DNA of 64,000 bases from the NCBI RefSeq assembly GCF_030012215.1, contig NZ_JASCXX010000002.1:310001-374000 (forward strand), given 5' to 3'. The position numbers and the translations under genes were made by a program. Position 1 is the stretch's first letter; every line of letters starts with the position of its first letter. The DNA is from Anaerobaca lacustris. GTDB lineage: Bacteria > Planctomycetota > Phycisphaerae > Sedimentisphaerales > Anaerobacaceae. This document shows positions 1 through 64,000 of this stretch, piece after piece. The notes below the pieces were generated by a model that saw nothing but the letters and a program-made list of their open reading frames with translations, did no database searches and was not told where the DNA came from.

Positions 1-263
1 GAATCGTCGTCGAGCTGGCTGACGTCTTTGCCGTCCAGATAGTAAGCGCCGGAGGTGAGCCGGTCGAGGCACCCAAGGACGTTCATCATCGTGCTCTTGC
101 CCGACCCGCTGGGCCCCATGATCGCCCAGAAACTGCCCCTCTCGAACGAGATACTTACCCCGGCCAGCGCTCGGACCTCTTCGGCTCCCATCACGTAGAT
201 CTTGCGGGCGTCTTCGAGTCGAACGATGTCGCGGCTGTCGTGCGTTGGAGTCTGGGCGGCCAT
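1..263 (-). CDS. ABC transporter ATP-binding protein, MacB/LolD type (partial)
   Basis: Nucleotide-binding subunit of an ABC exporter, cut by the left edge; only the first 87 residues are present. The Walker A motif GPSGSGKST lies at residues 50-58, followed by the MNVLGCLDRLTSG stretch typical of MacB/LolD-family ATPases (the family normally reads LDxPTSG). The start codon at 263-261 directly abuts the stop codon of the membrane fusion protein (264-266), so the two are translationally coupled. With the upstream fusion protein and outer-membrane component this forms a MacAB-TolC-like exporter; the permease should lie just beyond the left edge. The substrate (macrolide, peptide, lipid or siderophore) cannot be told from the sequence. 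Confidence 0.93.
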   Translation of the reverse strand, partial: MAAQTPTHDSRDIVRLEDARKIYVMGAEEVRALAGVSISFERGSFWAIMGPSGSGKSTMMNVLGCLDRLTSGAYYLDGKDVSQLDDD

Positions 264-2099
264 CTACTGCGGCCCTCCCGGCCTTGGGCCGCCGGTAGCG
301 CCTTGCCCACCCTGCGGGCGCTGGGGCGTTGGCCCGCCCTGTCCGGCCGGAGCGCTCTGCAACTGCTTCTGTCGTTCCTCGGCCGTCATGTTCTGGAGAC
401 GCTCGCGCATCTGCTCCCGTTGCGCGTCCGAGAGCTGGGTCTGGTCCCCCTGCCCGGGCATCGTCTCCATCCCCTGACCGAGGTTGGGCCTGCCTTCATT
501 GAGTCCGTTGGCGTTCTCCAGCCTCTCGTTGATCCTTTGCTGCCAGGCGTTGGCCTCGCCGTCGTCTCCCAGTTCGTCCCGCCGCGAGCCTTCCTGTACG
601 GTGGCGGCTTTCAGCGGCGGCGCCAGCCAGACGACCTCACCTTCGCTCAGACCGCTGATGATTCGGACCATACTGTTGTTGTCCAGGCCGATTTCGACGA
701 CCCTCTCTTCAACGGTCCCGTCGAGGCGAACGACGTAGACGGTCGGTTTGCCGTCGACGCGAATGACCGCCTGGATCGGGATGTAGACCGCGTCGTCGTA
801 CTGGGCGACGATGATCTCGACTTTGCAGCTCATGCCCGTTCGCAGGGCAGGATCGTCTCCTTCCAGGTAGATGTCGGAGTTGTAGACCTTCAGGTCGGGG
901 TTCATCCACATGCTCTGCGGATCGGGCAACGGGGCAATCCGGCCGACCGTCCCCATGAACCTCCGGCCGGGAAGGGCATCGACCGTGACAACGACCGGCA
1001 GCCCCAGGCGGACCTTTTCGAGACTGGCTTCATGGATGTCCACTTCCGCCTTCGCCGCTGCCGCCGTGGGAAGGTGAATCAACTCCTGACGCTCGAAGAC
1101 TTCGACCCCCTCGTCCAGCGGCTGGCGGTTGTCGCGCCAGCCTCCGCGCCGGGCGCTGGTCGCATAGATCACCATCCCGTCGGCCGGAGCGTAGACCTTC
1201 GCTTTGCCGATCTGGTCGTCGAGCTTGTCGAGCCGGTCCTTCTGGCGGTTGTATTCCTGTTCCCGTGCGATCAACTCGGCTCTGGCCTGCACCACGTTGG
1301 CGCGGGCTTTGGCCTTGGTGCGTTCCAGAGCCATTTCCGCCTGCCGGACGTCGCTTTCGAGTTGTGCGATCTGGCGCTGATACGTGTACGTCTCAAGGAG
1401 TTCGCGATCTCTCTGTGCCACCTGAAGGTTGACTTTGGCACGGCTATGGGCCAGTTCATCTGTCTTGAGTTCAGTGGTGGAGAGGTACTTCTCCTCATGG
1501 AGCCTCTTGGACCAGTCCGCCTTGTCCTCGGCCCGCGTCAGATCCTCCTGCGCCAGTTGGATGTCGCTCTCGGCCTTTGCCAACTGGTTGGGATACTCAC
1601 CTTCGATGTATTTGTTCAGGTCCAGCTTCGCAAATTCGAGCGTCAACTCCGCCACTTCCACGTCGCTCTGGGCCTGGTTTTCCACAATTGCCATGTTCTC
1701 GTCGGCATTGATGAATGCGGCCTCGGCGTTCTTGACCCGGATATCCTGGTCAATCCGCTGGTCCTGCATCGTGCTGGCGTCGAGCTCGACGAGCAGTTCA
1801 CCCTTCTTGACCCTCGTTCCCTCGGGAATCAGGTAGATGATGGAGGTCCGGCCCTCAAGCTGGTTCGTGATGACGACCTGCTCGCGCGCCTTGATCGTGC
1901 CCGATTCGAGCACGCTGATCGTCAACGGCCCCCGTTTGGCCTCGAACGTCGCCATCTGGGTCGTCGACGAGTCCGCCGCCCGGACCACTTTCAGCCAGAT
2001 GACGGCCAGGGCGATCGCGGCAACGACCACCAGGACCCCGATCAACCTGAGGGGCTTGCGTCTGCCGTTTGTCGTTCCGTTGCTGTGGTTACCTGTCAT
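264..2099 (-). CDS. HlyD/MacA-family periplasmic membrane fusion protein
   Basis: Adaptor linking the inner-membrane ABC transporter to an outer-membrane channel. One N-terminal membrane segment sits at about residues 18-37 after a charged leader. A barrel-sandwich half follows (about 60-110), then a long coiled-coil hairpin rich in Glu, Gln, Lys and Arg (about 110-310), and the second sandwich half begins at VYAPADGMVIY. Beta-barrel regions follow, including IQAVIRVDGKPTVYVV. At 611 residues it is longer than MacA (about 370) because of an extended hairpin and a hydrophilic Gln/Pro/Gly-rich tail. The start overlaps the end of the upstream outer-membrane gene by 11 bp, and the stop touches the ATPase start. 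Family assignment is solid; the substrate is unknown. Confidence 0.92.
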   Translation of the reverse strand: MTGNHSNGTTNGRRKPLRLIGVLVVVAAIALAVIWLKVVRAADSSTTQMATFEAKRGPLTISVLESGTIKAREQVVITNQLEGRTSIIYLIPEGTRVKKGELLVELDASTMQDQRIDQDIRVKNAEAAFINADENMAIVENQAQSDVEVAELTLEFAKLDLNKYIEGEYPNQLAKAESDIQLAQEDLTRAEDKADWSKRLHEEKYLSTTELKTDELAHSRAKVNLQVAQRDRELLETYTYQRQIAQLESDVRQAEMALERTKAKARANVVQARAELIAREQEYNRQKDRLDKLDDQIGKAKVYAPADGMVIYATSARRGGWRDNRQPLDEGVEVFERQELIHLPTAAAAKAEVDIHEASLEKVRLGLPVVVTVDALPGRRFMGTVGRIAPLPDPQSMWMNPDLKVYNSDIYLEGDDPALRTGMSCKVEIIVAQYDDAVYIPIQAVIRVDGKPTVYVVRLDGTVEERVVEIGLDNNSMVRIISGLSEGEVVWLAPPLKAATVQEGSRRDELGDDGEANAWQQRINERLENANGLNEGRPNLGQGMETMPGQGDQTQLSDAQREQMRERLQNMTAEERQKQLQSAPAGQGGPTPQRPQGGQGATGGPRPGGPQ

Positions 2100-3978
2100 A
2101 TGCGATTTCCTCGGGCGAATATTCCTGCCACAACCCTTTTTCGTTCACTTCGAGCAGACCCAAGTCGCGTTGAAGCTGCAACTCCGCTATCCGGTAGTTT
2201 ACGACCGCCGCCGTAAGTTGGTTCTGCGCCAAAAGCAAGGCGTCCTGGGCTTCGAGCAGATCGCGGATCTGGGCCCGACCGGCCTCCAGGAACAACGTGG
2301 CGCTGCGGACCCGCTTCTCGGCGACCACCACCTGCTGGGCGTTGATCTTGATGCTCTCCCTCGATTCGAGCAACGTCCGCAACTGACCGCGAATGGACAG
2401 CTTGATCTGATCTTCGAGTTGCTGAACGCTGCGGGTGGCCCGCTCCAGGTCGATCAGGCTGTTGCGAAAGGCGTTGCGTTCGGCGGTTCGCTCCACCGGC
2501 AGGTCCAATGACAGCAGGGCCGCATATCGCCCGCCCTCAAAGCGGAGACTGCCGTCGTCGTCGGTGTCGGCAAACCGGGCCTCCCCGCCCAGGGTCAGGC
2601 CCGCGCGAAGGGCGTCGGCCCGGACGACCACCCTTCTCTGCGCGTCGTAGACATCACCGTTGGCCACCTGCAAATCGCGCCGATTCTCCAGGGCAAGTTG
2701 GATCGCACGCGACGCGTCGATCTCATACGGCCCCGCATCTTCGTACGTTGCCGGCTGCAACACCACCTCCGCGTCGGCCGGAGGGGCCTCCTCGGACCCT
2801 GCATCGGAGGTCTCCCGCATCTCTTTGACGATCTCGTCGGACTGCGTCCGAAGCTGGACCAGATCGTTGGGGTCCAGCTCGATCAGGGCGTCCGGAGGCA
2901 GGCCGAGCTGACTCTTGAACGAATCCAAACGATTCTTGAGCTGTTCCTGGGTCCTGATCCAACTGTTCCGGGCGCCCAACTCACGCTGCAAGGCCTGGTC
3001 CACTTCCACCTGCGTGATCCGCCCGGCATCTGCACGCCGGCGAGTCCACCGCGCCGATGTGATCGCACTGCGGTAGTTGTCGCGGGCGTTGGTCACCGAG
3101 TCCATGTCTTGAAGAACGCCGAAATAGTCCTGTGCAATGCGAACCGCAAACGTCCGCTTGTATCGCTCGAATTCCCAGATCGCATAGATGACGTTCCGCT
3201 CGGCCTGGGTCAGCGGTTCGCTCACAATGTGTCGGCCGGCGCCCCGGAGCAGAGGGATCGAGACGGAGGTGTCGGAACTGAGCCCCAGCGAAGACGAACC
3301 GCCCTGGGTCAGGACGTTCAGCAGATCGACGGCCACAGCGGAACTGATGCTCAGCCCATTCATGAAGTTCCGTGTCAGCCCGAGCGTGCCGCCGCTGTCC
3401 AGCGTGGTGACCGTCTCGTCTCCGGTCGTGTCGGTGGACAGCCGGCTGTCGGCCTGGGCCCGGAAGATATTGCGGAAGTCGTTCCGCGTCAGGTCGAGGC
3501 TCAGAGCGGCCCGGAAGACGTCCTCTTTGAACGACTGATACTCCCTGTTGTTGCCGGCACCGACCTGGAGGGCGTCGATCAGCGAGAGTTTGACGGGTTT
3601 GTTTGGCACGACGGCCATGTCGGGTCCATCTGACACACCCTGCGGCCGATCATCCAGGTCCGGCCAGTGTGGGATCGGATCGAGTCTGTCGGTCCCAAGC
3701 GAGGCCGGGCTCGAATAGGGCAGATCTTGGCCCTCCACGAGCTTCCGTCGTAGGATGTCGCTCGGACGCTCGATGCTGAACGGCTCCGTTCGCCCGATCG
3801 CTTCGGTTTGCTTCTCTGCCACGATTTTCGAACCCACCTCGTCGGCCTTGCGCCGGTGTTGCTCGGGCGACCTGCAGCCGACAATCGCGCCGGCGGCGCC
3901 GAACAAGATGGCGATCGGCAGGACGCGGAGCAGTCTCTTGCGGCAGAGATTACATTGTCCAGGGTGACGGTGATCCAT
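2089..3978 (-). CDS. TolC-like outer membrane efflux lipoprotein
   Basis: Outer-membrane factor of the tripartite exporter. I chose the ATG at 3978 (629 residues) because it puts a lipoprotein-type signal at the N-terminus: a basic stretch, a hydrophobic core and Cys35 in AGAIVGC. An upstream ATG at 4131 would add 51 polar residues before the signal, and neither start has a convincing ribosome-binding site. The body has the two repeated helical hairpins of OEP proteins (for example about 410-440 and the C-terminal LEAGRAQIRDLLEAQDALL segment). A long acidic, Pro-rich linker separates the halves. It is first in the minus-strand operon with the fusion protein and ATPase. Confidence 0.88.
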   Translation of the reverse strand: MDHRHPGQCNLCRKRLLRVLPIAILFGAAGAIVGCRSPEQHRRKADEVGSKIVAEKQTEAIGRTEPFSIERPSDILRRKLVEGQDLPYSSPASLGTDRLDPIPHWPDLDDRPQGVSDGPDMAVVPNKPVKLSLIDALQVGAGNNREYQSFKEDVFRAALSLDLTRNDFRNIFRAQADSRLSTDTTGDETVTTLDSGGTLGLTRNFMNGLSISSAVAVDLLNVLTQGGSSSLGLSSDTSVSIPLLRGAGRHIVSEPLTQAERNVIYAIWEFERYKRTFAVRIAQDYFGVLQDMDSVTNARDNYRSAITSARWTRRRADAGRITQVEVDQALQRELGARNSWIRTQEQLKNRLDSFKSQLGLPPDALIELDPNDLVQLRTQSDEIVKEMRETSDAGSEEAPPADAEVVLQPATYEDAGPYEIDASRAIQLALENRRDLQVANGDVYDAQRRVVVRADALRAGLTLGGEARFADTDDDGSLRFEGGRYAALLSLDLPVERTAERNAFRNSLIDLERATRSVQQLEDQIKLSIRGQLRTLLESRESIKINAQQVVVAEKRVRSATLFLEAGRAQIRDLLEAQDALLLAQNQLTAAVVNYRIAELQLQRDLGLLEVNEKGLWQEYSPEEIAYDR

Positions 3979-4411
3979 AAATGCGCCTAAAACCTGTAGT
4001 TTCTCTTGTTCTTCGTCGTCAGTCAATACCAAAGCTGCCCTGGGACCATAATCGCCCCTGTCTAACCGCCTTTTTGGCGTATCACCGAGGTCTGCTTTCG
4101 AATCCCGAGTAAAGTACAGACGCGACAACATGGTCCGTCATTGCATGGAAACCGGTGTTCGGTGCCATTTGGCGGGCGCGTTCAATCACAGAAACCCTTG
4201 TCTGCGTAAGGTTTAGTGGGCCACGGGCGCGATGCGGTTACAGGTCGGCTGCCCTGTGCACCCGGGCGGGATGTTCAGGGGATCGGGATTGCGTTCGGCC
4301 GGAAACAAGGGTATTGTGTCAGGCCGTTATGGATGACAAGGCCCGAAGTGCCGTCCGGACAGGCACGGAGGTCCAAGGTCCTCACCTGGCACTGGCAGTG
4401 GAGAAAACGAT
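3979..4411. other. Divergent intergenic region
   Basis: This 433-bp gap lies between the efflux operon (minus) and the acyltransferase gene (plus), so promoters for both directions should be here. I see no consensus -35/-10 pair, no terminator and no convincing small gene. The only clear signal is a GGAG ribosome-binding site just before 4412. Confidence 0.5.
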
Positions 4412-5533
4412 ATGGATTTCCCGCCGGAAAGGCCCCTCGCCGCGACCGAGGGACGACTCGTCTCCCTCGATGCCCTCAGGGGCTTCGACATGTTCTGGAT
4501 CATCGGTGGCGGCTGGATCGTCAGCGGTCTGGCCAGGGGTCTGCACAACGAGTGGTTCAACCAGCATGTGGTCCCGCACACCAACCACGTGCCTTGGGAG
4601 GGCTTCGTCGCCTGGGACTTGATCATGCCGCTGTTTCTGTTCGTGGTTGGTGCGGCCATGCCGTTTTCCTTCGCCAAGCGGCTCGAACAGGGGCACCCCA
4701 AGGGCCGGCTCTACGTGCATATCCTCTTTCGTGTAGTCGTGCTGTGGGTCCTCGGCATGATCGCCCAGGGCCGCCTGCTCCAATACGACCTGTCGAAGCT
4801 GCGTCTCTACAGCAACACGCTCCAGGCCATCGCCGCCGGCTACCTGATCGCCTCGATCCTCCTGTTGAACCTTCGGATCTGGTGGCAGGCGGCGGTCACG
4901 GCCGCCCTGCTGCTGTTGTACTGGGCCCTGCTGATGCTGGTCCCCGTGCCCGGATTCGGGCCCGGCCAACTGACGCCGGAGGGGAACCTGGCGATCTACA
5001 TCGACAAGCTGATCCTGGGTCCCTATCAGGACGGTACATCCTATACCTGGATCCTCAGCAGCATGACGTTCGGCTGCACCGTCATGATGGGCGCCCTGGC
5101 GGGCCAGTTGCTTCAGTCCGATCTCGGCAAGATCCGAAAGGTGTTGTTCCTGCTGGCCTCGGGCATCGCCTGCATCTGGATCGGCTGGGCGTGGGGTCTG
5201 GTCTTCCCGATCATCAAGCACCTCTGGACCAGCTCGATGGTGCTGTTTGCGGGCGGGTGGAGCCTGGTGCTGCTCGGGGTCTTCTACCTCGTCTTCGACG
5301 TGCTCCGGCTGCGCCTGCTGGCGTTTCCATTCGTGGTGATCGGGATGAACGCCATCGCCGTCTACATGATTACGCGGGTCTACGACTTTCGGCAGATCGG
5401 CGACATCGTCGTCTCGGGCCTGTCGCGGTGGACGGGCGACTGGCACGAGTTCGTCCGCGCCGTGGCCGGCGTGCTCGTGATCTGGCTGATCCTGCTCCAT
5501 ATGTATCGCAAGAGAACGTTCATCAAGATCTGA
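4412..5533 (+). CDS. HGSNAT-like (DUF5009) membrane acyltransferase
   Basis: Predicted polytopic inner-membrane protein related to heparan-alpha-glucosaminide N-acetyltransferase. In human HGSNAT the family transfers acetyl from cytosolic acetyl-CoA to a terminal amino sugar across the membrane; the bacterial substrate is unknown. The hallmark N-terminus [19 protein letters not shown] is present at about residues 15-34, followed by about nine to ten hydrophobic segments. The length of 373 residues fits bacterial members. GGAG precedes the ATG at a good distance. It is 13 bp upstream of tdh, so probably cotranscribed, although the functional link is not obvious. A second, more distant member lies at 56638-57960 inside a glycan-degradation operon. 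Confidence 0.85.
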
Positions 5534-5546
5534 TGGAGAGCCGCTG

Positions 5547-6575
5547 ATGAAGGCGCTCGTCAAGAGCAAGGCCGAGCCGGGGCTGTGGCTGGAAGATGTC
5601 CCCACACCCCAGATCGGCATCAACGACATTCTGATCGAGGTGATCAAGACCTCGATTTGCGGCACCGACGTGCACATCTACAACTGGGACGCCTGGGCGC
5701 AGAAGACCATTCGCGTCCCGATGGCCATCGGACACGAATTCGTCGGGCGGATCGTGGAGATCGGCAGCAACGTGCATGACTTCGCCGTTGGCGACTTGGT
5801 CAGCGCCGAGGGGCACGTCGTCTGCGGGCGCTGCCGCAACTGCCTGGCGGGCCGCCGCCATCTGTGCACCTCTCCGAAAGGCATCGGGGTCAATCGCGAC
5901 GGCGCGTTCGCCGAGTACATCGCCGTGCCCGTGACCAACGTCTGGTACTGCGACACCTCCATTTCGACGGACATCCTGAGCTGCTTCGACCCGCTGGGCA
6001 ACGCGGCGCATACGGCTCTGAGTTTCAACCTCGTCGGCGAGGACGTGCTCATCACGGGAGCCGGGCCGATCGGCTGCATGGCCGCCGCCATCGCCAGGCA
6101 AGTCGGCGCCCGGCACGTCGTGGTCACGGATGTCAATCCGTACCGGCTCGAACTGGCGAAGAGAATGGGCGCAACGTTGGCCCTGGACGTGCGAACCGGA
6201 CGCTTGGCAGACGCACAGAAACAGCTCGGGATGAAGGAGGGGTTCGACGTCGGCATGGAGATGTCGGGCAATCCCGAGGCCCTTCGTGAGATGATCGCCA
6301 ACATGGCCCACGGCGGCAAGATCGCCCTGCTGGGCATCCTGCCCCGCACCGAGATCGAGTGGGACTTCGTCGTATTCAACGGACTGACGATCAAGGGCAT
6401 CTACGGACGCGAGATGTACGAGACGTGGTACAAGGTCACGATGCTGATCCAGGGCGGCCTGGACCTGGGCCCGCTGATCACGCATCGCTTTCACTACACC
6501 GACTTTCAGAAGGGCTTCGACGCCATGCGTTCGGGCAACTCCGGCAAGGTTGTCCTGAGCTGGCACGACCAGTAG
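5547..6575 (+). CDS. tdh: L-threonine 3-dehydrogenase
   Basis: Oxidises L-threonine to 2-amino-3-ketobutyrate with NAD+. It is a zinc-dependent medium-chain dehydrogenase of 342 residues (E. coli Tdh has 341). Visible features are the catalytic zinc ligand Cys38 in ICGTDVH, His63-Glu64 in GHEFVG, the four-cysteine structural zinc lobe [15 protein letters not shown] (about 93-107), and the Rossmann GAGPIG (about 173). The GGAGAG site lies 5 bp before the ATG. The next gene, kbl, encodes the following enzyme of the pathway. The TAG stop codon is the first three bases of a palindromic repeat. Confidence 0.96.
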
Positions 6576-6596
6576 GGGCGAATCATCATTCGCCCT
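6573..6596. repeat. Palindromic repeat between tdh and kbl
   Basis: The arms GGGCGAAT and ATTCGCCC flank a 4-base centre, and the element begins with TAG, which is the tdh stop codon. Close relatives lie at 7810-7833 and 35543-35568, each also at a gene end. As RNA it would fold into a short hairpin in the tdh-kbl message. Confidence 0.85.
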
Positions 6597-6619
6597 CCCG
6601 CCCGCAGGAGGATACAGGT

Positions 6620-7822
6620 ATGTATCGCGATATGAAGACGCACCTCTCGCAGCAGTTGGCCGAGATCCGCGAAGCCGGCCTGGAAAAACCCGAGCGGGTC
6701 ATCACCAGCCAGCAGAGCAATCGCATCACCACCGCCGCGGGCCGGACCGTGCTCAATATGTGCGCGAACAACTACCTGGGTCTGGCCAACCATCCGGAGG
6801 TGATTCAAGCAGCTCGCGAAAGCTACGAGAAGTGGGGCTTCGGCCTGGCCTCCGTGCGATTCATCTGCGGCACGCAACAGATTCACAAGGACCTCGAAGC
6901 CGCTGTCACCAAGTTCCTCGGAACGGAGGACACGATCGTCTACGGCTCATGCTTCGACGCCAACGGCGGCCTGTTCGAGACGCTGTTGGGTCCCGAAGAT
7001 GCGATCATCAGCGATCAGTTGAACCACGCCAGCATCATCGACGGCGTCCGCCTGTGCAAGGCCCAGCGGCTGCGCTTCGCCAACAGCGACATGGCCGACC
7101 TGGAGGCGCAGCTCAAGGCGGCGCAATCCGCGAGGTTTCGCCTGATCGCCACCGATGGCGTCTTCTCGATGGACGGCTACGTCGCCAGGCTCGACGCCAT
7201 CTGCGAACTGGCCGACCGCTACGATGCGATGGTCATGATCGACGACTGCCACGCCACCGGGGTCATCGGCGCCACCGGCCGGGGCACGCCGGAGTATAGA
7301 AGCGTGATGGGGCGCATCGATATCATCACCGGTACCTTCGGCAAGGCGCTCGGCGGCGCCAGCGGCGGCTTCACCTCAGGACGCAAAGAGATCGTTGCGA
7401 TGCTGCGGCAGCGCAGCCGGCCATATCTGTTCTCCAACACACTTGCCCCCGCAGTGGCGGCCGGATCGATCAAGGCCCTGGAATTGCTCGATCGCTCGAC
7501 GGAACTGCTGGACCGTCTGGCCGACAACACGCGTTACTTCCGCGACCGCATCGCTCGGACGGGTCTGACGGTCCTGCCTGGCGACCACCCGATCACACCG
7601 ATCATGCTCGGGGAGGCCATGCTCGCCCAGGAGATGGCGCGGCGGCTGCTGGACAAAGGCCTGTACGTAATCGGCTTTTCGTTTCCGGTGGTGCCCCAGG
7701 GCCAGGCGCGGATTCGCACGCAGGTCTCGGCCGCCCACACGCGGGACGATCTGGATTTTGCCGTCGAGAAGTTCACCCAAGTGGCAAAGGAATTGAGCAT
7801 CAATACGTGTAGGGGCGAATGA
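6620..7822 (+). CDS. kbl: 2-amino-3-ketobutyrate CoA ligase (glycine C-acetyltransferase)
   Basis: PLP-dependent enzyme of the alpha-oxoamine synthase family. It cleaves 2-amino-3-ketobutyrate with CoA to glycine and acetyl-CoA, completing threonine breakdown after Tdh. The 400-residue protein matches E. coli Kbl (398) in length. The PLP lysine is Lys242 in TFGKALGG, with upstream motifs [23 protein letters not shown] and IDDCHATG. I chose the ATG at 6620 because a strong AGGAGG lies just upstream and the protein then starts like other Kbls; an earlier in-frame start would run into tdh. The last four residues (CRGE) and the TGA stop are encoded inside a palindromic repeat. Confidence 0.95.
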
Positions 7823-7833
7823 TCATTCGCCCT
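7810..7833. repeat. Palindromic repeat overlapping the kbl stop codon
   Basis: GGGCGAATGA is followed immediately by its exact reverse complement, preceded by TA(G). The kbl stop codon TGA (7820-7822) is at the centre. It is a sibling of the element after tdh. Confidence 0.88.
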
Positions 7834-7866
7834 TGCCATGTTGTTGATTCACGTGAGGATAGGACG

Positions 7867-9891
7867 ATGACCAGAGAATTGAATCGCCGTGACTTTCTCG
7901 GGACCGCCGGCGCGGTGGCGCTCGGCCTGCCGTTGGCCGGGACCCTGCGAGCGCAAGGCGCCCCAACGGGTGTTCCTGCCGAGTGGCTCGATCCACCCGT
8001 CGAGTTCGCGCAGGCGCCGTTCTGGTTCTGGAACGATGACCTGTCCGAAAAGGAATTGCTTCGGCAGATAGAGGATTTCCGGGCACACGGCGTCCACGCC
8101 TTCGTGATCCATCCACGAGCCGGGCTGCCCCGGTCCATCGGCTGGATGAGCGAGCGGATGATCGATCTGATGCGGTTGGCCATCGAGCACGCCTCCGAGC
8201 GGGACATGTGGGTGATCCTCTATGACGAAGGGATGTATCCCAGCGGCTCGTCCAGCGGCCAGGTGGTCGCGGAGAACCCCGCCTTCCGCACACGGGGTCT
8301 GGTGTGCATAGACCTCGACGAAGCAACGCCGGGAACCGAGGTGCAAGGCGTGCGGATCGATGCCGAGGGCAAGCCCGACCTGGCGGCCGACCAGACGCTT
8401 GTGGCCGTCACCGGCCGTAAGAGCAACGGCCACCGCCTCGCCATCGTCGACCGCCCGGCGCGCGAGGGCCGCTCGACCATTCGGGGCCTTCACTTCGTCC
8501 AGGACGACCCGCCCCGCCGGGCCGACCGTCGAGAGGTCCCCGAGAACCAGCCGCCGGGAGCGGACATCCTCAATCCCGAATCGGTGGCATGCTTCATTCG
8601 ACTGGTTTACCAGCGATTCTACGACGAGTTCGGCGACCACTTCGGCAAGACCATCCAGGCGATCTTCACCGATGAGCCGTCGCTGCTGGCGCGAAGCGCC
8701 GAGCGAGGCATGGTCCCTGGGACCACCGGCATTCTGGAGCACATCAATCGCTTCCTGGGTTACGACTTCACCGAGCACCTGCCGACGTTGTGGTACGCGG
8801 ACGAGCCTGACGCCGAGCGGCGCCGGCGCGACTACAACCGGGCGATCCAGGCGCGGCTGGAAGAGACATTCTATCGGCAAATCTCCGAGTGGTGCGGCGC
8901 GCACGGCGTCGCCCTGACGGGCCATCCGATGGGCCCGGACGATATCGGCCATCTGCGTCACTTCCACATTCCCGGCCAGGACATCGTCTGGCGCTATATC
9001 GAGCCGGGCAAGCCCAGCGCGCTCGAAGGCGCCCAGTCCACACAGGGCAAGTGCGCCTCGTCGGCGATGATCCACCTCAATCGACGCCGCAACCTGAACG
9101 AATTCTGCGGGGCCTACGGGCACAACTTCACCTTCGAGGAGATGCAGTGGCTGGCGAACTGGCTGCTGATTCGCGGGTGCAACCTGCTCGTTCCGCACGC
9201 ATTCTACTACTCCATTCGCGGTCCCCGGATCGACGAGCGTCCGCCTGACGTCGGGCCCAACAGCCCGTGGTGGTCGCAATACAAGCCGTTCGCGCGGGCC
9301 ACGTCGCGTCTGTGCTGGCTGAACACCGACGGCGTGCACGTCTGCGCGCTGGCCATCCTGGGCCGTAACGACTATCTGCCCTGGCAAGCGGCGAAGGTCT
9401 GCTTCCAGCATCAGCGGGATTTCAACTATCTCGAAGCGCGGCACCTGTGGGAAGACGCCCGCGTCGATTCCGAAGGCGTTCATTTGGCCGGGATGCACTA
9501 TCGCGCCCTGATCGTCGAAGACGATCCGCCCTCACAGGCCAAGGACGCCATTGACGTCCTGACGCAGGCCGGGCGCATCATCCGCTGGGACGAGACGATG
9601 GGGCCGGCCAAACTCGTCGACGCCATCGACAGGTTGATCCCGCCTGACGTTCAGGTCACGCCCGGCACACCCGACCTGCGAATCCGGCACATGCGCAAAC
9701 AGGGGACGGACTATTACCTGCTGTTCAACGAGGGCGAGGGCCATCTGCACGTGCGATTGAAGCTCTCGGTGCAAGGCCGCTGGACGCTGCTCGACCCACT
9801 GACCGCAGGCGACGGGACCGTAGCGAGCGACGCCCCGCTGTCGTTGGCCCGGCACCAGATGTGCGTGCTGGCCGTCGATCCTATGGCGTAG
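7867..9891 (+). CDS. Tat-exported GH106-like glycosyl hydrolase
   Basis: Probable secreted glycosidase resembling the alpha-L-rhamnosidase-like GH106 group. The N-terminus has a twin-arginine signal (RRDFLG at residues 7-12, then a hydrophobic run ending near ALRAQ), so export should follow folding. Family-like motifs are the opening QAPFWFWNDDLSEKELLRQ, then HGVHAFVIHPRAGL and YDEGMYPSGSSSG, and a conserved EMQWLANWLLIRGCNLLVPHAFYYS block about 420-450. At 674 residues it is shorter than classic GH106 enzymes (about 1000), so it may lack accessory beta domains. The start at 7867 places the Tat motif correctly and follows an AGGA. The C-terminus overlaps the convergent gene by 11 bp. Confidence 0.75.
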   Translation: MTRELNRRDFLGTAGAVALGLPLAGTLRAQGAPTGVPAEWLDPPVEFAQAPFWFWNDDLSEKELLRQIEDFRAHGVHAFVIHPRAGLPRSIGWMSERMIDLMRLAIEHASERDMWVILYDEGMYPSGSSSGQVVAENPAFRTRGLVCIDLDEATPGTEVQGVRIDAEGKPDLAADQTLVAVTGRKSNGHRLAIVDRPAREGRSTIRGLHFVQDDPPRRADRREVPENQPPGADILNPESVACFIRLVYQRFYDEFGDHFGKTIQAIFTDEPSLLARSAERGMVPGTTGILEHINRFLGYDFTEHLPTLWYADEPDAERRRRDYNRAIQARLEETFYRQISEWCGAHGVALTGHPMGPDDIGHLRHFHIPGQDIVWRYIEPGKPSALEGAQSTQGKCASSAMIHLNRRRNLNEFCGAYGHNFTFEEMQWLANWLLIRGCNLLVPHAFYYSIRGPRIDERPPDVGPNSPWWSQYKPFARATSRLCWLNTDGVHVCALAILGRNDYLPWQAAKVCFQHQRDFNYLEARHLWEDARVDSEGVHLAGMHYRALIVEDDPPSQAKDAIDVLTQAGRIIRWDETMGPAKLVDAIDRLIPPDVQVTPGTPDLRIRHMRKQGTDYYLLFNEGEGHLHVRLKLSVQGRWTLLDPLTAGDGTVASDAPLSLARHQMCVLAVDPMA

Positions 9892-12800
9892 GCCGGCGTC
9901 GCGCGGCGCCGGCCGAGTCGACCGCTGCGTGCCAATTGGCCGGATCGTTGGCGTAGCCGTCCGTCTCGGTCCGCGTCAGCGACAGTCCCGTTCCAGCCGC
10001 GTCGGCCGGCCAGGGATCGTGCCCGCCGAGAAAGGCATCGTGTTGTGAGCCATTGCTGTAGGCGACGCGGTCGATGGCAATCCATTGGCGCTGTCCGTCG
10101 TCGTCGAGATCGCCGGGCTTATCCAGCCGAATCGCCTGCGCGGTGTTGTCGAGCGAGCCGGGGCCCCACTCAAGAATCACGGGAGATGTCGTGATGCGGT
10201 AGACGGCGTCGAAGACCGCGCGATTCCTGACCAGCATCAGGTATTCCCCAGGCCCTAGCGTGACCGGTGGCTCCTCTGGAAAGAGCATCTCAATCGCAGC
10301 GCCGCCGTCTCCCACAAAACGCCACGGCGCATCACGCTCGAAATCGTAGAATGTCACATCGGCGTCGCTGGTGTTGAGCAACTCCACATACTCGGCGTCG
10401 CCGGAAACACTTGGGTGATACATGATCTCACTGATGACGACGGGACCGATCCTTGGGGCGCTGTTGGCCTGTCCGGGCGTCGGCTCGTCCATCTCGACGA
10501 ACTCGACCGTTCCGGTGCTCGTCCGATACCGCCCGACTGTCACGCCGGGCTCGGTGGGCCCGAAGGTCTCCCACTCGCTGTAGCCGGTGAGATCGCCGGC
10601 CGAGCCCGAATGCAGACTGACCATCTCGCCGTGTCGGCTCAGGCCGAAGGGACTGTGGCATCCGGGGTCGTCCTCGTTGCCGAAGTGCTGGTCCTCGGTG
10701 AAGACGAGGTATCCATACGGCGGGATCGTGGTACCTGGGGCGATCTCGTATCGCATCAGGTTGTTGGCGTTGTCGCTGAGGAACCAGCCGCCGATATTGA
10801 CGGCCCGAGCGGTCGTGTTATGCAATTCGATCCAATCGGGACCGATACCCTGGGAGTTGGCCAGGACCTCGTTGACGACCACCGTTCCGAGCGGCAGGAC
10901 GTGGCCGGTATCGTCGAAACCGGGCGAGCCGCCTACGACAGCGCTGGGCCGCCAGGCGACCTTGTGGCTCCAATCGCCGCCGGCGGTGCCGGCGGGATCT
11001 TCGGCCGTCAGCGAGAAGCCCATCCCGTCGGTGATGGGATACCAGTCGTCGCGGTAGGTGAAACTCTGAATGGTGGCGCCGGCGGCGTCCTTCAGTTCGA
11101 TCCGCTCGCCGGAGTTGCTCAGTTTGCCCGAATACTGTCCGATGACCGGCAGGCCCGCGGCGTACGTCGCTTCGAATGCGGCGACGTCCTCCGCCACCAG
11201 CAAATATTCGCCGGGCGCCAAATCGGCGCTGGGGAACGTAAACCGAATGCCGTCGGTAAATTGCACCAGATTCAGGTCGATCGTCTCGCTGCCGACGTTG
11301 GTCAGTTCGACGAACTCGGCGTTCGGGTCGGCCGGGTGGTACATCAGTTCACTGATCCGCAGGCTCTCGGCGACCGGGCCGACGGCAAAGGTCGCCTCGT
11401 TCAACGCACCCCAGACACCGTTGAGTTGAGCGCGGGCCTTGACGTGGGTGCTGACGGTCAGCGGGACCGGTCCGGTGTAGAGCATTGCTTCGCCCGGCGG
11501 CGCGATCGACGGCCTCTCGGCCACGTCCAACTCGGCCACAATCAGGAAATCGGAACTGGTCAAAGGGACGTTCAATCCGTGGATGGCCAGAAGGTTGGTG
11601 CCGCTGCGAAGCTGGTCGAGATGGGACGAGATGTCGATGGACTCGAAGACGACGGCGTCGGTATCGGCATGGGCCGCACTGGCGACGGAGTTCCATGCAG
11701 GCACGCCCTGGAAATTCCGCCGGGCCACTTCGGTCCCGTTGAGGTAGGCGACGAACCCGTCGTCGTACTGCATCCTCAGTGTCATCGTATTGATTGCGGC
11801 CCGGTCGCCGGAGAACAGGAAGGGAATCCGGATGTAGCACGAGCCGTTGATGTTGTACATCTGTGCGCCCACGTCGGTGCTGATGTAGGCCTCGTACCCC
11901 GTACCGCGTTCGTATCCCACGCCACCGGGCAAACCGACGGCGGGCAACCAGGCGGAGTCATCGAAGCTGCGCGGGTTGGTCCAATCGCCCACGTCGGGGC
12001 CGGTGGGGACGAGGATGCGCTTGCGGTCGCCCCGCTTGACCAGTGTGATTACGGTCGGCGCGACAGAGGGCGAGTCGCCTGCGGGATCGGCTCCATCGAC
12101 GGTGTAATAGACCGTCATGTCGTTGCGCGGGGCGGTCAGACCGAGCAGGCCGCCGGCGGCTACGTGGCCCCCCTGCTGCGGCAACCCATTGACGGCAAAC
12201 GTCGGGCCGTCGAACGTGTACAACCCCTCGCGGCGGCAAGCGTCGATGAACACCTGTTGCCGGTTCGGGGTCCAGCCGGTGATGATGTAGGAATCCATGT
12301 TGCCAATGACGGTGCGCAGTTCCTCTCGCATCTCCAGGAAACGTCCTCGGACGTTCTCCTCGGTCAGCGCGCCGCCGTTGTAGAAATGCTTGTAGAGCCG
12401 GTCAGCGAAGAGCCGCCGAAAGCCGGGATTGGCCTTCAAGGCTCGGAAGAGGATCCCGTTGGCGTTGCTCTGGCCATTGAGTTCAGCGAACCGATCAACC
12501 TGGAGCTGGCTGGACACAAACGTGCCTTCGGCGTCCCAGACGAAGAACTTCCATTGTCCGGTCTCGGAGCGTTCGGCGGCCGCCGACCAGTTGTTCTGCG
12601 GCCAGTCCCAGTCGTTGGGCCACAGGCGAATGATGAGGTAGTCAATAAAGGAAGGAATGTCGAGTCGGCGACCCATCTCCGCGTAGTTCGCGGCAATGCT
12701 CAGGTTCTGCGTGCGGGCGAAGTCGAGCATTCGATTCCACGATTGCGTATCGCCGTCGCGAATGCCGCTCATGGTCATCACGTCCCAAGGCTTGTCGCTG

Positions 12801-14191
12801 TCGAACCACTCCTGGCAGGCCTCGTCTTTGACGTGCTCGGTGGGATTGAAATAGCCCTTGTACTCGCCGTTGACGAAGAGATTGGCGAAACGCCCGACGG
12901 CGGCCCGGCTGCCCATGTCCTTGTGCAGCCGGCGAAGCAGCTCGTCTTTGACGAACGGATTGGTCCGGTCGTTGTGCCCGGCGCGAAGGACGATACTGGC
13001 AAATCGATCGACGTCGGACTCGGGAAACAGCGGGTATTCCAGCCGGTTTGCGCCGTAGCGGCCTCGGAAATAGAGCCGCAGACTGAATTTGCCGTACCCG
13101 GACCAGTACCCGTTCTGACGCACGTAGCGCGGACGCGTGTAATTGCTGCCGTGGACACGAAGACCGCAATCGATCTGGAACCCGCTGTTGTCATCGGGCG
13201 AGATCCACTCGCATGAAACGGGACGCTCCAGCCCGCGGTCCATAACATTGTTGTGGCTGTCGGGCCCGCTCGAGGTCCAAACGCCGTTGACGTAGCTGCC
13301 CCCGACGATGCCCATGACGCCGTCGGGTTCATAGAGCGACTTGCCCGGGTCGCCGACCAGCGAGATCACCGGGAGCGATCGAACGGTCGCCGGGGCGTTG
13401 AAGATATAGGTGTGTGTGTAGACGGAGGTCGGCTTCCACCCCTCCTTGACGGCCATGACCCGCAGGCACAGGGTGGTCCGCACCAGCATGGGACCGGTAT
13501 AGAGTCGTCCCGGCGGGAAACGCCGGTCGACGCCGTCATCCGGAACGGCGCCGTCGGTGGTGTATATGATCTCGGCGCCCTCGGTGGGGCACGTGATGGT
13601 CAGGAGGAACGGACTGTCGTAGAAGCCGCGCTCGTGACTGACGCGCAGCGGGGCGACCTCGCCGAGATACCCCTCGTTGTTGGGCGCCCCCGGGGTCGGT
13701 TCTCCGAAGAATCGAAGCGTTTCGCCGGCGTCCGGATGGCGTCCAAAGGAGACGTCCGGGCTCTGCGGTCCGAAGACCAGGCTGTCCAGGAGCGTCTGCC
13801 CGTCGGCGGCAAACAGAAGGACGTGCTCGCCTGCGGAGTCCAGTTTGAAGTCCGCGTGGAGCCAGGTGGTTCCGCTGCCGCCGTCGGCCCAGACCAGAAG
13901 GTACCCTCGGGACGCAATGACCGTCTTGGCGGGTTCGTTGTCGGGAAACCGCCATTGGGTGGCGTCCTCCGGGTCGTCCGTCAGGTACATCCCCCCCACG
14001 TCCACCGGTGTTCGGCCGGCATTGTAGATCTCGATCCAGTCGCTGTAGTTGCCCCGAAGGTCCGTCACCGTCGTCGCATTGGACGCCATGACCTCGTTGA
14101 TGAACAGCGACGTGTCGGCTGCCAACGAGGAATAGGGCGAGGCGGCAAGCAGTATCGTACAAGCGAAGTACATCGCAATCGGTTTCAGCAT
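9881..14191 (-). CDS. Large secreted LTD/CotH-domain protein
   Basis: Predicted extracellular or cell-surface protein of 1436 residues. The signal peptide ends near SSLAAD (about residue 25). Domains in order: lamin-tail domain (about 30-140, starting FINEVMASN), a chitobiase C-terminal-type domain (IIYTTDGAVPDDG, about 205-260), a CotH kinase-like domain (about 275-620, with GLRVHGSNY, KDELLRRL, FVNGEYKGYF and WKFFVWDAEGTF), a second chitobiase-type domain (about 690), a jelly-roll-like segment (about 760-880), and three more lamin-tail domains (about 940, 1090 and 1290). CotH domains can phosphorylate proteins, but activity here is unproven. The ATG at 14191 follows GAGGAG. Multi-LTD/CotH proteins are common in planctomycetes. 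Confidence 0.88.
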   Translation of the reverse strand: MLKPIAMYFACTILLAASPYSSLAADTSLFINEVMASNATTVTDLRGNYSDWIEIYNAGRTPVDVGGMYLTDDPEDATQWRFPDNEPAKTVIASRGYLLVWADGGSGTTWLHADFKLDSAGEHVLLFAADGQTLLDSLVFGPQSPDVSFGRHPDAGETLRFFGEPTPGAPNNEGYLGEVAPLRVSHERGFYDSPFLLTITCPTEGAEIIYTTDGAVPDDGVDRRFPPGRLYTGPMLVRTTLCLRVMAVKEGWKPTSVYTHTYIFNAPATVRSLPVISLVGDPGKSLYEPDGVMGIVGGSYVNGVWTSSGPDSHNNVMDRGLERPVSCEWISPDDNSGFQIDCGLRVHGSNYTRPRYVRQNGYWSGYGKFSLRLYFRGRYGANRLEYPLFPESDVDRFASIVLRAGHNDRTNPFVKDELLRRLHKDMGSRAAVGRFANLFVNGEYKGYFNPTEHVKDEACQEWFDSDKPWDVMTMSGIRDGDTQSWNRMLDFARTQNLSIAANYAEMGRRLDIPSFIDYLIIRLWPNDWDWPQNNWSAAAERSETGQWKFFVWDAEGTFVSSQLQVDRFAELNGQSNANGILFRALKANPGFRRLFADRLYKHFYNGGALTEENVRGRFLEMREELRTVIGNMDSYIITGWTPNRQQVFIDACRREGLYTFDGPTFAVNGLPQQGGHVAAGGLLGLTAPRNDMTVYYTVDGADPAGDSPSVAPTVITLVKRGDRKRILVPTGPDVGDWTNPRSFDDSAWLPAVGLPGGVGYERGTGYEAYISTDVGAQMYNINGSCYIRIPFLFSGDRAAINTMTLRMQYDDGFVAYLNGTEVARRNFQGVPAWNSVASAAHADTDAVVFESIDISSHLDQLRSGTNLLAIHGLNVPLTSSDFLIVAELDVAERPSIAPPGEAMLYTGPVPLTVSTHVKARAQLNGVWGALNEATFAVGPVAESLRISELMYHPADPNAEFVELTNVGSETIDLNLVQFTDGIRFTFPSADLAPGEYLLVAEDVAAFEATYAAGLPVIGQYSGKLSNSGERIELKDAAGATIQSFTYRDDWYPITDGMGFSLTAEDPAGTAGGDWSHKVAWRPSAVVGGSPGFDDTGHVLPLGTVVVNEVLANSQGIGPDWIELHNTTARAVNIGGWFLSDNANNLMRYEIAPGTTIPPYGYLVFTEDQHFGNEDDPGCHSPFGLSRHGEMVSLHSGSAGDLTGYSEWETFGPTEPGVTVGRYRTSTGTVEFVEMDEPTPGQANSAPRIGPVVISEIMYHPSVSGDAEYVELLNTSDADVTFYDFERDAPWRFVGDGGAAIEMLFPEEPPVTLGPGEYLMLVRNRAVFDAVYRITTSPVILEWGPGSLDNTAQAIRLDKPGDLDDDGQRQWIAIDRVAYSNGSQHDAFLGGHDPWPADAAGTGLSLTRTETDGYANDPANWHAAVDSAGAARRRPTP

Positions 14192-14334
14192 GATCTCCTC
14201 ACTGGCACTACAGGTACCTTGACGAGTATACCAAACCCGGCAGGAAAAATCGAGCTTCATCTGGGCCGGGCCGACTCTGGGACAAAACAGTTGCCCTCGT
14301 ACTGTGATTCGATTACGCTCGACACCCGGCAGGG

Positions 14335-15774
14335 GTGCGTTGTGCGCCCATCATTGTGATGCATTTGGTAGCAACGGCAGGAACGGGACTGGACGCTCGT
14401 ACGATGGCGGAAATGCAGGAACAACTGCTGCACGAAATCTCACCCCTGCTCGAGAGGGAGAGGCTGGCCACACTCCGCGAGCTGCTATACGACTGGCGAA
14501 CCAGTGACATTGCGGAGATCGTCGAGTTGGTCGACGACGATCGACGACGGTTGATCTTCGACGTCCTGGAGATCCCCGTTGCGGCCGAGGTCCTCGAAAA
14601 GGTCAACGAGGCGACGCGGGATCGCCTTTTCGAGATTCTCACCGAGGAGGAGATCCACCGGGTCTTCTCCGAGTTGGACTGGGATGACGCCGCCGACCTT
14701 CTGGCCGAGATGCCCGAGGACATCGCGGATAAGGCTATCCGCAGCTTGTCTCTGCCGGACCGCCTCCAGGTCCACAAGCTGATGCGGTACTCGGAGGATT
14801 CGGCCGGCGGCATCATGGACCCGGTGGTCATCAGCGTGTCCGAGGACGCCACCGTCGCCGAGGCGGTCAGCAAGATTCGCATGGCGGAGATCGACGAGGA
14901 TTTTTACTCCGTCTACGTGGTGGACTGCGACGGGCGCTTCATCGGGGAAGTGCGACTTCGGTTTCTGCTGACACGGCGGGAGAACACGCGGATCGGTGAT
15001 CTCGTGGATCGGGACACGATCTACGTCCGGACTGACACGGACCAGGAACAGGTGCGCAACGTCTTCCGCAAGAACGACCTGCTCGTCGTTCCGGTCCTGG
15101 ACGAAGACCACAAGCTTGCTGGTCGCATCACAGCCGACCGCGTCATCGAGGTGGCCGAGGAAGAAGCCGTCGAAGACATCTACACGATGGCCGGCACGAA
15201 TCCCGAGGAGCTGGATACGTTCTCTGCGTTGCGGGCGGCCCGCATTCGCATGACCTGGCTGCTGCCCTGCCTGCTGGGCACGGGAGTGACCGCCATCGTG
15301 ATGAACCTTTTCGGGACCTACGATCCGCGGGTCTACCTGGCGGCGGCGGCGTTCGTCCCGATGATCGCGGCGATCAGCGGCAACGCGGGCCTACAGACCT
15401 CGGCCATCGTCGTCTCCGGTCTGGCCACCGGCCACTTGGTGGCCCTGAAGCTCAGCACCGTCTTCAGTCGGGAGGTGCGAATCGCCCTGCTGGTCGCCAC
15501 GGCCTGCGGCCTGGTGGGCGCCGTGATTTGCAGCGTGCTGATTCACTATCGTTCCGCGCAGAACACGATCGAGCCGGTTCGCCTGGTCTTGGCGTTCGGT
15601 GGCGCCATGTTTTCCGCCATCATGGTTGCAACGACGCTGGGTCTTTTCCTGCCGTTTGTGTTCCGGCGGATCGGCATCGATCCGGCCATCAGCTCCGGTC
15701 CACTGGTGACCACCGCCAACGACTCGATCAGCGTGGCCATTTTCATGACGCTCGCCGTGACGCTGGCCAGTTGA
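14335..15774 (+). CDS. mgtE: Magnesium transporter MgtE
   Basis: Mg2+ channel/transporter gated by cytosolic Mg2+. The N domain of acidic helical repeats spans about 35-155 (DIAEIVELVDDD, EEEIHRVFSELDWDDAADLLAEMPE). Two CBS domains follow (about 160-285), then five membrane helices (about 305-479) with the conserved PMIAAISGNAGLQTS filter region and PLVTTANDSISV near the C-terminus. The start is uncertain: GTG at 14335 is 479 residues and sits near an AGGGG, whereas ATG at 14404 would give 456 residues, closer to the usual 450. It diverges from the LTD/CotH gene and converges on the M48 peptidase gene. Confidence 0.94.
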   Translation: MRCAPIIVMHLVATAGTGLDARTMAEMQEQLLHEISPLLERERLATLRELLYDWRTSDIAEIVELVDDDRRRLIFDVLEIPVAAEVLEKVNEATRDRLFEILTEEEIHRVFSELDWDDAADLLAEMPEDIADKAIRSLSLPDRLQVHKLMRYSEDSAGGIMDPVVISVSEDATVAEAVSKIRMAEIDEDFYSVYVVDCDGRFIGEVRLRFLLTRRENTRIGDLVDRDTIYVRTDTDQEQVRNVFRKNDLLVVPVLDEDHKLAGRITADRVIEVAEEEAVEDIYTMAGTNPEELDTFSALRAARIRMTWLLPCLLGTGVTAIVMNLFGTYDPRVYLAAAAFVPMIAAISGNAGLQTSAIVVSGLATGHLVALKLSTVFSREVRIALLVATACGLVGAVICSVLIHYRSAQNTIEPVRLVLAFGGAMFSAIMVATTLGLFLPFVFRRIGIDPAISSGPLVTTANDSISVAIFMTLAVTLAS

Positions 15775-15836
15775 CCAACCCCCTGATCAGGGACGGCTTC
15801 GGCGGCCCCCGCCGCCCTGGCGAGTGCTGCGGCGGT

Positions 15837-16571
15837 TCACCGCCGTCGCAGAAACTGACGAATACTCCGGATGCGCAGATCGAACGTCGGATGTGTGGCG
15901 AAATACTTGCCCAGATCGACCGGGCCCGACGACGTTTTCATCTCCGCCAGCCGTCCGAGCAGCCGTATGGAGGCGTCGGGATCGTACCCTGCGGCCGCTG
16001 CCAGTCGCACGCCCAGCCTGTCGGCTTCCAGTTCCCGATCGCGTGAATAAGCCGTCTCCAGAAACTGCACGCCCACACGCCGCAGCCACCCCCCCAGAAG
16101 ACCTCGCACGGGGGCCGCACGCGAGGCCACGGACACGGCCGAATTGGTCACAATCCGCTCGATCGCGTGCCCACTGATGATGTGGCCCATCTCATGGGCC
16201 AGGACGAAGGCCAGCTCATCACGGCTGTCATGGCACAGCGCGATAATGGGACGACTGACGAAGACGAAGCCCCCCGGCAACGCAAAGGCGTTCGGATCGT
16301 CGGCCAGAAACGGCTCGAAATGGAACGAGCGCTGCTTGTTCACAACCCTCTGTGCCAGGCGGGAACCGATGGCCTCCAGGGTCTCGTTGACGTCGGGATC
16401 GGCGTCGAACCGGACCTGTTCGCGCGCCTCCTGGGCCAGATCGATTCCGACATCGTGCTCCAACTGCACGATCTCGCTCTCGGTTCCGGTCACGGATGCC
16501 CAGAGCCACTTGGCCTTTCGGGCGCTGGGGGCGATCTTCTTGCCGAGATTGTAGAAGAGGCTTCCGGCCAT
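15837..16571 (-). CDS. M48-family zinc metallopeptidase
   Basis: Predicted zinc endopeptidase of the HtpX/Oma1-like M48 group, 244 residues. The HEMGH zinc motif is at 126-130 and the third ligand is the Glu in RDRELEADRLG (about 186). The upstream ALPGGFVFVSRPII strand is typical of the family. No signal peptide or clear membrane helix is visible at the N-terminus, so it may be cytosolic or peripheral; homologues such as BepA are periplasmic, and the site here is unclear. The ATG at 16571 follows TAGGAA. It is transcribed toward mgtE with a 62-bp gap holding a GC-only hairpin (15801-15816). Confidence 0.88.
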   Translation of the reverse strand: MAGSLFYNLGKKIAPSARKAKWLWASVTGTESEIVQLEHDVGIDLAQEAREQVRFDADPDVNETLEAIGSRLAQRVVNKQRSFHFEPFLADDPNAFALPGGFVFVSRPIIALCHDSRDELAFVLAHEMGHIISGHAIERIVTNSAVSVASRAAPVRGLLGGWLRRVGVQFLETAYSRDRELEADRLGVRLAAAAGYDPDASIRLLGRLAEMKTSSGPVDLGKYFATHPTFDLRIRSIRQFLRRR

Positions 16572-16825
16572 AGATTCCTACAGAGACTCTCAAATCACAC
16601 GGTCATTGGCGCGTTGCCCGTCGGGCCGCCGGGGCGCACTATAGCGTCGGGCCGGCGGAGAATCAAAGCAAAAGGCCCGTCCCCGTCTGCGACGCGTGTT
16701 TTGACGTTGTATTATGGGGCTTTTCCGTGATGTGTCGCTTCGACGCCGCCCCTCTGCAGACGTGAGGACGGAACCGGCATGTTAAGACAGGTGAGGAATC
16801 AGGCAAAACAGCGAAGGCATCAAGC

Positions 16826-16853
16826 TTGACAACGGCCGGGATTGTCTTATAAT
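16826..16853 (+). promoter_or_regulatory. Consensus sigma70-type promoter for the pilT cluster
   Basis: TTGACA (16826-16831) and TATAAT (16848-16853) are perfect consensus hexamers separated by 16 bp. This sits in the otherwise empty 16572-16980 gap, about 125 bp before the pilT start. The long leader that would result has no obvious riboswitch. Confidence 0.8.
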
Positions 16854-16980
16854 ATGGTATTGTAAGGGTTTGTTTCCACAAATCTTACCGTAAGACAGGA
16901 GTCGGCGAGTGACCCGTCCGCCCGCTGCGGCAGCCGTTGCGTGAGGGTCGGTGTTCTCGTCTCTTGGAGCACACAGTACG

Positions 16981-18114
16981 ATGACACCGGATCAACCTCT
17001 GGATGCCCGAAAGGCCCTCGACCACGAGCCGCAGATCAACAAGTACCTCCGAGTCGCCATCAAAACGCTCGCCAACGATATCCACTTGAAGGTCGGCCAG
17101 CCCCCGAAGCTTCGCATGCAGGGCACACTGAAAAACACGACGGGAGAGATCCTCACCCTCGAACGCATGGAAGAGCTGGTGTTTGAGATCATGAGCGAAG
17201 CGCAGAAGGATTTCTTCCTGAAGAACGGAACGCTCGATTTCGCCCATGAGATCGGCAAAGAGCACCGGTTCCGCATCAACGTCTTTCGCCAGCGAGGTGC
17301 GATCAGTCTTGTGGGCCGACGGGTCAGCGCCCAGGTGCCGTCGTTCGAGAGCCTGCACCTGCCGCTGGTACTCGAGAAGATCGCCGAGGCCCACCAGGGA
17401 CTGATCCTCGTGGTCGGCGCCACCGGCTCGGGCAAGACCACCACGATTGCCTCCATGCTCGATTACATCACCCGGACGCGGGCCTGCCACATCGTGACGG
17501 TGGAAGACCCCATCGAATACCTCTTCAACGACAACAAGGCCATCGTCTCGCAGCGGGAGATCGGGATTGACGTGCCGAGCTTCGAAGAAGCGCTGACCTA
17601 TCTGATGCGGCAGGACCCGGACGTGGTCTTCGTCGGCGAGATGCGCGACGCCCGGACCGTGACGGCCGGGATGCGGGCCGCCGAGACGGGGCACCTGGTG
17701 ATGGGGACGATGCACTCGACGAATGCCTCGCAGGCGGTCCACCGCCTTCTGGACCTGTTCCCGCAGGAGGAGCGGGAGCTCGTTCGGCAATCGCTGGCCC
17801 TGGCCCTCAAGGCCATTGTCAGCCAGGCCCTTCTGCCGAGCATTCGCGAAGGGATCAGCCGGGTGCCGGCCATGGAGGTGCTGCTGGCCAACCCGTCCGT
17901 GCGGAAGCTCATCGCCGAAGGGCGCGAAGCCGACCTGCCCAGCGTGATCCGAGGGGCCCAGAGAGAGGGCATGATGGACCTGACCGACAGTCTCTGCCGG
18001 CTCATCCAGGATGGATGGGTCGATCCGAAAGACGCCTATCCTGCGGCGCCCAACATGGAAGAACTGAAAATGGCCCTGAAGGGGATTCGAACGACAGCCG
18101 GAGGCATCCTGTAG
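16981..18114 (+). CDS. PilT-like type IV pilus retraction ATPase
   Basis: Secretion-superfamily hexameric ATPase of the PilT/PilU branch, 377 residues, normally powering retraction of type IV pili. It has the N-terminal domain with the ASDIHLK-like segment (ANDIHLKVGQPPKLR, about 32-46), Walker A GATGSGKTTT (about 146-155), the Asp-box region TVEDPIEY, Walker B DVVFVGEMRD and the His box HLVMGTMHSTNA. All catalytic motifs look intact. ATG at 16981 is preferred over GTG at 16951 because the family-like sequence begins here, with GGAG 11 bp upstream. It leads a cluster with a degenerate GspE-like protein and a CvpA-like protein; no pilin or PilC gene is in the window. Confidence 0.9.
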   Translation: MTPDQPLDARKALDHEPQINKYLRVAIKTLANDIHLKVGQPPKLRMQGTLKNTTGEILTLERMEELVFEIMSEAQKDFFLKNGTLDFAHEIGKEHRFRINVFRQRGAISLVGRRVSAQVPSFESLHLPLVLEKIAEAHQGLILVVGATGSGKTTTIASMLDYITRTRACHIVTVEDPIEYLFNDNKAIVSQREIGIDVPSFEEALTYLMRQDPDVVFVGEMRDARTVTAGMRAAETGHLVMGTMHSTNASQAVHRLLDLFPQEERELVRQSLALALKAIVSQALLPSIREGISRVPAMEVLLANPSVRKLIAEGREADLPSVIRGAQREGMMDLTDSLCRLIQDGWVDPKDAYPAAPNMEELKMALKGIRTTAGGIL

Positions 18115-18181
18115 GGCCGAGCGAGCAGTTTGCGTTCGCCGCCAGTCACCCGATTGTAACTTTTTGGTAATGGAGCGTTCA

Positions 18182-19834
18182 ATGCCGGATCTTTTGCTGA
18201 TGTCCATCGAGTACGGCGGTTACATCTCGATCGTCAAGCTCGTCGTCTTCCTGTTGCTGTACTTCCTCTGGCTCCTGCTGGTCCGCTGGTCCGCCGCCGA
18301 CGCCAAGGCCGTCGCAACCGACGTTGGGCTCTGGATCGGCATGATTCTCGGGGCCGGGGCCCTGGCCATTCTGCTCTGGTGGCTGATCCCGGTATTCGTC
18401 GTCGGCCTGCTGATCTTTCTCCTCGCCATCGGCGCCACCGGCCTGGCCTATGTCAGACACCGCAATGCACGCGTCCTCGACTTTGACCGCGTGCTCACCA
18501 TCGAGCACATCAAGAGCCTCTTTGCCAAATCAGAGAAACTCGAGGCGATGGAAAGCTTCCTGTTCATCACCGCCAACAACAACGAAGTGCCTCCCCCCGA
18601 ACCTCGGACGCCGATGTTCTTCGGTTATCGTACGGCCTACGACCTGCTCACCGACGCCATGTGGCGCCGCGCCAGCACGATCACGTTCTCGCCCAAGGGA
18701 GACAGCTACGAGGTGACGTACTACATCGACGGCGCCGCCACCAAGCAGCCCTCCGTGCCCCGCGAACAGATGGAATACTTCATCCATTTCGCCAAGGAAC
18801 TGGCGGCCCTCGACGCCAACGAGAAGCGTAAGCCCCAGAAAGGCAAGTTCCGCACGCATCAGAAGAAGGCACATGCCGACTGGGAGGTCATGACCGCCGG
18901 CTCGACGGCCGGCGAACAGGTCCGCCTCAAACACATCTCCAAGGAACATGACCTGCGCATCAGCGAACTGGGCTTGGCGCCCGATCAGCAGGAGCATGTC
19001 GAGAGCATCACCCGGATGCACCAGGGCGTGTTCCTCATCTCGGGTCCCCGCAAGAGCGGCCTGACGACCACGCTCTACGCGTTGCTGAGAAGCCACGACG
19101 CCTTTCTGAACAACATCAACACGTTGGAGAAGCAGCCCGCCGCCGAGCTGCTGAACATCACGCAGAATACGTTCGCCCTGACGGACACGGGGACGACCAC
19201 CTATGCCAAGAAGCTCCAATCGATCGTCCGCATGGGCCCCGACGTCATCGGCGTCGGAGAATGCGAGGACGCCGACACCGCGAAGGTTGTCAGCGTCGCG
19301 GGCAAGGATGGCAAGCTGGCGTACGTCGTGCTGAACGCCGACAACGTCCTCCAGGCGCTGGGCAAATGGATCAAGATGGTCGGTGACAAGAGGGTGATCG
19401 CCGAGACACTCATCGGCATCTGCAACCAGCGGATGATGCGGACGCTCTGCGAGGAGTGCAAGCAAGGGTACACCCCGAACAAGGAACTGTTGAAGAAGTT
19501 CAATCTGCCGGCAGAGAAGGCCAAGGTCCTGTACCGCCCGGGCAAGGAGGTCTATGACAAGCGAGGCAAGGCGTCCGTGTGTGAGCATTGCCAGGGGACC
19601 GGCTATGTCGGTCGAATGGGCGTCTTCGAGATGATCGTGCTGAACGACGAGCTGCGGGCCGCCATCCGCCAGGTCAAGCAGTTGCCGGAACTCGGCATGC
19701 AATTCCGCCGCGCCAAGATGCTGTATCTGCAAGAGCAGGCCCTGCGAAAGGTGATGGCCGGAAAGACCTCGATCAATGAGATGCTGCGCGTGCTCGCCAG
19801 CGCAAAGACGCAAGGCAATGCAGCTTCGCAATAA
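18182..19834 (+). CDS. Membrane-anchored GspE/PilB-like protein with degenerate ATPase motifs
   Basis: Homologue of type II secretion/type IV pilus assembly ATPases, 550 residues, but unusual. The N-terminus has three hydrophobic segments (about 10-30, 45-65, 65-85), where normal GspE is cytosolic. The P-loop position reads GPRKSGLTTTLY (288-299): the Walker A lysine of GPTGSGKTT is Leu294. The Walker B/Asp region reads DVIGVGECEDADTA instead of GEIRDxETA, and the His box is replaced by AYVVLNADN. The zinc-binding CxxC pair is kept (CEEC about 424, CEHC about 468). I infer a pseudo-ATPase or structural partner. ATG at 18182 is chosen for its GGAG 7 bp upstream. It follows pilT and precedes the CvpA-like gene. 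Confidence 0.8.
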   Translation: MPDLLLMSIEYGGYISIVKLVVFLLLYFLWLLLVRWSAADAKAVATDVGLWIGMILGAGALAILLWWLIPVFVVGLLIFLLAIGATGLAYVRHRNARVLDFDRVLTIEHIKSLFAKSEKLEAMESFLFITANNNEVPPPEPRTPMFFGYRTAYDLLTDAMWRRASTITFSPKGDSYEVTYYIDGAATKQPSVPREQMEYFIHFAKELAALDANEKRKPQKGKFRTHQKKAHADWEVMTAGSTAGEQVRLKHISKEHDLRISELGLAPDQQEHVESITRMHQGVFLISGPRKSGLTTTLYALLRSHDAFLNNINTLEKQPAAELLNITQNTFALTDTGTTTYAKKLQSIVRMGPDVIGVGECEDADTAKVVSVAGKDGKLAYVVLNADNVLQALGKWIKMVGDKRVIAETLIGICNQRMMRTLCEECKQGYTPNKELLKKFNLPAEKAKVLYRPGKEVYDKRGKASVCEHCQGTGYVGRMGVFEMIVLNDELRAAIRQVKQLPELGMQFRRAKMLYLQEQALRKVMAGKTSINEMLRVLASAKTQGNAASQ

Positions 19835-19891
19835 CCGTGGATCGGCATCGGTCCGAAGAAGCCGACCCCTTAGAGAATCGGAGAACATGGA

Positions 19892-21040
19892 ATGGCCAGT
19901 TTGGTAATGCTTGCAATCATCGTGGGCTGTGCGGTCCTGCTGTACCTCAAGGGGACCCTGACGCAGGGGATCACCCTGGTCTTCAACGCAATTCTCGCCA
20001 GCTTCGTGGCCTTGACCTTTTATGAGGCCTTGGCGGTGATGCTCACCAAGTACGCCTCCGGCATGGCCGTTTGGGCGCAGATGATCTGCCTGTTGCTGCT
20101 GTTCGTTCTGACCCTCGCCGCACTCCAGACGATCGCCCTGCAGATCGGCAAGGAGAAGGTCGATCTGGGCCTTTGGCCTGAACGGGTTGGCAGAGTGGTC
20201 TGCGGCGTGATTCTCGGCTACGTCATCACCGGGCAGTTGTTCGTGGCCCTGGCCACCGCCCCACTGCCGAGTGGATATCCCTATGCGAGGTTCGCCGAGC
20301 GCAATCCCGACCCCACGAGACCGAGCAAGCCGTTGCTCAGCCCCGATGGATTCGTCACCGGCCTGTTCGGTGCGGTCAGCAAGGGGAGCTTCGCCCCGCT
20401 GGGGACGCCCAAGAGTTTCGCGGTCCTCCACGCCGACTACCTGGACCAGATCCATCTGAACCGTATCAGGGGTTCGCGGGACGTGTCGATTTGGACGAGT
20501 ACGGAGGCCCTCAGTGTGCCAAGCCGAGGCGGCGTCTGGGAGGCCTCCAGCGCGCTGCGCGACGCCGAGGGCAAACCGCTGCCCGCCCGTCCCGGAGAGA
20601 CCCTGATGCTCGTCCGCGTGGGGATCAAGAAGAGCGCATTGAACGATGCAGGGAAGTTCACTCTTTCGCAACTGCGTCTGGTCTGCGTTCCCAAGGGCAG
20701 TGGCGAGCACCCGTTGGCCGGACAAGGCCACGCAGTCCATCCCATCGGATACGTCGGTCGAGGCGGTCGCCTGGAGCAAAAGGGGCTGACGGAGATCATC
20801 ACGATCCAGAGTGCGGACGTGCCGGACAACGTCAAGGAGATCGACTTCGCCTTTTACGTCCCCACGAATCTGGCGCCGACGCTCGTCCAGTTCAAACAGA
20901 ACAACGTGGCGCGGGTTTCCGGACCCGTCGCGGGAGAAGACGCCCCTGAGGCGATGTCATTTGAAGGCCCGACGCCGCCGCCCGGGTCCAACAACCGGAT
21001 TCCGGATGGAAACGCAGCCCCCGATGACGAGGGGCGATGA
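19892..21040 (+). CDS. CvpA-like membrane protein with periplasmic extension
   Basis: The first half resembles CvpA/colicin V production proteins: four hydrophobic segments (about 4-20, 28-46, 58-82, 100-118) with the ILxxFxAL pattern of that family. The remaining 260 residues are hydrophilic and probably extracytoplasmic, without a recognised domain, and end in a Pro/Asn-rich tail. CvpA proteins influence envelope stress and secretion, but their mechanism is not settled. GGAG lies 8 bp before the ATG. It is 57 bp downstream of the GspE-like gene in the same direction and may be part of the same envelope machine; that link is inferred from position only. Confidence 0.65.
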   Translation: MASLVMLAIIVGCAVLLYLKGTLTQGITLVFNAILASFVALTFYEALAVMLTKYASGMAVWAQMICLLLLFVLTLAALQTIALQIGKEKVDLGLWPERVGRVVCGVILGYVITGQLFVALATAPLPSGYPYARFAERNPDPTRPSKPLLSPDGFVTGLFGAVSKGSFAPLGTPKSFAVLHADYLDQIHLNRIRGSRDVSIWTSTEALSVPSRGGVWEASSALRDAEGKPLPARPGETLMLVRVGIKKSALNDAGKFTLSQLRLVCVPKGSGEHPLAGQGHAVHPIGYVGRGGRLEQKGLTEIITIQSADVPDNVKEIDFAFYVPTNLAPTLVQFKQNNVARVSGPVAGEDAPEAMSFEGPTPPPGSNNRIPDGNAAPDDEGR

Positions 21041-21090
21041 AGTGACCTGAGTGTGGCCGCCTCGCAAGGATCGGGACAATCGCCCGGACG

Positions 21091-21240
21091 TCAGCTACAG
21101 ACCGCCAGCTCCTCCAGGTCCAGCTCCATCAGGTGTTCGAGGTAAGCGGTCAGGTCCTTCTCGGAGAATGTGGCGAGGAACTCGGTCTTGGCGGTCGCGT
21201 TGATCTCACGGATGCGGTCAATCAGTTCCTGTTTGTCCAT
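21091..21240 (-). CDS. Small conserved-type helical protein (49 aa)
   Basis: A 49-residue acidic protein, MDKQELIDRIREINAT onward, with a C-terminal FLATFSEKDLTAYLEHL motif. Short proteins of this pattern (helix, FLxxFSxxxLxxYLxHL) recur in planctomycetes in my recollection, with no known function. I choose the ATG at 21240 rather than the in-frame one at 21291, since the family-like sequence begins there and AGGA is upstream. It is convergent with the CvpA-like gene. It might be a small regulatory or complex-stabilising protein; the function is unknown. Confidence 0.6.
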   Translation of the reverse strand: MDKQELIDRIREINATAKTEFLATFSEKDLTAYLEHLMELDLEELAVCS

Positions 21241-21640
21241 TCCCAAGTATCCTAAATGGCGAATAAGGCTCTCGTTGAAGACTTGGGGCATATCGGCAGA
21301 AGCGGCTGGATTTCTTTAGCGCCGGCCTGACGCCAATCGTCAATGCCCCATAACCGGGCGCACGATATGTATCCGCGCGAACGGAGACGACCACAAGATG
21401 TTGAAAACGACGTGGCGGCTTTGCCCGGAAGTCGGTGACTGTCCAATAAAAGGCCCTGTGGGATGAAGGCAAAGACGGCGGAAATTTCCGCCCTTTCGGC
21501 GTTTTTTGCCGTTGCCTCAGGCAGCGGTCCGGACAGAGACGATGTCCGCGTGAGATCTGGACCTCGATCGACCGATTGGATATACTGCAACGTTGATCCG
21601 GGCGCTGTTTCGCCGGACGGGATCGCATGGGAGGATTGAT
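21241..21640. other. Divergent intergenic region
   Basis: 400 bp between the 49-aa gene (minus) and the dockerin-type protein (plus). It holds a perfect 16-bp palindrome, GGCGGAAA and its complement, at 21477-21492, followed by a T6 run at 21502-21507. TATACT at 21581-21586 is a possible -10 box for the plus gene. No gene is evident. Confidence 0.45.
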
Positions 21641-22819
21641 ATGAGAAGGTTGCGAAGGGCTCGGGACAGACACCTCAGGACCACGCATCGCGTTGCGCGC
21701 CGCATCGTTGCGGCAGGCGCCGTCGCTGCGGTCTGCCTTGTCCCCCGAGTCACCCCGGCGGCGTCCAACGACGCCTTCGCCTTCGACAGGCACTGCATCG
21801 TGGTGGTCAACGATACCGACAAAGATCTTCTGACCGACCGTGACGAGCTTGCGTTGGGCTACCGGCCGTTCGAGGCCGATCAGAACCGCAACGGGGTTCC
21901 CGATGGCGTGGAGTTGGCGATGCGATGTGCGAGGGCCATCGCACAGTTGCCGTCCGAAGCGGAACTCACCGGCGACGGGCAGACCTATAAGCAAGAGATG
22001 CTGGTTTTCGGACTTGAGACGTGTGAGGTGTGCGGAGAGGCGATCAACATGGGCGTCGTCCGGGTGGTGAACCCCGTGCGCGGGCTGGCCATCGAGGTTC
22101 CCGTGATCGCGTCCCACTACATGGAGCATGGCTCGTTCAGCTACGCCGGCGAGGTCAACCGAGGGCGCATCGACGTGGCCAGGCTGGCGGCGACGCTGGG
22201 TGTCCGGTTCCCCTGCGAGCCCGATGAGCATCAACTGCCGCTCGATTACGCCGTCGAAGGGCGGGGGCCCATCGCGCCCGAAGCTCGCGATCTGGACGGC
22301 GACCTGCTGGCCGACAGCGAGGAACTGGCCGCCGGGCTGAATCTCTACGACGCCGATCAGGATGGCGATCTCGTGCCCGACGGCATCCAACTGGCCCGTC
22401 GCTGTGCCGAGATCATCGACCGCTTGGCGACGGTCGAGGCGGGCGAACCGGGGGCCGCAGGCGTATACAGAGTCAGCTACATGATGAGGGGCCTGGAATG
22501 GTGTGAGATCTGCGGCCAATCCGTGAACATGGGCTACTGGCAAATCGTCAATCCCGATTCCGGCGGGTCCATCGAGGTCCCTGAGATCGCACGGCACTTC
22601 ATGGAGCACGGTTCCTTCAGCTATCTTGGAGACCGTCACGGAGGCGGCCGGATGGAGGTCGCCGCCCTGCTGGAGGTTCTCGGATGGCCGACCGAATGCG
22701 GGGACCTGGGCACCCGATACCCTCCCGGCGACCTGAATCGAGACTGCAAAGTGGATGCACAAGACTTCGTCGAGCTGGTCAACTGGTGGCTGGACTCGAC
22801 CGACCCGGACGACCGATGA
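21641..22819 (+). CDS. Secreted tandem CxxCG-module protein with dockerin-like C-terminus
   Basis: Exported protein of 392 residues with a basic N-terminus and signal peptide ending near TPAAS (about 40). It has two copies of one module (about 50-195 and 207-350). Each begins with an Asp-rich calcium-loop-like segment (DKDLLTDRDE; DGDLLADSEE, then DQDGDLVPDG), carries CxxCG followed by NMG (Cys at about 127 and 288), and ends IxxHxMEHGSFSY. The C-terminus PGDLNRDCKVDAQDFVELV followed by WWL is a dockerin-type/planctomycete anchoring segment. I do not recognise the CxxCG module. GGGAGG precedes the ATG. Its stop overlaps the start of the next gene (ATGA), implying coupled translation. Confidence 0.75.
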   Translation: MRRLRRARDRHLRTTHRVARRIVAAGAVAAVCLVPRVTPAASNDAFAFDRHCIVVVNDTDKDLLTDRDELALGYRPFEADQNRNGVPDGVELAMRCARAIAQLPSEAELTGDGQTYKQEMLVFGLETCEVCGEAINMGVVRVVNPVRGLAIEVPVIASHYMEHGSFSYAGEVNRGRIDVARLAATLGVRFPCEPDEHQLPLDYAVEGRGPIAPEARDLDGDLLADSEELAAGLNLYDADQDGDLVPDGIQLARRCAEIIDRLATVEAGEPGAAGVYRVSYMMRGLEWCEICGQSVNMGYWQIVNPDSGGSIEVPEIARHFMEHGSFSYLGDRHGGGRMEVAALLEVLGWPTECGDLGTRYPPGDLNRDCKVDAQDFVELVNWWLDSTDPDDR

Positions 22820-23343
22820 TCGATCAGGACAAGCTCGTGGATGTGGCAGAGCGGTGCGATAGGGAAATCGAAGCGAAGATTCGAGCCCTGAAGGCCGTCG
22901 ATTTCGAGCTGGCGTACCTGGCCCTGTTGACGCGCGAGGGGATCAAACCACTGAGCCGGTGGGAGAAACCGATCGATGACCGGCCGTTGACCATCTTGCG
23001 GCAGATGGATCTGCATGTCGAACGCATCCGGCGAAAGGTCCGGTCGGGTAAGGTTTTTGACGAAACGATCTTCGGCCGGGCGGCCATGCACCTGGAGATC
23101 TACGCCGAGCACTTCCGGGACCGGCCCGTGGACAAGTCTGCCGAGACGGTCCGGGTCGAGGGATTCCTTTTCGGCTATCCCCCCTGCTGCGTTTCGCATT
23201 ACGTCCGGCAACCGTATGCCCCCCACGAGTTCCCCATGCACCAGCAGGAAATCCTGTTCCATTGGAGTTGCAGAGGCTGCGAGATCACACCGTCGCTGAT
23301 CCCACACTACGAGCGGATCCACCGCATCGTCTGTGGGGTCTGA
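22816..23343 (+). CDS. Cysteine-motif protein (GYPPCC), unknown function
   Basis: A 175-residue soluble protein with no signal peptide. The N-terminal half is helical and charged; the C-terminal half holds GYPPCCVSHY (about 121-130) and HWSCRGC (about 149-155), four cysteines that could bind a metal or cluster. It faintly recalls archaeal DUF483 proteins, which also have a GYPxCC segment, but I cannot confirm this. The start ATG overlaps the previous stop by ATGA. Its tight link to the secreted CxxCG-module protein suggests a joint role, possibly maturation of that protein (inference). Confidence 0.6.
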   Translation: MIDQDKLVDVAERCDREIEAKIRALKAVDFELAYLALLTREGIKPLSRWEKPIDDRPLTILRQMDLHVERIRRKVRSGKVFDETIFGRAAMHLEIYAEHFRDRPVDKSAETVRVEGFLFGYPPCCVSHYVRQPYAPHEFPMHQQEILFHWSCRGCEITPSLIPHYERIHRIVCGV

Positions 23344-23428
23344 TCTCACCGTTGCGGCCGACTGTGGGCCGGTCCCCGCGCTTTTGAACGCAAAACCCCA
23401 CGAAGTGGCCAAATTGAACAGAAACCTC

Positions 23429-23456
23429 TTGAGAAGCCGCCCGGTCTTCTTATAAA
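23429..23456 (+). promoter_or_regulatory. Sigma70-type promoter for the EF-G-like gene
   Basis: TTGAGA (23429-23434), 16-bp spacer, TATAAA (23451-23456) within a TATAAAATAT run. It lies about 60 bp before the GTG start at 23517 and directly follows the previous gene. Confidence 0.7.
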
Positions 23457-23516
23457 ATATTTGGTTTTGGAGGTAGGTAGACGTAAGCGGTCAAGGACCT
23501 TTTTGGAGGTTACAAA

Positions 23517-25547
23517 GTGACAGCAACGGGCGACATTCGAAACGTGGTCCTGCTCGGACACGGCGGCAGTGGCAAGACCTCGCTGGCCGAAGCAATGCTC
23601 CACAAGACCGGTGCCACCAGCCGGTTGGGAAGCGTCGATGACAAAACCAGCACGTGCGATTACTACGACGAGGAAAAGGAGCACCATCACTCGATCCTCT
23701 CGGCCGTGGTTCACGTCGAGCACGCCGGAAAACTCATCAATATCATCGACACGCCCGGTTACCCCGATTTCACCGGTCCGGCCATCACATCCATCCCGGC
23801 CGCCGAGACCGCCGTCCTCGTCATCAGCGCCACCGCCGGCATCGAAACCAACACGCGCAAGATGTTCCAGTTGGCCCGCGAGGCCAACAAACCGGTCGTC
23901 ATCGTCATCAACAAGATGGCCGCCGACAACGTCGAGATGGGTGAGCTGATCGGCACGATTCAGGAGACCTTCGGCTCGCAGTGTCGCTGCGCCAATTTGC
24001 CCGGCGCCGACAAAGACTCCGTCATCGACTGCATCGCCAACAGCAGCGGCAGCTCTCCTGTAGCCGATGTCGCCCAGGCCCACACCGACCTGATCGAGAG
24101 CGTCATCGAGGCCGACGACGCCCTGATGGAGCGCTACCTCGGCGGCGAGGAGATCTCGGCCGACCAGGTCGCCTCGGTGTTCGTCAAGGCCCTCAACGCC
24201 GGAACGGTGATGCCGATCCTCTTCACCGAGGCCCGAAATGAAGTGGGCGTCATGGAGTTGCTGGACGTGATCACCCAGTGCACGCCGTCGCCGACCGAAG
24301 CCCCGCCTGCCAAGCTGATCGAGGGCGAGGCCGCGACCGAGGTGAAGGCCGACGACAGCGGCCCTCTGGCCGGCCTGGTGTTCCGCGTGGGCTTCGACCC
24401 GAAGTCCAACATGAAGTATTCGACGATCCGAATCTTCGGCGGCACGCTGAAGTCGGATACGAACCTGATGTACAACGACGAGAAGAAGGGGCTCCGTCCC
24501 GGCCACATTCTCAAGAGCCAGGGCGGCGAATACGCCGAGGTGCCCACCGGGGTGGCCGGCGACATGGTGACCCTGGCCAAGGTCGATGAACTGCGTGTCG
24601 GCGACGTGGTGCACGACGGTCGCGTCCACGGCAGGTTTGTCATGCCCGCGGTCCCCGAGCCGATGTTCTCTCTGGCGCTGGAACCCGCCTCGCGAGGCGA
24701 CGAGCAGAAGATCGGCGGCGCCCTCGAGCGCCTTTCCGAGGAAGACCTCTGTTTCAAGACCACGCGCGACCCACAGACGAAGGAGCTGGTGGCCCACGGT
24801 CTGGGCGAGCTGCACCTTCGCATCATGCTCGAGAAGATGGAGAAGCGCTTCAAACTGGCGGTCAACACGAAGGAACCGAAGATTCCCTACCGCGAGACCA
24901 TTACGGGCAAGGCTGAGGGCCATTACCGGCACAAGAAGCAGACCGGCGGCGCCGGGCAGTTTGGCGAGGTCTACCTTCGCGTCGAACCGGCCGAGCGGGA
25001 CAGCGACCCGCCCATGCAGTTCAGTTGGGACATCTTCGGTGGATCGATTCCGGGCCAGTACGAACCGGCAATCGTCAAGGGCATCAACGACGTCATGCAG
25101 ACCGGCGTGGTGGCCGGATTCCCGTTGCAGGATGTCAAGGTCTCGGTCTATGACGGCAAGTATCACCCCGTGGATTCCAAGGAAGTCGCGTTCCGGGCCG
25201 CGGGCAAGGGCGCGTTCATCGACGCGGTGAGCAAGGCCAAGCCAGCCCTGCTGGAGCCGATCGTCAATATGGAAGTCACGATCCCGGCCGAAAACGTCGG
25301 CGACATCACCGGCGACCTCTCCTCCAAGCGCGGACGCGTCGTCGGCCAGGAGATGCTGCCCGGCAACTTCATCGTCATCAAGGCCCAGGTGCCGCTGTCG
25401 GAAGTGACGCAGTACACCAGCCAGCTCAAAAGCGTCACCGGCGGGCGCGGCAGTTACTCGATGTCGCTGAGCCACTACGAGCCCGTTCCCCCGAACGTGC
25501 AGCAGCAGATCGTCGCCACCCACAAGAAGGCGCAGGAAGCGGAATAA
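23517..25547 (+). CDS. EF-G-like translational GTPase (EF-G2 type)
   Basis: 676-residue homologue of elongation factor G, resembling the second-copy EF-G2 lineage: G1 is GHGGSGKTS (14-22) and G3 is DTPGYPDF. Domain II begins near 265, domains III-V follow, and domain IV carries the KKQTGGAGQFGEV segment. The G4 motif, normally NKMD, reads NKMA (132-135), losing the guanine-specifying Asp, although an Asp follows two residues later. It may act as a ribosome-associated factor other than the main translocase. The GTG start at 23517 is supported by TTGGAGG 7 bp upstream. It is monocistronic, with its own promoter and a strong terminator. Confidence 0.88.
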   Translation: MTATGDIRNVVLLGHGGSGKTSLAEAMLHKTGATSRLGSVDDKTSTCDYYDEEKEHHHSILSAVVHVEHAGKLINIIDTPGYPDFTGPAITSIPAAETAVLVISATAGIETNTRKMFQLAREANKPVVIVINKMAADNVEMGELIGTIQETFGSQCRCANLPGADKDSVIDCIANSSGSSPVADVAQAHTDLIESVIEADDALMERYLGGEEISADQVASVFVKALNAGTVMPILFTEARNEVGVMELLDVITQCTPSPTEAPPAKLIEGEAATEVKADDSGPLAGLVFRVGFDPKSNMKYSTIRIFGGTLKSDTNLMYNDEKKGLRPGHILKSQGGEYAEVPTGVAGDMVTLAKVDELRVGDVVHDGRVHGRFVMPAVPEPMFSLALEPASRGDEQKIGGALERLSEEDLCFKTTRDPQTKELVAHGLGELHLRIMLEKMEKRFKLAVNTKEPKIPYRETITGKAEGHYRHKKQTGGAGQFGEVYLRVEPAERDSDPPMQFSWDIFGGSIPGQYEPAIVKGINDVMQTGVVAGFPLQDVKVSVYDGKYHPVDSKEVAFRAAGKGAFIDAVSKAKPALLEPIVNMEVTIPAENVGDITGDLSSKRGRVVGQEMLPGNFIVIKAQVPLSEVTQYTSQLKSVTGGRGSYSMSLSHYEPVPPNVQQQIVATHKKAQEAE

Positions 25548-25580
25548 TCGCGACCTGACGCCAGGCAAACGGTGTTTCAA

Positions 25581-25616
25581 CGGGCCTCGAAGTCCTGCAC
25601 TTCGGGGCCCGTTTTT
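25581..25616 (+). terminator. Rho-independent terminator of the EF-G-like gene
   Basis: A 13-bp stem (CGGGCCTCGAAGT against ACTTCGGGGCCCG, one G-U pair) with a 5-base loop is followed by GTTTTTC. It lies 34 bp after the stop codon. Confidence 0.9.
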
Positions 25617-25667
25617 CGGTCCAGATGTCCGAAGAAGGCGTCTTGCGAACACGTTTCGCCTCCCGAT

Positions 25668-25700
25668 GTCATCAGGATTGATGACTGTCAAATCGTGACA
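25668..25700. promoter_or_regulatory. Two adjacent perfect dyads upstream of the coiled-coil gene
   Basis: GTCATCA-N4-TGATGAC (25668-25685) abuts TGTCA-N5-TGACA (25686-25700). Both are exact inverted repeats in the 295-bp gap after the terminator, before the gene at 25911. Possible operator sites; no regulator can be assigned. Confidence 0.4.
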
Positions 25701-25910
25701 TCCCCTGGACGAGTCGGCCATTCGTCGTATCCTGTAGCATAATACACGGCGTCTTGATGGTGCGCCCCTGCATGGATGGAGGTATGCCACGCAGCAGAGA
25801 TACGGCCGATTGGGCGAACGCAAGCTGTCGCGACCCGTAGGGTATCAGGAGTGTGGTGAAAAGCGTTCTCGTTTCGAATTCATGTCCGAATGGAGTGAAA
25901 GGAGAAAGCT

Positions 25911-26945
25911 ATGGACAGCCACGCTTCAATCCACATGCAACGGTCCAGCGCGCGGTTCCGTCTTGGGTGCAGGATGCTCGCCCCCTGCCTTGCGATCCTG
26001 CTGGTCGCAGCAGCGAACGCGCCGGCCGAATCGCAGATCATCGAACTCGAACCCGGCGCGTATACGTATCAACACGCCCAACTGATGGCCGACGCGCACA
26101 CCCGGTCGTTCGGCCAGCGCAAACCGCCGGCCCCCAGCCGAATGGCCCTGCGGGAAGACGAACTGACGGACCTGTGCCGACACATCGAATCCCTCCAGCT
26201 CCAGCTCCGACAGACCGAGCAGAGGCTGCACGAGCTGAGCCAGGCGACGCGGCCGGCGCCGGAGGTGAGGCGGGAGCCCGTCTATGGGGGCGATGGCGAA
26301 ATCGCAGAACTGAACCACCGGCGCAACTGGCTTGCCGAGCGAGCGAACCAGCAGGCAATGGAGTTGAGGGAACTCCGTGAGCACCTCGCCAACCGCGAAC
26401 GCCAAATCGCCTCGGAACTGCTCGCCATCCACGAGCAGATGCAGGACGTCGAGAGGGAGCTCGTCGGCCTGGACCGTCGGCGCCAGGAGCACCTGGAACG
26501 CCTCATGGCGGTGCAGAACCAGCTTCGGGAGATCGAGGCCCGGCTTCGCGACCTGATGGCGGAGGTATCGGGCATGCGCAGAGGGGTTGCCGAACGGATG
26601 GAGGAGAACGACCGACAGAGAGAGGCGATCCGCAACGCCATCGAGCGGACGCGGCAGGAGGCCGAACAGGTCAGGAACCAACTGGCAGAGGTCCGTCGAG
26701 CGCCGGCGAGCCTGCCGGAACCGGTGATACGGCCTCGAAGGACCTGGACGCCGCCGCGCCCCATGCCGGCCGCCCCACAGTTGAGTCCCGATCCGGCCCT
26801 CGAAACCGAACTGCGGCTTCTGCGAGAAGAGGTAGCTCAGTTGCGTCAGCAACTCCAGGAGCCTCCGAAACGCGTGGAAATCGTGTTCGTGGAGAACCCC
26901 CACGCCGTCGGCAGTGCGCGAGGCTACTACTGGCCCTGCCGATAA
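25911..26945 (+). CDS. Secreted coiled-coil protein
   Basis: 344 residues with an N-terminal signal or anchor segment (about 21-40, MLAPCLAILLVAAANAPAES). A long alpha-helical coiled coil follows in two parts (about 85-115 and 130-265, rich in Glu, Arg, Gln and Leu heptads), then a Pro-rich hinge and a short final helix (about 300-322). The end, VEIVFVENPHAVG and a Tyr-Trp-Pro-Cys tail, is not recognised. AAAGGAG lies 7 bp before the ATG. It precedes the first BlaI/M56 pair, whose M56 protein also carries a very long coiled coil, so the two could interact in the periplasm; this is inference from shared architecture. Confidence 0.7.
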   Translation: MDSHASIHMQRSSARFRLGCRMLAPCLAILLVAAANAPAESQIIELEPGAYTYQHAQLMADAHTRSFGQRKPPAPSRMALREDELTDLCRHIESLQLQLRQTEQRLHELSQATRPAPEVRREPVYGGDGEIAELNHRRNWLAERANQQAMELRELREHLANRERQIASELLAIHEQMQDVERELVGLDRRRQEHLERLMAVQNQLREIEARLRDLMAEVSGMRRGVAERMEENDRQREAIRNAIERTRQEAEQVRNQLAEVRRAPASLPEPVIRPRRTWTPPRPMPAAPQLSPDPALETELRLLREEVAQLRQQLQEPPKRVEIVFVENPHAVGSARGYYWPCR

Positions 26946-26985
26946 GGCCGACGGTCCGACAGGGTACGCTTTGGCTTCGTCACAT

Positions 26986-27019
26986 AGGTCCTATTGGTCC
27001 CACAGGTCCAATAGGACCT
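26986..27019. repeat. Perfect 12-bp inverted repeat (AGGTCCTATTGG)
   Basis: AGGTCCTATTGG and its exact complement CCAATAGGACCT flank a 10-bp centre; GGTCC occurs repeatedly within. It lies 40 bp after the coiled-coil gene. There is no T-run immediately downstream, so it is better called a repeat/hairpin than a terminator. Confidence 0.75.
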
Positions 27020-27065
27020 GTTGAGTCCCACGCAAAAGATTTTTCCTCAAACGCGGATTTTTTTG

Positions 27066-27094
27066 TTGCAATCTACTATGAATCGTAGTACTCT
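27066..27094 (+). promoter_or_regulatory. Putative promoter with BlaI-type operator, first blaI/M56 pair
   Basis: The dyad TACTA-N7-TAGTA (27074-27090) resembles BlaI/MecI-family operators. It fills the spacer between TTGCAA (27066-27071) and TACTCT (27089-27094), so bound repressor would block polymerase. A matching arrangement precedes the second pair at 30174-30202. Confidence 0.6.
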
Positions 27095-27140
27095 CGGCCA
27101 CAGTAGATTGGCGCAAGCGATGTTGAAGGAGGTCGGCACA

Positions 27141-27533
27141 ATGAGCAGGCAGGCAATCGACGATCTGGGCCAGTTACAGCGCGCGGTCATGGAGATCCTC
27201 TGGTCGCGCGGCGAGGCCACCGTCCATCAAGTTCGCGATCGGCTGGACCGTGAGAAGGAACTGGCCTATACGACGATCCTGACCACGCTGCAGAAACTCG
27301 AACGAGCCGGGTGGCTCGACCACCGCGCCGAGGGCAAGAGCTACGTTTATTTCCCGACCCGCAGCCGCGAGCAGGCCGGCGCCGGATCGGTCAGACGCTT
27401 CCTCAGACAGGTCTTCGAGGGAAACGCCGTCGCGATGTTCCAACACCTGATCCGCGAAGGCGATTTGAGCGACGACGATCTCATCGAACTGCGGAAGATG
27501 ATCGAGGAAAGGCGAAAGGAGAGGCGGAAATGA
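27141..27533 (+). CDS. BlaI/MecI/CopY-family transcriptional repressor (first copy)
   Basis: A 130-residue winged-helix repressor. The DNA-binding domain spans about 8-85 (LQRAVMEILWSRGEATVHQV, YTTILTTLQKLERAGWL) and the C-terminal dimerisation helices are at 90-130. In the BlaI family, an M56 membrane protease partner triggers cleavage of the repressor. The ATG at 27141 follows AAGGAGG; an upstream in-frame start would extend through the operator and is rejected. Its stop overlaps the M56 start (ATGA), so the two are coupled. It probably represses its own promoter through the dyad at 27074-27090. Confidence 0.93.
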   Translation: MSRQAIDDLGQLQRAVMEILWSRGEATVHQVRDRLDREKELAYTTILTTLQKLERAGWLDHRAEGKSYVYFPTRSREQAGAGSVRRFLRQVFEGNAVAMFQHLIREGDLSDDDLIELRKMIEERRKERRK

Positions 27534-30043
27534 TCGGTCACTTCATCTCCGAGACTTCGCTCGGGGCGATCCTGTTGCTCCAGAGCGCCGGGTTCATTGC
27601 GGCAGGTCTGGCAGCGAGCTACCTGCTGCGGCGCTGTCCGGCCCGGGCGCATCGATGTTTGTTGGCCGCGTCGGTCGCGTCCGTGCTCGCACCGGCATCC
27701 TATCTGCTGGTCCGGCATCTCGAACTGGGCGTCCTGCCTTACCAACGGCCGACGATACCCGAGCTTGAGACCTCTGCGCCGGTGCTCGCGGATGCCTGGG
27801 TCCCGTCCGACATGGGTCTTGAGTTCGTCGCCCTGGACGCGACCGCACCCGCGGCAATGCCTGCTGCCGTTGCGGACCGTCGGACAACCTCAGTGCCCTG
27901 GACCACAGTGGCGCTGACATGCTGGGCCGCCTGTTCCACGGTGTTGCTGGTCCGCCTGCTGCTCCAGTTCACGCTGGGCCTGCGGCTGTTGCGCACGAGC
28001 GAGCCCGAGGAGGACGGCCGCGTGCGTGACGCGCTCAACACCGCCAGGGCGCAACTCGGCGTTCGCCTGCCCGTCACCATCGCACGCCACGCCAAGGTGC
28101 GCAGTCCCGTCATCTGGTGCTGGGGCCGACCGCCCACACTGCTGGTCCACAAGGCGGGCCCCCCGTTGCAGAATCGCACCGACTGGGTCGGCGTCTTCTG
28201 CCACGAGTTGGCCCATCTCATGCGACGAGATCACCACAGCGGGCTCTTCGCCGAGCTTCTCACCGCCGCCATCCCCTGGCACCCGCTCACCTGGTGGACG
28301 CAAGCCCGCTTGGCCCGACTCAGCGAACACGCCTGCGACGACTGGGTCCTCGCCGCCGGGCAATCCCCCGCCGATTACGCTGAATCACTGCTGCATCTTT
28401 CACCGCAGAGACGCATGACGTTTCTGCCCACCATTGTAGGTAAGGAGAGAACCATGAAAGCGAGAATCTACCGAATCGTGAAAGACCCCCATAGCGACCC
28501 GAGAATCGGCCGGCGCTGGACGCTGACCCTGACCAGCCTTCTCATTTTGGCCATGACCGCCGTCGCCCTGGCGCAGCGCGAGCCCGCCCCGCCCGCACGG
28601 TCCGATTCCATGGTCCAAGGCGAAAGAGACGAACGGCGCGAGCCCGCCTTCACTGGCCGACGCAATGTCCTGGAGCGCCTGCTCGACCAGCTCATCGCTC
28701 AGGCCGAGGAAGCCGAACGCGCTTTGCAGCAGCGAGGCGACGAGCCGAACAAAGAGACCGAAGTCCTGCGCGCCGAGCTGCGCACCCTGCACGAGCAGAT
28801 CGCCGCCATCGAGCGACAGCTCCAGACGTTGAACCGCCGAGGCCGCCTCACCGAGATCGACGATCCCGACCGCGAGGAAGCCCGCGAGATCCGTGACCTG
28901 TTACGCGGCACACAGAGGGAAATCGACCAGATCGAGACGACGCCGAACACACGCCGGGATCGAGAGCTTGTCGAGCATATGCGGGCTCTCCGCAGCCGTC
29001 TGCGAGAGTTGCAGGCGCAGGTGGCGGAACACGAACGCCGCCTCGAACGGCTCAGCGACCCGGATAGCGAGCGAGGTTTGGACCTTCGTCGTGCCATAGA
29101 GAATCGCCACCGTGAGATGGCAGCAGTCGAAGAGCAGATCCAAGACCAAGAGACAGAGATCGCCACACGACAGATGGTTCTACGGCTTATCGCGAAACAG
29201 CGACGCGATGAAATCGAGAGCCGCATCGCCACAAACGAACGTGTCCTGCGACAGCAGGAAGAGCGCGGCAGCGGCGGCAGTGACGGGTCGAACGAGCTTC
29301 GCCAGCGCCAGGAGCGGATCGAGGCCATTGGCCACGATCGTGAACCCGACGACCGCGTACGTGATCTCCGGAATCGCCTGCTGGAACTCGACAGGGAAGT
29401 TGCCGAGACGAGGCGGTCATGGCAGCAGTCCGGTGACCCGGATAGCGAAGAAAGCCGTAACCACCGCGCGGCCCTGGAACAGCTCCAGCGAGAGAGGGCT
29501 GATGTCCGAGAGGAACTCTATCGCCTCGATCCCGACCTGGAGGCCTGGGAGCAAGAGCGTGCGCTTCGCGTGAATGAAGAGCTCGCCAGCGCAGTCGCCC
29601 GACGCATCGCACTCACGGAACCCGAACTTCTTGAACTCGAGCAGCACGGCCGTGGCGATACCGCCGAAGCGAACCAGCTTCGCCAGAACTTGGCTCGCCT
29701 GCATACGCAAGCGAGGGCTCTCGAAGCACGGAGCGCAGCACGGAGGCGCGACCTCAGTCCTCTGTGCAGCGAGCGAGACCCAGATGAACGGCGTACCGAA
29801 CGACGCGCTACGTCTTCAGACACATTCAGCCGTTACGGAGACCCCTATACCCGCGCCACGGCGCGTGCTCGCATCGCCAGCCCCCAGGCCTCTCCCGACG
29901 TCCAGCGCCAGGTCGAGGAATTACGCGGGCAGGTCACCGGCCTCAACGAACAGATCCAGCAGATGCGCGAGATGCTCCAGCAACTGCTCGAACGCCGCAA
30001 CAGACAGAATGTCGAGACCCAAGAGATGAAGGTCGAGCGATGA
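27530..30043 (+). CDS. BlaR1-like M56 membrane metalloprotease with long coiled-coil C-terminus
   Basis: 837 residues. The N-terminal M56 domain has several membrane helices (about 10-30, 38-55, 120-145) and the zinc motif HELAHLMRRDH (His225, Glu226, His229) with the later EHACDDWVL segment. A final membrane helix (about 328-348) is followed by some 480 residues of extracytoplasmic sequence that is nearly all charged coiled coil (repeated ERLxxLxxQ-type heptads to about 830). There is no penicillin-binding sensor domain as in BlaR1/MecR1, so the signal is not expected to be a beta-lactam. In the family, sensing activates the zinc protease, which inactivates the coupled BlaI. The start overlaps the blaI stop. 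Confidence 0.85.
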   Translation: MIGHFISETSLGAILLLQSAGFIAAGLAASYLLRRCPARAHRCLLAASVASVLAPASYLLVRHLELGVLPYQRPTIPELETSAPVLADAWVPSDMGLEFVALDATAPAAMPAAVADRRTTSVPWTTVALTCWAACSTVLLVRLLLQFTLGLRLLRTSEPEEDGRVRDALNTARAQLGVRLPVTIARHAKVRSPVIWCWGRPPTLLVHKAGPPLQNRTDWVGVFCHELAHLMRRDHHSGLFAELLTAAIPWHPLTWWTQARLARLSEHACDDWVLAAGQSPADYAESLLHLSPQRRMTFLPTIVGKERTMKARIYRIVKDPHSDPRIGRRWTLTLTSLLILAMTAVALAQREPAPPARSDSMVQGERDERREPAFTGRRNVLERLLDQLIAQAEEAERALQQRGDEPNKETEVLRAELRTLHEQIAAIERQLQTLNRRGRLTEIDDPDREEAREIRDLLRGTQREIDQIETTPNTRRDRELVEHMRALRSRLRELQAQVAEHERRLERLSDPDSERGLDLRRAIENRHREMAAVEEQIQDQETEIATRQMVLRLIAKQRRDEIESRIATNERVLRQQEERGSGGSDGSNELRQRQERIEAIGHDREPDDRVRDLRNRLLELDREVAETRRSWQQSGDPDSEESRNHRAALEQLQRERADVREELYRLDPDLEAWEQERALRVNEELASAVARRIALTEPELLELEQHGRGDTAEANQLRQNLARLHTQARALEARSAARRRDLSPLCSERDPDERRTERRATSSDTFSRYGDPYTRATARARIASPQASPDVQRQVEELRGQVTGLNEQIQQMREMLQQLLERRNRQNVETQEMKVER

Positions 30044-30173
30044 CGCCCATGTCGCCATGGATGCGAATCAGCCAAGGCCCTTGCGACCGACCCGGCCGCG
30101 AGGGCCTTTCTCGTTGATGCGTCCCTGTCGGTTTGCGCCAGGCAACTTCTTTCTCGATCTACGAATTTTTTCG

Positions 30174-30202
30174 TTGATTTACTACGAATTCGTTCGTATC
30201 CT
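30174..30202 (+). promoter_or_regulatory. Putative promoter with BlaI-type operator, second blaI/M56 pair
   Basis: TTGATT (30174-30179), 17-bp spacer, TATCCT (30197-30202). The spacer contains TACGAA-N4-TTCGTA (30183-30198), preceded by TAC. The TACTAYGAATYCGT core and an upstream T-rich stretch plus GTTG are shared with the first pair's promoter. Confidence 0.62.
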
Positions 30203-30251
30203 TGCCGATAGAGACTGGTAGATGGAAAGACTCAGGACACAGGAGACGCTC

Positions 30252-30635
30252 ATGGCCAGACATAAGAGCCCCGGACCGACGGACCGAGAGATGGCGATCC
30301 TCAGCGTGCTGTGGGAGCGCGGGCCCAGCACGGTTCGCGAGATCCACGAGACGATAAAGACGGACAGCGAAACGGGTTACACCACGACGCTCAAATTGAT
30401 GCAAATCATGGCCGACAAGGGCTTGCTGTCGCGCAAAGACGCCGGACGCCAGCACGTTTACCGCCCGGCCGTGTCCCAGGAGAAGACGCAGAATCAGGTC
30501 GTCGGCGACGTGCTGGAGAAGGTCTTCGCCGGCTCGGCCGAGAAGCTGGTCATGCGAGCCCTCTCGGCGCGGAAGGTATCGCCCGAGGAGCTCAAACGCA
30601 TTCGCGAGATGCTCGATGAAATGGAGGGAACATAG
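30252..30635 (+). CDS. BlaI/MecI/CopY-family transcriptional repressor (second copy)
   Basis: A 127-residue winged-helix repressor, paralogous to but clearly diverged from the one at 27141. Motifs are PTDREMAILSVLWERGPSTVREIHE (recognition region about 10-34), GYTTTLKLMQIMADKGLL and a C-terminal dimerisation region VLEKVFAGSAEKLVMRAL. ATG at 30252 follows GGAGACGCTC and places the HTH at the normal distance from the N-terminus; the earlier ATG at 30222 is less likely. The next gene starts 2 bp after the stop. It probably represses the operon through the 30183-30198 dyad and may cross-talk with the first repressor. Confidence 0.93.
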   Translation: MARHKSPGPTDREMAILSVLWERGPSTVREIHETIKTDSETGYTTTLKLMQIMADKGLLSRKDAGRQHVYRPAVSQEKTQNQVVGDVLEKVFAGSAEKLVMRALSARKVSPEELKRIREMLDEMEGT

Positions 30636-30637
30636 TC

Positions 30638-33600
30638 ATGGCAACACTACAGACCCTGCTGTCGCAGCAGATGATCGAGCGTCTGGGCTGGACGCTGATC
30701 CACTTCGTCTGGCAGGCCACCGCCGTCGCCCTGATGCTGGCCGTCGTGCTGCGGTGCCTTCGCCGGAGCAGTTCCAATACACGATACATCGTCTCGTGCC
30801 TGGCAATGGTGCTGATCGTCGCGCTGACGCTGGTGACGATGTCGCTTGTCGAGGTATCGAGGCCCGTCGCGGAGGCGGGCCCGACCCTCGGCACCCTGCC
30901 CATGAGCGTTACGCCAGTCGAGGTGATCGAGTTGGCCCAGTTGCGAATCGAGTCGTTCGATGCGCCGGTCCCGGCGATGCCAGAGCGGGCGATTCGCGTG
31001 CCCTGGACGCAGCGGGCCGCAAATGCTCTGGAGCCTGCCTTGCCGTGGCTGGTCTCCGGCTGGCTGCTGGGCGTCTTCGGGCTCTCCGCCTGGCACCTGG
31101 GCGGCTGGGCCCAGTTGCAGCGGATGAAACGGCGCATGGTCCGCCAGGTCGCCGAGCCGCTGCACGCATCGCTGGCCGACCTGTCGAATCGCCTGGGCGT
31201 CCGCCACGCTGTCGGACTGCTCGAATCGGCACTCGTCGAGGTGCCCACCGTCGTCGGCTGGCTCAAGCCCGTCATTCTGCTGCCCGCCAGCGCGCTCTCC
31301 GGCCTCACCACCGAACAGCTTGAGGCAATCCTCGCACACGAACTGGCCCACGTCCGCCGCTGCGACTACCTCGTCAACCTCGCACAGACTGTCGTCGAGA
31401 TCTTAGGATTCTACCATCCCGCGGTCTGGTGGATCTCGCACCGCATTCGCGATGAGCGGGAGAACTGCTGCGACGACGTCGCCGTCGGTGTCTGTGGCGA
31501 TTCCCGCCGCTACGCCCGCGCGCTGACCTGCCTGGAAGAGCTGCGCCACCATAGCACTGAACTGGCGGTGGCGGCCAGCGGCGGCAGCCTCGTAGCGAGG
31601 ATCGCTCGGCTGCTCGGCCGCCCGCCCATCGACAACCGCCGCTTCGCCTGGCTGCCCGGCCTGATCGCCCTGCTCGTCGTCGCCGCCATCCTCATCCCCA
31701 CCGCCCTCGTCCTGGCCGCACCCGAAACAACCGCACCGACAGACACCTCCACCCAAGAAACGCCCTCGGATGCAACAACCCCCAAACTGACGACCCAAAC
31801 GCTCGCCGTCGATCGCACATCAGACCGGCCGACGGTCCTCGTCAGCTTCCTGCTCTTCACCAACCCCATGCCGAACAAGATCGTCGACATCGACACGAGA
31901 CGCCGGATCGCCGAGATCCTGGCCCCCGAAGTCCCGCCGGCTCGAGAAGGGCTCGCCGCGATGCAGAATGCCACCGTCGCCCAAATCCTGCAAACCTGGG
32001 TGGCCGGCCGACTCCTGACGCCATACACCACCGAATTCCTCGTCGACGTGCTCCAGTCCAGAGGCTATCTCGAACGCGAAGCCACCCCCGAGATCCTCGT
32101 CAACGACAACGTACCGGGCCACATGAACCTGATCACCGAGGAGCTGTTCCTTCCCGCTGAAGACCCCACCTCGTCCCCCAAGCTGGTCAAAATGGGCACC
32201 TTCGTACAGGTAACGCCCCACGTCCCGCCCGCACCCAGCGACCGCATCACCCTGGAGATCGCAGCCGAATGGAAGAGCCGAATCAAGCAATCCGACCCGA
32301 ACGAGAACCCCACGATCCGCTCCACCGAAATCGCCTCCACCGTCACCGTCTTAAAGAACCACTATTTCACCCTGCTCGCCCAGCCCGACGGCACATCCGA
32401 CAGCGAAGATGTCGCAAACAACTTCCACCTCCTCATCTTCCGCGCCGACCTCTTCGAACCCAGCCTCACCGACGCCACCACCCCGACTCCCCCCGCCCGC
32501 GCCAGCAAGACTCTGTCGCGCCAGATCATCCTGGACGTCCAGACCGTCAGCGTCGCCAAGGACAGCCTCGCCGATGGCATCGTCGAATGGGGCCGCCCGC
32601 AAACCGGTGGATGGCCTATGGGAATCGAGATGGGCTACACCGGGAGCACAAATATTAACAGTAGGCGAGCAGGTGGATGGCCTATGGGAATCGAGATGGG
32701 CTACACCCCCGACCAAACCGTCACCGACGCCCTCCGCAAACATCTGGATGAACTCTACGCCCAAGGCCTCGCACGCCGCCTCGCCCACCAACGCCTGACA
32801 ACGCAGGATGGATACAAAGCCCGCTTCAAAGCCGTCAAGGAGGAATGGTTCTCTCTGACCCCGCCCCAGACGCAGAACGCTGGCGCGCCGCAAGCCGAAC
32901 ACACCAGCATCGCCTCCGGCACGATCATCACCGCAACCCCGACCATCAGCGACGCCAACAATATCACTCTCCACCTGAACGTCGAATTCAGTGAAAGTCT
33001 CCCCAAAGCCGAAGGCTCAGACCTGCCGATCGTCACCCGCCGCACCGTCCGAAACGTCGTCACCGTCCGCGATGGCGGCACCGTCCTCCTCGCCGGCCTC
33101 TCCTCGCCCTATCCCGACCCCACCACCGAAATCGCCATCCTCGTCACCGCCCGCCTCGCCCCCGAAACCGAACCCGTCACCCAGCAAGACCGCCCCCTTC
33201 CTCAGACCGTTCCGCCGTCCGAGCCCGCCGCCATTCATACACCCGTTCCGTCGCCTCCCCCGGTCGCGACTGTTGAGCCGAGTGCCGACGAAACAGATCG
33301 CCAGGTCCTGCTCAGCTTCACCATCGCGGAGGTCCCGTCCCGTCAGATCCTCGACCGCGAAACGGCCATCCTCGTCAGAACCCTTCTTGCGACCGAAGCC
33401 CGGGAGAACTACACCGCGCCGCGCCTGGTGCAACTCCGCCAGCCGCTACGGCGCGTATTCAGAGAACACCTGGCCGACCCAAACCTGTCGGGAGATACCA
33501 TCAAGGCCGTCCTCGACGTGCTGATATCGAACGGCTATGGCCAGATACTGAGCACGCCGAAACTCCTGACGACCAACCGAAGATGGGCGCGGATCATCCT

Positions 33601-35545
33601 CGGAAATGCGCCCTCTCGCAACGCCTCTGCAACCTCAGATCGCGACCGATCCTTTGGAATGAACCTCGATGTCACGCCGACCATTCGCCACGCCCAGGAC
33701 ATCATCTCGCTCGGGCTCGATATCACTTTCCGGGACGCGTTCCTGGCGCTCGACGACAAGACCCGAACGCAGCGGGACGAATCGCTTCCGAAGCGTCACC
33801 GTATAGAGGAGTCCCGTCTCAGTCTTTTCAGGATCGATACCCCGAACGAACGCTACGCGTTCGTGTCCCTGGCGAGCGCCGCAGAGCGCTTGGATGCCCA
33901 GGGCGATTTCCACCTGCCTGTCTTGCTGGTCAAGCCAACCCTCATTGAGCCCGCCGCTGCCCCTGCGCTTGCGCCGTCCGCCTCCGAGCAGGCAACCGCC
34001 GACGCAGCACGCGAATTCGAGTTCGTCCGGACCGATCCGGTGGTCCAAATGCTCATGCAAAGAATCACGGAGGTAGAAATCGAATTACTGGAAGCGCAGC
34101 AGACGTTCCTGCCGGAGCATCCCGAAATCGTCCAGAAGAAACAACTGCTGGAAGCGCTGAACACTCATCTGGAGAAGAGACACAGATGGTTGGAGCAAGA
34201 ATTCCAGGCCGGCAGAACCTCCGTTGCCGCGCCGGACGATCCGGCGCAGCAGCGTGCCAACGCGGAGACGGTATTGGCCATTCTGCGTCAAGATCTGGCA
34301 AGGGTCGACGAGGAAATCGACAAGGCCGACTCAGCGTGGTACCCGGACGAAGCGGAGCGATCACGTGAATTAAAGAACCTGAAACAACATAAGGAGGTCA
34401 TCGAAGGCCAAGCTCAGGAGATCGCGCGGATAATAGAGGAGCAATTCGGCCCTCCTGCTGAGCCTGAGCCTTACCAGATCTCCGAGACAGATCGCTCCGC
34501 CGAGCGAATGAGGCATCTGGGCTTGGCCCTTCGTCTCTACGCGGACAGTCACGATGGGCGGTATCCCGACGATCTGCTGCCACTGGACCCGTATCTGAGC
34601 CTGGAGGATTCACGTTGGATCGAGACGAGCGTAGTCTACTCGGGAAAGGGCAGGACCGCAAACGATGAGTCCGACACGCCGATTGCGTATGATAGAAGCG
34701 TGCTGGAGAAGACTGGTAGCACCCTGAGTGTGTTCGCAGACGGTCAGATTCGCTCCATCCCAGTCGAAGCTTTGACCCCGCCGCATCGGAAGACGAACGC
34801 GGTGGAGGTGGAGGCGAGGTTTGTGCTGGTGGATCGGGAGTGTCTGGAGGCCATGCAACGCGGCCTGCCGATCAAAGGCGTTGCGGCGCCCGCGGACGTC
34901 AACGCGCTGCACGAGATCGGCGCCGACATCGTCGAGGGCCGAACGCCCGTCTTGGAGCCCGACGAGGTCGAACTGCTGCTCAAGGCGGTCCGCCAGTATA
35001 CGGCGAGCAAGATGCTGGCCACACCGAGGGTTATCGTGGCGGACGCCGAATCCGCCAGCATCCGTATTGGGGGACCGATGGACTACATCAGCGGGTATCG
35101 CGAGCCCGATGGCGCCTCACATCAACCGATCCCACAAAACGCCTCGAAAGAGACCGGCGTCCGATTCGACGTAACACCATACCTCATCGAAGACCCCAAC
35201 AGCATCCGCCTCCAGTTCGACATGGAGATCACCTCGCTGCTCGCCACGCAGAAGGCCCTCTACCAGGGCAAGTACGAGTACGACATCCCCACGTTCACGA
35301 CCGTCACGGTTGACACCGAGATCGTCATACCCAACGGACAGACCGCCCTGATCCACGCAGGATCAATACGCTCGCTTGGCGGCATCGGCCGCGATGAAGG
35401 CGACCCGCCCGCGCCGATGCTGATGCTCATCAAGCCCACCATAGCAGCGGTCCCGCCTCCCGCCCCCGCGGCCCCGATGCCCGACAAGCGCCGGCCCGGC
35501 GATCCCGGCATGGGCACCCTGCCGCCCGGCACGAATCTATGGTAG
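30638..35545 (+). CDS. Giant BlaR1-like M56 protease fused to four secretin-like modules
   Basis: 1635 residues. The N-terminal M56 domain has helices at about 17-35 and 45-70, HELAHVRRCDY (His234, Glu235, His238), RDERENCCDD (about 270-280), and a last membrane helix at about 340-362. The periplasmic part has four modules of about 215 residues ending in a hydrophobic strand: A about 395-607, B 626-841, C 888-1104, D 1386-1607. A and C are clearly related. B and D end like secretin domains (D has TGVRFDVTPYLIEDPNSIRL, then IVIPNGQTALIHAG and MLMLIKPTI). A coiled coil (about 1135-1268) and an LGLALRLYADSHDGRYPDDL segment lie between C and D. No beta-lactam sensor is seen. GGAGGG precedes the ATG. 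The stop codon is supplied by a palindrome. Confidence 0.85.
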   Translation: MATLQTLLSQQMIERLGWTLIHFVWQATAVALMLAVVLRCLRRSSSNTRYIVSCLAMVLIVALTLVTMSLVEVSRPVAEAGPTLGTLPMSVTPVEVIELAQLRIESFDAPVPAMPERAIRVPWTQRAANALEPALPWLVSGWLLGVFGLSAWHLGGWAQLQRMKRRMVRQVAEPLHASLADLSNRLGVRHAVGLLESALVEVPTVVGWLKPVILLPASALSGLTTEQLEAILAHELAHVRRCDYLVNLAQTVVEILGFYHPAVWWISHRIRDERENCCDDVAVGVCGDSRRYARALTCLEELRHHSTELAVAASGGSLVARIARLLGRPPIDNRRFAWLPGLIALLVVAAILIPTALVLAAPETTAPTDTSTQETPSDATTPKLTTQTLAVDRTSDRPTVLVSFLLFTNPMPNKIVDIDTRRRIAEILAPEVPPAREGLAAMQNATVAQILQTWVAGRLLTPYTTEFLVDVLQSRGYLEREATPEILVNDNVPGHMNLITEELFLPAEDPTSSPKLVKMGTFVQVTPHVPPAPSDRITLEIAAEWKSRIKQSDPNENPTIRSTEIASTVTVLKNHYFTLLAQPDGTSDSEDVANNFHLLIFRADLFEPSLTDATTPTPPARASKTLSRQIILDVQTVSVAKDSLADGIVEWGRPQTGGWPMGIEMGYTGSTNINSRRAGGWPMGIEMGYTPDQTVTDALRKHLDELYAQGLARRLAHQRLTTQDGYKARFKAVKEEWFSLTPPQTQNAGAPQAEHTSIASGTIITATPTISDANNITLHLNVEFSESLPKAEGSDLPIVTRRTVRNVVTVRDGGTVLLAGLSSPYPDPTTEIAILVTARLAPETEPVTQQDRPLPQTVPPSEPAAIHTPVPSPPPVATVEPSADETDRQVLLSFTIAEVPSRQILDRETAILVRTLLATEARENYTAPRLVQLRQPLRRVFREHLADPNLSGDTIKAVLDVLISNGYGQILSTPKLLTTNRRWARIILGNAPSRNASATSDRDRSFGMNLDVTPTIRHAQDIISLGLDITFRDAFLALDDKTRTQRDESLPKRHRIEESRLSLFRIDTPNERYAFVSLASAAERLDAQGDFHLPVLLVKPTLIEPAAAPALAPSASEQATADAAREFEFVRTDPVVQMLMQRITEVEIELLEAQQTFLPEHPEIVQKKQLLEALNTHLEKRHRWLEQEFQAGRTSVAAPDDPAQQRANAETVLAILRQDLARVDEEIDKADSAWYPDEAERSRELKNLKQHKEVIEGQAQEIARIIEEQFGPPAEPEPYQISETDRSAERMRHLGLALRLYADSHDGRYPDDLLPLDPYLSLEDSRWIETSVVYSGKGRTANDESDTPIAYDRSVLEKTGSTLSVFADGQIRSIPVEALTPPHRKTNAVEVEARFVLVDRECLEAMQRGLPIKGVAAPADVNALHEIGADIVEGRTPVLEPDEVELLLKAVRQYTASKMLATPRVIVADAESASIRIGGPMDYISGYREPDGASHQPIPQNASKETGVRFDVTPYLIEDPNSIRLQFDMEITSLLATQKALYQGKYEYDIPTFTTVTVDTEIVIPNGQTALIHAGSIRSLGGIGRDEGDPPAPMLMLIKPTIAAVPPPAPAAPMPDKRRPGDPGMGTLPPGTNLW
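32606..32707 (+). repeat. Exact 36-bp direct repeat with 66-bp period inside the giant M56 gene
   Basis: Identical 36-bp copies at 32606-32641 and 32672-32707 encode GGWPMGIEMGYT twice, separated by 30 bp that look AT-richer than the surroundings. The reading frame is kept. It lies near the start of secretin-like module B. Confidence 0.92.
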
Positions 35546-35568
35546 GGGCGAGGCATGCCTCGCCCCTA
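35543..35568. repeat. 26-bp perfect palindrome supplying both convergent stop codons
   Basis: TAGGGGCGAGGCA is followed directly by its exact reverse complement. The first TAG (35543-35545) ends the giant M56 gene on plus; the last three bases (35566-35568, CTA) read TAG on minus and end the APH-type kinase gene. It belongs to the same family as the elements at 6573 and 7810. Confidence 0.93.
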
Positions 35569-36594
35569 CGCGAGCATGGTTTCCGTCAGTTCCTTGCGGT
35601 GGCGGCGGAGCCACTTGGTCTTGCGGACGATCATGCGGAGGAAGCCGAGGCCGGAGTGGTCGCCGAAAAAGCCGGTGGCGGCTACGGGCAGGACCGCCTC
35701 GGCGATCATCGCTTCGATCATCAGGTCCACCAGGGAGTAGAGCTTGCGCTTGCCGAGCGGGACAACCTCGCGATAGCCCGCGAGGAACTGCATCAGACGC
35801 TCCTGGTCAAAGGCCTCGGACCACTCGGTCGGATCGGGCGAATCGCCGATGATCGAGAACTGGAGCATGCCGTTGGCCAGGTCGGTCGCCGGCGGCGCGA
35901 TGCGGATCGAATCGAAATCCACGACGCCGACCACCTTGCGGTCGGAGAACAACAGGTTGCCCGGATGCCAGTCGCCGTGGATGACCTGCCGCTTCCACGA
36001 CGCATAGCCGAGCCGATTGACGCGATTGCTCGAGCGGTCGTACCGGACGATCAGCGATTCGGTCACGGCGGCGGCCCGTTCGAGCGAGCCGGTGCGCTTG
36101 TCGGTGCGGATCATGCGAAGATGCTGACGCACGGTGGCCGAGTCGTGAAAGCTGCCTCGGAACGGCTCGTAGTCGTGGGCGAAATCGCGCAGGCACACAT
36201 GCAAATGCGCCAGTTGCCGGCCCGCGTCGGCGATCGCTTCGGGCGAGGCGTCGCAGCGCGAGCCGGTGACGAACGTGAACAGTTCGTAGATGTGGTTGTC
36301 GATGCTCAGGACGGTCTTGCGGTCGTCGCTCGTGGGCACCAGGGAGGTGACAGGAAAGGCCCGGGCCGACAGGTGCCTTTGCACCGCATGGGCGAAGGCG
36401 ACGCGTCCGGCGTCGTCGCGACCCTTCGGACGGCGTTTGAGCAGGAACGTCCCCTTGTCGGCATGGACGATCACTTTGGGGGCCCGGCGATTGCCCGCCG
36501 AGAGAGAGCGGACGCGGTGAACCACGCCGACGTCGTAGTGGCTCAGGACGCGAACGAGTTCCTCCGATGCGAAATTGGCTCCTCCTCTGGGCAT
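35566..36594 (-). CDS. Aminoglycoside-phosphotransferase/homoserine-kinase-like small-molecule kinase
   Basis: 342-residue APH-fold kinase. The catalytic loop is VIHGDWHPGNLLF (Asp about 220) and the Mg2+ site is VVDFDSIRIAPPATDLA. The N-lobe lysine is probably in GTFLLKRRPKG. The family phosphorylates small molecules (homoserine, choline, aminoglycosides, sugars); the substrate here is unknown, and it need not be a resistance gene. ATG at 36594 is chosen over 36639 since the family-like sequence begins there. It follows the Ser/Thr kinase gene on the same strand by 54 bp, so an operon of two kinases is likely. Confidence 0.82.
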   Translation of the reverse strand: MPRGGANFASEELVRVLSHYDVGVVHRVRSLSAGNRRAPKVIVHADKGTFLLKRRPKGRDDAGRVAFAHAVQRHLSARAFPVTSLVPTSDDRKTVLSIDNHIYELFTFVTGSRCDASPEAIADAGRQLAHLHVCLRDFAHDYEPFRGSFHDSATVRQHLRMIRTDKRTGSLERAAAVTESLIVRYDRSSNRVNRLGYASWKRQVIHGDWHPGNLLFSDRKVVGVVDFDSIRIAPPATDLANGMLQFSIIGDSPDPTEWSEAFDQERLMQFLAGYREVVPLGKRKLYSLVDLMIEAMIAEAVLPVAATGFFGDHSGLGFLRMIVRKTKWLRRHRKELTETMLA

Positions 36595-36648
36595 AGTCGC
36601 GTCTCTCAGGAGACGGCGATGACGTCCCGCCGCCGGCAAAAGAAATCG

Positions 36649-37872
36649 TCAGAACGCAACCATCAGGACGATGATCAGGATGGAAATCGCGGCGACCGCC
36701 CCCAGAACGAGCACAGCCAGGCGGTAGCGGTTGATTCTCTCCTCGACGTGCTCTTCGCTCTCGATCTCGACGGTCTCTCCCTCTTCGAGTTTTTCGAGCA
36801 TGGAGACGTCGAATCGCTTGTGCGCCTGCAGCGGCGGATGACCCTCGCGGAGCGCCTCCAAATCCATGAGCAGCTCATCGACGTTGTTGTAGCGGTCCTC
36901 TCGTCGCTTGGCCATCATGATCTCGATGACCTCCGAGACGCCGGCCGACAGGGTTGTGTTGATGTGGTCCGGCGGGACCAGCTTTTCGCGAAGGTGCTTC
37001 TTCATGATCTCGGCCGAGTCGTCGCCGGTGAAGGGGACCTTTCCGGTGACCATATGATAGAAGGTCGCGCCGAGGCCGTAGATGTCGGCCCGGCCGTCGA
37101 TGTCGATTTTGCCGCGAATCTGCTCGGGGGCGATGTAGTAGGGCGTGCCGTACGCCTTGCCCGCTTCGCTCTGGGCCGCCTCGATGTCGGTGGTCTCCCG
37201 CGCCAGACCCATGTCGGCCAGCTTCACGACGCCCTGCTTGTTGATCATGATGTTCTTGGGCTTGACGTCGCGGTGCACCAGGCCGTGCGAGTGGGCGTGG
37301 ACCAGGGCGTGGGCCACCTGGATGATGATCTCGATGGCTTCCTTCTCGCCGAACGGGCTACCGCCGACCAGGTCGTCGGCGATGGTCTTGCCCTCGACGT
37401 ACTCCATGACGAAGTAGTGATAGCCGCCCGCCTCACCCACGTCGATCGCCTGCACGATGTTCGGATGGTTGAGCTTGCCGGCGGCCTGCCCCTCCTTGTA
37501 GAACCGTTGCACGTATTCGGGGTTCTCGGTGAACCGCCGGGGCAGGACCTTGATGGCCACGGTCCGATTCAGGCTGAGCTGCTTGGCCTTGTAGACGAAG
37601 GCCATTGCGCCGGCGCCGATCTTGCCGAGGATTTTGTAGCCCGGGATCTGATGAACGGCGACCTTGTTCTCTTTGATGCTCAGCTTGAGCCGGTCGGCCT
37701 GGGTGGCGGTGATATACCCCAGTTCGATGAGCAGCTCCTGGAGCATGACGGGGTTGATCTTGCGGCGTTCCTGGAGTTCCTGGATCGAGTGGCGAAGCTC
37801 CTTGTCGGTACAGAGCCCCTGGTCCACCGCCATCTTGCCAAACATCGTGTCGTAGCTTGTTTCGCTTGCCAT
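36649..37872 (-). CDS. Ser/Thr protein kinase with N-terminal T2SSE-like segment and C-terminal anchor
   Basis: 407 residues. An N-terminal helical segment (about 10-65, QGLCTDKELRHSIQELQ to LGYITATQADRL) resembles the GspE N-terminal domain often fused to planctomycete kinases. The kinase domain (about 79-340) has Lys108 in VAIKVLP, HRDVKPKN (200-207) and the APE motif IAPEQIRG. Two variations: the third glycine of the nucleotide loop is Ala91 (GAGAMAFV), and DFG is DMG (220-222), the latter frequent in this phylum. A single C-terminal membrane helix (about 384-405) has almost nothing beyond it, so the kinase faces the cytosol without an external sensor. ATG at 37872 follows a GGGGGG. Confidence 0.92.
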   Translation of the reverse strand: MASETSYDTMFGKMAVDQGLCTDKELRHSIQELQERRKINPVMLQELLIELGYITATQADRLKLSIKENKVAVHQIPGYKILGKIGAGAMAFVYKAKQLSLNRTVAIKVLPRRFTENPEYVQRFYKEGQAAGKLNHPNIVQAIDVGEAGGYHYFVMEYVEGKTIADDLVGGSPFGEKEAIEIIIQVAHALVHAHSHGLVHRDVKPKNIMINKQGVVKLADMGLARETTDIEAAQSEAGKAYGTPYYIAPEQIRGKIDIDGRADIYGLGATFYHMVTGKVPFTGDDSAEIMKKHLREKLVPPDHINTTLSAGVSEVIEIMMAKRREDRYNNVDELLMDLEALREGHPPLQAHKRFDVSMLEKLEEGETVEIESEEHVEERINRYRLAVLVLGAVAAISILIIVLMVAF

Positions 37873-37972
37873 TGGGAACCCCCCAGGTCGCCCAGGGGCC
37901 GTATCCATACGCCGGGAAGCCTCATCGTTCGGCTCCAGTGGTCACATCCGATAAACGCCACCGCCGGCGGTT

Positions 37973-38000
37973 ATTATCGAGTTATCGAGACCTGTGTCAA
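37973..38000 (-). promoter_or_regulatory. Sigma70-type promoter for the Ser/Thr kinase
   Basis: On the minus strand, TTGACA (38000-37995) and GATAAT (37978-37973) are separated by 16 bp, about 100 bp before the kinase start. Confidence 0.6.
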
Positions 38001-38130
38001 AAGAAAACTCCGCTTTTTGACGCAGGCCAAACGCAAACGAGAACTCCATCGACGTTTTCGGCGTGAGGGTTTAGCGGTTTCTCTTGCGACGGCCGGAAAA
38101 ATCGCCTTTCTCGGCACTCGTGTTTTAGGG

Positions 38131-38158
38131 TTGACCTCGCGGTCAAGAGCGGTAAACT
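38131..38158 (+). promoter_or_regulatory. Promoter with overlapping dyad upstream of etfB
   Basis: TTGACC (38131-38136), 16-bp spacer, TAAACT (38153-38158). The -35 hexamer is one arm of the perfect dyad TTGACC-N4-GGTCAA (38131-38146), a possible operator. The etfB start is 55 bp downstream. Confidence 0.6.
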
Positions 38159-38212
38159 TGCCCTTCTGTGGAAACTGACATCAGGCAAGGAAGGACTGAT
38201 AGGAGAGTCTCA

Positions 38213-39124
38213 GTGGCATACAATTGTGTTGTACTGGCCAAGCAGGTGCCCGATACGCAGCGGATCACCGGCAAGGTCATGAACGACGACGGAACGGTGA
38301 ACCGGTCGGCGTTGCCGGCCATTTTCAACCCGGAAGACCTCAACGCCCTGGAGCTGGCGTTGCAGATCAAGGACCGCTTCGGCGGGCGGGTGACGGTCAT
38401 CACAATGGGCCTGCCCGGCGCGACGCGCATCCTGCGCGAGTCGCTTTACCGGGGCGCCGATGCGGCCGTCCTGGTCACGGATATGCGGTGCGCCGCCAGC
38501 GATACGCTGGCGACCAGCTACATTTTGAGTTGTGCCGTCAGGAAGATGGACTACGACATCGTTCTGTGCGGCCGTCAGGCCATCGACGGCGACACCGCCC
38601 AGGTCGGCCCGCAGTTGGCGGAGAAGCTGGGCATTTCCCAAATCACCTACATTGAAGCCCTGGAAGACCTCCACGACGACACGATCCAGGTGCGTCGCGG
38701 CATCGGAAACGGCTGGCAGTCCGTCCGGTCGCGGCTGCCGGTCCTTCTGACGGTTACGGGCGAGGCGAACGCACCGCGCGTCGCGGCGGCCAAGCACCTG
38801 ATGAAGTACAAGAAGGCCCGCACGCCGGGTGAGATTATAGCCGAGATCAAGGCGATCAACCCGAACGCCGTCGACGCGGAGATCAGGGAACTGAGCGAGA
38901 CACGCTGCGAGGCACTGAAAGCCAAGGGGCTGCTGATCGAACAGTGGAACCTGGACGGGCTTGAGGCGGACCTGACCTGGTGCGGCCGCAGCGGCTCGCC
39001 CACCAAGGTCCATCGCATTCAAAGCGTGGTCCTGGCGGCCAAGGAAAGCAAGGACGTCGAACCGACCGACGAGGGGCTGGCCGACATGATCCACGAGCTG
39101 ATCGACGACAAGATCATCGCGTAG
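38213..39124 (+). CDS. etfB: Electron transfer flavoprotein beta subunit
   Basis: 303-residue ETF beta subunit. With EtfA it accepts electrons from acyl-CoA dehydrogenases. Family features are the N-terminal VVLAKQVPDT, the FNPEDLNALELALQIKD segment, the MGLPGATRILRESLYRGAD loop, LCGRQAIDGDTAQVGPQLAE and the signature region RSRLPVLLTVTGEANAPR. The C-terminal part is longer than in canonical EtfB (about 255). The GTG at 38213 is chosen because TAGGAGAG lies 5 bp upstream; the in-frame ATG at 38168 has no such site. EtfA is not adjacent: an NDT-like gene and a repeat element intervene. Confidence 0.94.
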   Translation: MAYNCVVLAKQVPDTQRITGKVMNDDGTVNRSALPAIFNPEDLNALELALQIKDRFGGRVTVITMGLPGATRILRESLYRGADAAVLVTDMRCAASDTLATSYILSCAVRKMDYDIVLCGRQAIDGDTAQVGPQLAEKLGISQITYIEALEDLHDDTIQVRRGIGNGWQSVRSRLPVLLTVTGEANAPRVAAAKHLMKYKKARTPGEIIAEIKAINPNAVDAEIRELSETRCEALKAKGLLIEQWNLDGLEADLTWCGRSGSPTKVHRIQSVVLAAKESKDVEPTDEGLADMIHELIDDKIIA

Positions 39125-39145
39125 GGTCGGTTGCGCAAGGCAGAC

Positions 39146-40135
39146 ATGAGCGACAAATGTCCTATATGTGAGTCGGATACTGTGAGGCCACCGGAGTCTT
39201 TTCAGGCCGTTGCTTCGGGGGTTCATGGTCAGACCTATGCGTGCCCAAGATGTGGTGATTACCAACTGGACAGCTTCGCGCGTGCGCAACTCGAAGCTCG
39301 ATTGGACGCCAAACAGAAGATCGCAGTGCTGAGTCATTGGATTCGCGATAAACACGAGGCAGTTATTGCTGGCGAATTCAAAGGCGAAGAGCGGGTCATT
39401 CTGACTGATGAATTAGTCGCCAGCATCATACACACGGTGCCTCCCTCTCCTTTCCAACAAGCCAACAACTTGATTCTCTGGCTCGGAAATGCGAGACTTC
39501 CCTACGGAGAACGGGTTTCAATCCAGCCCGCCACTCACCAGTCGATTGTGGGGGCGATCACGCCGCACGGGTTCCTCTTCGTCCTCAAGCACTTGCTGAC
39601 CGAGGGACTCATTGACGGCCCGGCTCCTACGGTCTCCGAGGGACGGACTGACGCACGACTGACTTTCGATGGCTGGCGGCGCTATGACGAACTCAAACGT
39701 GCAAGTTCCGATAGCCGCAAGGCATTCATGGCGATGAAATATGGCGACAAGCGGTTGGACAAGCTCTTTGAGGATGTGCTCAGGCCCGCGGTCAAACAGA
39801 CCGGTTTCGATCTGGTTAGGCTCATCGATAGACCGAAGGCTGGATTGATAGACAATAGGCTGCGAGTAGAGATTCGGACCTCGCGATTTCTGGTCGCTGA
39901 CCTGACTGACGAGAACCCGGGGGCCTATTGGGAAGCCGGCTACGCTGAAGGATTGGGGAAACCGGTCATTTACACGTGTGAGAAGACCAAATTCGAGACG
40001 TGCAAGACGCACTTCGATACGAACCATCATCTGACACTCCAATGGGACTCGAACGGGTCGACAGAGATGGTGGAAGAGTTGAAGGCCACGATCCGAGCTA
40101 CGTTGCCGGTGGAGGCGAAGTTGACAGATGATTGA
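39146..40135 (+). CDS. Zinc-ribbon protein with nucleoside-deoxyribosyltransferase/TIR-like C-terminal domain
   Basis: 329 residues in three parts. (1) A zinc ribbon with Cys5, Cys8, Cys33, Cys36 (CPIC and CPRCGDY). (2) A helical middle about 45-185. (3) About 190-310, an NDT-like (nucleoside 2-deoxyribosyltransferase, TIR-related fold) domain: FMAMKYGD, a central LVADLTDENPGAYWEAGYAE with Asp252 and Glu263, then GLGKPVIYTCE. In the fold family the Glu is catalytic for N-glycosidic bond chemistry; related domains act as NAD- or nucleotide-consuming effectors in anti-phage systems. The DNA looks less GC-rich than its neighbours, and the gene separates etfB from etfA, suggesting insertion. ATG at 39146 is preferred to TTG at 39131. 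A defence role is inference; a nucleotide-salvage or housekeeping role is possible. Confidence 0.68.
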   Translation: MSDKCPICESDTVRPPESFQAVASGVHGQTYACPRCGDYQLDSFARAQLEARLDAKQKIAVLSHWIRDKHEAVIAGEFKGEERVILTDELVASIIHTVPPSPFQQANNLILWLGNARLPYGERVSIQPATHQSIVGAITPHGFLFVLKHLLTEGLIDGPAPTVSEGRTDARLTFDGWRRYDELKRASSDSRKAFMAMKYGDKRLDKLFEDVLRPAVKQTGFDLVRLIDRPKAGLIDNRLRVEIRTSRFLVADLTDENPGAYWEAGYAEGLGKPVIYTCEKTKFETCKTHFDTNHHLTLQWDSNGSTEMVEELKATIRATLPVEAKLTDD

Positions 40136-40205
40136 CGTCCACAAAGCCTCTCTCAAAGTACCCGGCCGGCTCCTGGCAACTCGCGGGTTCGCCCAAGCCC
40201 AGCAG

Positions 40206-40475
40206 GCGGGGACTCCGTCCCCGAACCCCTGGCATTTTGCGCTTTGGGCCAGCAGCATGGTTCACGAGCAAGGCGATGCCGCGACGATGCCGACATCGCC
40301 CATGCCACTGGACTGCTGCGGCGCTCGGGGTGCTTGCCAGCAGAGCCCTATCCTCCACAGCAGCAGTTATAGAGTACCGCCGTCGCCGATCAGCAGCAAG
40401 GGGCTATCCGAGCCCATTTCACATGCTATTGGCCTAAAGCGACAAATGCCGGGGGTTTGGGGGCAGAGCCCCAAC
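40206..40475. repeat. About 270-bp element bounded by 45-bp degenerate inverted repeats
   Basis: 40206-40250 and 40431-40475 are inverted copies of one sequence. The reverse complement of the left copy and the right copy share GGCC-n-AAAGCG, AAATGCC, GGGGTT and GGGG blocks in the same order, with scattered differences. The right copy contains an internal hairpin (TGGGGGCAGAGCCCCA). No ORF in the enclosed 180 bp looks real. Together with 40136-40205 and 40476-40546, this is the gap between the NDT-like gene and etfA. The bases before etfA carry short GATACGAG-like repeats. Confidence 0.7.
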
Positions 40476-40546
40476 TCAATGGATAGCCCAAGAAGCATCG
40501 AGATCGACTTCACGAGATACACGATACGAGCAACGAGATACGAAGA

Positions 40547-41584
40547 ATGATTGATGTGAACAGACAAGGTGAAGTGTGGGTGTTCGCCGAGCAGCATGAC
40601 GGCAAACTGGAAGAGACCTCGATCGAGTTGATGAGCAAAGCCCGCCATCTGGCCGATACGCTCAAGGTCAGACTGGCGGCCCTCCTTCCGGGCGATGAGG
40701 TGCGCCACCTGTCCACGGAGTTGATCCATTACGGCGCCGACAAAGTCTATCTCGCCGAGCATCCCCTGCTGAGAACCTATCAGACCAACAGCTATGCCAA
40801 GGTCATCCTGGGGCTGATCGGCAAGCACAAACCGCAGATCGTGCTGTACGGCGCGACCGCCGCGGGCCGCGACCTCGCCCCGCGAGTGGCCAGCGCCGCC
40901 AAGGCCGGCCTGACCGCCGATTGCACCGACCTGCAGATCGGCACGCACAAGACCGCCAAGGACGGCGAGGTACACGAGAACCTGCTGTTTCAGATTCGCC
41001 CGGCCTTCGGCGGCAACATCGTCGCGACGATCATCAACTACGATCGCTGGCCGCAGATGGCGACGGTGCGCGAAGGCGTGATGCCCATGCCGGAGCCCAA
41101 TCCCAACCATCACGGCGTAATCGTCACGGAAGCTGTCAGCCTCGCGCAGGACGACCTGCCGATCGAGATCCTTCAGGAGCACAAACGCGCCAAGAAAGTC
41201 GATCTGAAGGCGGCCCGCATCATCGTGGCCGGCGGCGCGGGCGTGGGCAGCAAGGAGAATTTCAAGCTGATCTGGGACCTGGCCAACTGCCTGGGCGCGG
41301 CGCCGGCCGCCACCCGGCCGGCCGTGGACCTGGGCTTCATCGACCACGACCACCAGGTCGGCCAGACCGGCACGACGGTGCGACCGAGCCTTTACATCGC
41401 CGTCGGGATCAGCGGCGCGATCCAGCACCAGGCCGGCATGGCGCAGAGCCAGAAGATCGTCGCCATCAACAACGACCCGGAGGCCCCCATCTTGGGCATC
41501 GCCCACTACAAGATCGTGGGCGACCTGAACGAGGTGGTGCCCAAGATGATCCGGGCGATCAAGGAGAAAGGCGTCAAGGACTGA
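40547..41584 (+). CDS. etfA: Electron transfer flavoprotein alpha subunit
   Basis: 345-residue ETF alpha subunit. The N-terminal domain (about 1-190) begins MIDVNRQGEVWVFAEQ. The C-terminal FAD-binding domain (about 215-345) has GGAGVGSKENF, TRPAVDLGFIDHDHQVGQTGTTVRP, and the GISGAIQHQAGM and AINNDPEAPIL motifs. It partners the EtfB encoded at 38213 and feeds electrons onward, typically to ETF-quinone oxidoreductase. The ribosome-binding site is weak (ACGAAG), perhaps because the upstream region has been rearranged. The acyl-CoA dehydrogenase gene follows after 75 bp. Confidence 0.95.
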   Translation: MIDVNRQGEVWVFAEQHDGKLEETSIELMSKARHLADTLKVRLAALLPGDEVRHLSTELIHYGADKVYLAEHPLLRTYQTNSYAKVILGLIGKHKPQIVLYGATAAGRDLAPRVASAAKAGLTADCTDLQIGTHKTAKDGEVHENLLFQIRPAFGGNIVATIINYDRWPQMATVREGVMPMPEPNPNHHGVIVTEAVSLAQDDLPIEILQEHKRAKKVDLKAARIIVAGGAGVGSKENFKLIWDLANCLGAAPAATRPAVDLGFIDHDHQVGQTGTTVRPSLYIAVGISGAIQHQAGMAQSQKIVAINNDPEAPILGIAHYKIVGDLNEVVPKMIRAIKEKGVKD

Positions 41585-41659
41585 CCGGTGCGAACCGCGC
41601 AGAGTGGCAAACGCAAGATGCCGTCATGACAACAGGAAACTCACGTTCGCAGGATAGCC

Positions 41660-43465
41660 ATGGGGAACTTCTACAAAGATAACGACGATATCCAGTTCTT
41701 GTTCAGGCACATCGACTTCAAACGCTTGGCGAAGCTCTGCGAGGAGGAATTCCGCTTCGCCGCGGAATTCGACTACGCCCCGAGCGACGCCGGCGAGGCG
41801 GTGGAGAACTATGAGATGGTGCTCGACGCCTTGGGCGAACTGAGCGCCGATTTCATCGCGCCGAGAGCCGAGAACGTGGATCGCGAAGGCAATACGCTCC
41901 ACGAGGACGGGACGGTCACGCGGGCCAAAGGGATCGCCGAAGCCCTGGAAAAGCTCGCCCAGGCCGAGGTGATGGGCTTCACCCTGCCCTACCGATTTGG
42001 CGGACTGAACTTCCCCAACCTGCTGTACTCGATGGCCACCGAGATCATCTCCCGCGCCGATGCGTCGCTGATGAACATCTTCGGGCTCCAGGGCATTGCC
42101 GAGACGATCAACGCCTTCGCCTGCGAGGAACTCAAGCAGGAATACCTGCCTCCGTTCGCCGAGGGCAAAGTGACCGGGGCGATGGTATTGACCGAGCCCG
42201 ACGCTGGGTCGGACCTGCAAGCCGTCAAGCTGCGGGCCTTCGAGGACGAAAAGGGCAACTGGTTCCTTCACGGCGTCAAGCGATTCATCACGAACGGGTG
42301 CGGCGACGTCCTGCTGGTCCTGTCGCGCAGCGAGCCCGACCGCAGCGGCGGACTGGGCCTGAGCCTGTTCGTCTGCGAGCCCGGCCCGACGGTGCACATC
42401 CGCCGGCTCGAAGACAAGCTGGGCATCCACGGCTCGCCCACCTGCGAAATCTTCTTCGACAATACCCCCTGCAAGCTGATCGGCGAGCGTAAGCGGGGTC
42501 TGGCCCCCTACGTTGCGACGCTGATGAACGGCGCGCGGATCGGTATCGCCGCCCAATCGATGGGCATCGCCGAAGCGGCCTACCGCATCGCACGGGACTA
42601 CGCCGCCAGCCGCCGACAGTTCGGCGTCGCGATCGAGAGGCTGCCGGCCGTACGCGATATGCTGATCGAGATGAAGATCGCCGTCGAGGCTGGGCGCGCC
42701 CTGCTCTATGAGACCAGCCGCATCGTGGACCTGGCGGTCGCGTACAACAAGCGCGTGGAGGAGAACCCGCCCGAGGACAAGAGCGAGTTGAAGGAACTCA
42801 AGAACGACGCCCGCAGCTACAAACGCTACGCCGGCATGCTGACCCCGATGGCCAAGTACCTCTGCTCGGAGATGTGCAACCAGGTCGCCTACGATGCGAT
42901 TCAGGTGCTCGGCGGCAGTGGGTACATGCGGGACTATGCCAGCGAACGGCATGCCCGCGATGCGCGGATCACGACGATCTACGAGGGCACCAGCCAGCTC
43001 CAGATCGTTGCGGCGGTGCGAGGCGTGTGCAGCGGCACCACGGAGAAGTACCTGGCGGACCTTGCGGGGCTGCCGTATGTGGACGAGGTGAAGGACCTGA
43101 TCGACAAGCTGGCCGAAGGCGTCGAGCAGCTCAAGGTCGCCGTCGAGTTCGTCAAGGACAAAGGCAACGACTACATGGACCTCTACGGCCGGGCGCTGAC
43201 GGACATTGCGATCGCCCTGATCAACGGCCATCTGCTCTGCGACCAGGCGAGCACGAAGGTGCCGATGGACGTGGCCGTGGCGCCGGGCGTCTCGTCGGCC
43301 AACGGCCAGGTCGTTGCGATGAAGCAGCGAAAGGCCCTGGTGGCCCGTCGCTACGTTGAGAAGAATGCACCGAAGATTAAGGCTCTGACCGATTTGATCT
43401 GCCAGGGCGATCGATCGACGTTCAGCGACTATGAGGCGCTCGTCGGGCCGGTCCAGGAACAGTAG
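41660..43465 (+). CDS. Acyl-CoA dehydrogenase (600-aa class)
   Basis: FAD-dependent enzyme that introduces the alpha-beta double bond into an acyl-CoA and passes electrons to ETF, whose genes are just upstream. The 601 residues match the long class with an additional C-terminal helical domain. Motifs are TGAMVLTEPDAGSDLQAVK and NGCGDVLLVLSRS in the middle domain, the RQFGVAIERLPAVRDML helix, and IQVLGGSGYMRDYASERHARDARI, then YEGTSQLQ near 435. The substrate chain cannot be specified. AGGA lies 7 bp before the ATG. It is probably cotranscribed with etfA and the HAD gene that follows by 17 bp. Confidence 0.93.
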   Translation: MGNFYKDNDDIQFLFRHIDFKRLAKLCEEEFRFAAEFDYAPSDAGEAVENYEMVLDALGELSADFIAPRAENVDREGNTLHEDGTVTRAKGIAEALEKLAQAEVMGFTLPYRFGGLNFPNLLYSMATEIISRADASLMNIFGLQGIAETINAFACEELKQEYLPPFAEGKVTGAMVLTEPDAGSDLQAVKLRAFEDEKGNWFLHGVKRFITNGCGDVLLVLSRSEPDRSGGLGLSLFVCEPGPTVHIRRLEDKLGIHGSPTCEIFFDNTPCKLIGERKRGLAPYVATLMNGARIGIAAQSMGIAEAAYRIARDYAASRRQFGVAIERLPAVRDMLIEMKIAVEAGRALLYETSRIVDLAVAYNKRVEENPPEDKSELKELKNDARSYKRYAGMLTPMAKYLCSEMCNQVAYDAIQVLGGSGYMRDYASERHARDARITTIYEGTSQLQIVAAVRGVCSGTTEKYLADLAGLPYVDEVKDLIDKLAEGVEQLKVAVEFVKDKGNDYMDLYGRALTDIAIALINGHLLCDQASTKVPMDVAVAPGVSSANGQVVAMKQRKALVARRYVEKNAPKIKALTDLICQGDRSTFSDYEALVGPVQEQ

Positions 43466-43482
43466 CGGAGGGAGTTGTCGTC

Positions 43483-44163
43483 ATGCTGGGAGCCGTCATC
43501 TTCGACTTCGACGGGGTCATCACCGACTCCGAGATCCTGCACTTCCGCGCGTTCAACAGCGTCCTGGCCGATCATGGACTGGAGTTGACAAAGAAAGAGT
43601 ACTACTCGCGCTACCTCGGTCTGAGCGACAAGGACTGCTACAAGACGCTGATCGCCGAAGGGCGGCTCGGCATCAAGACCGCCCAGATCGCCGGGCTGAT
43701 CGGCAAGAAGACGCAGCTCTTCGAAGAGCTGGCCCGCACCGACGGCAAGATCATCGAGGGCGTCCGTCCGTTCCTCGATCTGCTCGCCTCCAACGGCGTG
43801 CCGATGGCCATCTGTTCGGGTGCGCTGCGGGCGGAGATCGAGTTGATCCTGGAAGACTCCGGCCTGCGCGACTTCTTCAAAGCCATCGTCTCGGCCGAAC
43901 AGGTCAAGCGGGGCAAGCCTCATCCGGACGGTTTTCTGCTGGCTCTCAAGAAGCTCAACCAGCGCGTCAGCAGCCGGTTGACGGCAGAGCAATGCGTTGT
44001 GGTCGAGGACTCCCACTGGGGGCTCAAGGCGGCCCAGGCCGCCGGCATGCACACCGTCGCCGTGACCAATACATACGAGGCGGACCAGCTCGCGTCGGCC
44101 GAGAAGATTGTTGACCGGCTCGACCGCCTGACCCTGGCCGATCTTGCCCAACTCTGCTCCTGA
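43483..44163 (+). CDS. HAD-superfamily phosphatase/phosphoglucomutase-like
   Basis: 226-residue HAD subfamily IA protein. Motif I is DFDGVITDSE with Asp8 and Asp10, motif II is ICSGALRAEIE, and the later GKPHPDGF and VVEDSHWGLKAA are motifs III and IV. The cap domain is helical, as in beta-phosphoglucomutase and phosphoglycolate phosphatases. The substrate is unknown. GGAGGG lies 8 bp upstream of the ATG. It is last in the etf/acyl-CoA dehydrogenase run and converges on the prepilin-type gene. Confidence 0.88.
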   Translation: MLGAVIFDFDGVITDSEILHFRAFNSVLADHGLELTKKEYYSRYLGLSDKDCYKTLIAEGRLGIKTAQIAGLIGKKTQLFEELARTDGKIIEGVRPFLDLLASNGVPMAICSGALRAEIELILEDSGLRDFFKAIVSAEQVKRGKPHPDGFLLALKKLNQRVSSRLTAEQCVVVEDSHWGLKAAQAAGMHTVAVTNTYEADQLASAEKIVDRLDRLTLADLAQLCS

Positions 44164-44219
44164 TTTGCCCTGCCCGCCCGGATCAAACCGGGTATGCGCC
44201 GTCTCCCGTGCGACCGGGC

Positions 44220-45065
44220 CTACAGGCTCCCCATATGTGTCTTACCGGGGTAGCGGGCATCCAGCCACTCCAGGTCGGGATTGGGCGGGTTGAAGATCTG
44301 TCCCTTGCCGAACCCCAAGGCAGCCGCCTCCGTGCGGCTCCGACAGTAGATGATCGTCCGCTTATCCTCCCACTTCTTCCGCTCGGCGTGGCCATCCATG
44401 AAGCTGAACGTGCAGGCGTCGCTGTGGAAGATGCCCAGCGGGTCCCACAGGCTCCCATCGTACGGGATGTACGACCAGCCGTCGTGATTGTAGTTGCCAG
44501 CCGAGCCGTCGTAGATCTCCTCGACGAACAGCATCTTGTTGGCCTGGTCTTTGAAGGTGAACAGCTTCTTGGGATCGGACGGGGCCGTCCCGCGCAGATA
44601 ATCGGGCAAAGAGTAGCTGCGGTAGATCTGATGGGCCGGGGTGTTGCCCAGGCTGGTGCCGAGGTTCTTGCGGTTGTCGCCCGGACAGTTGAAGACGGCT
44701 GTCTCACGTAGGAAAGGGCACAAGGCGCCTTCCCGCAGACCGTTGAGCCGCTGATGAAGCGTTACGTCGCCGCTGGCCATGCCCACGATGGCGCCGCCGG
44801 CCGAATAGTCCAGAGGGGGCATGACCCAGGGGGGGACACCGTCGGTCGGGGTATGCCTTGCGAAACCGCCGCAGATGGAGCCGTCGTTGTCATCGGCGTA
44901 CATGATGTAGGCCTGGGCGAGTGACCGCTGGTTCGCCAGGCAACTGATGCCTCGCGCCTGTTCGCGGGCGATCTTGAGGGCCGGCATGAGAATGGCCATG
45001 AGCACGGCAATCACGGCGATAACGACCAGCAGCTCGATCAGGGTGAATCCGTCACGCTTGCACAT
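44220..45065 (-). CDS. Prepilin-type protein with H-X9-DG-like C-terminus
   Basis: 281-residue pseudopilin-like protein. The N-terminus GFTLIELLVVIAVIAVLMAI (about 6-25) is a classic type IV prepilin cleavage/methylation motif, with cleavage expected after Gly6 and Glu at mature position 5. The C-terminal FHSDACTFSFMDGHAE is the H-X9-DG-type signature of planctomycete prepilin-like proteins. These are numerous in the phylum and mostly of unknown function. The nearby PilT/GspE-like cluster at 17-21 kb might belong to the same machinery. The ATG at 45065 is the only sensible start. Confidence 0.93.
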   Translation of the reverse strand: MCKRDGFTLIELLVVIAVIAVLMAILMPALKIAREQARGISCLANQRSLAQAYIMYADDNDGSICGGFARHTPTDGVPPWVMPPLDYSAGGAIVGMASGDVTLHQRLNGLREGALCPFLRETAVFNCPGDNRKNLGTSLGNTPAHQIYRSYSLPDYLRGTAPSDPKKLFTFKDQANKMLFVEEIYDGSAGNYNHDGWSYIPYDGSLWDPLGIFHSDACTFSFMDGHAERKKWEDKRTIIYCRSRTEAAALGFGKGQIFNPPNPDLEWLDARYPGKTHMGSL

Positions 45066-45344
45066 GTTCGGGTCCCTTCAAATCACGCTTCGACGTCTCT
45101 ATCGAATGCCCCGGTGCCTCATGCGTAACCAGGCCCGGCTGCCCAACGGTCAACCTGGAGACATGTTCACAGATCCATTCTACCAGGGCCGCCGGGCTGG
45201 GGCAACACCTGCAACCGAAATGAACTGGGAGGCGGGGCGCCCCCCTGAAGGCGTTGACGACTCCGGATGCTGCCTGGAAGACCTGATGTACGCATCTTTT
45301 TCGGTCGCGACGCCGAAATTCCCTAAAGTTTTTCGGCCTACCCT

Positions 45345-45520
45345 CCCGATAATACACGATGGAAATGACAGGGCGTTTGGTACGAGAGCCATGTCGAACG
45401 AGCTTGCAACGGACCGAGGCAGGCGCTTCCGGGGAGTTGAGGCTCGCGACGCGTAAACGTTCCTATACAACCTTTTCTATTCTTGCAGCGGTAGCAGCCC
45501 TCTGTTACCGCTTCTTTTTT
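45345..45520 (+). ncRNA. Candidate small RNA or structured leader ending at an orphan terminator
   Basis: No plus-strand gene lies upstream, yet a strong intrinsic terminator ends at 45520. Within the interval, 45374-45390 and 45441-45459 can pair in two helices (CGTTT with AAACG, and GAGCC with GGCTC plus CG pairs), enclosing a 50-base apical region. TAATAC at 45333-45338 could be a -10 box. It could be a free RNA of about 175 nt or an attenuating leader for the 32-aa gene at 45627. The family is not recognised and the 5' end is a guess. Confidence 0.3.
45487..45520 (+). terminator. Rho-independent terminator without an upstream coding gene
   Basis: An 11-bp stem (AGCGGTAGCAG against CTGTTACCGCT, one G-U) with loop CCCT is followed by TCTTTTTT. 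A second small hairpin (GTCCAA-N5-TTGGAC) follows at about 45522-45538. Confidence 0.8.
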
Positions 45521-45626
45521 CGTCCAATGCTGTTGGACGCCGTGTGCATGGGCCGGTGATCCGGCTCGGCGGTCAGAACGCTCGCCGCAGCGTCGATCTG
45601 GGTTCGTGCAGAGGAGACAGACACAC

Positions 45627-45725
45627 ATGGCAAAGTCACGGGACACCCGAAAAGAGACGAAGAAACAGCCCCAGAAGACCGCCAAAGAGAAGCGACAAGC
45701 CAAGCGAGAGAAAAAAGGCGGCTGA
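45627..45725 (+). CDS. 32-residue highly basic small protein
   Basis: The ORF begins MAKSRDTRKETKKQPQK and ends REKKGG: 32 residues, of which about 15 are Lys or Arg. A strong GAGGAG ribosome-binding site lies 10 bp before the ATG. Very similar short MAK...KEKR...K-GG proteins are, to my recollection, annotated as hypothetical in several bacteria, which argues it is real. Basicity suggests nucleic acid or ribosome binding; no function is known. It stands alone between the terminator at 45520 and the convergent DUF1080 gene. Confidence 0.65.
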   Translation: MAKSRDTRKETKKQPQKTAKEKRQAKREKKGG

Positions 45726-45803
45726 GCGAGCTTCTTCTTCAGTGCGATCCCGATCGCGGGCAGACCATCGCGTCTATCCATCCCGGACGAGACCGAGGCG
45801 GAG

Positions 45804-47852
45804 TCATTTCGCAGACGCTATCGGACGAATCTTGATGTTGCGGAACACCACCTGCCCATGGTCGCCTTGAAGAGCGATATAGCCGGTGTTCGACTTGGCG
45901 AATAAAGGCATCCGCCCGAACTTGCTCCTGGCCACGCGCGCGTTGAAATCGTCACTGCCCAGGACATACTCGAAGTACTGGACGCCGTTGATCTCGTGAA
46001 CGCATCGTTCCGGCGTGATGAGAAGGCGAATGCGATTCCACTGCCCCACCGGTTTCGTGGCGTCAAGCGGCTTGCCGGTGGCCGGGTCGATCGGCGGCTG
46101 GTACAGAGCGTATAGCCAGCCGCAACGGACCGGGTCGCTGGCCTGTTTGTTGTCCTCGAGCTGGAATTCAGGCCCCGTGGCCCACGCCGCGTTACCCTTG
46201 TCCGTAATGTGATACATGATCCCGCTGTTGCCGCCCGGGCTGATGTCGTAGTCGAGCGTCAACTCGAACCAGCCATACGTCTCGTCCGTGCACAGATCAC
46301 CGGCGTTGTGCGGATCGGCACAGACCAGAACGCCGTTGCGAACCTCCCAGCCCGGACGGATGTCCTTTCGCTTGAAGTTGTGCCATCCGTCGAGGTTCTC
46401 ACCGTTGAACAGCAGCTTCCAGCCGTCGGCCTTCTCCTGGTCGCTCAGCGTGTTCGGCTTGGGACCGGCGGCCTCAGCGGCGACCCTGGCCTCCATGACG
46501 GCTTTCCATTCGTCTCCAAGCTCCTGCACCGTTTTGCCCGTGTATTCGGTCCAGAGATCCTCGCTGTACCGGCCCTCGCGTGCGGCGGCGTTGAGCTTTC
46601 GGACGATGTCCTTGTCGTACGTCTCGGTCAGCCAGTTGAGGAAGTTTCCGGTAATGCGATAGCTGCCGTCGTAGCGGGCCCTGTCGATGTTGCGACTGGT
46701 GATCTCCGCGCCGTGCGAGTGCGGTTCATACAGGAACCAGCGGATATAGTCGCAGATCCCTTCCACCAGCCAGCCTGGCGTGCGGGTGGCGTCGGGATTG
46801 TTCCGCCGCGATCGACCGTAGTTCTGCACCACGTGCACCAGTTCGTGCACGATCGCGCCTTTGGCCTCGTTCTGCAACTGTCCCCGGAACCAGCGCGCGG
46901 CGCAGCGGACCCGCGTTCCGCTGGTGGCGGCGACCCCCTGCATGTCCGCGCTGAACGTGATGCTGGCCCGCGTCGGCGCCTCATATCCATCGCTCGGAAG
47001 CATGGCCACGATTCTTGGATACCACTGCTTCACAACGGGCGCCAGCTCGTCGTGGGCCCATTGTGTCAGATCGGGCGCCTCGGTCGTATCGATCGTGATC
47101 TGGTACTTGCCTCCTTCGATTTCCACGACCTCTCTGCGCACTTCTCCTGCCGGCTCGACGGCCGGCTTGGCGGCGACGACGGGCGACGTGGGATCGACCA
47201 CGTCGATCTCACTGTAGAACGTATTGCCGAACGCATCTGTCGCCTCGGTGCGAAAAACATCCAGCAGCAGATACCGATACGCACCGAGTGGGCCATCGGA
47301 ATCGGCGACGCTGACGCCGTACTGCCCGCCGCCTGTCCCTTCCTCGGGCCGCGTATCGACTTTGGCGATCAATTTCCACCCGCAGGTCTGAGGATCGGTC
47401 CCCTTCCTGGGCTGGGAATCAAAGCCGTCGGCCTTCCCATCGCTGCCGTACAGATCGTACACCTGGGGGCCTCGACTGCCGGGATGCCATGAATACGTAT
47501 TGACCTGCTGGATCTCGATCGCCTGGCCCAAATCAATCAGGAGGCGGCCACCATCGGTCCCGGCCCGGAAGAAAAAGTTCTCCGCCGGCTGGTCTTCCTC
47601 GGTGGGGACCTTGCCGTCGGACAGCTTTTCTACCCCGCCTCCGTTGCCGTCCGGCCTGCCGTCGACGACTGTGAACCGGGCCTGTGCCGCGGCATCGCTG
47701 CGGGAAGGCGAGGGAACATTCTCAAACAGAAACTCCGCCGCTGCCGACCCGTCGTTGCGGGCAGACGTAATCCGAACCTCTGCGTACGATACCGAGACAA
47801 CCGACAACACCGCCAACAGAGCGACGACAGCCCAACAGACATGCGACTTCAT
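45804..47852 (-). CDS. Secreted BSP-peptidase-like/DUF1080 fusion protein
   Basis: 682 residues with a signal peptide ending near SVSYAE (about 25). About 30-230 resembles a discoidin-like carbohydrate-binding region (RLLIDLGQAIEIQQVNTYSW). About 250-450 is a basic-secretory-protein/plant peptidase-like domain with a zinc motif HELVHVVQNYG and the later PGWLVEGICDYIRW segment. About 475-680 is a DUF1080 (3-keto-disaccharide hydrolase, lectin-like jelly roll) domain, starting WKLLFNGENLDGWHNF and ending VVFRNIKIRPI. The combination suggests extracellular degradation of glycoconjugates. ATG at 47852 follows GGAGGA. The Gfo/Idh/MocA gene upstream on the same strand fits 3-keto-sugar metabolism. 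Confidence 0.85.
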   Translation of the reverse strand: MKSHVCWAVVALLAVLSVVSVSYAEVRITSARNDGSAAAEFLFENVPSPSRSDAAAQARFTVVDGRPDGNGGGVEKLSDGKVPTEEDQPAENFFFRAGTDGGRLLIDLGQAIEIQQVNTYSWHPGSRGPQVYDLYGSDGKADGFDSQPRKGTDPQTCGWKLIAKVDTRPEEGTGGGQYGVSVADSDGPLGAYRYLLLDVFRTEATDAFGNTFYSEIDVVDPTSPVVAAKPAVEPAGEVRREVVEIEGGKYQITIDTTEAPDLTQWAHDELAPVVKQWYPRIVAMLPSDGYEAPTRASITFSADMQGVAATSGTRVRCAARWFRGQLQNEAKGAIVHELVHVVQNYGRSRRNNPDATRTPGWLVEGICDYIRWFLYEPHSHGAEITSRNIDRARYDGSYRITGNFLNWLTETYDKDIVRKLNAAAREGRYSEDLWTEYTGKTVQELGDEWKAVMEARVAAEAAGPKPNTLSDQEKADGWKLLFNGENLDGWHNFKRKDIRPGWEVRNGVLVCADPHNAGDLCTDETYGWFELTLDYDISPGGNSGIMYHITDKGNAAWATGPEFQLEDNKQASDPVRCGWLYALYQPPIDPATGKPLDATKPVGQWNRIRLLITPERCVHEINGVQYFEYVLGSDDFNARVARSKFGRMPLFAKSNTGYIALQGDHGQVVFRNIKIRPIASAK

Positions 47853-47987
47853 GGAATCCTCCAAACACTCAGGTTCATGGGAAGGTCAATGAGCCAATGT
47901 TACCATGCCCCGCCCCTCGTCGCAACCAGGTGGCGGCAGGCCTTCTCGCCGACAGAACGGCGCTCCTGCTCAAAGCCGCCAGATGGG

Positions 47988-48977
47988 CTACAGCGTCTGC
48001 CACGTGCCCGTCCTGCCGCTTTCGAACACGGCATCGATGACGCGCATGTTTGCCACGGCGTCGTCCAGAGGGGTAGGGACGTCGGTGTCGTTCAGGACAG
48101 CCTGCGAGAACAGATCGCCCTGGATTGTGTACTGATTGCACCTGGCCAGGCGAATTCGGCGCAGCCCCGATTCGCCCTGATGCCATATCGTGCATCGCTT
48201 CTTGGGAGGCGCGTTGAAGGGGATTTCGATCTCGATGCGACCGGCCGTGCCAATCACGTTGACTCGCTGAAAGGCGCTCAGTTGGGTCGAACACGTGAAG
48301 GTTGAAGTCCCCGCTCTGAATTCCAGGATGCCCGACGCCAGCCTGTCGATTTTGAACTTGGGGTCATATTCCACGGCGCCGAAGACCCGTCGAGGCTCGT
48401 CGTCAAAGAGAAATCGTGATAGTGAGACACAATAACATCCGATATCCAGCATGCCTCCGCCGCCGATGTCGGGTTTGTTGCGGACATTGGCGGGATCGAC
48501 GTTATAGTACGAGAAGAATGTCTGGACACTGCGAAGCTCGCCGAGCCTCCCATCTGCCACCAGGTTCCTGGTCTCGATCCACTGCGGATGGAAGCGATAC
48601 ATGAACGCCTCCATCACTTTGAGGTGCGGGTGCCGCTCGGCGGCCGCCTGGAGTTGCCGGGCCTGCTCGGCATCGAGGCCGACGGGCTTCTCGCACAGCA
48701 CGTGCTTGCCCGCCTCAAGGGCCTTGATCGACCATTCCACGTGCAAGTGGTTGGGCAGCGGGATGTAGACGGCCTCGACGTCGGGATCGGCCAGCAGGGC
48801 CTCGTAGGAGCCGTGGGCCCTGGGGATCTTCAGGCGACTGGCAGCATCGCGGGCCTTGGCCGCATCGCGCGACGCGATCGCGACGATCCGGCTGTGCCTG
48901 CCCTTCTGCATCGCCGGGATGACCTTCTGCAGGCCGATCCTGGCGGTGCTGAGCACGCCCCACGAGACCTTTGCCAT
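47988..48977 (-). CDS. Gfo/Idh/MocA-family oxidoreductase
   Basis: 329-residue NAD(P)-dependent sugar oxidoreductase. The Rossmann N-terminus begins VSWGVLSTARIGLQKVIPAM. The classic EKP motif is in AGKHVLCEKPVGLDAEQA, and the C-terminal substrate domain contains GGGMLDIGCYCVSLSRFLF. The family oxidises or reduces sugars and inositols. Paired with the DUF1080 protein downstream it could take part in 3-keto-sugar turnover (inference from known co-occurrence). AGGAAAGGA lies upstream of the ATG. It follows the pterin dehydratase gene by 44 bp. Confidence 0.92.
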   Translation of the reverse strand: MAKVSWGVLSTARIGLQKVIPAMQKGRHSRIVAIASRDAAKARDAASRLKIPRAHGSYEALLADPDVEAVYIPLPNHLHVEWSIKALEAGKHVLCEKPVGLDAEQARQLQAAAERHPHLKVMEAFMYRFHPQWIETRNLVADGRLGELRSVQTFFSYYNVDPANVRNKPDIGGGGMLDIGCYCVSLSRFLFDDEPRRVFGAVEYDPKFKIDRLASGILEFRAGTSTFTCSTQLSAFQRVNVIGTAGRIEIEIPFNAPPKKRCTIWHQGESGLRRIRLARCNQYTIQGDLFSQAVLNDTDVPTPLDDAVANMRVIDAVFESGRTGTWQTL

Positions 48978-49021
48978 CTTCTCGAATCCTTTCCTGACGA
49001 ACCTGGTGGCTCCGTCCTTTC

Positions 49022-49348
49022 CTACAGGGCGTCGATCTTGGCCGCAAGCACAAAGTCGTTTTCGTGCAGGCCGCCAATCTTATGCGTCCACAGATCGATC
49101 CGAACCTTGCCGTAGCTCAGGTGGATGTCCGGGTGGTGGTTCTCGGTCTCGGCCAATTCGCCGACCTTGTTGACAAAGGCCAGGGCCTGGCGGAAGCCGT
49201 CGAAGGTGAATTCCCTCGTCAGATGGTGCTCGTCGACCACGGTCCAGGCCCGGTCCACCTGCCCGCTGTAGCGGACCAGCGTTTCACCCTTGAGCGGCTC
49301 GCCGCCGCCCCGACACGGCCGGCATTTCTTCTTCGCGAGTGTCGTCAT
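49022..49348 (-). CDS. 4a-hydroxytetrahydrobiopterin dehydratase (PCD/DCoH family)
   Basis: 108 residues, matching pterin-4a-carbinolamine dehydratases, which dehydrate 4a-hydroxytetrahydropterin to recycle the cofactor of aromatic amino acid hydroxylases. The signature ENHHPDIHLSYGKVRIDLWT, then HKIGGLHENDF, is intact. The N-terminus has an extra CRPC, perhaps a metal site. ATG at 49348 follows AAAGGAGA. No pterin hydroxylase gene is in the window, so its role could also be in molybdopterin or regulatory contexts known for some bacterial members. Confidence 0.93.
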   Translation of the reverse strand: MTTLAKKKCRPCRGGGEPLKGETLVRYSGQVDRAWTVVDEHHLTREFTFDGFRQALAFVNKVGELAETENHHPDIHLSYGKVRIDLWTHKIGGLHENDFVLAAKIDAL

Positions 49349-49634
49349 GTTCGGTCTCCTTTCAACCATATTCCACCGATCCCAATAGCCCTCGGGCCGG
49401 CGCGTCCATGTACGCGTTCGACCGCCGGTCGGTGCCCGGAAACGGCCGGCATTGCGGGTAACAGCCTGAAAATGCGCGATTTGGGGCCGCGTGTGGGTGA
49501 AATGGATGAACGCCGCGTTCGTTGGCTCGTACAATCTCGATAGGATGGACCGATCCGGCTTGTGGCCGAGATCGGACAATGCATAGAACCAGGCAAGGTG
49601 AGTGTTTCATTTCTGTCACAAAGGAGACTTGGCA

Positions 49635-49910
49635 ATGGCTGGCAGAAAGGCCCAGAAAACCGGCGTCGGAACGATGGAACGCAAGACGAAATCCAGCAGC
49701 AAGACGGCGACGACCGCGGGAGCAACCGATATCAAGAAGACGGCACGAGCGGAAGGTCTGTCGACTGCTTCCTCGTCTGTGTTGACATATGAACAGATCG
49801 CCCAACGTGCTGAGGCCATCTGGCATCAGAAGGGCTGCCAGCCGGGCCAGGACGAGCAGAACTGGCGGGAGGCTGAGGCCCAGTTGAAAGCGGAGATGGG
49901 AATCGCATAG
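49635..49910 (+). CDS. DUF2934 small protein
   Basis: 91 residues. The N-terminal half is Lys/Thr/Ala-rich and likely disordered. The C-terminal half (about 50-91) matches DUF2934: YEQIAQRAEAIWHQKG, then W in ENWxxAExxL form (QNWREAEAQL). DUF2934 function is unknown; such proteins are often small, basic and present in multiple copies. AAGGAG lies 8 bp before the ATG at 49635, which fixes the start over an upstream GTG. Confidence 0.85.
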   Translation: MAGRKAQKTGVGTMERKTKSSSKTATTAGATDIKKTARAEGLSTASSSVLTYEQIAQRAEAIWHQKGCQPGQDEQNWREAEAQLKAEMGIA

Positions 49911-50272
49911 AATCCAGCCGTCTTCAGGCGACACGGCAGGTCTTGGCCCTGCCACTTTGAAGGGAGCTGCAGCCACAGATAGACTCCAACCGACGCTTCT
50001 GAAACCCAGGGGAATACGCGGTTTTGCCGTAGACGCGCGTCTGGTTTTTTGCTACCTTGATCGAAGGGGGCTGTTCCGAGGGTCTTGGTGGCAAGCATGA
50101 CGGCACAGCGCTTTGCGAAGAGAGCGGCAGTAGTCCAGGGCATGTGCAGCGCGGGGGCCCCGCCGCCGGGTGTTGAAACCATGCAAATCCCGTCCGGGAT
50201 TTCCCAGTCCGATACGCCCCGCTGTCGGATTATCCCAGGCGAAGGGGCCCGGTGTCATGGGAGGGCGAGACC
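49911..50272. other. Intergenic region before the radical SAM gene
   Basis: 362 bp. It contains a hairpin AAATCCC-N4-GGGATTT near 50182-50199 and a GGGAGG site at 50259-50264 for the downstream gene. No promoter consensus, RNA or small gene is evident. Confidence 0.45.
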
Positions 50273-51169
50273 GTGACGCTGTGGAACAACGTGGCCGAGC
50301 TGATGGACTACTACATCCCACCGATGCCCGCTGTGTACTGGACCGACATCACCAGACTCTGTAACCTCAAGTGCGTCATGTGCCCTCAATCCAACGGATT
50401 GCGCCAACGTCAGGGCAAAATGTCAATGCCGCTGTTCCGGCGTCTTATCGATGAGATCCACGTAAACGAGCCCCTTGTGAAGCTTTATATGTCGGGTGAG
50501 CCCTTGCTTCACGAGGCCCTGTTCGACATGATCGATTATGCGGCCGCGAAGGGCTGCCAGACCGTGATCCACACCAATGGAACCATCCTGACTCGGCGGA
50601 TTGCCGAGAGAATCCTGTCGTCGCCGCTGACGAAGATCTCGTTCTCGTTCGACGGGTGCTCGGCCGAGGTGTACGAAAGGCTGCGTCCGCCGGCGAGCTT
50701 CGACGAGGTCCGCTCTAACCTTCGTCAATACCTCGACTTGCGGAAACGCGTCGGGGGCGGTGGGCCTCGGACCTGTATCGAGATCATTCGGATGCGACAG
50801 ACGGATAGTCTGATCGAGGGATTCGCGGACGAATGGACGTCGAGCGGGGTCGATGAGGTGAAGGTGGTGGACTACATGACGTGGCACGGCCGGGTGAAGG
50901 ACCGGCGCGTTCCGGACCCGGCCGGTGCGCCCGGATACAAGCCGTGCGCCTCGCCGTTCCGCTATGGCTGCATCCTCGCCGACGGCACCGTCGTGCCCTG
51001 CTGCATGGACGTCGACGGCGAGATGCCCCTGGGCAATATCACCGAGACCTCGTTCCATGACATCTGGATCGGCAACGCCTATCGCCAGTTGCGCCTCGCG
51101 ATGCTCACCGGCACCCTGCCCCCCGACTCCATCTGCAGCCGCTGCCTGAACACCACCCGCCCGACGTAG
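50273..51169 (+). CDS. Radical SAM/SPASM-domain protein
   Basis: 298-residue radical SAM enzyme. The CxxxCxxC cluster motif is Cys30-Cys34-Cys37 (CNLKCVMC), followed by MSGEPLLH and the IHTNGTIL strand. The C-terminal SPASM-type cysteines include CASPFRYGC, PCCMD and ICSRC, suggesting auxiliary iron-sulfur binding. Such enzymes modify peptides, sugars or other substrates; no precursor peptide or partner is obvious nearby. The GTG at 50273 is preferred over GTG 50252 because GGGAGGG lies 8 bp upstream of it. Confidence 0.85.
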   Translation: MTLWNNVAELMDYYIPPMPAVYWTDITRLCNLKCVMCPQSNGLRQRQGKMSMPLFRRLIDEIHVNEPLVKLYMSGEPLLHEALFDMIDYAAAKGCQTVIHTNGTILTRRIAERILSSPLTKISFSFDGCSAEVYERLRPPASFDEVRSNLRQYLDLRKRVGGGGPRTCIEIIRMRQTDSLIEGFADEWTSSGVDEVKVVDYMTWHGRVKDRRVPDPAGAPGYKPCASPFRYGCILADGTVVPCCMDVDGEMPLGNITETSFHDIWIGNAYRQLRLAMLTGTLPPDSICSRCLNTTRPT

Positions 51170-51330
51170 CGATTCTCACGGCACGATTTGCCTGAGAAGA
51201 TGCAGGGATGTCTCCCAGACGGTTGCCCCGCTCCCTTGTTCAGCCTACAATAGGGAGAGAGAGTGCTGGAGAGCCCACGGATGTCATGCGGGAACCATAT
51301 GTGCGGCGTTTGGTCAGATGAGGCGACACA

Positions 51331-51897
51331 ATGATTGCGATAGTTGTACTGATCGGTCTTCTGGGCGCTGTTGTCATCATCTCACGCAGTGTCAAGAACA
51401 AGGCTCTCAGGTGCATATCGATATCTGTGGTCCTAGGCCTCATCCTCGTCCTCTTTGGCACGTCTCTGCTGCCTCGCGTTCTCGGCCCGCCAAGCTTGGG
51501 CAAAGGTTCATATAGGCATGCCAGATTGTGGAGGGACAAACTGGCGGCATGCAATTCTCTCGATGATGTCCGCAGACAATTCAATTGCGGACGATGGCAG
51601 GGAACTCTTCATGAGGGGTACACACATATTCCGGACCCGAACACACTCCGCGATGGCAACACGTGGGCCTTGCTGTACGATTTCCCTGATGGCGATTGGC
51701 TTGCCATGGCTTACGCGGACAGCCATAACACATGGGGCGGCGGCACCGTAGTCACCCGTGACAATACCGGCCGTATCCGGGTGTTCTTCGGTCACGTCTG
51801 TGGCAGACCATTTGCCGAAGGCGAGTCACTCGAAGAGGTATATGCTTGCCTTATCCGTCCTCCCTCTCCTCTCAGGGAAGTCTTGCTGGGACAGTAG
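51331..51897 (+). CDS. Small membrane protein of unknown function
   Basis: 188 residues. Two membrane helices near the N-terminus (about 2-20 and 28-48) are followed by a soluble domain of about 135 residues. It has RHARLWRDKLAACNSLDDVRR and a DGNTWALLYDFPDGDWLAMAYADSHN segment resembling a compact beta domain. I do not recognise the family. The DNA seems less GC-rich than its neighbours, which may indicate recent acquisition. GAGG lies upstream of the ATG. It converges on the MutS-like gene. Confidence 0.6.
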   Translation: MIAIVVLIGLLGAVVIISRSVKNKALRCISISVVLGLILVLFGTSLLPRVLGPPSLGKGSYRHARLWRDKLAACNSLDDVRRQFNCGRWQGTLHEGYTHIPDPNTLRDGNTWALLYDFPDGDWLAMAYADSHNTWGGGTVVTRDNTGRIRVFFGHVCGRPFAEGESLEEVYACLIRPPSPLREVLLGQ

Positions 51898-51926
51898 CAT
51901 ATGGCCCTTCAACTGCCGGGTACCAG

Positions 51927-53879
51927 CTACGACTCCATCAGTCCGCGGGCGCGGTTGAGGAGGGTTGGGGGGTACTGCTCTTGTTCGAGGATGCGGATGG
52001 CGGTTCGGGTGTTGGCGGGGCCGGGGCAGAGCAGGTAGTCGAACTCAATGCCCTGCTCGGTCAGGTGCTCCTGGAAGTGGTGGTTCTCGGCTGCGTCTGA
52101 CATCGCAGCGGTTTGCGCCAGCGTCTCTTCGTGCGTCGCCAACAGGAACAGGTTGCCCGAGGCCAGGAGATGCTCGGCCAAGGCGATGCCGGCGGCCGTT
52201 CGTTCGGACGAGTTCGTGCCACGAAAGGGTTCGTCGATCAGGCCCAGCAGGCGCGTGTCGGCGCCGGCGTCGGCCACCATGCGGCGAAGCCGCCGGACTT
52301 CGGAGAGGAAGTAGCTCTCGTTCCGGGCGAGATCGTCGCGAATGCGAACGTCCGTGAGCAGACGAACGGGCGAAAGCGCCATTCCTCGCGCCGGGACGGC
52401 CGAGCCGATCTGGGCCAGCAGCACATTGACGCCGATCATTCGCAGATAGGTGCTCTTGCCGGCCGCGTTGGGGCCCGTAATCACCCACATCCGTTTCGCG
52501 TCGGTCAGGCACACGCTGTTCGAGGTTGCCTTCTGCGGCACGATCAGCGGGTGACGGCCGTCGGAGATCGAGACCAGGGTCTCGCCGGTCAGCTCCGGAT
52601 AGCATGTGCCCTCCCGCTCGGCGGCAAAGCACGCGAGACTTGCGAGGGCCTCGAATTCCGCCATCGCGGCCAGCCCGTCCAGCAGCATTTGCCGACCGGA
52701 GACGGATCGCCGGACGATGGCCTCGCAGACATGAAAATCGTAGAAGACGACCGCGTTCAACAGACTGCGCGCCAGGCCGCCGAGCGCCAGCCAGCCCAAA
52801 CGTTCGCAGAGCGAAGGGATTTCCGCCTCGGTCGCCACCTTCACGAAACGGTGGCGCAGCACGCCCAAGTCGGCCTCGGCCGGCAGGTTCTCTGTCGCCT
52901 GCTGCGCCACGGCCCAGAGTCCGCGAAGGACCGCCGTCAGCCTGACCAGAGGCAACGCGGCCGCCCTGAGGCGGATGAGCATGCTCCTGTTCAGGCGCGC
53001 GATCAGCAGATTGACCACGATCAACAGGACGATCCACCTGAACCACTCATACTGCGCGCGCAGCATCTGGACGACGGCGAGGGCGAAGAAGAGCCCGCTG
53101 ACCACGGACCAAATGCGAATCCACCAGGACGCTACTGTGTGCGGATTGAGCACCAGCCCATCGTGAAGATGTTCGACGAGCCCATCGAGACGATGGGACT
53201 GGCCGCGAAGAGCAACGATGGAAGCCATCATGGCCATCCGCTGCGTGTCGTGCCGGGTGAGCCACCGCACCGCCTCTTGTCGTTGGCGGATGTACTGGGC
53301 GGAAAGGCATGGTGCGTTCAATATGTCGCGCAGCCGGCGGGCGCCGAGGTCGGTTGACGTGCGATTCAGCAGGCCGAAGATGCCGACGGGCGGCGCGTAG
53401 AGATCGAGATCGTCCAACTCCTGTTCGCTGAGCGGCCAGGTGGGGCCCGATTCGAGGGCGGCCGGCAAGATCGCCCCCGGACGGTCGGGATCGTTCGGCC
53501 GTCTCCAGTCGCGGACGGGCCCGCCCTCCTCGACGGCGCAGCGCAGCGACTCGTCGACCACGAGAAGAGTCCGCTCGGTCGAGCTGCGAGCGCCCTTCCA
53601 GCGGAGATGGCGCGCGACTGCGAAGCGAAATACGATCAGCACGGGAATCGCCGTCATCGCGGCAGGCCCGAATCCCCAAAGGTGCGCCACCACGACGATC
53701 GCCGCCACACAGGCGCCGAAGGCCCCCAGCCTCAACCAGGACCAACGCGCTTCACGGCGTGAATACACGGCCAGATCGCCTTGGAGGCCCCGTTGGTACG
53801 CCGCCAGACGCTCACGGCAGGATGCCTCCCGGCATTCGCCCGCGGCCGCAGCAGAACGGGTTTTGACGTCCTTGTTCAT
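51927..53879 (-). CDS. Membrane-associated MutS-family ATPase
   Basis: About 650 residues. The C-terminal ATPase domain has MutS motifs: TGPNAAGKSTYLRMIG (Walker A), DEPFRGTNSSER in the Walker B region, and the ATHEETLA switch. The mismatch-binding and connector domains of MutS are absent. The N-terminal half has paired hydrophobic segments (about 55-95 and about 255-300), suggesting a membrane-bound protein. MutS-like membrane ATPases of this kind occur in Bacteroidetes and planctomycetes and their job is unknown; classical mismatch repair is unlikely. The start is uncertain: ATG 53879, ATG 53891 or GTG 53906, all near a G7 run. Confidence 0.85.
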   Translation of the reverse strand: MNKDVKTRSAAAAGECREASCRERLAAYQRGLQGDLAVYSRREARWSWLRLGAFGACVAAIVVVAHLWGFGPAAMTAIPVLIVFRFAVARHLRWKGARSSTERTLLVVDESLRCAVEEGGPVRDWRRPNDPDRPGAILPAALESGPTWPLSEQELDDLDLYAPPVGIFGLLNRTSTDLGARRLRDILNAPCLSAQYIRQRQEAVRWLTRHDTQRMAMMASIVALRGQSHRLDGLVEHLHDGLVLNPHTVASWWIRIWSVVSGLFFALAVVQMLRAQYEWFRWIVLLIVVNLLIARLNRSMLIRLRAAALPLVRLTAVLRGLWAVAQQATENLPAEADLGVLRHRFVKVATEAEIPSLCERLGWLALGGLARSLLNAVVFYDFHVCEAIVRRSVSGRQMLLDGLAAMAEFEALASLACFAAEREGTCYPELTGETLVSISDGRHPLIVPQKATSNSVCLTDAKRMWVITGPNAAGKSTYLRMIGVNVLLAQIGSAVPARGMALSPVRLLTDVRIRDDLARNESYFLSEVRRLRRMVADAGADTRLLGLIDEPFRGTNSSERTAAGIALAEHLLASGNLFLLATHEETLAQTAAMSDAAENHHFQEHLTEQGIEFDYLLCPGPANTRTAIRILEQEQYPPTLLNRARGLMES

Positions 53880-53922
53880 TGACAATATCATGCCCCCCCG
53901 ACCCACGCCTGTCTTCGCGCCG

Positions 53923-56517
53923 CTACGGTGCTTCCGCGTCCTGCCGAATGACGTCTGCGAGCCCGACGTCGATGTACTGCCCGCCGGTGGTCTGGCGGCA
54001 GTGGACAGCGAAGACGTTCTTGCCCGGTCTCAGGGCGGCCCGGCCGGCCGGCTTCATGGGCAGTTGGCTGTAGCTGGCGGTGAAGCCCGACGTCGCCAGC
54101 ACCAGGACGCCGTTGATATACACCTCGGCATCCTCATCGTGGTGGATCTGGAGATGCAGGTCGTGCCAGGTCCCCTCGGGTAGGACGAACTCACGACGCA
54201 GCCAGATGTCGGAACTCCGCCAGACCGTGCCGATGCTCGCGCCGGGCGTTCCTCGGGTGCCGAATCCGCCGGGGCCCTCGCGCCAGTCAGCGTCGTCGAA
54301 ATCAGCGGCAAACCAGCCGTCGGCGGGCTTCTCGGTAGTGTATCGCCACATCAGCGGCTCGTCCTGGCTGGTCGGCACGACCGTGACCACTTTGGGCGGC
54401 TTGGGCATCGGCGCCCAGCCGGATGCCTCCGTCACGTCACGACCGGCCCATTTGCGCCAGATGCGCCGCTCGTAGAGCATGCGAAGGAACACGCCCCCGA
54501 CCACCGGCCGGGCCTGGAAGCCGCGCCTCCTGGCGTCATGCGTCCAGTACCAGTCGGTCATGGGCACGCGGTCGGGCGTCTCGTTGAGAAAGCGGAACAC
54601 CGGATCGACGAGGGCCTCGAAGTCCTTTCGCTCGCCCGTCAGCGTCGCGGTCCAAAGGACCCAGTCGAGCTTGGTGTAACGCGAGCGGTTGTCCAGAGGC
54701 AGGCCATAGGGGTTCTGCACCTTCTTGTAGTGATCCATCTCCTTGCGGAGCACCTCCGCCGGGAACAAGCCGAGACCGAGGATCTCGTCCCAGACGAGGT
54801 TGTACTTCTGGCTCCAGGTGCCGGGCTTGTCGAATGCCAGGCGGTAGTGATCGCCGTCGTCGGCCTCCTCGACCCACCGCCGGGCAAACTCCTTGGCGAG
54901 CTTCGCGTATTCGTCGGCCTTGGCCTTCTCCCCTCGCATCGCACAGAGCTTGGCGTAGGCGCCGAGGCCGCAGATCGCTTTGGCAGAGAGATTGACGTTA
55001 TGCGCCAGATGGCCCGCGAAGTCGTCCGTGCAGAGCTGGTTCTCCGGATCGTAGCCCTTGTCCTTGAGGTACTCGGCCCATGCGGTCAATTGCGGCCAAT
55101 ACAGTCCGGCGAAGTCCGCGTTGCCTTCCATCTGCGCCACCGCCGCCATGAGGATCAGCAGGTTGCCCGATTCTTCGACGGGCATCTGGTTCTCCTCGCT
55201 GCGCTCGCCGCCGCCGTAGACCTGGCCGGTGGCGTGCGGGTAGGTGCCGAGATCGTGCGGCGCGAACGGGAACGGCCAGCGATCGGAAGCCGCATAGTTC
55301 ATAAACGGCACGAGGAACGACTTGGCCACCGACGGACCAAACAAAAGGAACTGCGGGGCCATTGGGTAGAACACGTCGCTGGTGGCGATGCAGCCGTTGC
55401 TGAAATTCTCCTTGGAGAACGACATGGGCTGGCCGTTGCCGTCCGCGGTGAACTTGCTGGCGGCGAAGCATTGCCGATAGGCCAGGGCGCACAGCAGGGC
55501 GTATTTGGGGCCCCCGACGGCGGTCAGGTCCTTCATCAGCTCCCTGTCGAACTCCTGGCAGCGGTTCGACAGCGATCGGTACTCGTCGGCCCCGGCCTCG
55601 AGCAGATCGCTCGCCTCGGCGCCATTGCGCCGCCAGTACGGGCGCAGCTTCTGTCCGAAGTAGTTGATCGAATATTCGTCGTCGTAGGCCAGCATCAGAT
55701 GCCGCGAAACCGGGCGTCGCCTGACCCGGCCCAGGTCGAAGGCGAGGGCTGCGACCGGCATTTCGTCGTTGGCCGCACGGGGCATCCGCACGTCGTCGGT
55801 GCGAGGCAGCCGGCCCGTCTCGCGAAAGGCCTGCGTGCAGGCGGCGTGCGATCCGACGGCGGCGATGGCGTTATCGGGCGAGGCAGCCGTGTAGAGATAG
55901 CCCCAGTCGATTCGCAGGTCGTCGCCCCGCTTCTGAAGCACGGGCTGCTCATCGGAGCCCATCTTGACGACCAGCAGCTTGTCCGTGTTCGGGCGGGACC
56001 AAACGACCTTCTGTTCGGGCACGTTGACCGCCAGTTCCGCGTTGCTGCTGAAGTAGAGCTGCACGTCGTGCTCCTTGCCGTCGGTGGCGCGCACCTCCCA
56101 GATCACGTACGTCAGAGGACGCGACAGGATGTCAAGGTCTTCAGGCAATGCCGGCGTCATGAACGTCAGCGTCACGTGAACGCCGGCGCCCTCGAACTCA
56201 TAGATCGTCCGCGTCGGCAGGACCTGCAGCGACTTCTGCTCCAGGGGGGCCATGTCAGCGGGCGTATCACCGAGTACGCGATAGGTCCGGCCGTCGATCC
56301 GGACCAAGCCGGTCAGGCGATGGGGCCTGCCCGTCCAGTGACGCGTGGCGTCGTCGGTGAGCCTGTCGGCGCAGGACCAGATGCTGAAATACGGATCGCA
56401 CGCCACCAACGGCACCGCCGGCGGGCGCAACGTCACTTCGTCACCGCCGGCCCCATAGACCGGCGCGATCGCTGAAATCGCCAGCAGGACCATGCACAAC
56501 GAACTGCGTATCGCCAT
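53923..56517 (-). CDS. GtaA-like glutaminase-family protein (DUF4965/DUF1793) with C-terminal jelly roll
   Basis: 864 residues with a signal peptide (about 1-22). About 25-200 matches DUF4964/DUF5127 (LRPPAVPLVACDPYFSIWS). About 330-690 matches DUF4965/DUF1793, an alpha-toroid similar to fungal glutaminase A, with the QCFAASKFTADGNGQPMSFS region and PYGLPLDNRSRYTKLDW. A beta-galactosidase-type jelly roll (about 720-860, WFAADFDDADW to INGVLVLATSG) follows. In bacteria such proteins occur in glycan loci and the true substrate is often a sugar. AAGGAGC precedes the ATG. It ends a minus-strand run after the GH20-like and HGSNAT-like genes. Confidence 0.85.
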   Translation of the reverse strand: MAIRSSLCMVLLAISAIAPVYGAGGDEVTLRPPAVPLVACDPYFSIWSCADRLTDDATRHWTGRPHRLTGLVRIDGRTYRVLGDTPADMAPLEQKSLQVLPTRTIYEFEGAGVHVTLTFMTPALPEDLDILSRPLTYVIWEVRATDGKEHDVQLYFSSNAELAVNVPEQKVVWSRPNTDKLLVVKMGSDEQPVLQKRGDDLRIDWGYLYTAASPDNAIAAVGSHAACTQAFRETGRLPRTDDVRMPRAANDEMPVAALAFDLGRVRRRPVSRHLMLAYDDEYSINYFGQKLRPYWRRNGAEASDLLEAGADEYRSLSNRCQEFDRELMKDLTAVGGPKYALLCALAYRQCFAASKFTADGNGQPMSFSKENFSNGCIATSDVFYPMAPQFLLFGPSVAKSFLVPFMNYAASDRWPFPFAPHDLGTYPHATGQVYGGGERSEENQMPVEESGNLLILMAAVAQMEGNADFAGLYWPQLTAWAEYLKDKGYDPENQLCTDDFAGHLAHNVNLSAKAICGLGAYAKLCAMRGEKAKADEYAKLAKEFARRWVEEADDGDHYRLAFDKPGTWSQKYNLVWDEILGLGLFPAEVLRKEMDHYKKVQNPYGLPLDNRSRYTKLDWVLWTATLTGERKDFEALVDPVFRFLNETPDRVPMTDWYWTHDARRRGFQARPVVGGVFLRMLYERRIWRKWAGRDVTEASGWAPMPKPPKVVTVVPTSQDEPLMWRYTTEKPADGWFAADFDDADWREGPGGFGTRGTPGASIGTVWRSSDIWLRREFVLPEGTWHDLHLQIHHDEDAEVYINGVLVLATSGFTASYSQLPMKPAGRAALRPGKNVFAVHCRQTTGGQYIDVGLADVIRQDAEAP

Positions 56518-56637
56518 CAGATGCTCCTTCGTTCTCGAATCCCTACAACGCCACAGGCCCTCGGCCTTCGGATGAGCGGATTGTACCGTTGACAGCGCAA
56601 ACCGGCAAGGCGCGCCCGCGCGGCGAATGAGGTGTCT

Positions 56638-57960
56638 TCAAACCTTCAGACGGTAGCCGAGGCGGCCGATCAGCCCGGTCAGGCCGACGATCGCGAAGGC
56701 CATCGTCAGGCATCCGAGAATATTCACGGCAACAGGCAGGTCGGCACGCTTGTAGAACGTCAGCGGCAGGCCGACGAACGAGGCAACCATGAGGACGAAG
56801 GGATGGAGGATATAGGCCATGAGCGGATTGGCCCCGGCCGGACGGACGATCGCGCTCCAGGTGCGACCGCCTCGCACGTCCATGATCCAATATAATGCAA
56901 CCCACGTCAGCGCCGTCAGAGACGAGCACAGGAAGCACCACGCCGGCGTCGCCCGGATCTTGTTGATGCCGTACAGCGGATCGAACAGCAAAGCCGCCAC
57001 GGCCAGACCGACGGCGTAGACCAGGGCCCAACGCAATCGTTCGGTGTGCGTTCGGATTTCCGAGCCGCTCGAAACGATGGTGCCCAGGCAACAGCCGGCC
57101 ACCGAGATCGACGCCAGTGAACCGAAAGACTGCCCGATCGAGACGTGCGAGCCGACCCAGCCGTACAGGCGTTCGAGCAGACCGATCGCCGGCGCGGCCC
57201 AGGCGAGCCATGCCCTGGAATCGACGCGGGCGAAGAGCCCGTGGCGGTCCGCAACGTAGACCATCGCCAATAACCCCGTGGCGCCGAGCAACCATTCGCG
57301 CCGGCGGCCCAGCACGAGATAGACCAGCGAGGCCACCAGATACGCCCAGCCGATCAATCCGAGGATGCCCCACCACGAGTGACGCAGCCAGACCGTGTCG
57401 CTCGAATCGAAGAGCGGACCAAGCACCAGGTGCCTGCCGTCGGCGGTTCGATAGGCCAATGCCAGCACCGCCAGACCGATGAAACCGATGACGCGCCATA
57501 TCTGAAACGTCCGGCGGCGAAGCGGCGGACCGGGTGGCACGACGGGAAAGGCCAAGAAGACGGCCAGATAGGTCAGGAGCCCCCACAGGCCCCGATGGCC
57601 CGGGTTGTGCCGATCCATATTGACCATCAAGACGCCCATCAGCAGCAGCGCCAGGATCCGCGTCAGCACCTTGGGCAAAAGCGAGAGCCTGGATCGGCCC
57701 GCGTCCAGGGCCCGGCCGAGCGACAGCGGGATCGACATCCCCATGACGAACAGGAAGGCCGGAAAGACCACGTCCGGTAACGTCATGCCGTCGGCGTTCG
57801 CACTGACGTGTTTGAGCCAACTTGGCGCCGCCCGCACGCCGGCGACGTCGTTGACGAAGATCATCAGCAGGATCACCAGACCTCGCAACGCATCGACCGA
57901 CGCAATGCGGTCCTCGGGTCTGGGCATCGGAAGTCCGCGACTGATGTCTTCACCGCTCAT
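56638..57960 (-). CDS. HGSNAT-like (DUF5009) membrane acyltransferase, second copy
   Basis: 440 residues with about ten to eleven hydrophobic segments. The hallmark RIASVDALRGLVILLMIFVN lies at about 17-36, followed by VVFPAFLFVMGMSIPLSLG. The homologous human enzyme acetylates glucosamine ends of heparan sulfate across the membrane. The start at 57960 follows GGAGACAGG, 20 bp after the GH20-like gene, so the two are cotranscribed. With a hexosaminidase-like partner, amino-sugar acetylation during glycan breakdown is a sensible hypothesis. Confidence 0.87.
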   Translation of the reverse strand: MSGEDISRGLPMPRPEDRIASVDALRGLVILLMIFVNDVAGVRAAPSWLKHVSANADGMTLPDVVFPAFLFVMGMSIPLSLGRALDAGRSRLSLLPKVLTRILALLLMGVLMVNMDRHNPGHRGLWGLLTYLAVFLAFPVVPPGPPLRRRTFQIWRVIGFIGLAVLALAYRTADGRHLVLGPLFDSSDTVWLRHSWWGILGLIGWAYLVASLVYLVLGRRREWLLGATGLLAMVYVADRHGLFARVDSRAWLAWAAPAIGLLERLYGWVGSHVSIGQSFGSLASISVAGCCLGTIVSSGSEIRTHTERLRWALVYAVGLAVAALLFDPLYGINKIRATPAWCFLCSSLTALTWVALYWIMDVRGGRTWSAIVRPAGANPLMAYILHPFVLMVASFVGLPLTFYKRADLPVAVNILGCLTMAFAIVGLTGLIGRLGYRLKV

Positions 57961-57980
57961 TGCGGCCTGTCTCCGCGCGA

Positions 57981-59006
57981 TCAGTCCGCCTTCGTGAGCA
58001 GTTTGAGTCCCTCGACGACGGGCGGGAACTCGCTCCACTTCTTGCGGCCGCTCCACGTCGTGAACAAGTGACCGAGCATTTTCGGACCATCGAACCTCTG
58101 GCCGTACTGGATCAAGGCATTGGTCGCCTCGACCTTGTTCCATCCGGCCGGCCAGACACGGAAGCCCTTCTCGATGAACATCGGCACCGAGGGGTAGCTG
58201 TCCCGCTGGCCGTAGTGCCAGTCGCAAATGATGATGTCCTTCGGGACCAGGTCGATGGCGCCCGCGGTGCCGTTGTCGGACGCCTCCCATCGGCCGTAGG
58301 GATAGACCTTGCTGTCGATGAACCGGTCGCCCCACATCAGCATCTCAACGCCCCGCTTGCCGACCAGGTGGGCGTGCAGGTCGTTGACGGCCTTGGCGAA
58401 GACTTTGGCCGGGTCCTTGCCCTTCGTCGAGGGCGAGTGCTCCGAGCCGATCAGAAACACCTCGTCCATTCCCACGTGCATCGCGTCGGCGTCGAACGCT
58501 TCGATCAGCTCATCGAGCATCGGCAGCACGATTTCATAGACCTTCGGGTTCAGCGGGTCCCACTCGCGGCAGTAGATCCCCTCGTTGTCGGGAAACGCTC
58601 CCGGCGTCAGGTCCAGTTCCGGGTATTTCGTCAGCAGAGGAAACGTGTTCTTGGCCCAGGACTGATGCCCCAGGCACGAGAACTGCGGGATCAGCCGGAC
58701 GCCGTTCGCGCGGCAAGTCGCCACCAGCTTCCGCACCCCGTCGCGCGTCGTCGGCGTGTTGCCCATGCGCAGCTCCGGATGCGACTGGTACTCGAATGCG
58801 TAGTTGATCTCGAGGATCAGGACGTTGATGCCCATCTTCGCCAGGGTGGGCACCTGCTCGCCCAACTCCACCAGCGCCGCATCCGTGCCGTAGTTCAGCA
58901 CGTGCAGCCCCCGCCACTGCCCCGGCGCCGGCCCTGCAACGCCCTGGGCGCATGTCGCGACTGCTACGAGAAGTACTAAGATACACCGTCGTATTGCTGG
59001 GTACAT
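57981..59006 (-). CDS. GH20-like secreted hexosaminidase
   Basis: 341 residues with a signal peptide (about 1-26). The catalytic TIM-barrel resembles GH20 beta-N-acetylhexosaminidases: RGLHVLNYG start, LIPQFSCLGHQSWA, and AMHVGMDEVF with the family's catalytic Asp-Glu pair at 181-182, which acts through substrate assistance. The N-terminal GH20b domain is absent, so the protein is a compact catalytic unit. AAGGAGAGG lies 6 bp before the ATG at 59006; the longer frame to 59228 has no support. It is first in a minus-strand glycan operon. Confidence 0.8.
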   Translation of the reverse strand: MYPAIRRCILVLLVAVATCAQGVAGPAPGQWRGLHVLNYGTDAALVELGEQVPTLAKMGINVLILEINYAFEYQSHPELRMGNTPTTRDGVRKLVATCRANGVRLIPQFSCLGHQSWAKNTFPLLTKYPELDLTPGAFPDNEGIYCREWDPLNPKVYEIVLPMLDELIEAFDADAMHVGMDEVFLIGSEHSPSTKGKDPAKVFAKAVNDLHAHLVGKRGVEMLMWGDRFIDSKVYPYGRWEASDNGTAGAIDLVPKDIIICDWHYGQRDSYPSVPMFIEKGFRVWPAGWNKVEATNALIQYGQRFDGPKMLGHLFTTWSGRKKWSEFPPVVEGLKLLTKAD

Positions 59007-59227
59007 GGCCGCCTCTCCTTCAAAGCATCGTTTCCACGTCGCAAGACACGAATCGTCACAACACCGACCGCGATTGTAGCTCTCATCGCATCGGCGGGCA
59101 ACGGGAATGCACGGCATCGGACGCGGACCTTTTTCCCTTGCCTCGGTTCGCACCGATCCTATCATTGTCTGTCTGTCGCGACCGTTGTCTCGGTTGCGTC
59201 CAAGTGCGAATCGCTGGAGGTCCTGCA

Positions 59228-59854
59228 ATGGGCAAACCGAAGGAATTCATCAAGTCGACCCTCATCGGCGGGCTGCTCGTCCTGCTGCCGTTGGCGATCT
59301 TCGTATACATTGCGATCTGGCTGTTCGAGCTGGTCCGAGGCGCCATTGCGCCTCTGACGCGGCTCGTGATGGCCAGGTCGGCGCTTCAGGGCGCCGTGGC
59401 CGACGTGGTGGCCGTCGGACTGCTGGTGTGGCTCTGCTTCTTCGTCGGCGTTCTCGTGCGTACGCGACTGGGAACCTGGCTATACGGCCTGGTCGAGTCG
59501 CGGCTGCTGCGCAAGGCTCCCGGCTACTCGATGATCAAGGAGACGGTCGCACAGTTCCTCGGCAGCCGACGAACGCCGTTCTCGTCCGTGGCCCTTGTGA
59601 GGATTTTCGGCAACGACACGCTGGCCTCGGCTTTCGTCACCGACACGCATGAGGACGGCGGCTACACCGTCTTCGTGCCGACCGGGCCCAACCCGACGTC
59701 GGGCAACATCTACCACCTCCGACCCGAAAATGTCTTTCCGGTCGACACCTCGGTGGAGGACACGATGCGGACCATCATCAGTTGCGGGGCCGGGTCGTCC
59801 ATGCTCATCGCCCGATTTCGAGGAGCCCCTCACCCCACGAAGAAAGGCGGTTGA
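59228..59854 (+). CDS. DUF502 membrane protein
   Basis: 208 residues. Two membrane helices (about 11-33 and 52-78) flank a short loop, and the C-terminal 120 residues form a soluble domain with RTPFSSVALVRIFGN and the VFVPTGPNPTSGNIYHL motif that defines DUF502. The family is widespread in bacteria and plants (LIKE COV homologues) and its role is unknown, perhaps in trafficking or membrane proteins. GGAGGT precedes the ATG at 59228. Confidence 0.9.
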   Translation: MGKPKEFIKSTLIGGLLVLLPLAIFVYIAIWLFELVRGAIAPLTRLVMARSALQGAVADVVAVGLLVWLCFFVGVLVRTRLGTWLYGLVESRLLRKAPGYSMIKETVAQFLGSRRTPFSSVALVRIFGNDTLASAFVTDTHEDGGYTVFVPTGPNPTSGNIYHLRPENVFPVDTSVEDTMRTIISCGAGSSMLIARFRGAPHPTKKGG

Positions 59855-59902
59855 GCGTCGCGGTCAACGGGTCTCCGCTGGTTGTTTTTGGTTGCCAGTG
59901 AG

Positions 59903-59919
59903 TTCTGATTCGATCAGAA
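59903..59919. promoter_or_regulatory. Perfect dyad TTCTGAT-N3-ATCAGAA
   Basis: A 17-bp exact inverted repeat between the DUF502 gene and the lipoprotein gene, about 90 bp before the latter's start. It could be an operator; a neighbouring short stem (TTGA and TCAA) at 59853-59869 is weaker. Confidence 0.35.
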
Positions 59920-60010
59920 TGGGTGATCGAGGCGGCTTCGCACGACCGTCGTTGGTTGGCGGAACGGCCGGGCCGCTGGTCGGCTATACGGTGGTTGAGA
60001 GAACAGACGC

Positions 60011-61045
60011 ATGAGATCCCCAAGCGTGTTGGCGGTAATGGCGATGGTCGTACTGGGGGCTGGTTGCGGGACCGGCTATCAATCGGAACGGTCCTCCATC
60101 ACCGGCGGATATGACAGCCGGCGGGAGGACTTCAACGTGTTCGCCGTCCGATATGCCGGAAACGCGTTCGTCTCGCCGGAGAAGGCTGCGGACCTGGCTC
60201 TGCTTCGTGCGGCGGAGTTGACCTTGGAGCATGGGTTCGAATATCTGGCCGTCATCGCGTCGCGGAGCGAGGTGGACCGTCGCGGCAAGCCGGCGGTCGA
60301 GGTGCTCGTCGGATGCTTCCAGAAGGATCCGAGGCATGCACGTGCGGCCTACGAGGTCTACAACGCCTCGACGGTGTTTGAAGAGGTGGTCGCGAAATAT
60401 GAACTCAGACAGCACGGGCAACCCATCCAGCCCAAGCGAGGGCCCTTCGTGCCTGCCCCCAGCTCGATCCAGTTCAGCGTGGAACCGTGGTTTGCCGGCG
60501 AGCCGATCGACGTCGAGGACGTTGAGTACGTGATTCGAGGCGTCATGGGCTTCGATATGGACGGGACGTGGGTGGGGCGCTACGCCGACCTGGGAAACCC
60601 GCTTGGCACGGTCGAGGATTTCGTGGAGGCTGCCCGGCCGATTGCCGCCCGGTATGGGGCCAATGCACTGGTCATCGAAGATGATCCCGCTCGCATCCAT
60701 CGTTCCACTCGCCGCACTGTGGACGAGTCGCTCTTCGGCTTTGTGGCCGATCTCTACGTGGTTCCAACCGCTTCTTTGGGGATCGAGTGGGAGCCCGGCG
60801 ACATGCTCCTGGGCAAGTACATCATTCGGCGGTTCCGTCCGGGCAGTCGCTGCGCAGAGGCCGGTCTGAGGCTGGGCGACAAGGTCCTGGCGATCAACAA
60901 TGTCGATGTGCTCGAGACCAACGCCCTGCTCCAGCAGTCCATGCGATGGTCCGTGGGCGAGAATGCCATGCTCGCCGTCGTCCGCGACGGTGCGGAAGTC
61001 ATCATCGAGGTCCCCTTGGTGCCCAACATCATTGTCTCCCGCTGA
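60011..61045 (+). CDS. PDZ-domain lipoprotein
   Basis: 344 residues. The lipobox VLGAGC places the lipidated Cys at residue 19. About 30-115 resembles the CC0125/CC1285-type lipoprotein domain (EDFNVFAVRYAGNAFVSPEKAADLALLRAAELTLEHGFEYLAV). The middle is unrecognised. About 265-340 is a PDZ-like domain (IIRRFRPGSRCAEAGLRLGDKVLAINNVDV). No protease domain is present, so it is probably a scaffold or periplasmic adaptor. It may be cotranscribed with the DUF502 gene 156 bp upstream, although a dyad lies between them. Confidence 0.8.
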   Translation: MRSPSVLAVMAMVVLGAGCGTGYQSERSSITGGYDSRREDFNVFAVRYAGNAFVSPEKAADLALLRAAELTLEHGFEYLAVIASRSEVDRRGKPAVEVLVGCFQKDPRHARAAYEVYNASTVFEEVVAKYELRQHGQPIQPKRGPFVPAPSSIQFSVEPWFAGEPIDVEDVEYVIRGVMGFDMDGTWVGRYADLGNPLGTVEDFVEAARPIAARYGANALVIEDDPARIHRSTRRTVDESLFGFVADLYVVPTASLGIEWEPGDMLLGKYIIRRFRPGSRCAEAGLRLGDKVLAINNVDVLETNALLQQSMRWSVGENAMLAVVRDGAEVIIEVPLVPNIIVSR

Positions 61046-61608
61046 CCGCCGCCCCCGTCGTGCACAAGGGCTCGGATCGGCGCCAAGGAACCGGCTCCGT
61101 CGGCAGGGATTGCGGCCCCGCTTGTGCCGGCTGTGGCCGGCCGGAAGACCTCAAAATACGTACTTGTCCCAATAGACGTCATTGCCGCGAACCCCTACCA
61201 TTGATTCGGCTTGGCAGGACAATCGGGGGCATCGTGTTGATTGGGAACTTCGTGTCGAGCGCGTGGGGGTGGTCGGAGCAAGCACGATGCCCCTCATCCT
61301 GTCGGGGAGCGATCGCCCTTTGCTTTCCGGTGCGGCCAAGGGCTGGAACGCAAAAAGGCCCCGAGCCCTCCGGGGGGATAGAGGCCTCAGGACCTTTCGT
61401 AGTATTCCGTCACCTACCTCCATGGCACCCTGAACGTTTTGGCCCGTCTTTCTCCTAAAGTGCCGCCGGCTGTCGGGCCGATACGTAGATCGGCGGGGAC
61501 CGAAGATCGTCTCAGACGTGGAATCCGCCGGCGAGCTTCTCGTGGAGACGACACGAATGGCCTGGCAAAGGACCCTGTTCATCGGGTTTCCGTGCCCTTA
61601 GGAGCTAC
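61046..61608. other. Long leader region before the glycosyltransferase
   Basis: 563 bp with no convincing gene. It contains a minus-oriented hairpin/T-run (61352-61386), a small stem GCCGAT-N6-ATCGGC (about 61476-61493) and an AGGAG just before the next start. No known riboswitch was recognised. Confidence 0.45.
61352..61386 (-). terminator. Minus-strand terminator-like hairpin with no matching gene
   Basis: Reading minus, GGCCTC (61386-61381) can pair with GGGGCC (61362-61357), with an inner CCC/GGG helix, followed by TTTTT (61356-61352). The nearest minus-strand gene upstream is about 1.2 kb away beyond the opposing glycosyltransferase. Confidence 0.4.
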
Positions 61609-62625
61609 ATGCGCATGAAGGCCAGCGTCCTGATCACGACATACAACCAGGAAAAGGTTATCGGCCAGGCCATCGAAGGTGCTCTGGCCCAGGTGACCAG
61701 CTTCGACTACGAGATCGTCGTTGCCGAGGACTGCTCGACCGACCGAACGCGATCGATCATCTGTGAATACCGGGATCGATTTCCCGATCGCATCCGCCCG
61801 CTGCTGCGAGAACAGAATCTCGGCCTGATGCGGAACTTCCCCCGGGCATTCCTGGAATGTCGAGGCGACTATGTGGCCTGTCTCGACGGAGATGATTACT
61901 GGACCGGGTCGAACAAACTCCAGCGTCAGGTCGACTTCCTCGATGCGCACCCGGACTACAGCATCTGCTTTCACAACGCGTTGATGGTTTGGGACGACGG
62001 CTCACAGGGGCCGACCCTGCATTCGCCTCCCGGCCGCAGAGCCACGTACCATCTCAACGAGCTGCTCCGACATGATTTCATCACCACCTCGGCCGCAGTG
62101 GTCCGCAATCACCTCGTGCGGGATTTCCCCGACTGGTATGAGACGCTTCCCGTCCCCGACTGGCCGTTCTTCGTTTTGCACGCGATGCACGGCAAGATCG
62201 GTTATCTCGACGAGGACTGGACCGTCTATCGGCAACATCCGGCGGGAATGTACTGCCGACTCGCCAACGAGAAGAGGATGGAGCAGAACATCGGGATCGT
62301 CCGCACGTTCCGGGACGTATTGGGGCCCGAGTACGGACCGCTTCTGACCGACGCGATTCACGCGCGCTGCCTGAGCCTGGCCCTGTACTACCGCAAGCAA
62401 GGCAACAAGAGCCTGGCCAGGGAATTCGCGCGGATGTCGATTCGAGAGGCCGGAACGGATGGCCGGGGATCGTTCCGCGTGGCCGCCAAGGTCTTCGCCT
62501 ACATGCACGTGCCCGCCCTTTTCGGCCTTATGGCTCGGTGCCGAGCAGCTCTCCGCGCTAGCGAGGCAGGACCGACGGCCGGGACACGTGGCGTGCCAAC
62601 GCATAGGCACGGGCCACGAGCTTGA
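61609..62625 (+). CDS. Family 2 glycosyltransferase
   Basis: 338 residues. The GT2 (GT-A fold) N-terminal domain has SVLITTYNQEKVIGQAIEGAL, the EIVVAEDCSTDRT nucleotide-sugar segment, and the DGDDYW motif (about 98-103) with metal-binding Asp residues. There is no membrane helix; the C-terminus is basic and Ala/Arg-rich. The sugar and acceptor are unknown, but surface polysaccharide or lipid glycosylation is usual for such enzymes. AGGAG lies 6 bp before the ATG. Its 3' end overlaps the opposing FAD/Fe-S gene by 68 bp. Confidence 0.92.
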   Translation: MRMKASVLITTYNQEKVIGQAIEGALAQVTSFDYEIVVAEDCSTDRTRSIICEYRDRFPDRIRPLLREQNLGLMRNFPRAFLECRGDYVACLDGDDYWTGSNKLQRQVDFLDAHPDYSICFHNALMVWDDGSQGPTLHSPPGRRATYHLNELLRHDFITTSAAVVRNHLVRDFPDWYETLPVPDWPFFVLHAMHGKIGYLDEDWTVYRQHPAGMYCRLANEKRMEQNIGIVRTFRDVLGPEYGPLLTDAIHARCLSLALYYRKQGNKSLAREFARMSIREAGTDGRGSFRVAAKVFAYMHVPALFGLMARCRAALRASEAGPTAGTRGVPTHRHGPRA

Positions 62626-64000
62626 TTGGATGGGTCACCGTAACATCGTCCAAATGCTCGATCTGCATCTTGCAGGCGGCGCATTCGGTCAGCACGTGGC
62701 GAGTCGGCGCCGCACCGATGGCGCTCTTGAGACTCTGAGAAATCGTCTCGGCTACATCATAATTCTTCTTCTGCATGCCGAAGGTGCCGGACAAGCCGCA
62801 GCAGCCGGCGCCGAGGTCGCTCACGTTCACACCGAAGTGCTCGCTCAACAGCCGTAGCGTCACCGTCTCGTCGCCCACCGCGCAAAGGTGGCACGGAAGG
62901 TGATAGACGTATTGCCCGCCGACGGGCTCGACCGCAGCTTTGAGCCTGCCTTGGCGGCGCAGGTCGGCCAGGTAGTTCATCAACTCCCAGGTGTTTTCCG
63001 ATACGAGCCGAGCGTCGTCGCCTGAAACGTAGTGACGCATCTCCTGTTGAAGGCACAGTGCGGCGCTGGGCTCGGAGCAGACGATCCTGCACCCTTGGCG
63101 AGCCGCCTCGGCCAAGTGCCTGACATTGTAGGCCAGGTCCCGACGAGCCGTCCTAACGTCCCCGTAGACGATCGCCGGCAACGGGGCCGGACGCTGGCGG
63201 GGCACCATGACCTCGACGTCGTTGTGCCGCAGCACGTCGAGCACGGCATACCCCAGTTCATGGTCGTTCGAGTTGGCGTATGAATCGACGAAGTAGACCA
63301 CCTTGTCCGTTGGCGCGTCAGGTGGACCGGCCTGGGTCAGATGCCTCTGCGCCGCCGTGACGAACGAGCCGCGTTGGAAAGCCGGCATGGTCCGTCGTTT
63401 GTCGAGACCGACTGTCTTCTCCATCGCCCATTGGAACGGCGGAAGCTTCAGAAACGCGTTCGAGACCGGTGAGAAGACGCTGCCCAGCAGACTCAGATAA
63501 CGATTATGGCTCAGCGCAAACTCCGTGCGGCGCAGCCCTTTGCGTCTGACATACTCGGCGCGAGCGGCGGCCATCAACGTCGAGATGTTGACTCCGGATG
63601 GACACTGCTTCTCGCACATCTTGCAGTTGACGCACAGATCGAGGAACCGGCGGAACTCGGGTGATTCGAAATCTTTCTCGTCCAGTTGGCCCGTCGCCCA
63701 GTAGTGCAGCAGGTTGGCCTTGGCGCGCGAGCTGCCCAGTTCCTCTCCGAGCGCCCGGTAGACCGGGCACATGCGCAGGGCCGGGTCGCGATTCAGACAG
63801 AGCCCGCAGCCGTAACACTGCTCGAACTCAAGCGCAAGCTCGTTTTCGCGGAAGAGCATTTCGGACCGAGTCCTCTCGGGCTGAATGTGTCGAGCGCGGC
63901 GGAGGTTCTTGACCATCACATCGGGGTCGTCGTTCAGGATCTTGCCCGGGTTCACTAGGCCGGCCGGGTCAAAGATCGCCTTGACCTTGCAGAGGATCTC
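62558..64000 (-). CDS. FAD-linked oxidase/Fe-S oxidoreductase fusion (partial, YdiJ-like)
   Basis: The coding frame is open to the right edge, so the N-terminal part is missing. The first visible residues, VKAIFDPAGLVNPGKIL, are the C-terminal signature of GlcD/DLD-type FAD-linked oxidases. An iron-sulfur half follows: CYGCGLCLN with CPVYR, then LCVNCKMCEKQCPSGV, and two GlpC/CCG-type domains (HLPCHLC with GAGCCGLSGTFG; ECAACKMQ). This matches single-chain FAD plus Fe-S dehydrogenases of about 950-1000 residues, which oxidise 2-hydroxyacids such as D-lactate or D-2-hydroxyglutarate. The GTG at 63955 is an internal valine, not a start. It converges on the glycosyltransferase with a 68-bp overlap. 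Confidence 0.9.
   Translation of the reverse strand, partial: EILCKVKAIFDPAGLVNPGKILNDDPDVMVKNLRRARHIQPERTRSEMLFRENELALEFEQCYGCGLCLNRDPALRMCPVYRALGEELGSSRAKANLLHYWATGQLDEKDFESPEFRRFLDLCVNCKMCEKQCPSGVNISTLMAAARAEYVRRKGLRRTEFALSHNRYLSLLGSVFSPVSNAFLKLPPFQWAMEKTVGLDKRRTMPAFQRGSFVTAAQRHLTQAGPPDAPTDKVVYFVDSYANSNDHELGYAVLDVLRHNDVEVMVPRQRPAPLPAIVYGDVRTARRDLAYNVRHLAEAARQGCRIVCSEPSAALCLQQEMRHYVSGDDARLVSENTWELMNYLADLRRQGRLKAAVEPVGGQYVYHLPCHLCAVGDETVTLRLLSEHFGVNVSDLGAGCCGLSGTFGMQKKNYDVAETISQSLKSAIGAAPTRHVLTECAACKMQIEHLDDVTVTHPIKLVARAYALARHVSRPSVLPR

What the first reader, a model, noticed from the sequence alone, without database searches (positions are those of the whole stretch)
30638..35545. BlaR1-type protease fused to four secretin-like modules
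A 1635-aa protein joins an intact M56 zinc protease to a very large periplasmic region of about four 215-aa modules with secretin-like endings, a coiled coil, and a segment resembling prepilin-like proteins, instead of a beta-lactam sensor. It implies a BlaI-coupled sensor of an envelope or secretion structure. Similar fusions may exist in planctomycetes but I know of no described function.
Basis: partly seen in the sequence, partly recalled or inferred. Interest (0 to 1): 0.62.

Follow-up and report, generated by a model that had tools for sequence, protein, structure and literature searches.

The report
Sensor built from disarmed secretion-pore pieces
A planctomycete gene encodes a membrane protease that, together with its repressor, carries outside the inner membrane four copies of secretion-pore subunits whose membrane-inserting part has been cut out; this suggests, but does not prove, that the cell uses dud copies of its own secretion machinery as a sensor.

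Summary
Window 30638-35545 encodes a 1635-aa protein: M56 protease with intact HELAH...E, four secretin-like modules (Pfam Secretin, total E 2.8e-44; AlphaFold models of modules 2 and 4 match only secretins above Z 6), a coiled coil and a pseudopilin-like domain. New here: (1) its modules fall into three secretin paralogue families of the same genomes, and most M56-fused modules lack the outer-membrane lip segment (34 of 39 scored), which all 59 free secretins scored keep. (2) The blaI promoter carries two TACGAA-N4-TTCGTN dyads; this exact tandem site occurs once per genome in 16 of 397 genomes, each time ahead of blaI-M56, so the detectable regulon is the operon itself. (3) In two species of one related genus the same operator drives two pseudopilin genes, then blaI and M56. 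(4) Orthologues at this locus vary widely in their periplasmic part; several show no secretin module. Best reading: a BlaI/M56 receptor using disarmed secretin and pseudopilin pieces to read the state of secretin/pilus-type machinery. Anatomy and self-regulation are well supported by sequence; the sensed ligand is inferred. New variant of a known kind (BlaR1-BlaI signalling).

The parts
30160..30175 (+). Operator O1, TACGAATTTTTTCGTT (imperfect dyad, overlaps the putative -35 TTGATT at 30174-30179)
   Evidence: read from sequence; 1 mismatch to TACGAANNNNTTCGTA; conserved across loci
30183..30198 (+). Operator O2, TACGAATTCGTTCGTA, between putative -35 (30174-30179) and putative -10 TATCCT (30197-30202)
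   Evidence: The promoter reading is mine; the consensus promoter scan did not list it
30252..30635 (+). blaI: winged-helix penicillinase-repressor family (ORF listed from 30222; ATG at 30252 fits the 127-aa homologues)
   Evidence: Pfam Penicillinase_R E 1.7e-29; homologue lengths; start choice is inference
30638..35545 (+). M56 protease fused to secretin-like modules, 1635 aa
30638..31720 (+). M56 membrane protease part, residues 1-361; HELAH 234-238, E275, last hydrophobic helix about 342-360
31823..32473 (+). secretin-like module 1 (residues 396-612), class B, no lip
32504..33163 (+). secretin-like module 2 (residues 623-842), class A, 44% identical over residues 627-824 to the own-genome secretin on contig C4, no lip
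33293..33955 (+). secretin-like module 3 (residues 886-1106), class B, no lip
33980..34432 (+). coiled-coil stretch, residues about 1115-1265
   Evidence: judged from sequence, no predictor run; weak matches to chain-length determinants only
34496..34753 (+). pseudopilin-like (H-X9-DG type) domain without prepilin leader, residues 1287-1372
34793..35452 (+). secretin-like module 4 (residues 1386-1605), class C, lip reduced to a possible remnant
27141..27533 (+). blaI of the tandem upstream pair; its upstream region shows a different dyad (ACTATGAATCGTAGT)
27530..30043 (+). second M56 protease with a coiled-coil-like periplasmic part; recurrent tandem neighbour
   Evidence: start at ATG 27530 is inference

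Best explanation
A two-gene, self-regulated receptor. BlaI binds two dyads over its own promoter and represses blaI plus the M56-secretin gene. The M56 part sits in the inner membrane with its protease facing the cytoplasm; when the 1275-aa periplasmic part changes state it cleaves BlaI, as BlaR1 does, and the operon is switched on. The periplasmic part is assembled from copies of the cell's own secretin C-domains, taken from three secretin families, whose outer-membrane insertion segment has been lost, plus a pseudopilin-like domain. I propose that these disarmed copies bind free or mis-assembled secretin or pseudopilin subunits and so report on secretin/pilus-type machinery. Shown by sequence: domains, active site, module ancestry, lip loss, operator, single detected target. 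Inferred: topology and BlaI cleavage (from BlaR1), operator function, and the ligand.
For: M56 with HExxH in 21 of 21 and E..CD[DE] in 20 of 21 M56+secretin ORFs; blaI upstream in 19 of 19. Secretin fold of modules 2 and 4: secretin rows at Z 8.4-11.8 and 9.4-12.2, next other rows 5.7 and 4.5. The window modules fall in three clades that also hold free secretins of the same genomes (supports 100/100, 95/97, 97/81). Lip segment kept in 59 of 59 free and 5 of 39 fused domains scored, Fisher 2e-21 (ignores relatedness), at least 9 changes on a tree built without the lip columns. Exact tandem operator once per genome in 16 of 397 genomes, reversed-pattern control 0 of 397, each time ahead of blaI-M56. 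Exact O2 only at this operon in three same-genus genomes; further one-mismatch sites 6, 3, 4 against 4, 3, 5 for the control. Two species of one genus with pseudopilin genes directly behind the operator and ahead of blaI-M56. BlaR1 cleaves BlaI directly and its protease faces the cytoplasm (PMC9834060, abstract and passages). Precedent for an inner-membrane system that recognises secretins: Psp (PMC5596341, abstract).
Against: At the same kind of locus, M56 orthologues of other species show HEAT, LRR, TTR-like, Sde182-like or unassigned periplasmic parts and no secretin match (L039 as far as readable, L040/L168, L042/L170, L043, L166, L167, L173, L178; L166 and L167 have a diverged operator). 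Other M56 proteins of this genome carry PD40/WD40-like, Clp_N or DUF4097 modules, so module shuffling is common. The pseudopilin-containing operons come from one genus, and a third species given the same genus code (G043, L173) has the operator right before blaI without them. No site with up to one mismatch lies directly at a secretin gene, so the receptor does not visibly control secretins. Five scored fused modules keep the lip, and a part-domain in L165 (1346-1612), left out by the coverage filter, keeps a lip-like stretch. Psp ignores secretin monomers, so a monomer sensor has no direct precedent. Nothing is measured on binding, topology or cleavage.
Confidence: 0.42

Rival explanations
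1. Generic modular receptor: secretin C-domains were recruited only as sturdy periplasmic beta-domains or spacers, with no functional link to secretins; the ligand is something else and differs between species.
For: Operator-linked M56 carries unrelated modules in other species; module number changes within the genus (3, 4 and 5 modules in L161, window and L160); M56 proteins of the own genome carry many module types.
Against: Recruitment mainly from three of the secretin families present (37 of 40 fused rows), the pseudopilin-like domain placed right before the last module in six loci, and pseudopilin genes in the operon of two species are unexplained.
Confidence: 0.37
2. Structural or effector protein: the periplasmic part is the product that matters (a scaffold, buffer or chaperone for secretin/pseudopilin subunits, or an inner-to-outer membrane strut), and M56/BlaI only sets its own level.
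For: The only detected BlaI target in most species is this operon; secretin cores with lip persist as the last secretin module in L033, L035, L038 and L163, with STN or Secretin_N matches in L033 and a weak STN match in L163.
Against: The window protein lacks the lip in all four modules and has no N-domain detected by Pfam; a receptor that induces itself is also common in sensor systems (general knowledge).
Confidence: 0.16
3. Decayed or artefactual fusion without function.
For: Divergent modules (12-21% identity of module 2 to most of the 75 other rows) and a 43-nt repeat, 66 nt apart, inside module 2.
Against: Open frames in three same-genus genomes, 66-82% identity at both ends, conserved operator and active site.
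Confidence: 0.03

Closest known systems
BlaR1-BlaI / MecR1-MecI (M56 antirepressor and BlaI repressor)
   Same: M56 protease domain with HExxH...E, coupled BlaI-family repressor, operator at its own promoter
   Different: No penicillin-binding sensor domain; periplasmic part of 1275 aa made of secretin-like and pseudopilin-like modules; only its own operon is a detected target; NCBIfam blaR1_generic scores 83 bits against a cut-off of 400
Secretins (GspD, PilQ, MshL; PF00263)
   Same: C-domain sequence and predicted fold
   Different: Attached to an inner-membrane protease, lacks the AHL/lip segment and detectable N-domains, four divergent copies in one chain
Phage shock protein (Psp) system
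   Same: Would work alike if the best reading holds: an inner-membrane system tuned to secretins (PMC5596341, abstract only)
   Different: No sequence relation was sought; protease/repressor logic instead of the Psp proteins; Psp sees secretin multimers and ignores monomers
H-X9-DG/DUF1559-type pseudopilins
   Same: YAxDHDxxxP helix end and FADGxxxF-like C-terminal motif
   Different: No prepilin leader or N-terminal hydrophobic helix in the fused domain

Membership tests
BlaR1/M56 peptidase (PF05569) | M56 domain above the curated cut-off | tested here: met
   96.8 bits against 31
BlaR1/M56 peptidase (PF05569) | zinc site HExxH...E | tested here: met
   HELAH 234, E275; HExxH in 21 of 21, E..CD[DE] in 20 of 21 M56+secretin ORFs
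BlaR1/M56 peptidase (PF05569) | paired BlaI-family repressor | tested here: met
BlaR1/M56 peptidase (PF05569) | cleaves BlaI on a signal | not testable with these tools
   needs an experiment
BlaR1 beta-lactam receptor in the narrow sense | penicillin-binding sensor domain | tested here: not met
   no such Pfam family listed at E up to 1; blaR1_generic 83.2 bits against cut-off 400
Secretin (PF00263) | secretin core domain | tested here: met
   fold of modules 2 and 4
Secretin (PF00263) | AHL/lip segment for outer-membrane insertion | tested here: not met
   14-23 residues without the motif instead of 40 with it. That this stretch is the AHL is my reading: PMC6532946 passages describe the AHL but give no letters there
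Secretin (PF00263) | N-domains (STN, Secretin_N) | tested here: not met
   none listed for P0001 at E up to 1; present in L033 and the second ORF of L036
Secretin (PF00263) | multimeric ring in the outer membrane | not testable with these tools
   needs biochemistry or microscopy
Type II/IV pseudopilin | prepilin leader and N-terminal methylation motif | tested here: not met
   absent from the fused domain by sequence; no NCBIfam hit for the window piece
Type II/IV pseudopilin | globular-domain similarity | tested here: inconclusive
   hhalign 73% over 28 columns, E 3e-5; H-X9-DG model above cut-off in the L174 piece, under it in L115; predicted long helix plus small sheet, but no fold search of this part alone
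Phage shock protein system | PspA/PspB/PspC proteins | not tested
   no search for Psp proteins was made

The most novel reading that the evidence does not exclude
Cells of this order keep a molecular-mimicry receptor: soluble, lip-less copies of their own secretins (three families) and a pseudopilin-like domain hang from an M56 protease and compete for the subunits of secretin/pilus machines, so that BlaI is destroyed when subunits pile up or fail to assemble. It would be a dedicated secretin-assembly sensor evolved independently of Psp, with an exchangeable bait region.
Probability: 0.25. Interest if true: 0.87.

Novelty: new variant of a known kind. Interest (0 to 1): 0.66.

Why it matters
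Sensors made from stripped copies of the thing they may sense would be a striking design, and the repeated loss of just the membrane-insertion segment is a clear evolutionary signal. It gives a testable route to how planctomycetes, whose envelope stress circuits are little studied (general knowledge), might monitor their many secretins. It also defines an operator (two TACGAA-N4-TTCGTN dyads) by which this BlaI/M56 locus can be found, whatever sensor it carries.

Tried and rejected
Rejected: beta-lactam sensing (no transpeptidase family listed). Rejected: a working secretin pore in the window protein (no lip, no N-domains detected). Rejected: loss of protease function. Not supported: a wide BlaI regulon by this operator. 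Beyond O1 and O2 there were 6, 3 and 4 one-mismatch sites in the three same-genus genomes (G000, G038, G092), against 4, 3 and 5 for the reversed pattern; three of the six in G000 are one repeated 16-mer. One of the six, C4:216860, lies inside a reading frame of a pilin-like gene cluster (L125), about 5.7 kb from its secretin, and I did not take it as an operator; the surroundings of the others were not read. Sites with two or more mismatches were not sought genome-wide.

Led nowhere: consensus promoter scan (0 promoters listed); NCBIfam on the window's pseudopilin-like piece alone (0 families); VIA-align of the second model barely tests its residues 1-99, as secretins fill the list; the 195-aa membrane protein of L169 and the 697-aa neighbour of the C4 secretin have no Pfam family at E up to 0.001. 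Paper searches for M56 or BlaR1 with secretins or Planctomycetes showed no description of such fusions in their listings; the library lacks most subscription journals and preprints.

Caveats on counts: the two second ORFs of split genes (L034, L036) were labelled 'fused' by me without joining them; of 41 fused rows one cut domain (L034 865-997) and one odd one (L214, 49 residues, no motif) were left out, leaving 39. Of 62 rows first labelled free, three lie beside M56 fusions (L093 twice, L174) and were left out, leaving 59; two further free secretins listed were not fetched, so 59 of 61 in six genomes. Part-domains under 120 model positions were not scored; among them L165 1346-1612 keeps a lip-like stretch. 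The lip call for L038 was made by eye. For AlphaFold model 1, 76 of the 101 available domain rows were aligned. Several loci are the same record under two names (L034/L260, L040/L168, L042/L170, judged by equal contig length).

Full report
What is there. The ORF at 30638-35545 (+) encodes 1635 aa without interruption. Pfam finds Peptidase_M56 (E 1.7e-27) and four Secretin stretches (total E 2.8e-44); NCBIfam gives partial matches to GspD, PilQ and MshL and to blaR1_generic, all under their curated cut-offs. HELAH lies at 234 and E275 in ENCCDD. Hydropathy shows strong helices at 20-38, 51-69 and 342-360, so residues after 360 should be periplasmic; this and the cytoplasmic protease are inferred from BlaR1 (PMC9834060, abstract and passages). 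blaI ends at 30635. A second blaI/M56 pair with a coiled-coil-like periplasmic part lies just upstream (27141-30043).

Secretin modules. A profile iterated from an own-genome secretin finds the four modules at 4e-29 to 7e-49. AlphaFold models of module 2 (76 aligned rows, pLDDT 82.6, pTM 0.74) and of the pseudopilin-like domain plus module 4 (34 rows, pLDDT 91.4, pTM 0.72) were compared with the PDB. Among the 50 rows shown each time, every row above Z 6 is a secretin or secretin complex by its title (RcpA and BfpB named as secretins from recall): Z 8.4-11.8, best 3.9 A over 141 residues, and Z 9.4-12.2, best 2.9 A over 130; the next rows drop to 5.7 and 4.5. Foldseek finds the same secretins (39 and 23 matches at E up to 0.001), with modest TM-scores (0.24-0.40 by query for module 2).

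The missing lip. In the free secretins scored, exactly 40 residues separate the 'GGL' strand from the last strand, and they hold a VPxLGDIPxLGxLF-type motif. [quoted passage not shown] the passages give no letters, so the identification is mine. Window modules have 18, 14, 17-18 and 23 residues there and no motif. Overall, 59 of 59 free secretins (of 61 in six genomes) keep it, and 5 of 39 scored fused modules do: the last secretin modules of L033, L035, L038 and L163, and L093. A part-domain of L165, not scored, keeps a lip-like stretch. The Fisher value (2e-21) ignores relatedness; parsimony on a tree made without the lip columns needs at least 9 changes.

Where the modules come from. In a 101-domain tree window module 2 falls with contig C4-type secretins (class A, 11 rows, 100/100), modules 1 and 3 with the C6/C24-type (class B, 27 rows, 95/97), and module 4 with the type found on C2 at 119916 (class C, 21 rows, 97/81). 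Of the 40 fused rows, 37 lie in these three clades; L041, L171 and L093 do not. The other secretin groups of the tree hold free secretins only. Long branches are flagged by the program, so fine branching is unsure. Within the genus the M56 part is 75-82% identical while module number varies: 5, 4 and 3 in L160, window and L161.

Regulation. Upstream of blaI lie TACGAATTTTTTCGTTGA and, 5 bases on, TACGAATTCGTTCGTA (window 30160-30198). The second dyad sits between a putative -35 and -10, which would let BlaI block the polymerase; the promoter reading is mine, and the consensus scan did not list it. Of the loci examined, counted once per record, 26 of 28 carry the pair with an exact O2 (O1 with up to 3 mismatches); L166 and L167 have diverged sites. 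Searching 397 genomes drawn from the class, the exact tandem pattern occurs in 16, once each and all within the own order, with 0 for the reversed pattern. All 16 lie ahead of blaI-M56: right before blaI in most, with three genes between in G001. Of these 16, the M56 protein has secretin-like modules in 11 (window, L034, L160, L161, L163, L164, L165, L169, L171, L172, L174); none was found in L168, L173 and L178; L175 and L176 are cut by contig ends, though another contig of the L176 genome matches module 4 at 77%. In three same-genus genomes exact O2 is found only here.

Link to pseudopilins. In G001 (L169) the operator at 3821-3857 is followed by two prepilin-type genes (3896-4795, 4796-5659), a 195-aa protein with a hydrophobic helix, blaI (6273) and M56-secretin; NCBIfam scores the prepilin N-terminal domain above cut-off in both. 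G054/GWF2_42_9 (L170, L042) has the same order with one mismatch in O1, but its M56 protein has no secretin match. Both belong to one genus code, and G043 of that code lacks the insert, so this is one lineage. The window's pseudopilin-like domain (1287-1372) recurs in M56 ORFs: 12 of the set, the window's included. It stands right before a secretin module in window, L035, L036, L038, L163 (all class C) and L037 (cut), and more loosely in L160. Its kinship to pseudopilins rests on a 28-column profile match and on the H-X9-DG model in the L174 piece.

Verdict. That this is a BlaI-coupled, self-regulated M56 receptor whose periplasmic part is built from disarmed secretin pieces is well supported by sequence. 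That it senses secretin or pilus-type machinery is the reading I rate most likely (0.42), but a generic-module rival is close (0.37), chiefly because orthologues at the same kind of locus carry other modules. No paper listed in my searches describes it.

Noticed in passing
27021-30043: A second blaI/M56 pair whose periplasmic part looks all coiled coil stands directly before the finding; a tandem of two (three in L034) blaI/M56 pairs recurs in L034, L036, L038, L039, L160, L163, L165 and L175; where looked at, the first pair has another operator dyad.
   Followed up: partly
32599-32707: A 43-nt repeat (93% identical, start-to-start 66 nt) duplicates GGWPMGIEMGYT inside module 2; the L160 orthologue has one copy. 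Recent duplication or assembly error.
   Followed up: partly
25911-26945: A 344-aa coiled-coil-like protein without a Pfam family over its cut-off lies upstream of the tandem blaI/M56 pairs.
   Followed up: no
44220-45065 (-): A prepilin-type protein with an H-X9-DG-like end elsewhere in the window, with no operator of the kind found here beside it.
   Followed up: partly
L115:5192-9397 (own genome contig C25): Another M56 protein carries four pseudopilin-like domains and no Pfam secretin match.
   Followed up: partly
L037:6001-13113 and L174:6980-11419: M56 proteins of this family also carry a SecDF_P1_head domain, another piece of a protein-export machine.
   Followed up: no
L093:6001-13033: A Pedosphaera (Verrucomicrobiota) M56 protein ends in a secretin domain with lip and is followed by two more secretin-like ORFs.
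   Followed up: no
G000:C17:111182, C21:12611, C54:435: The same 16-mer TACGAAGAACTACGTA recurs on three contigs (and once in G092), probably part of a repeated element.
   Followed up: no
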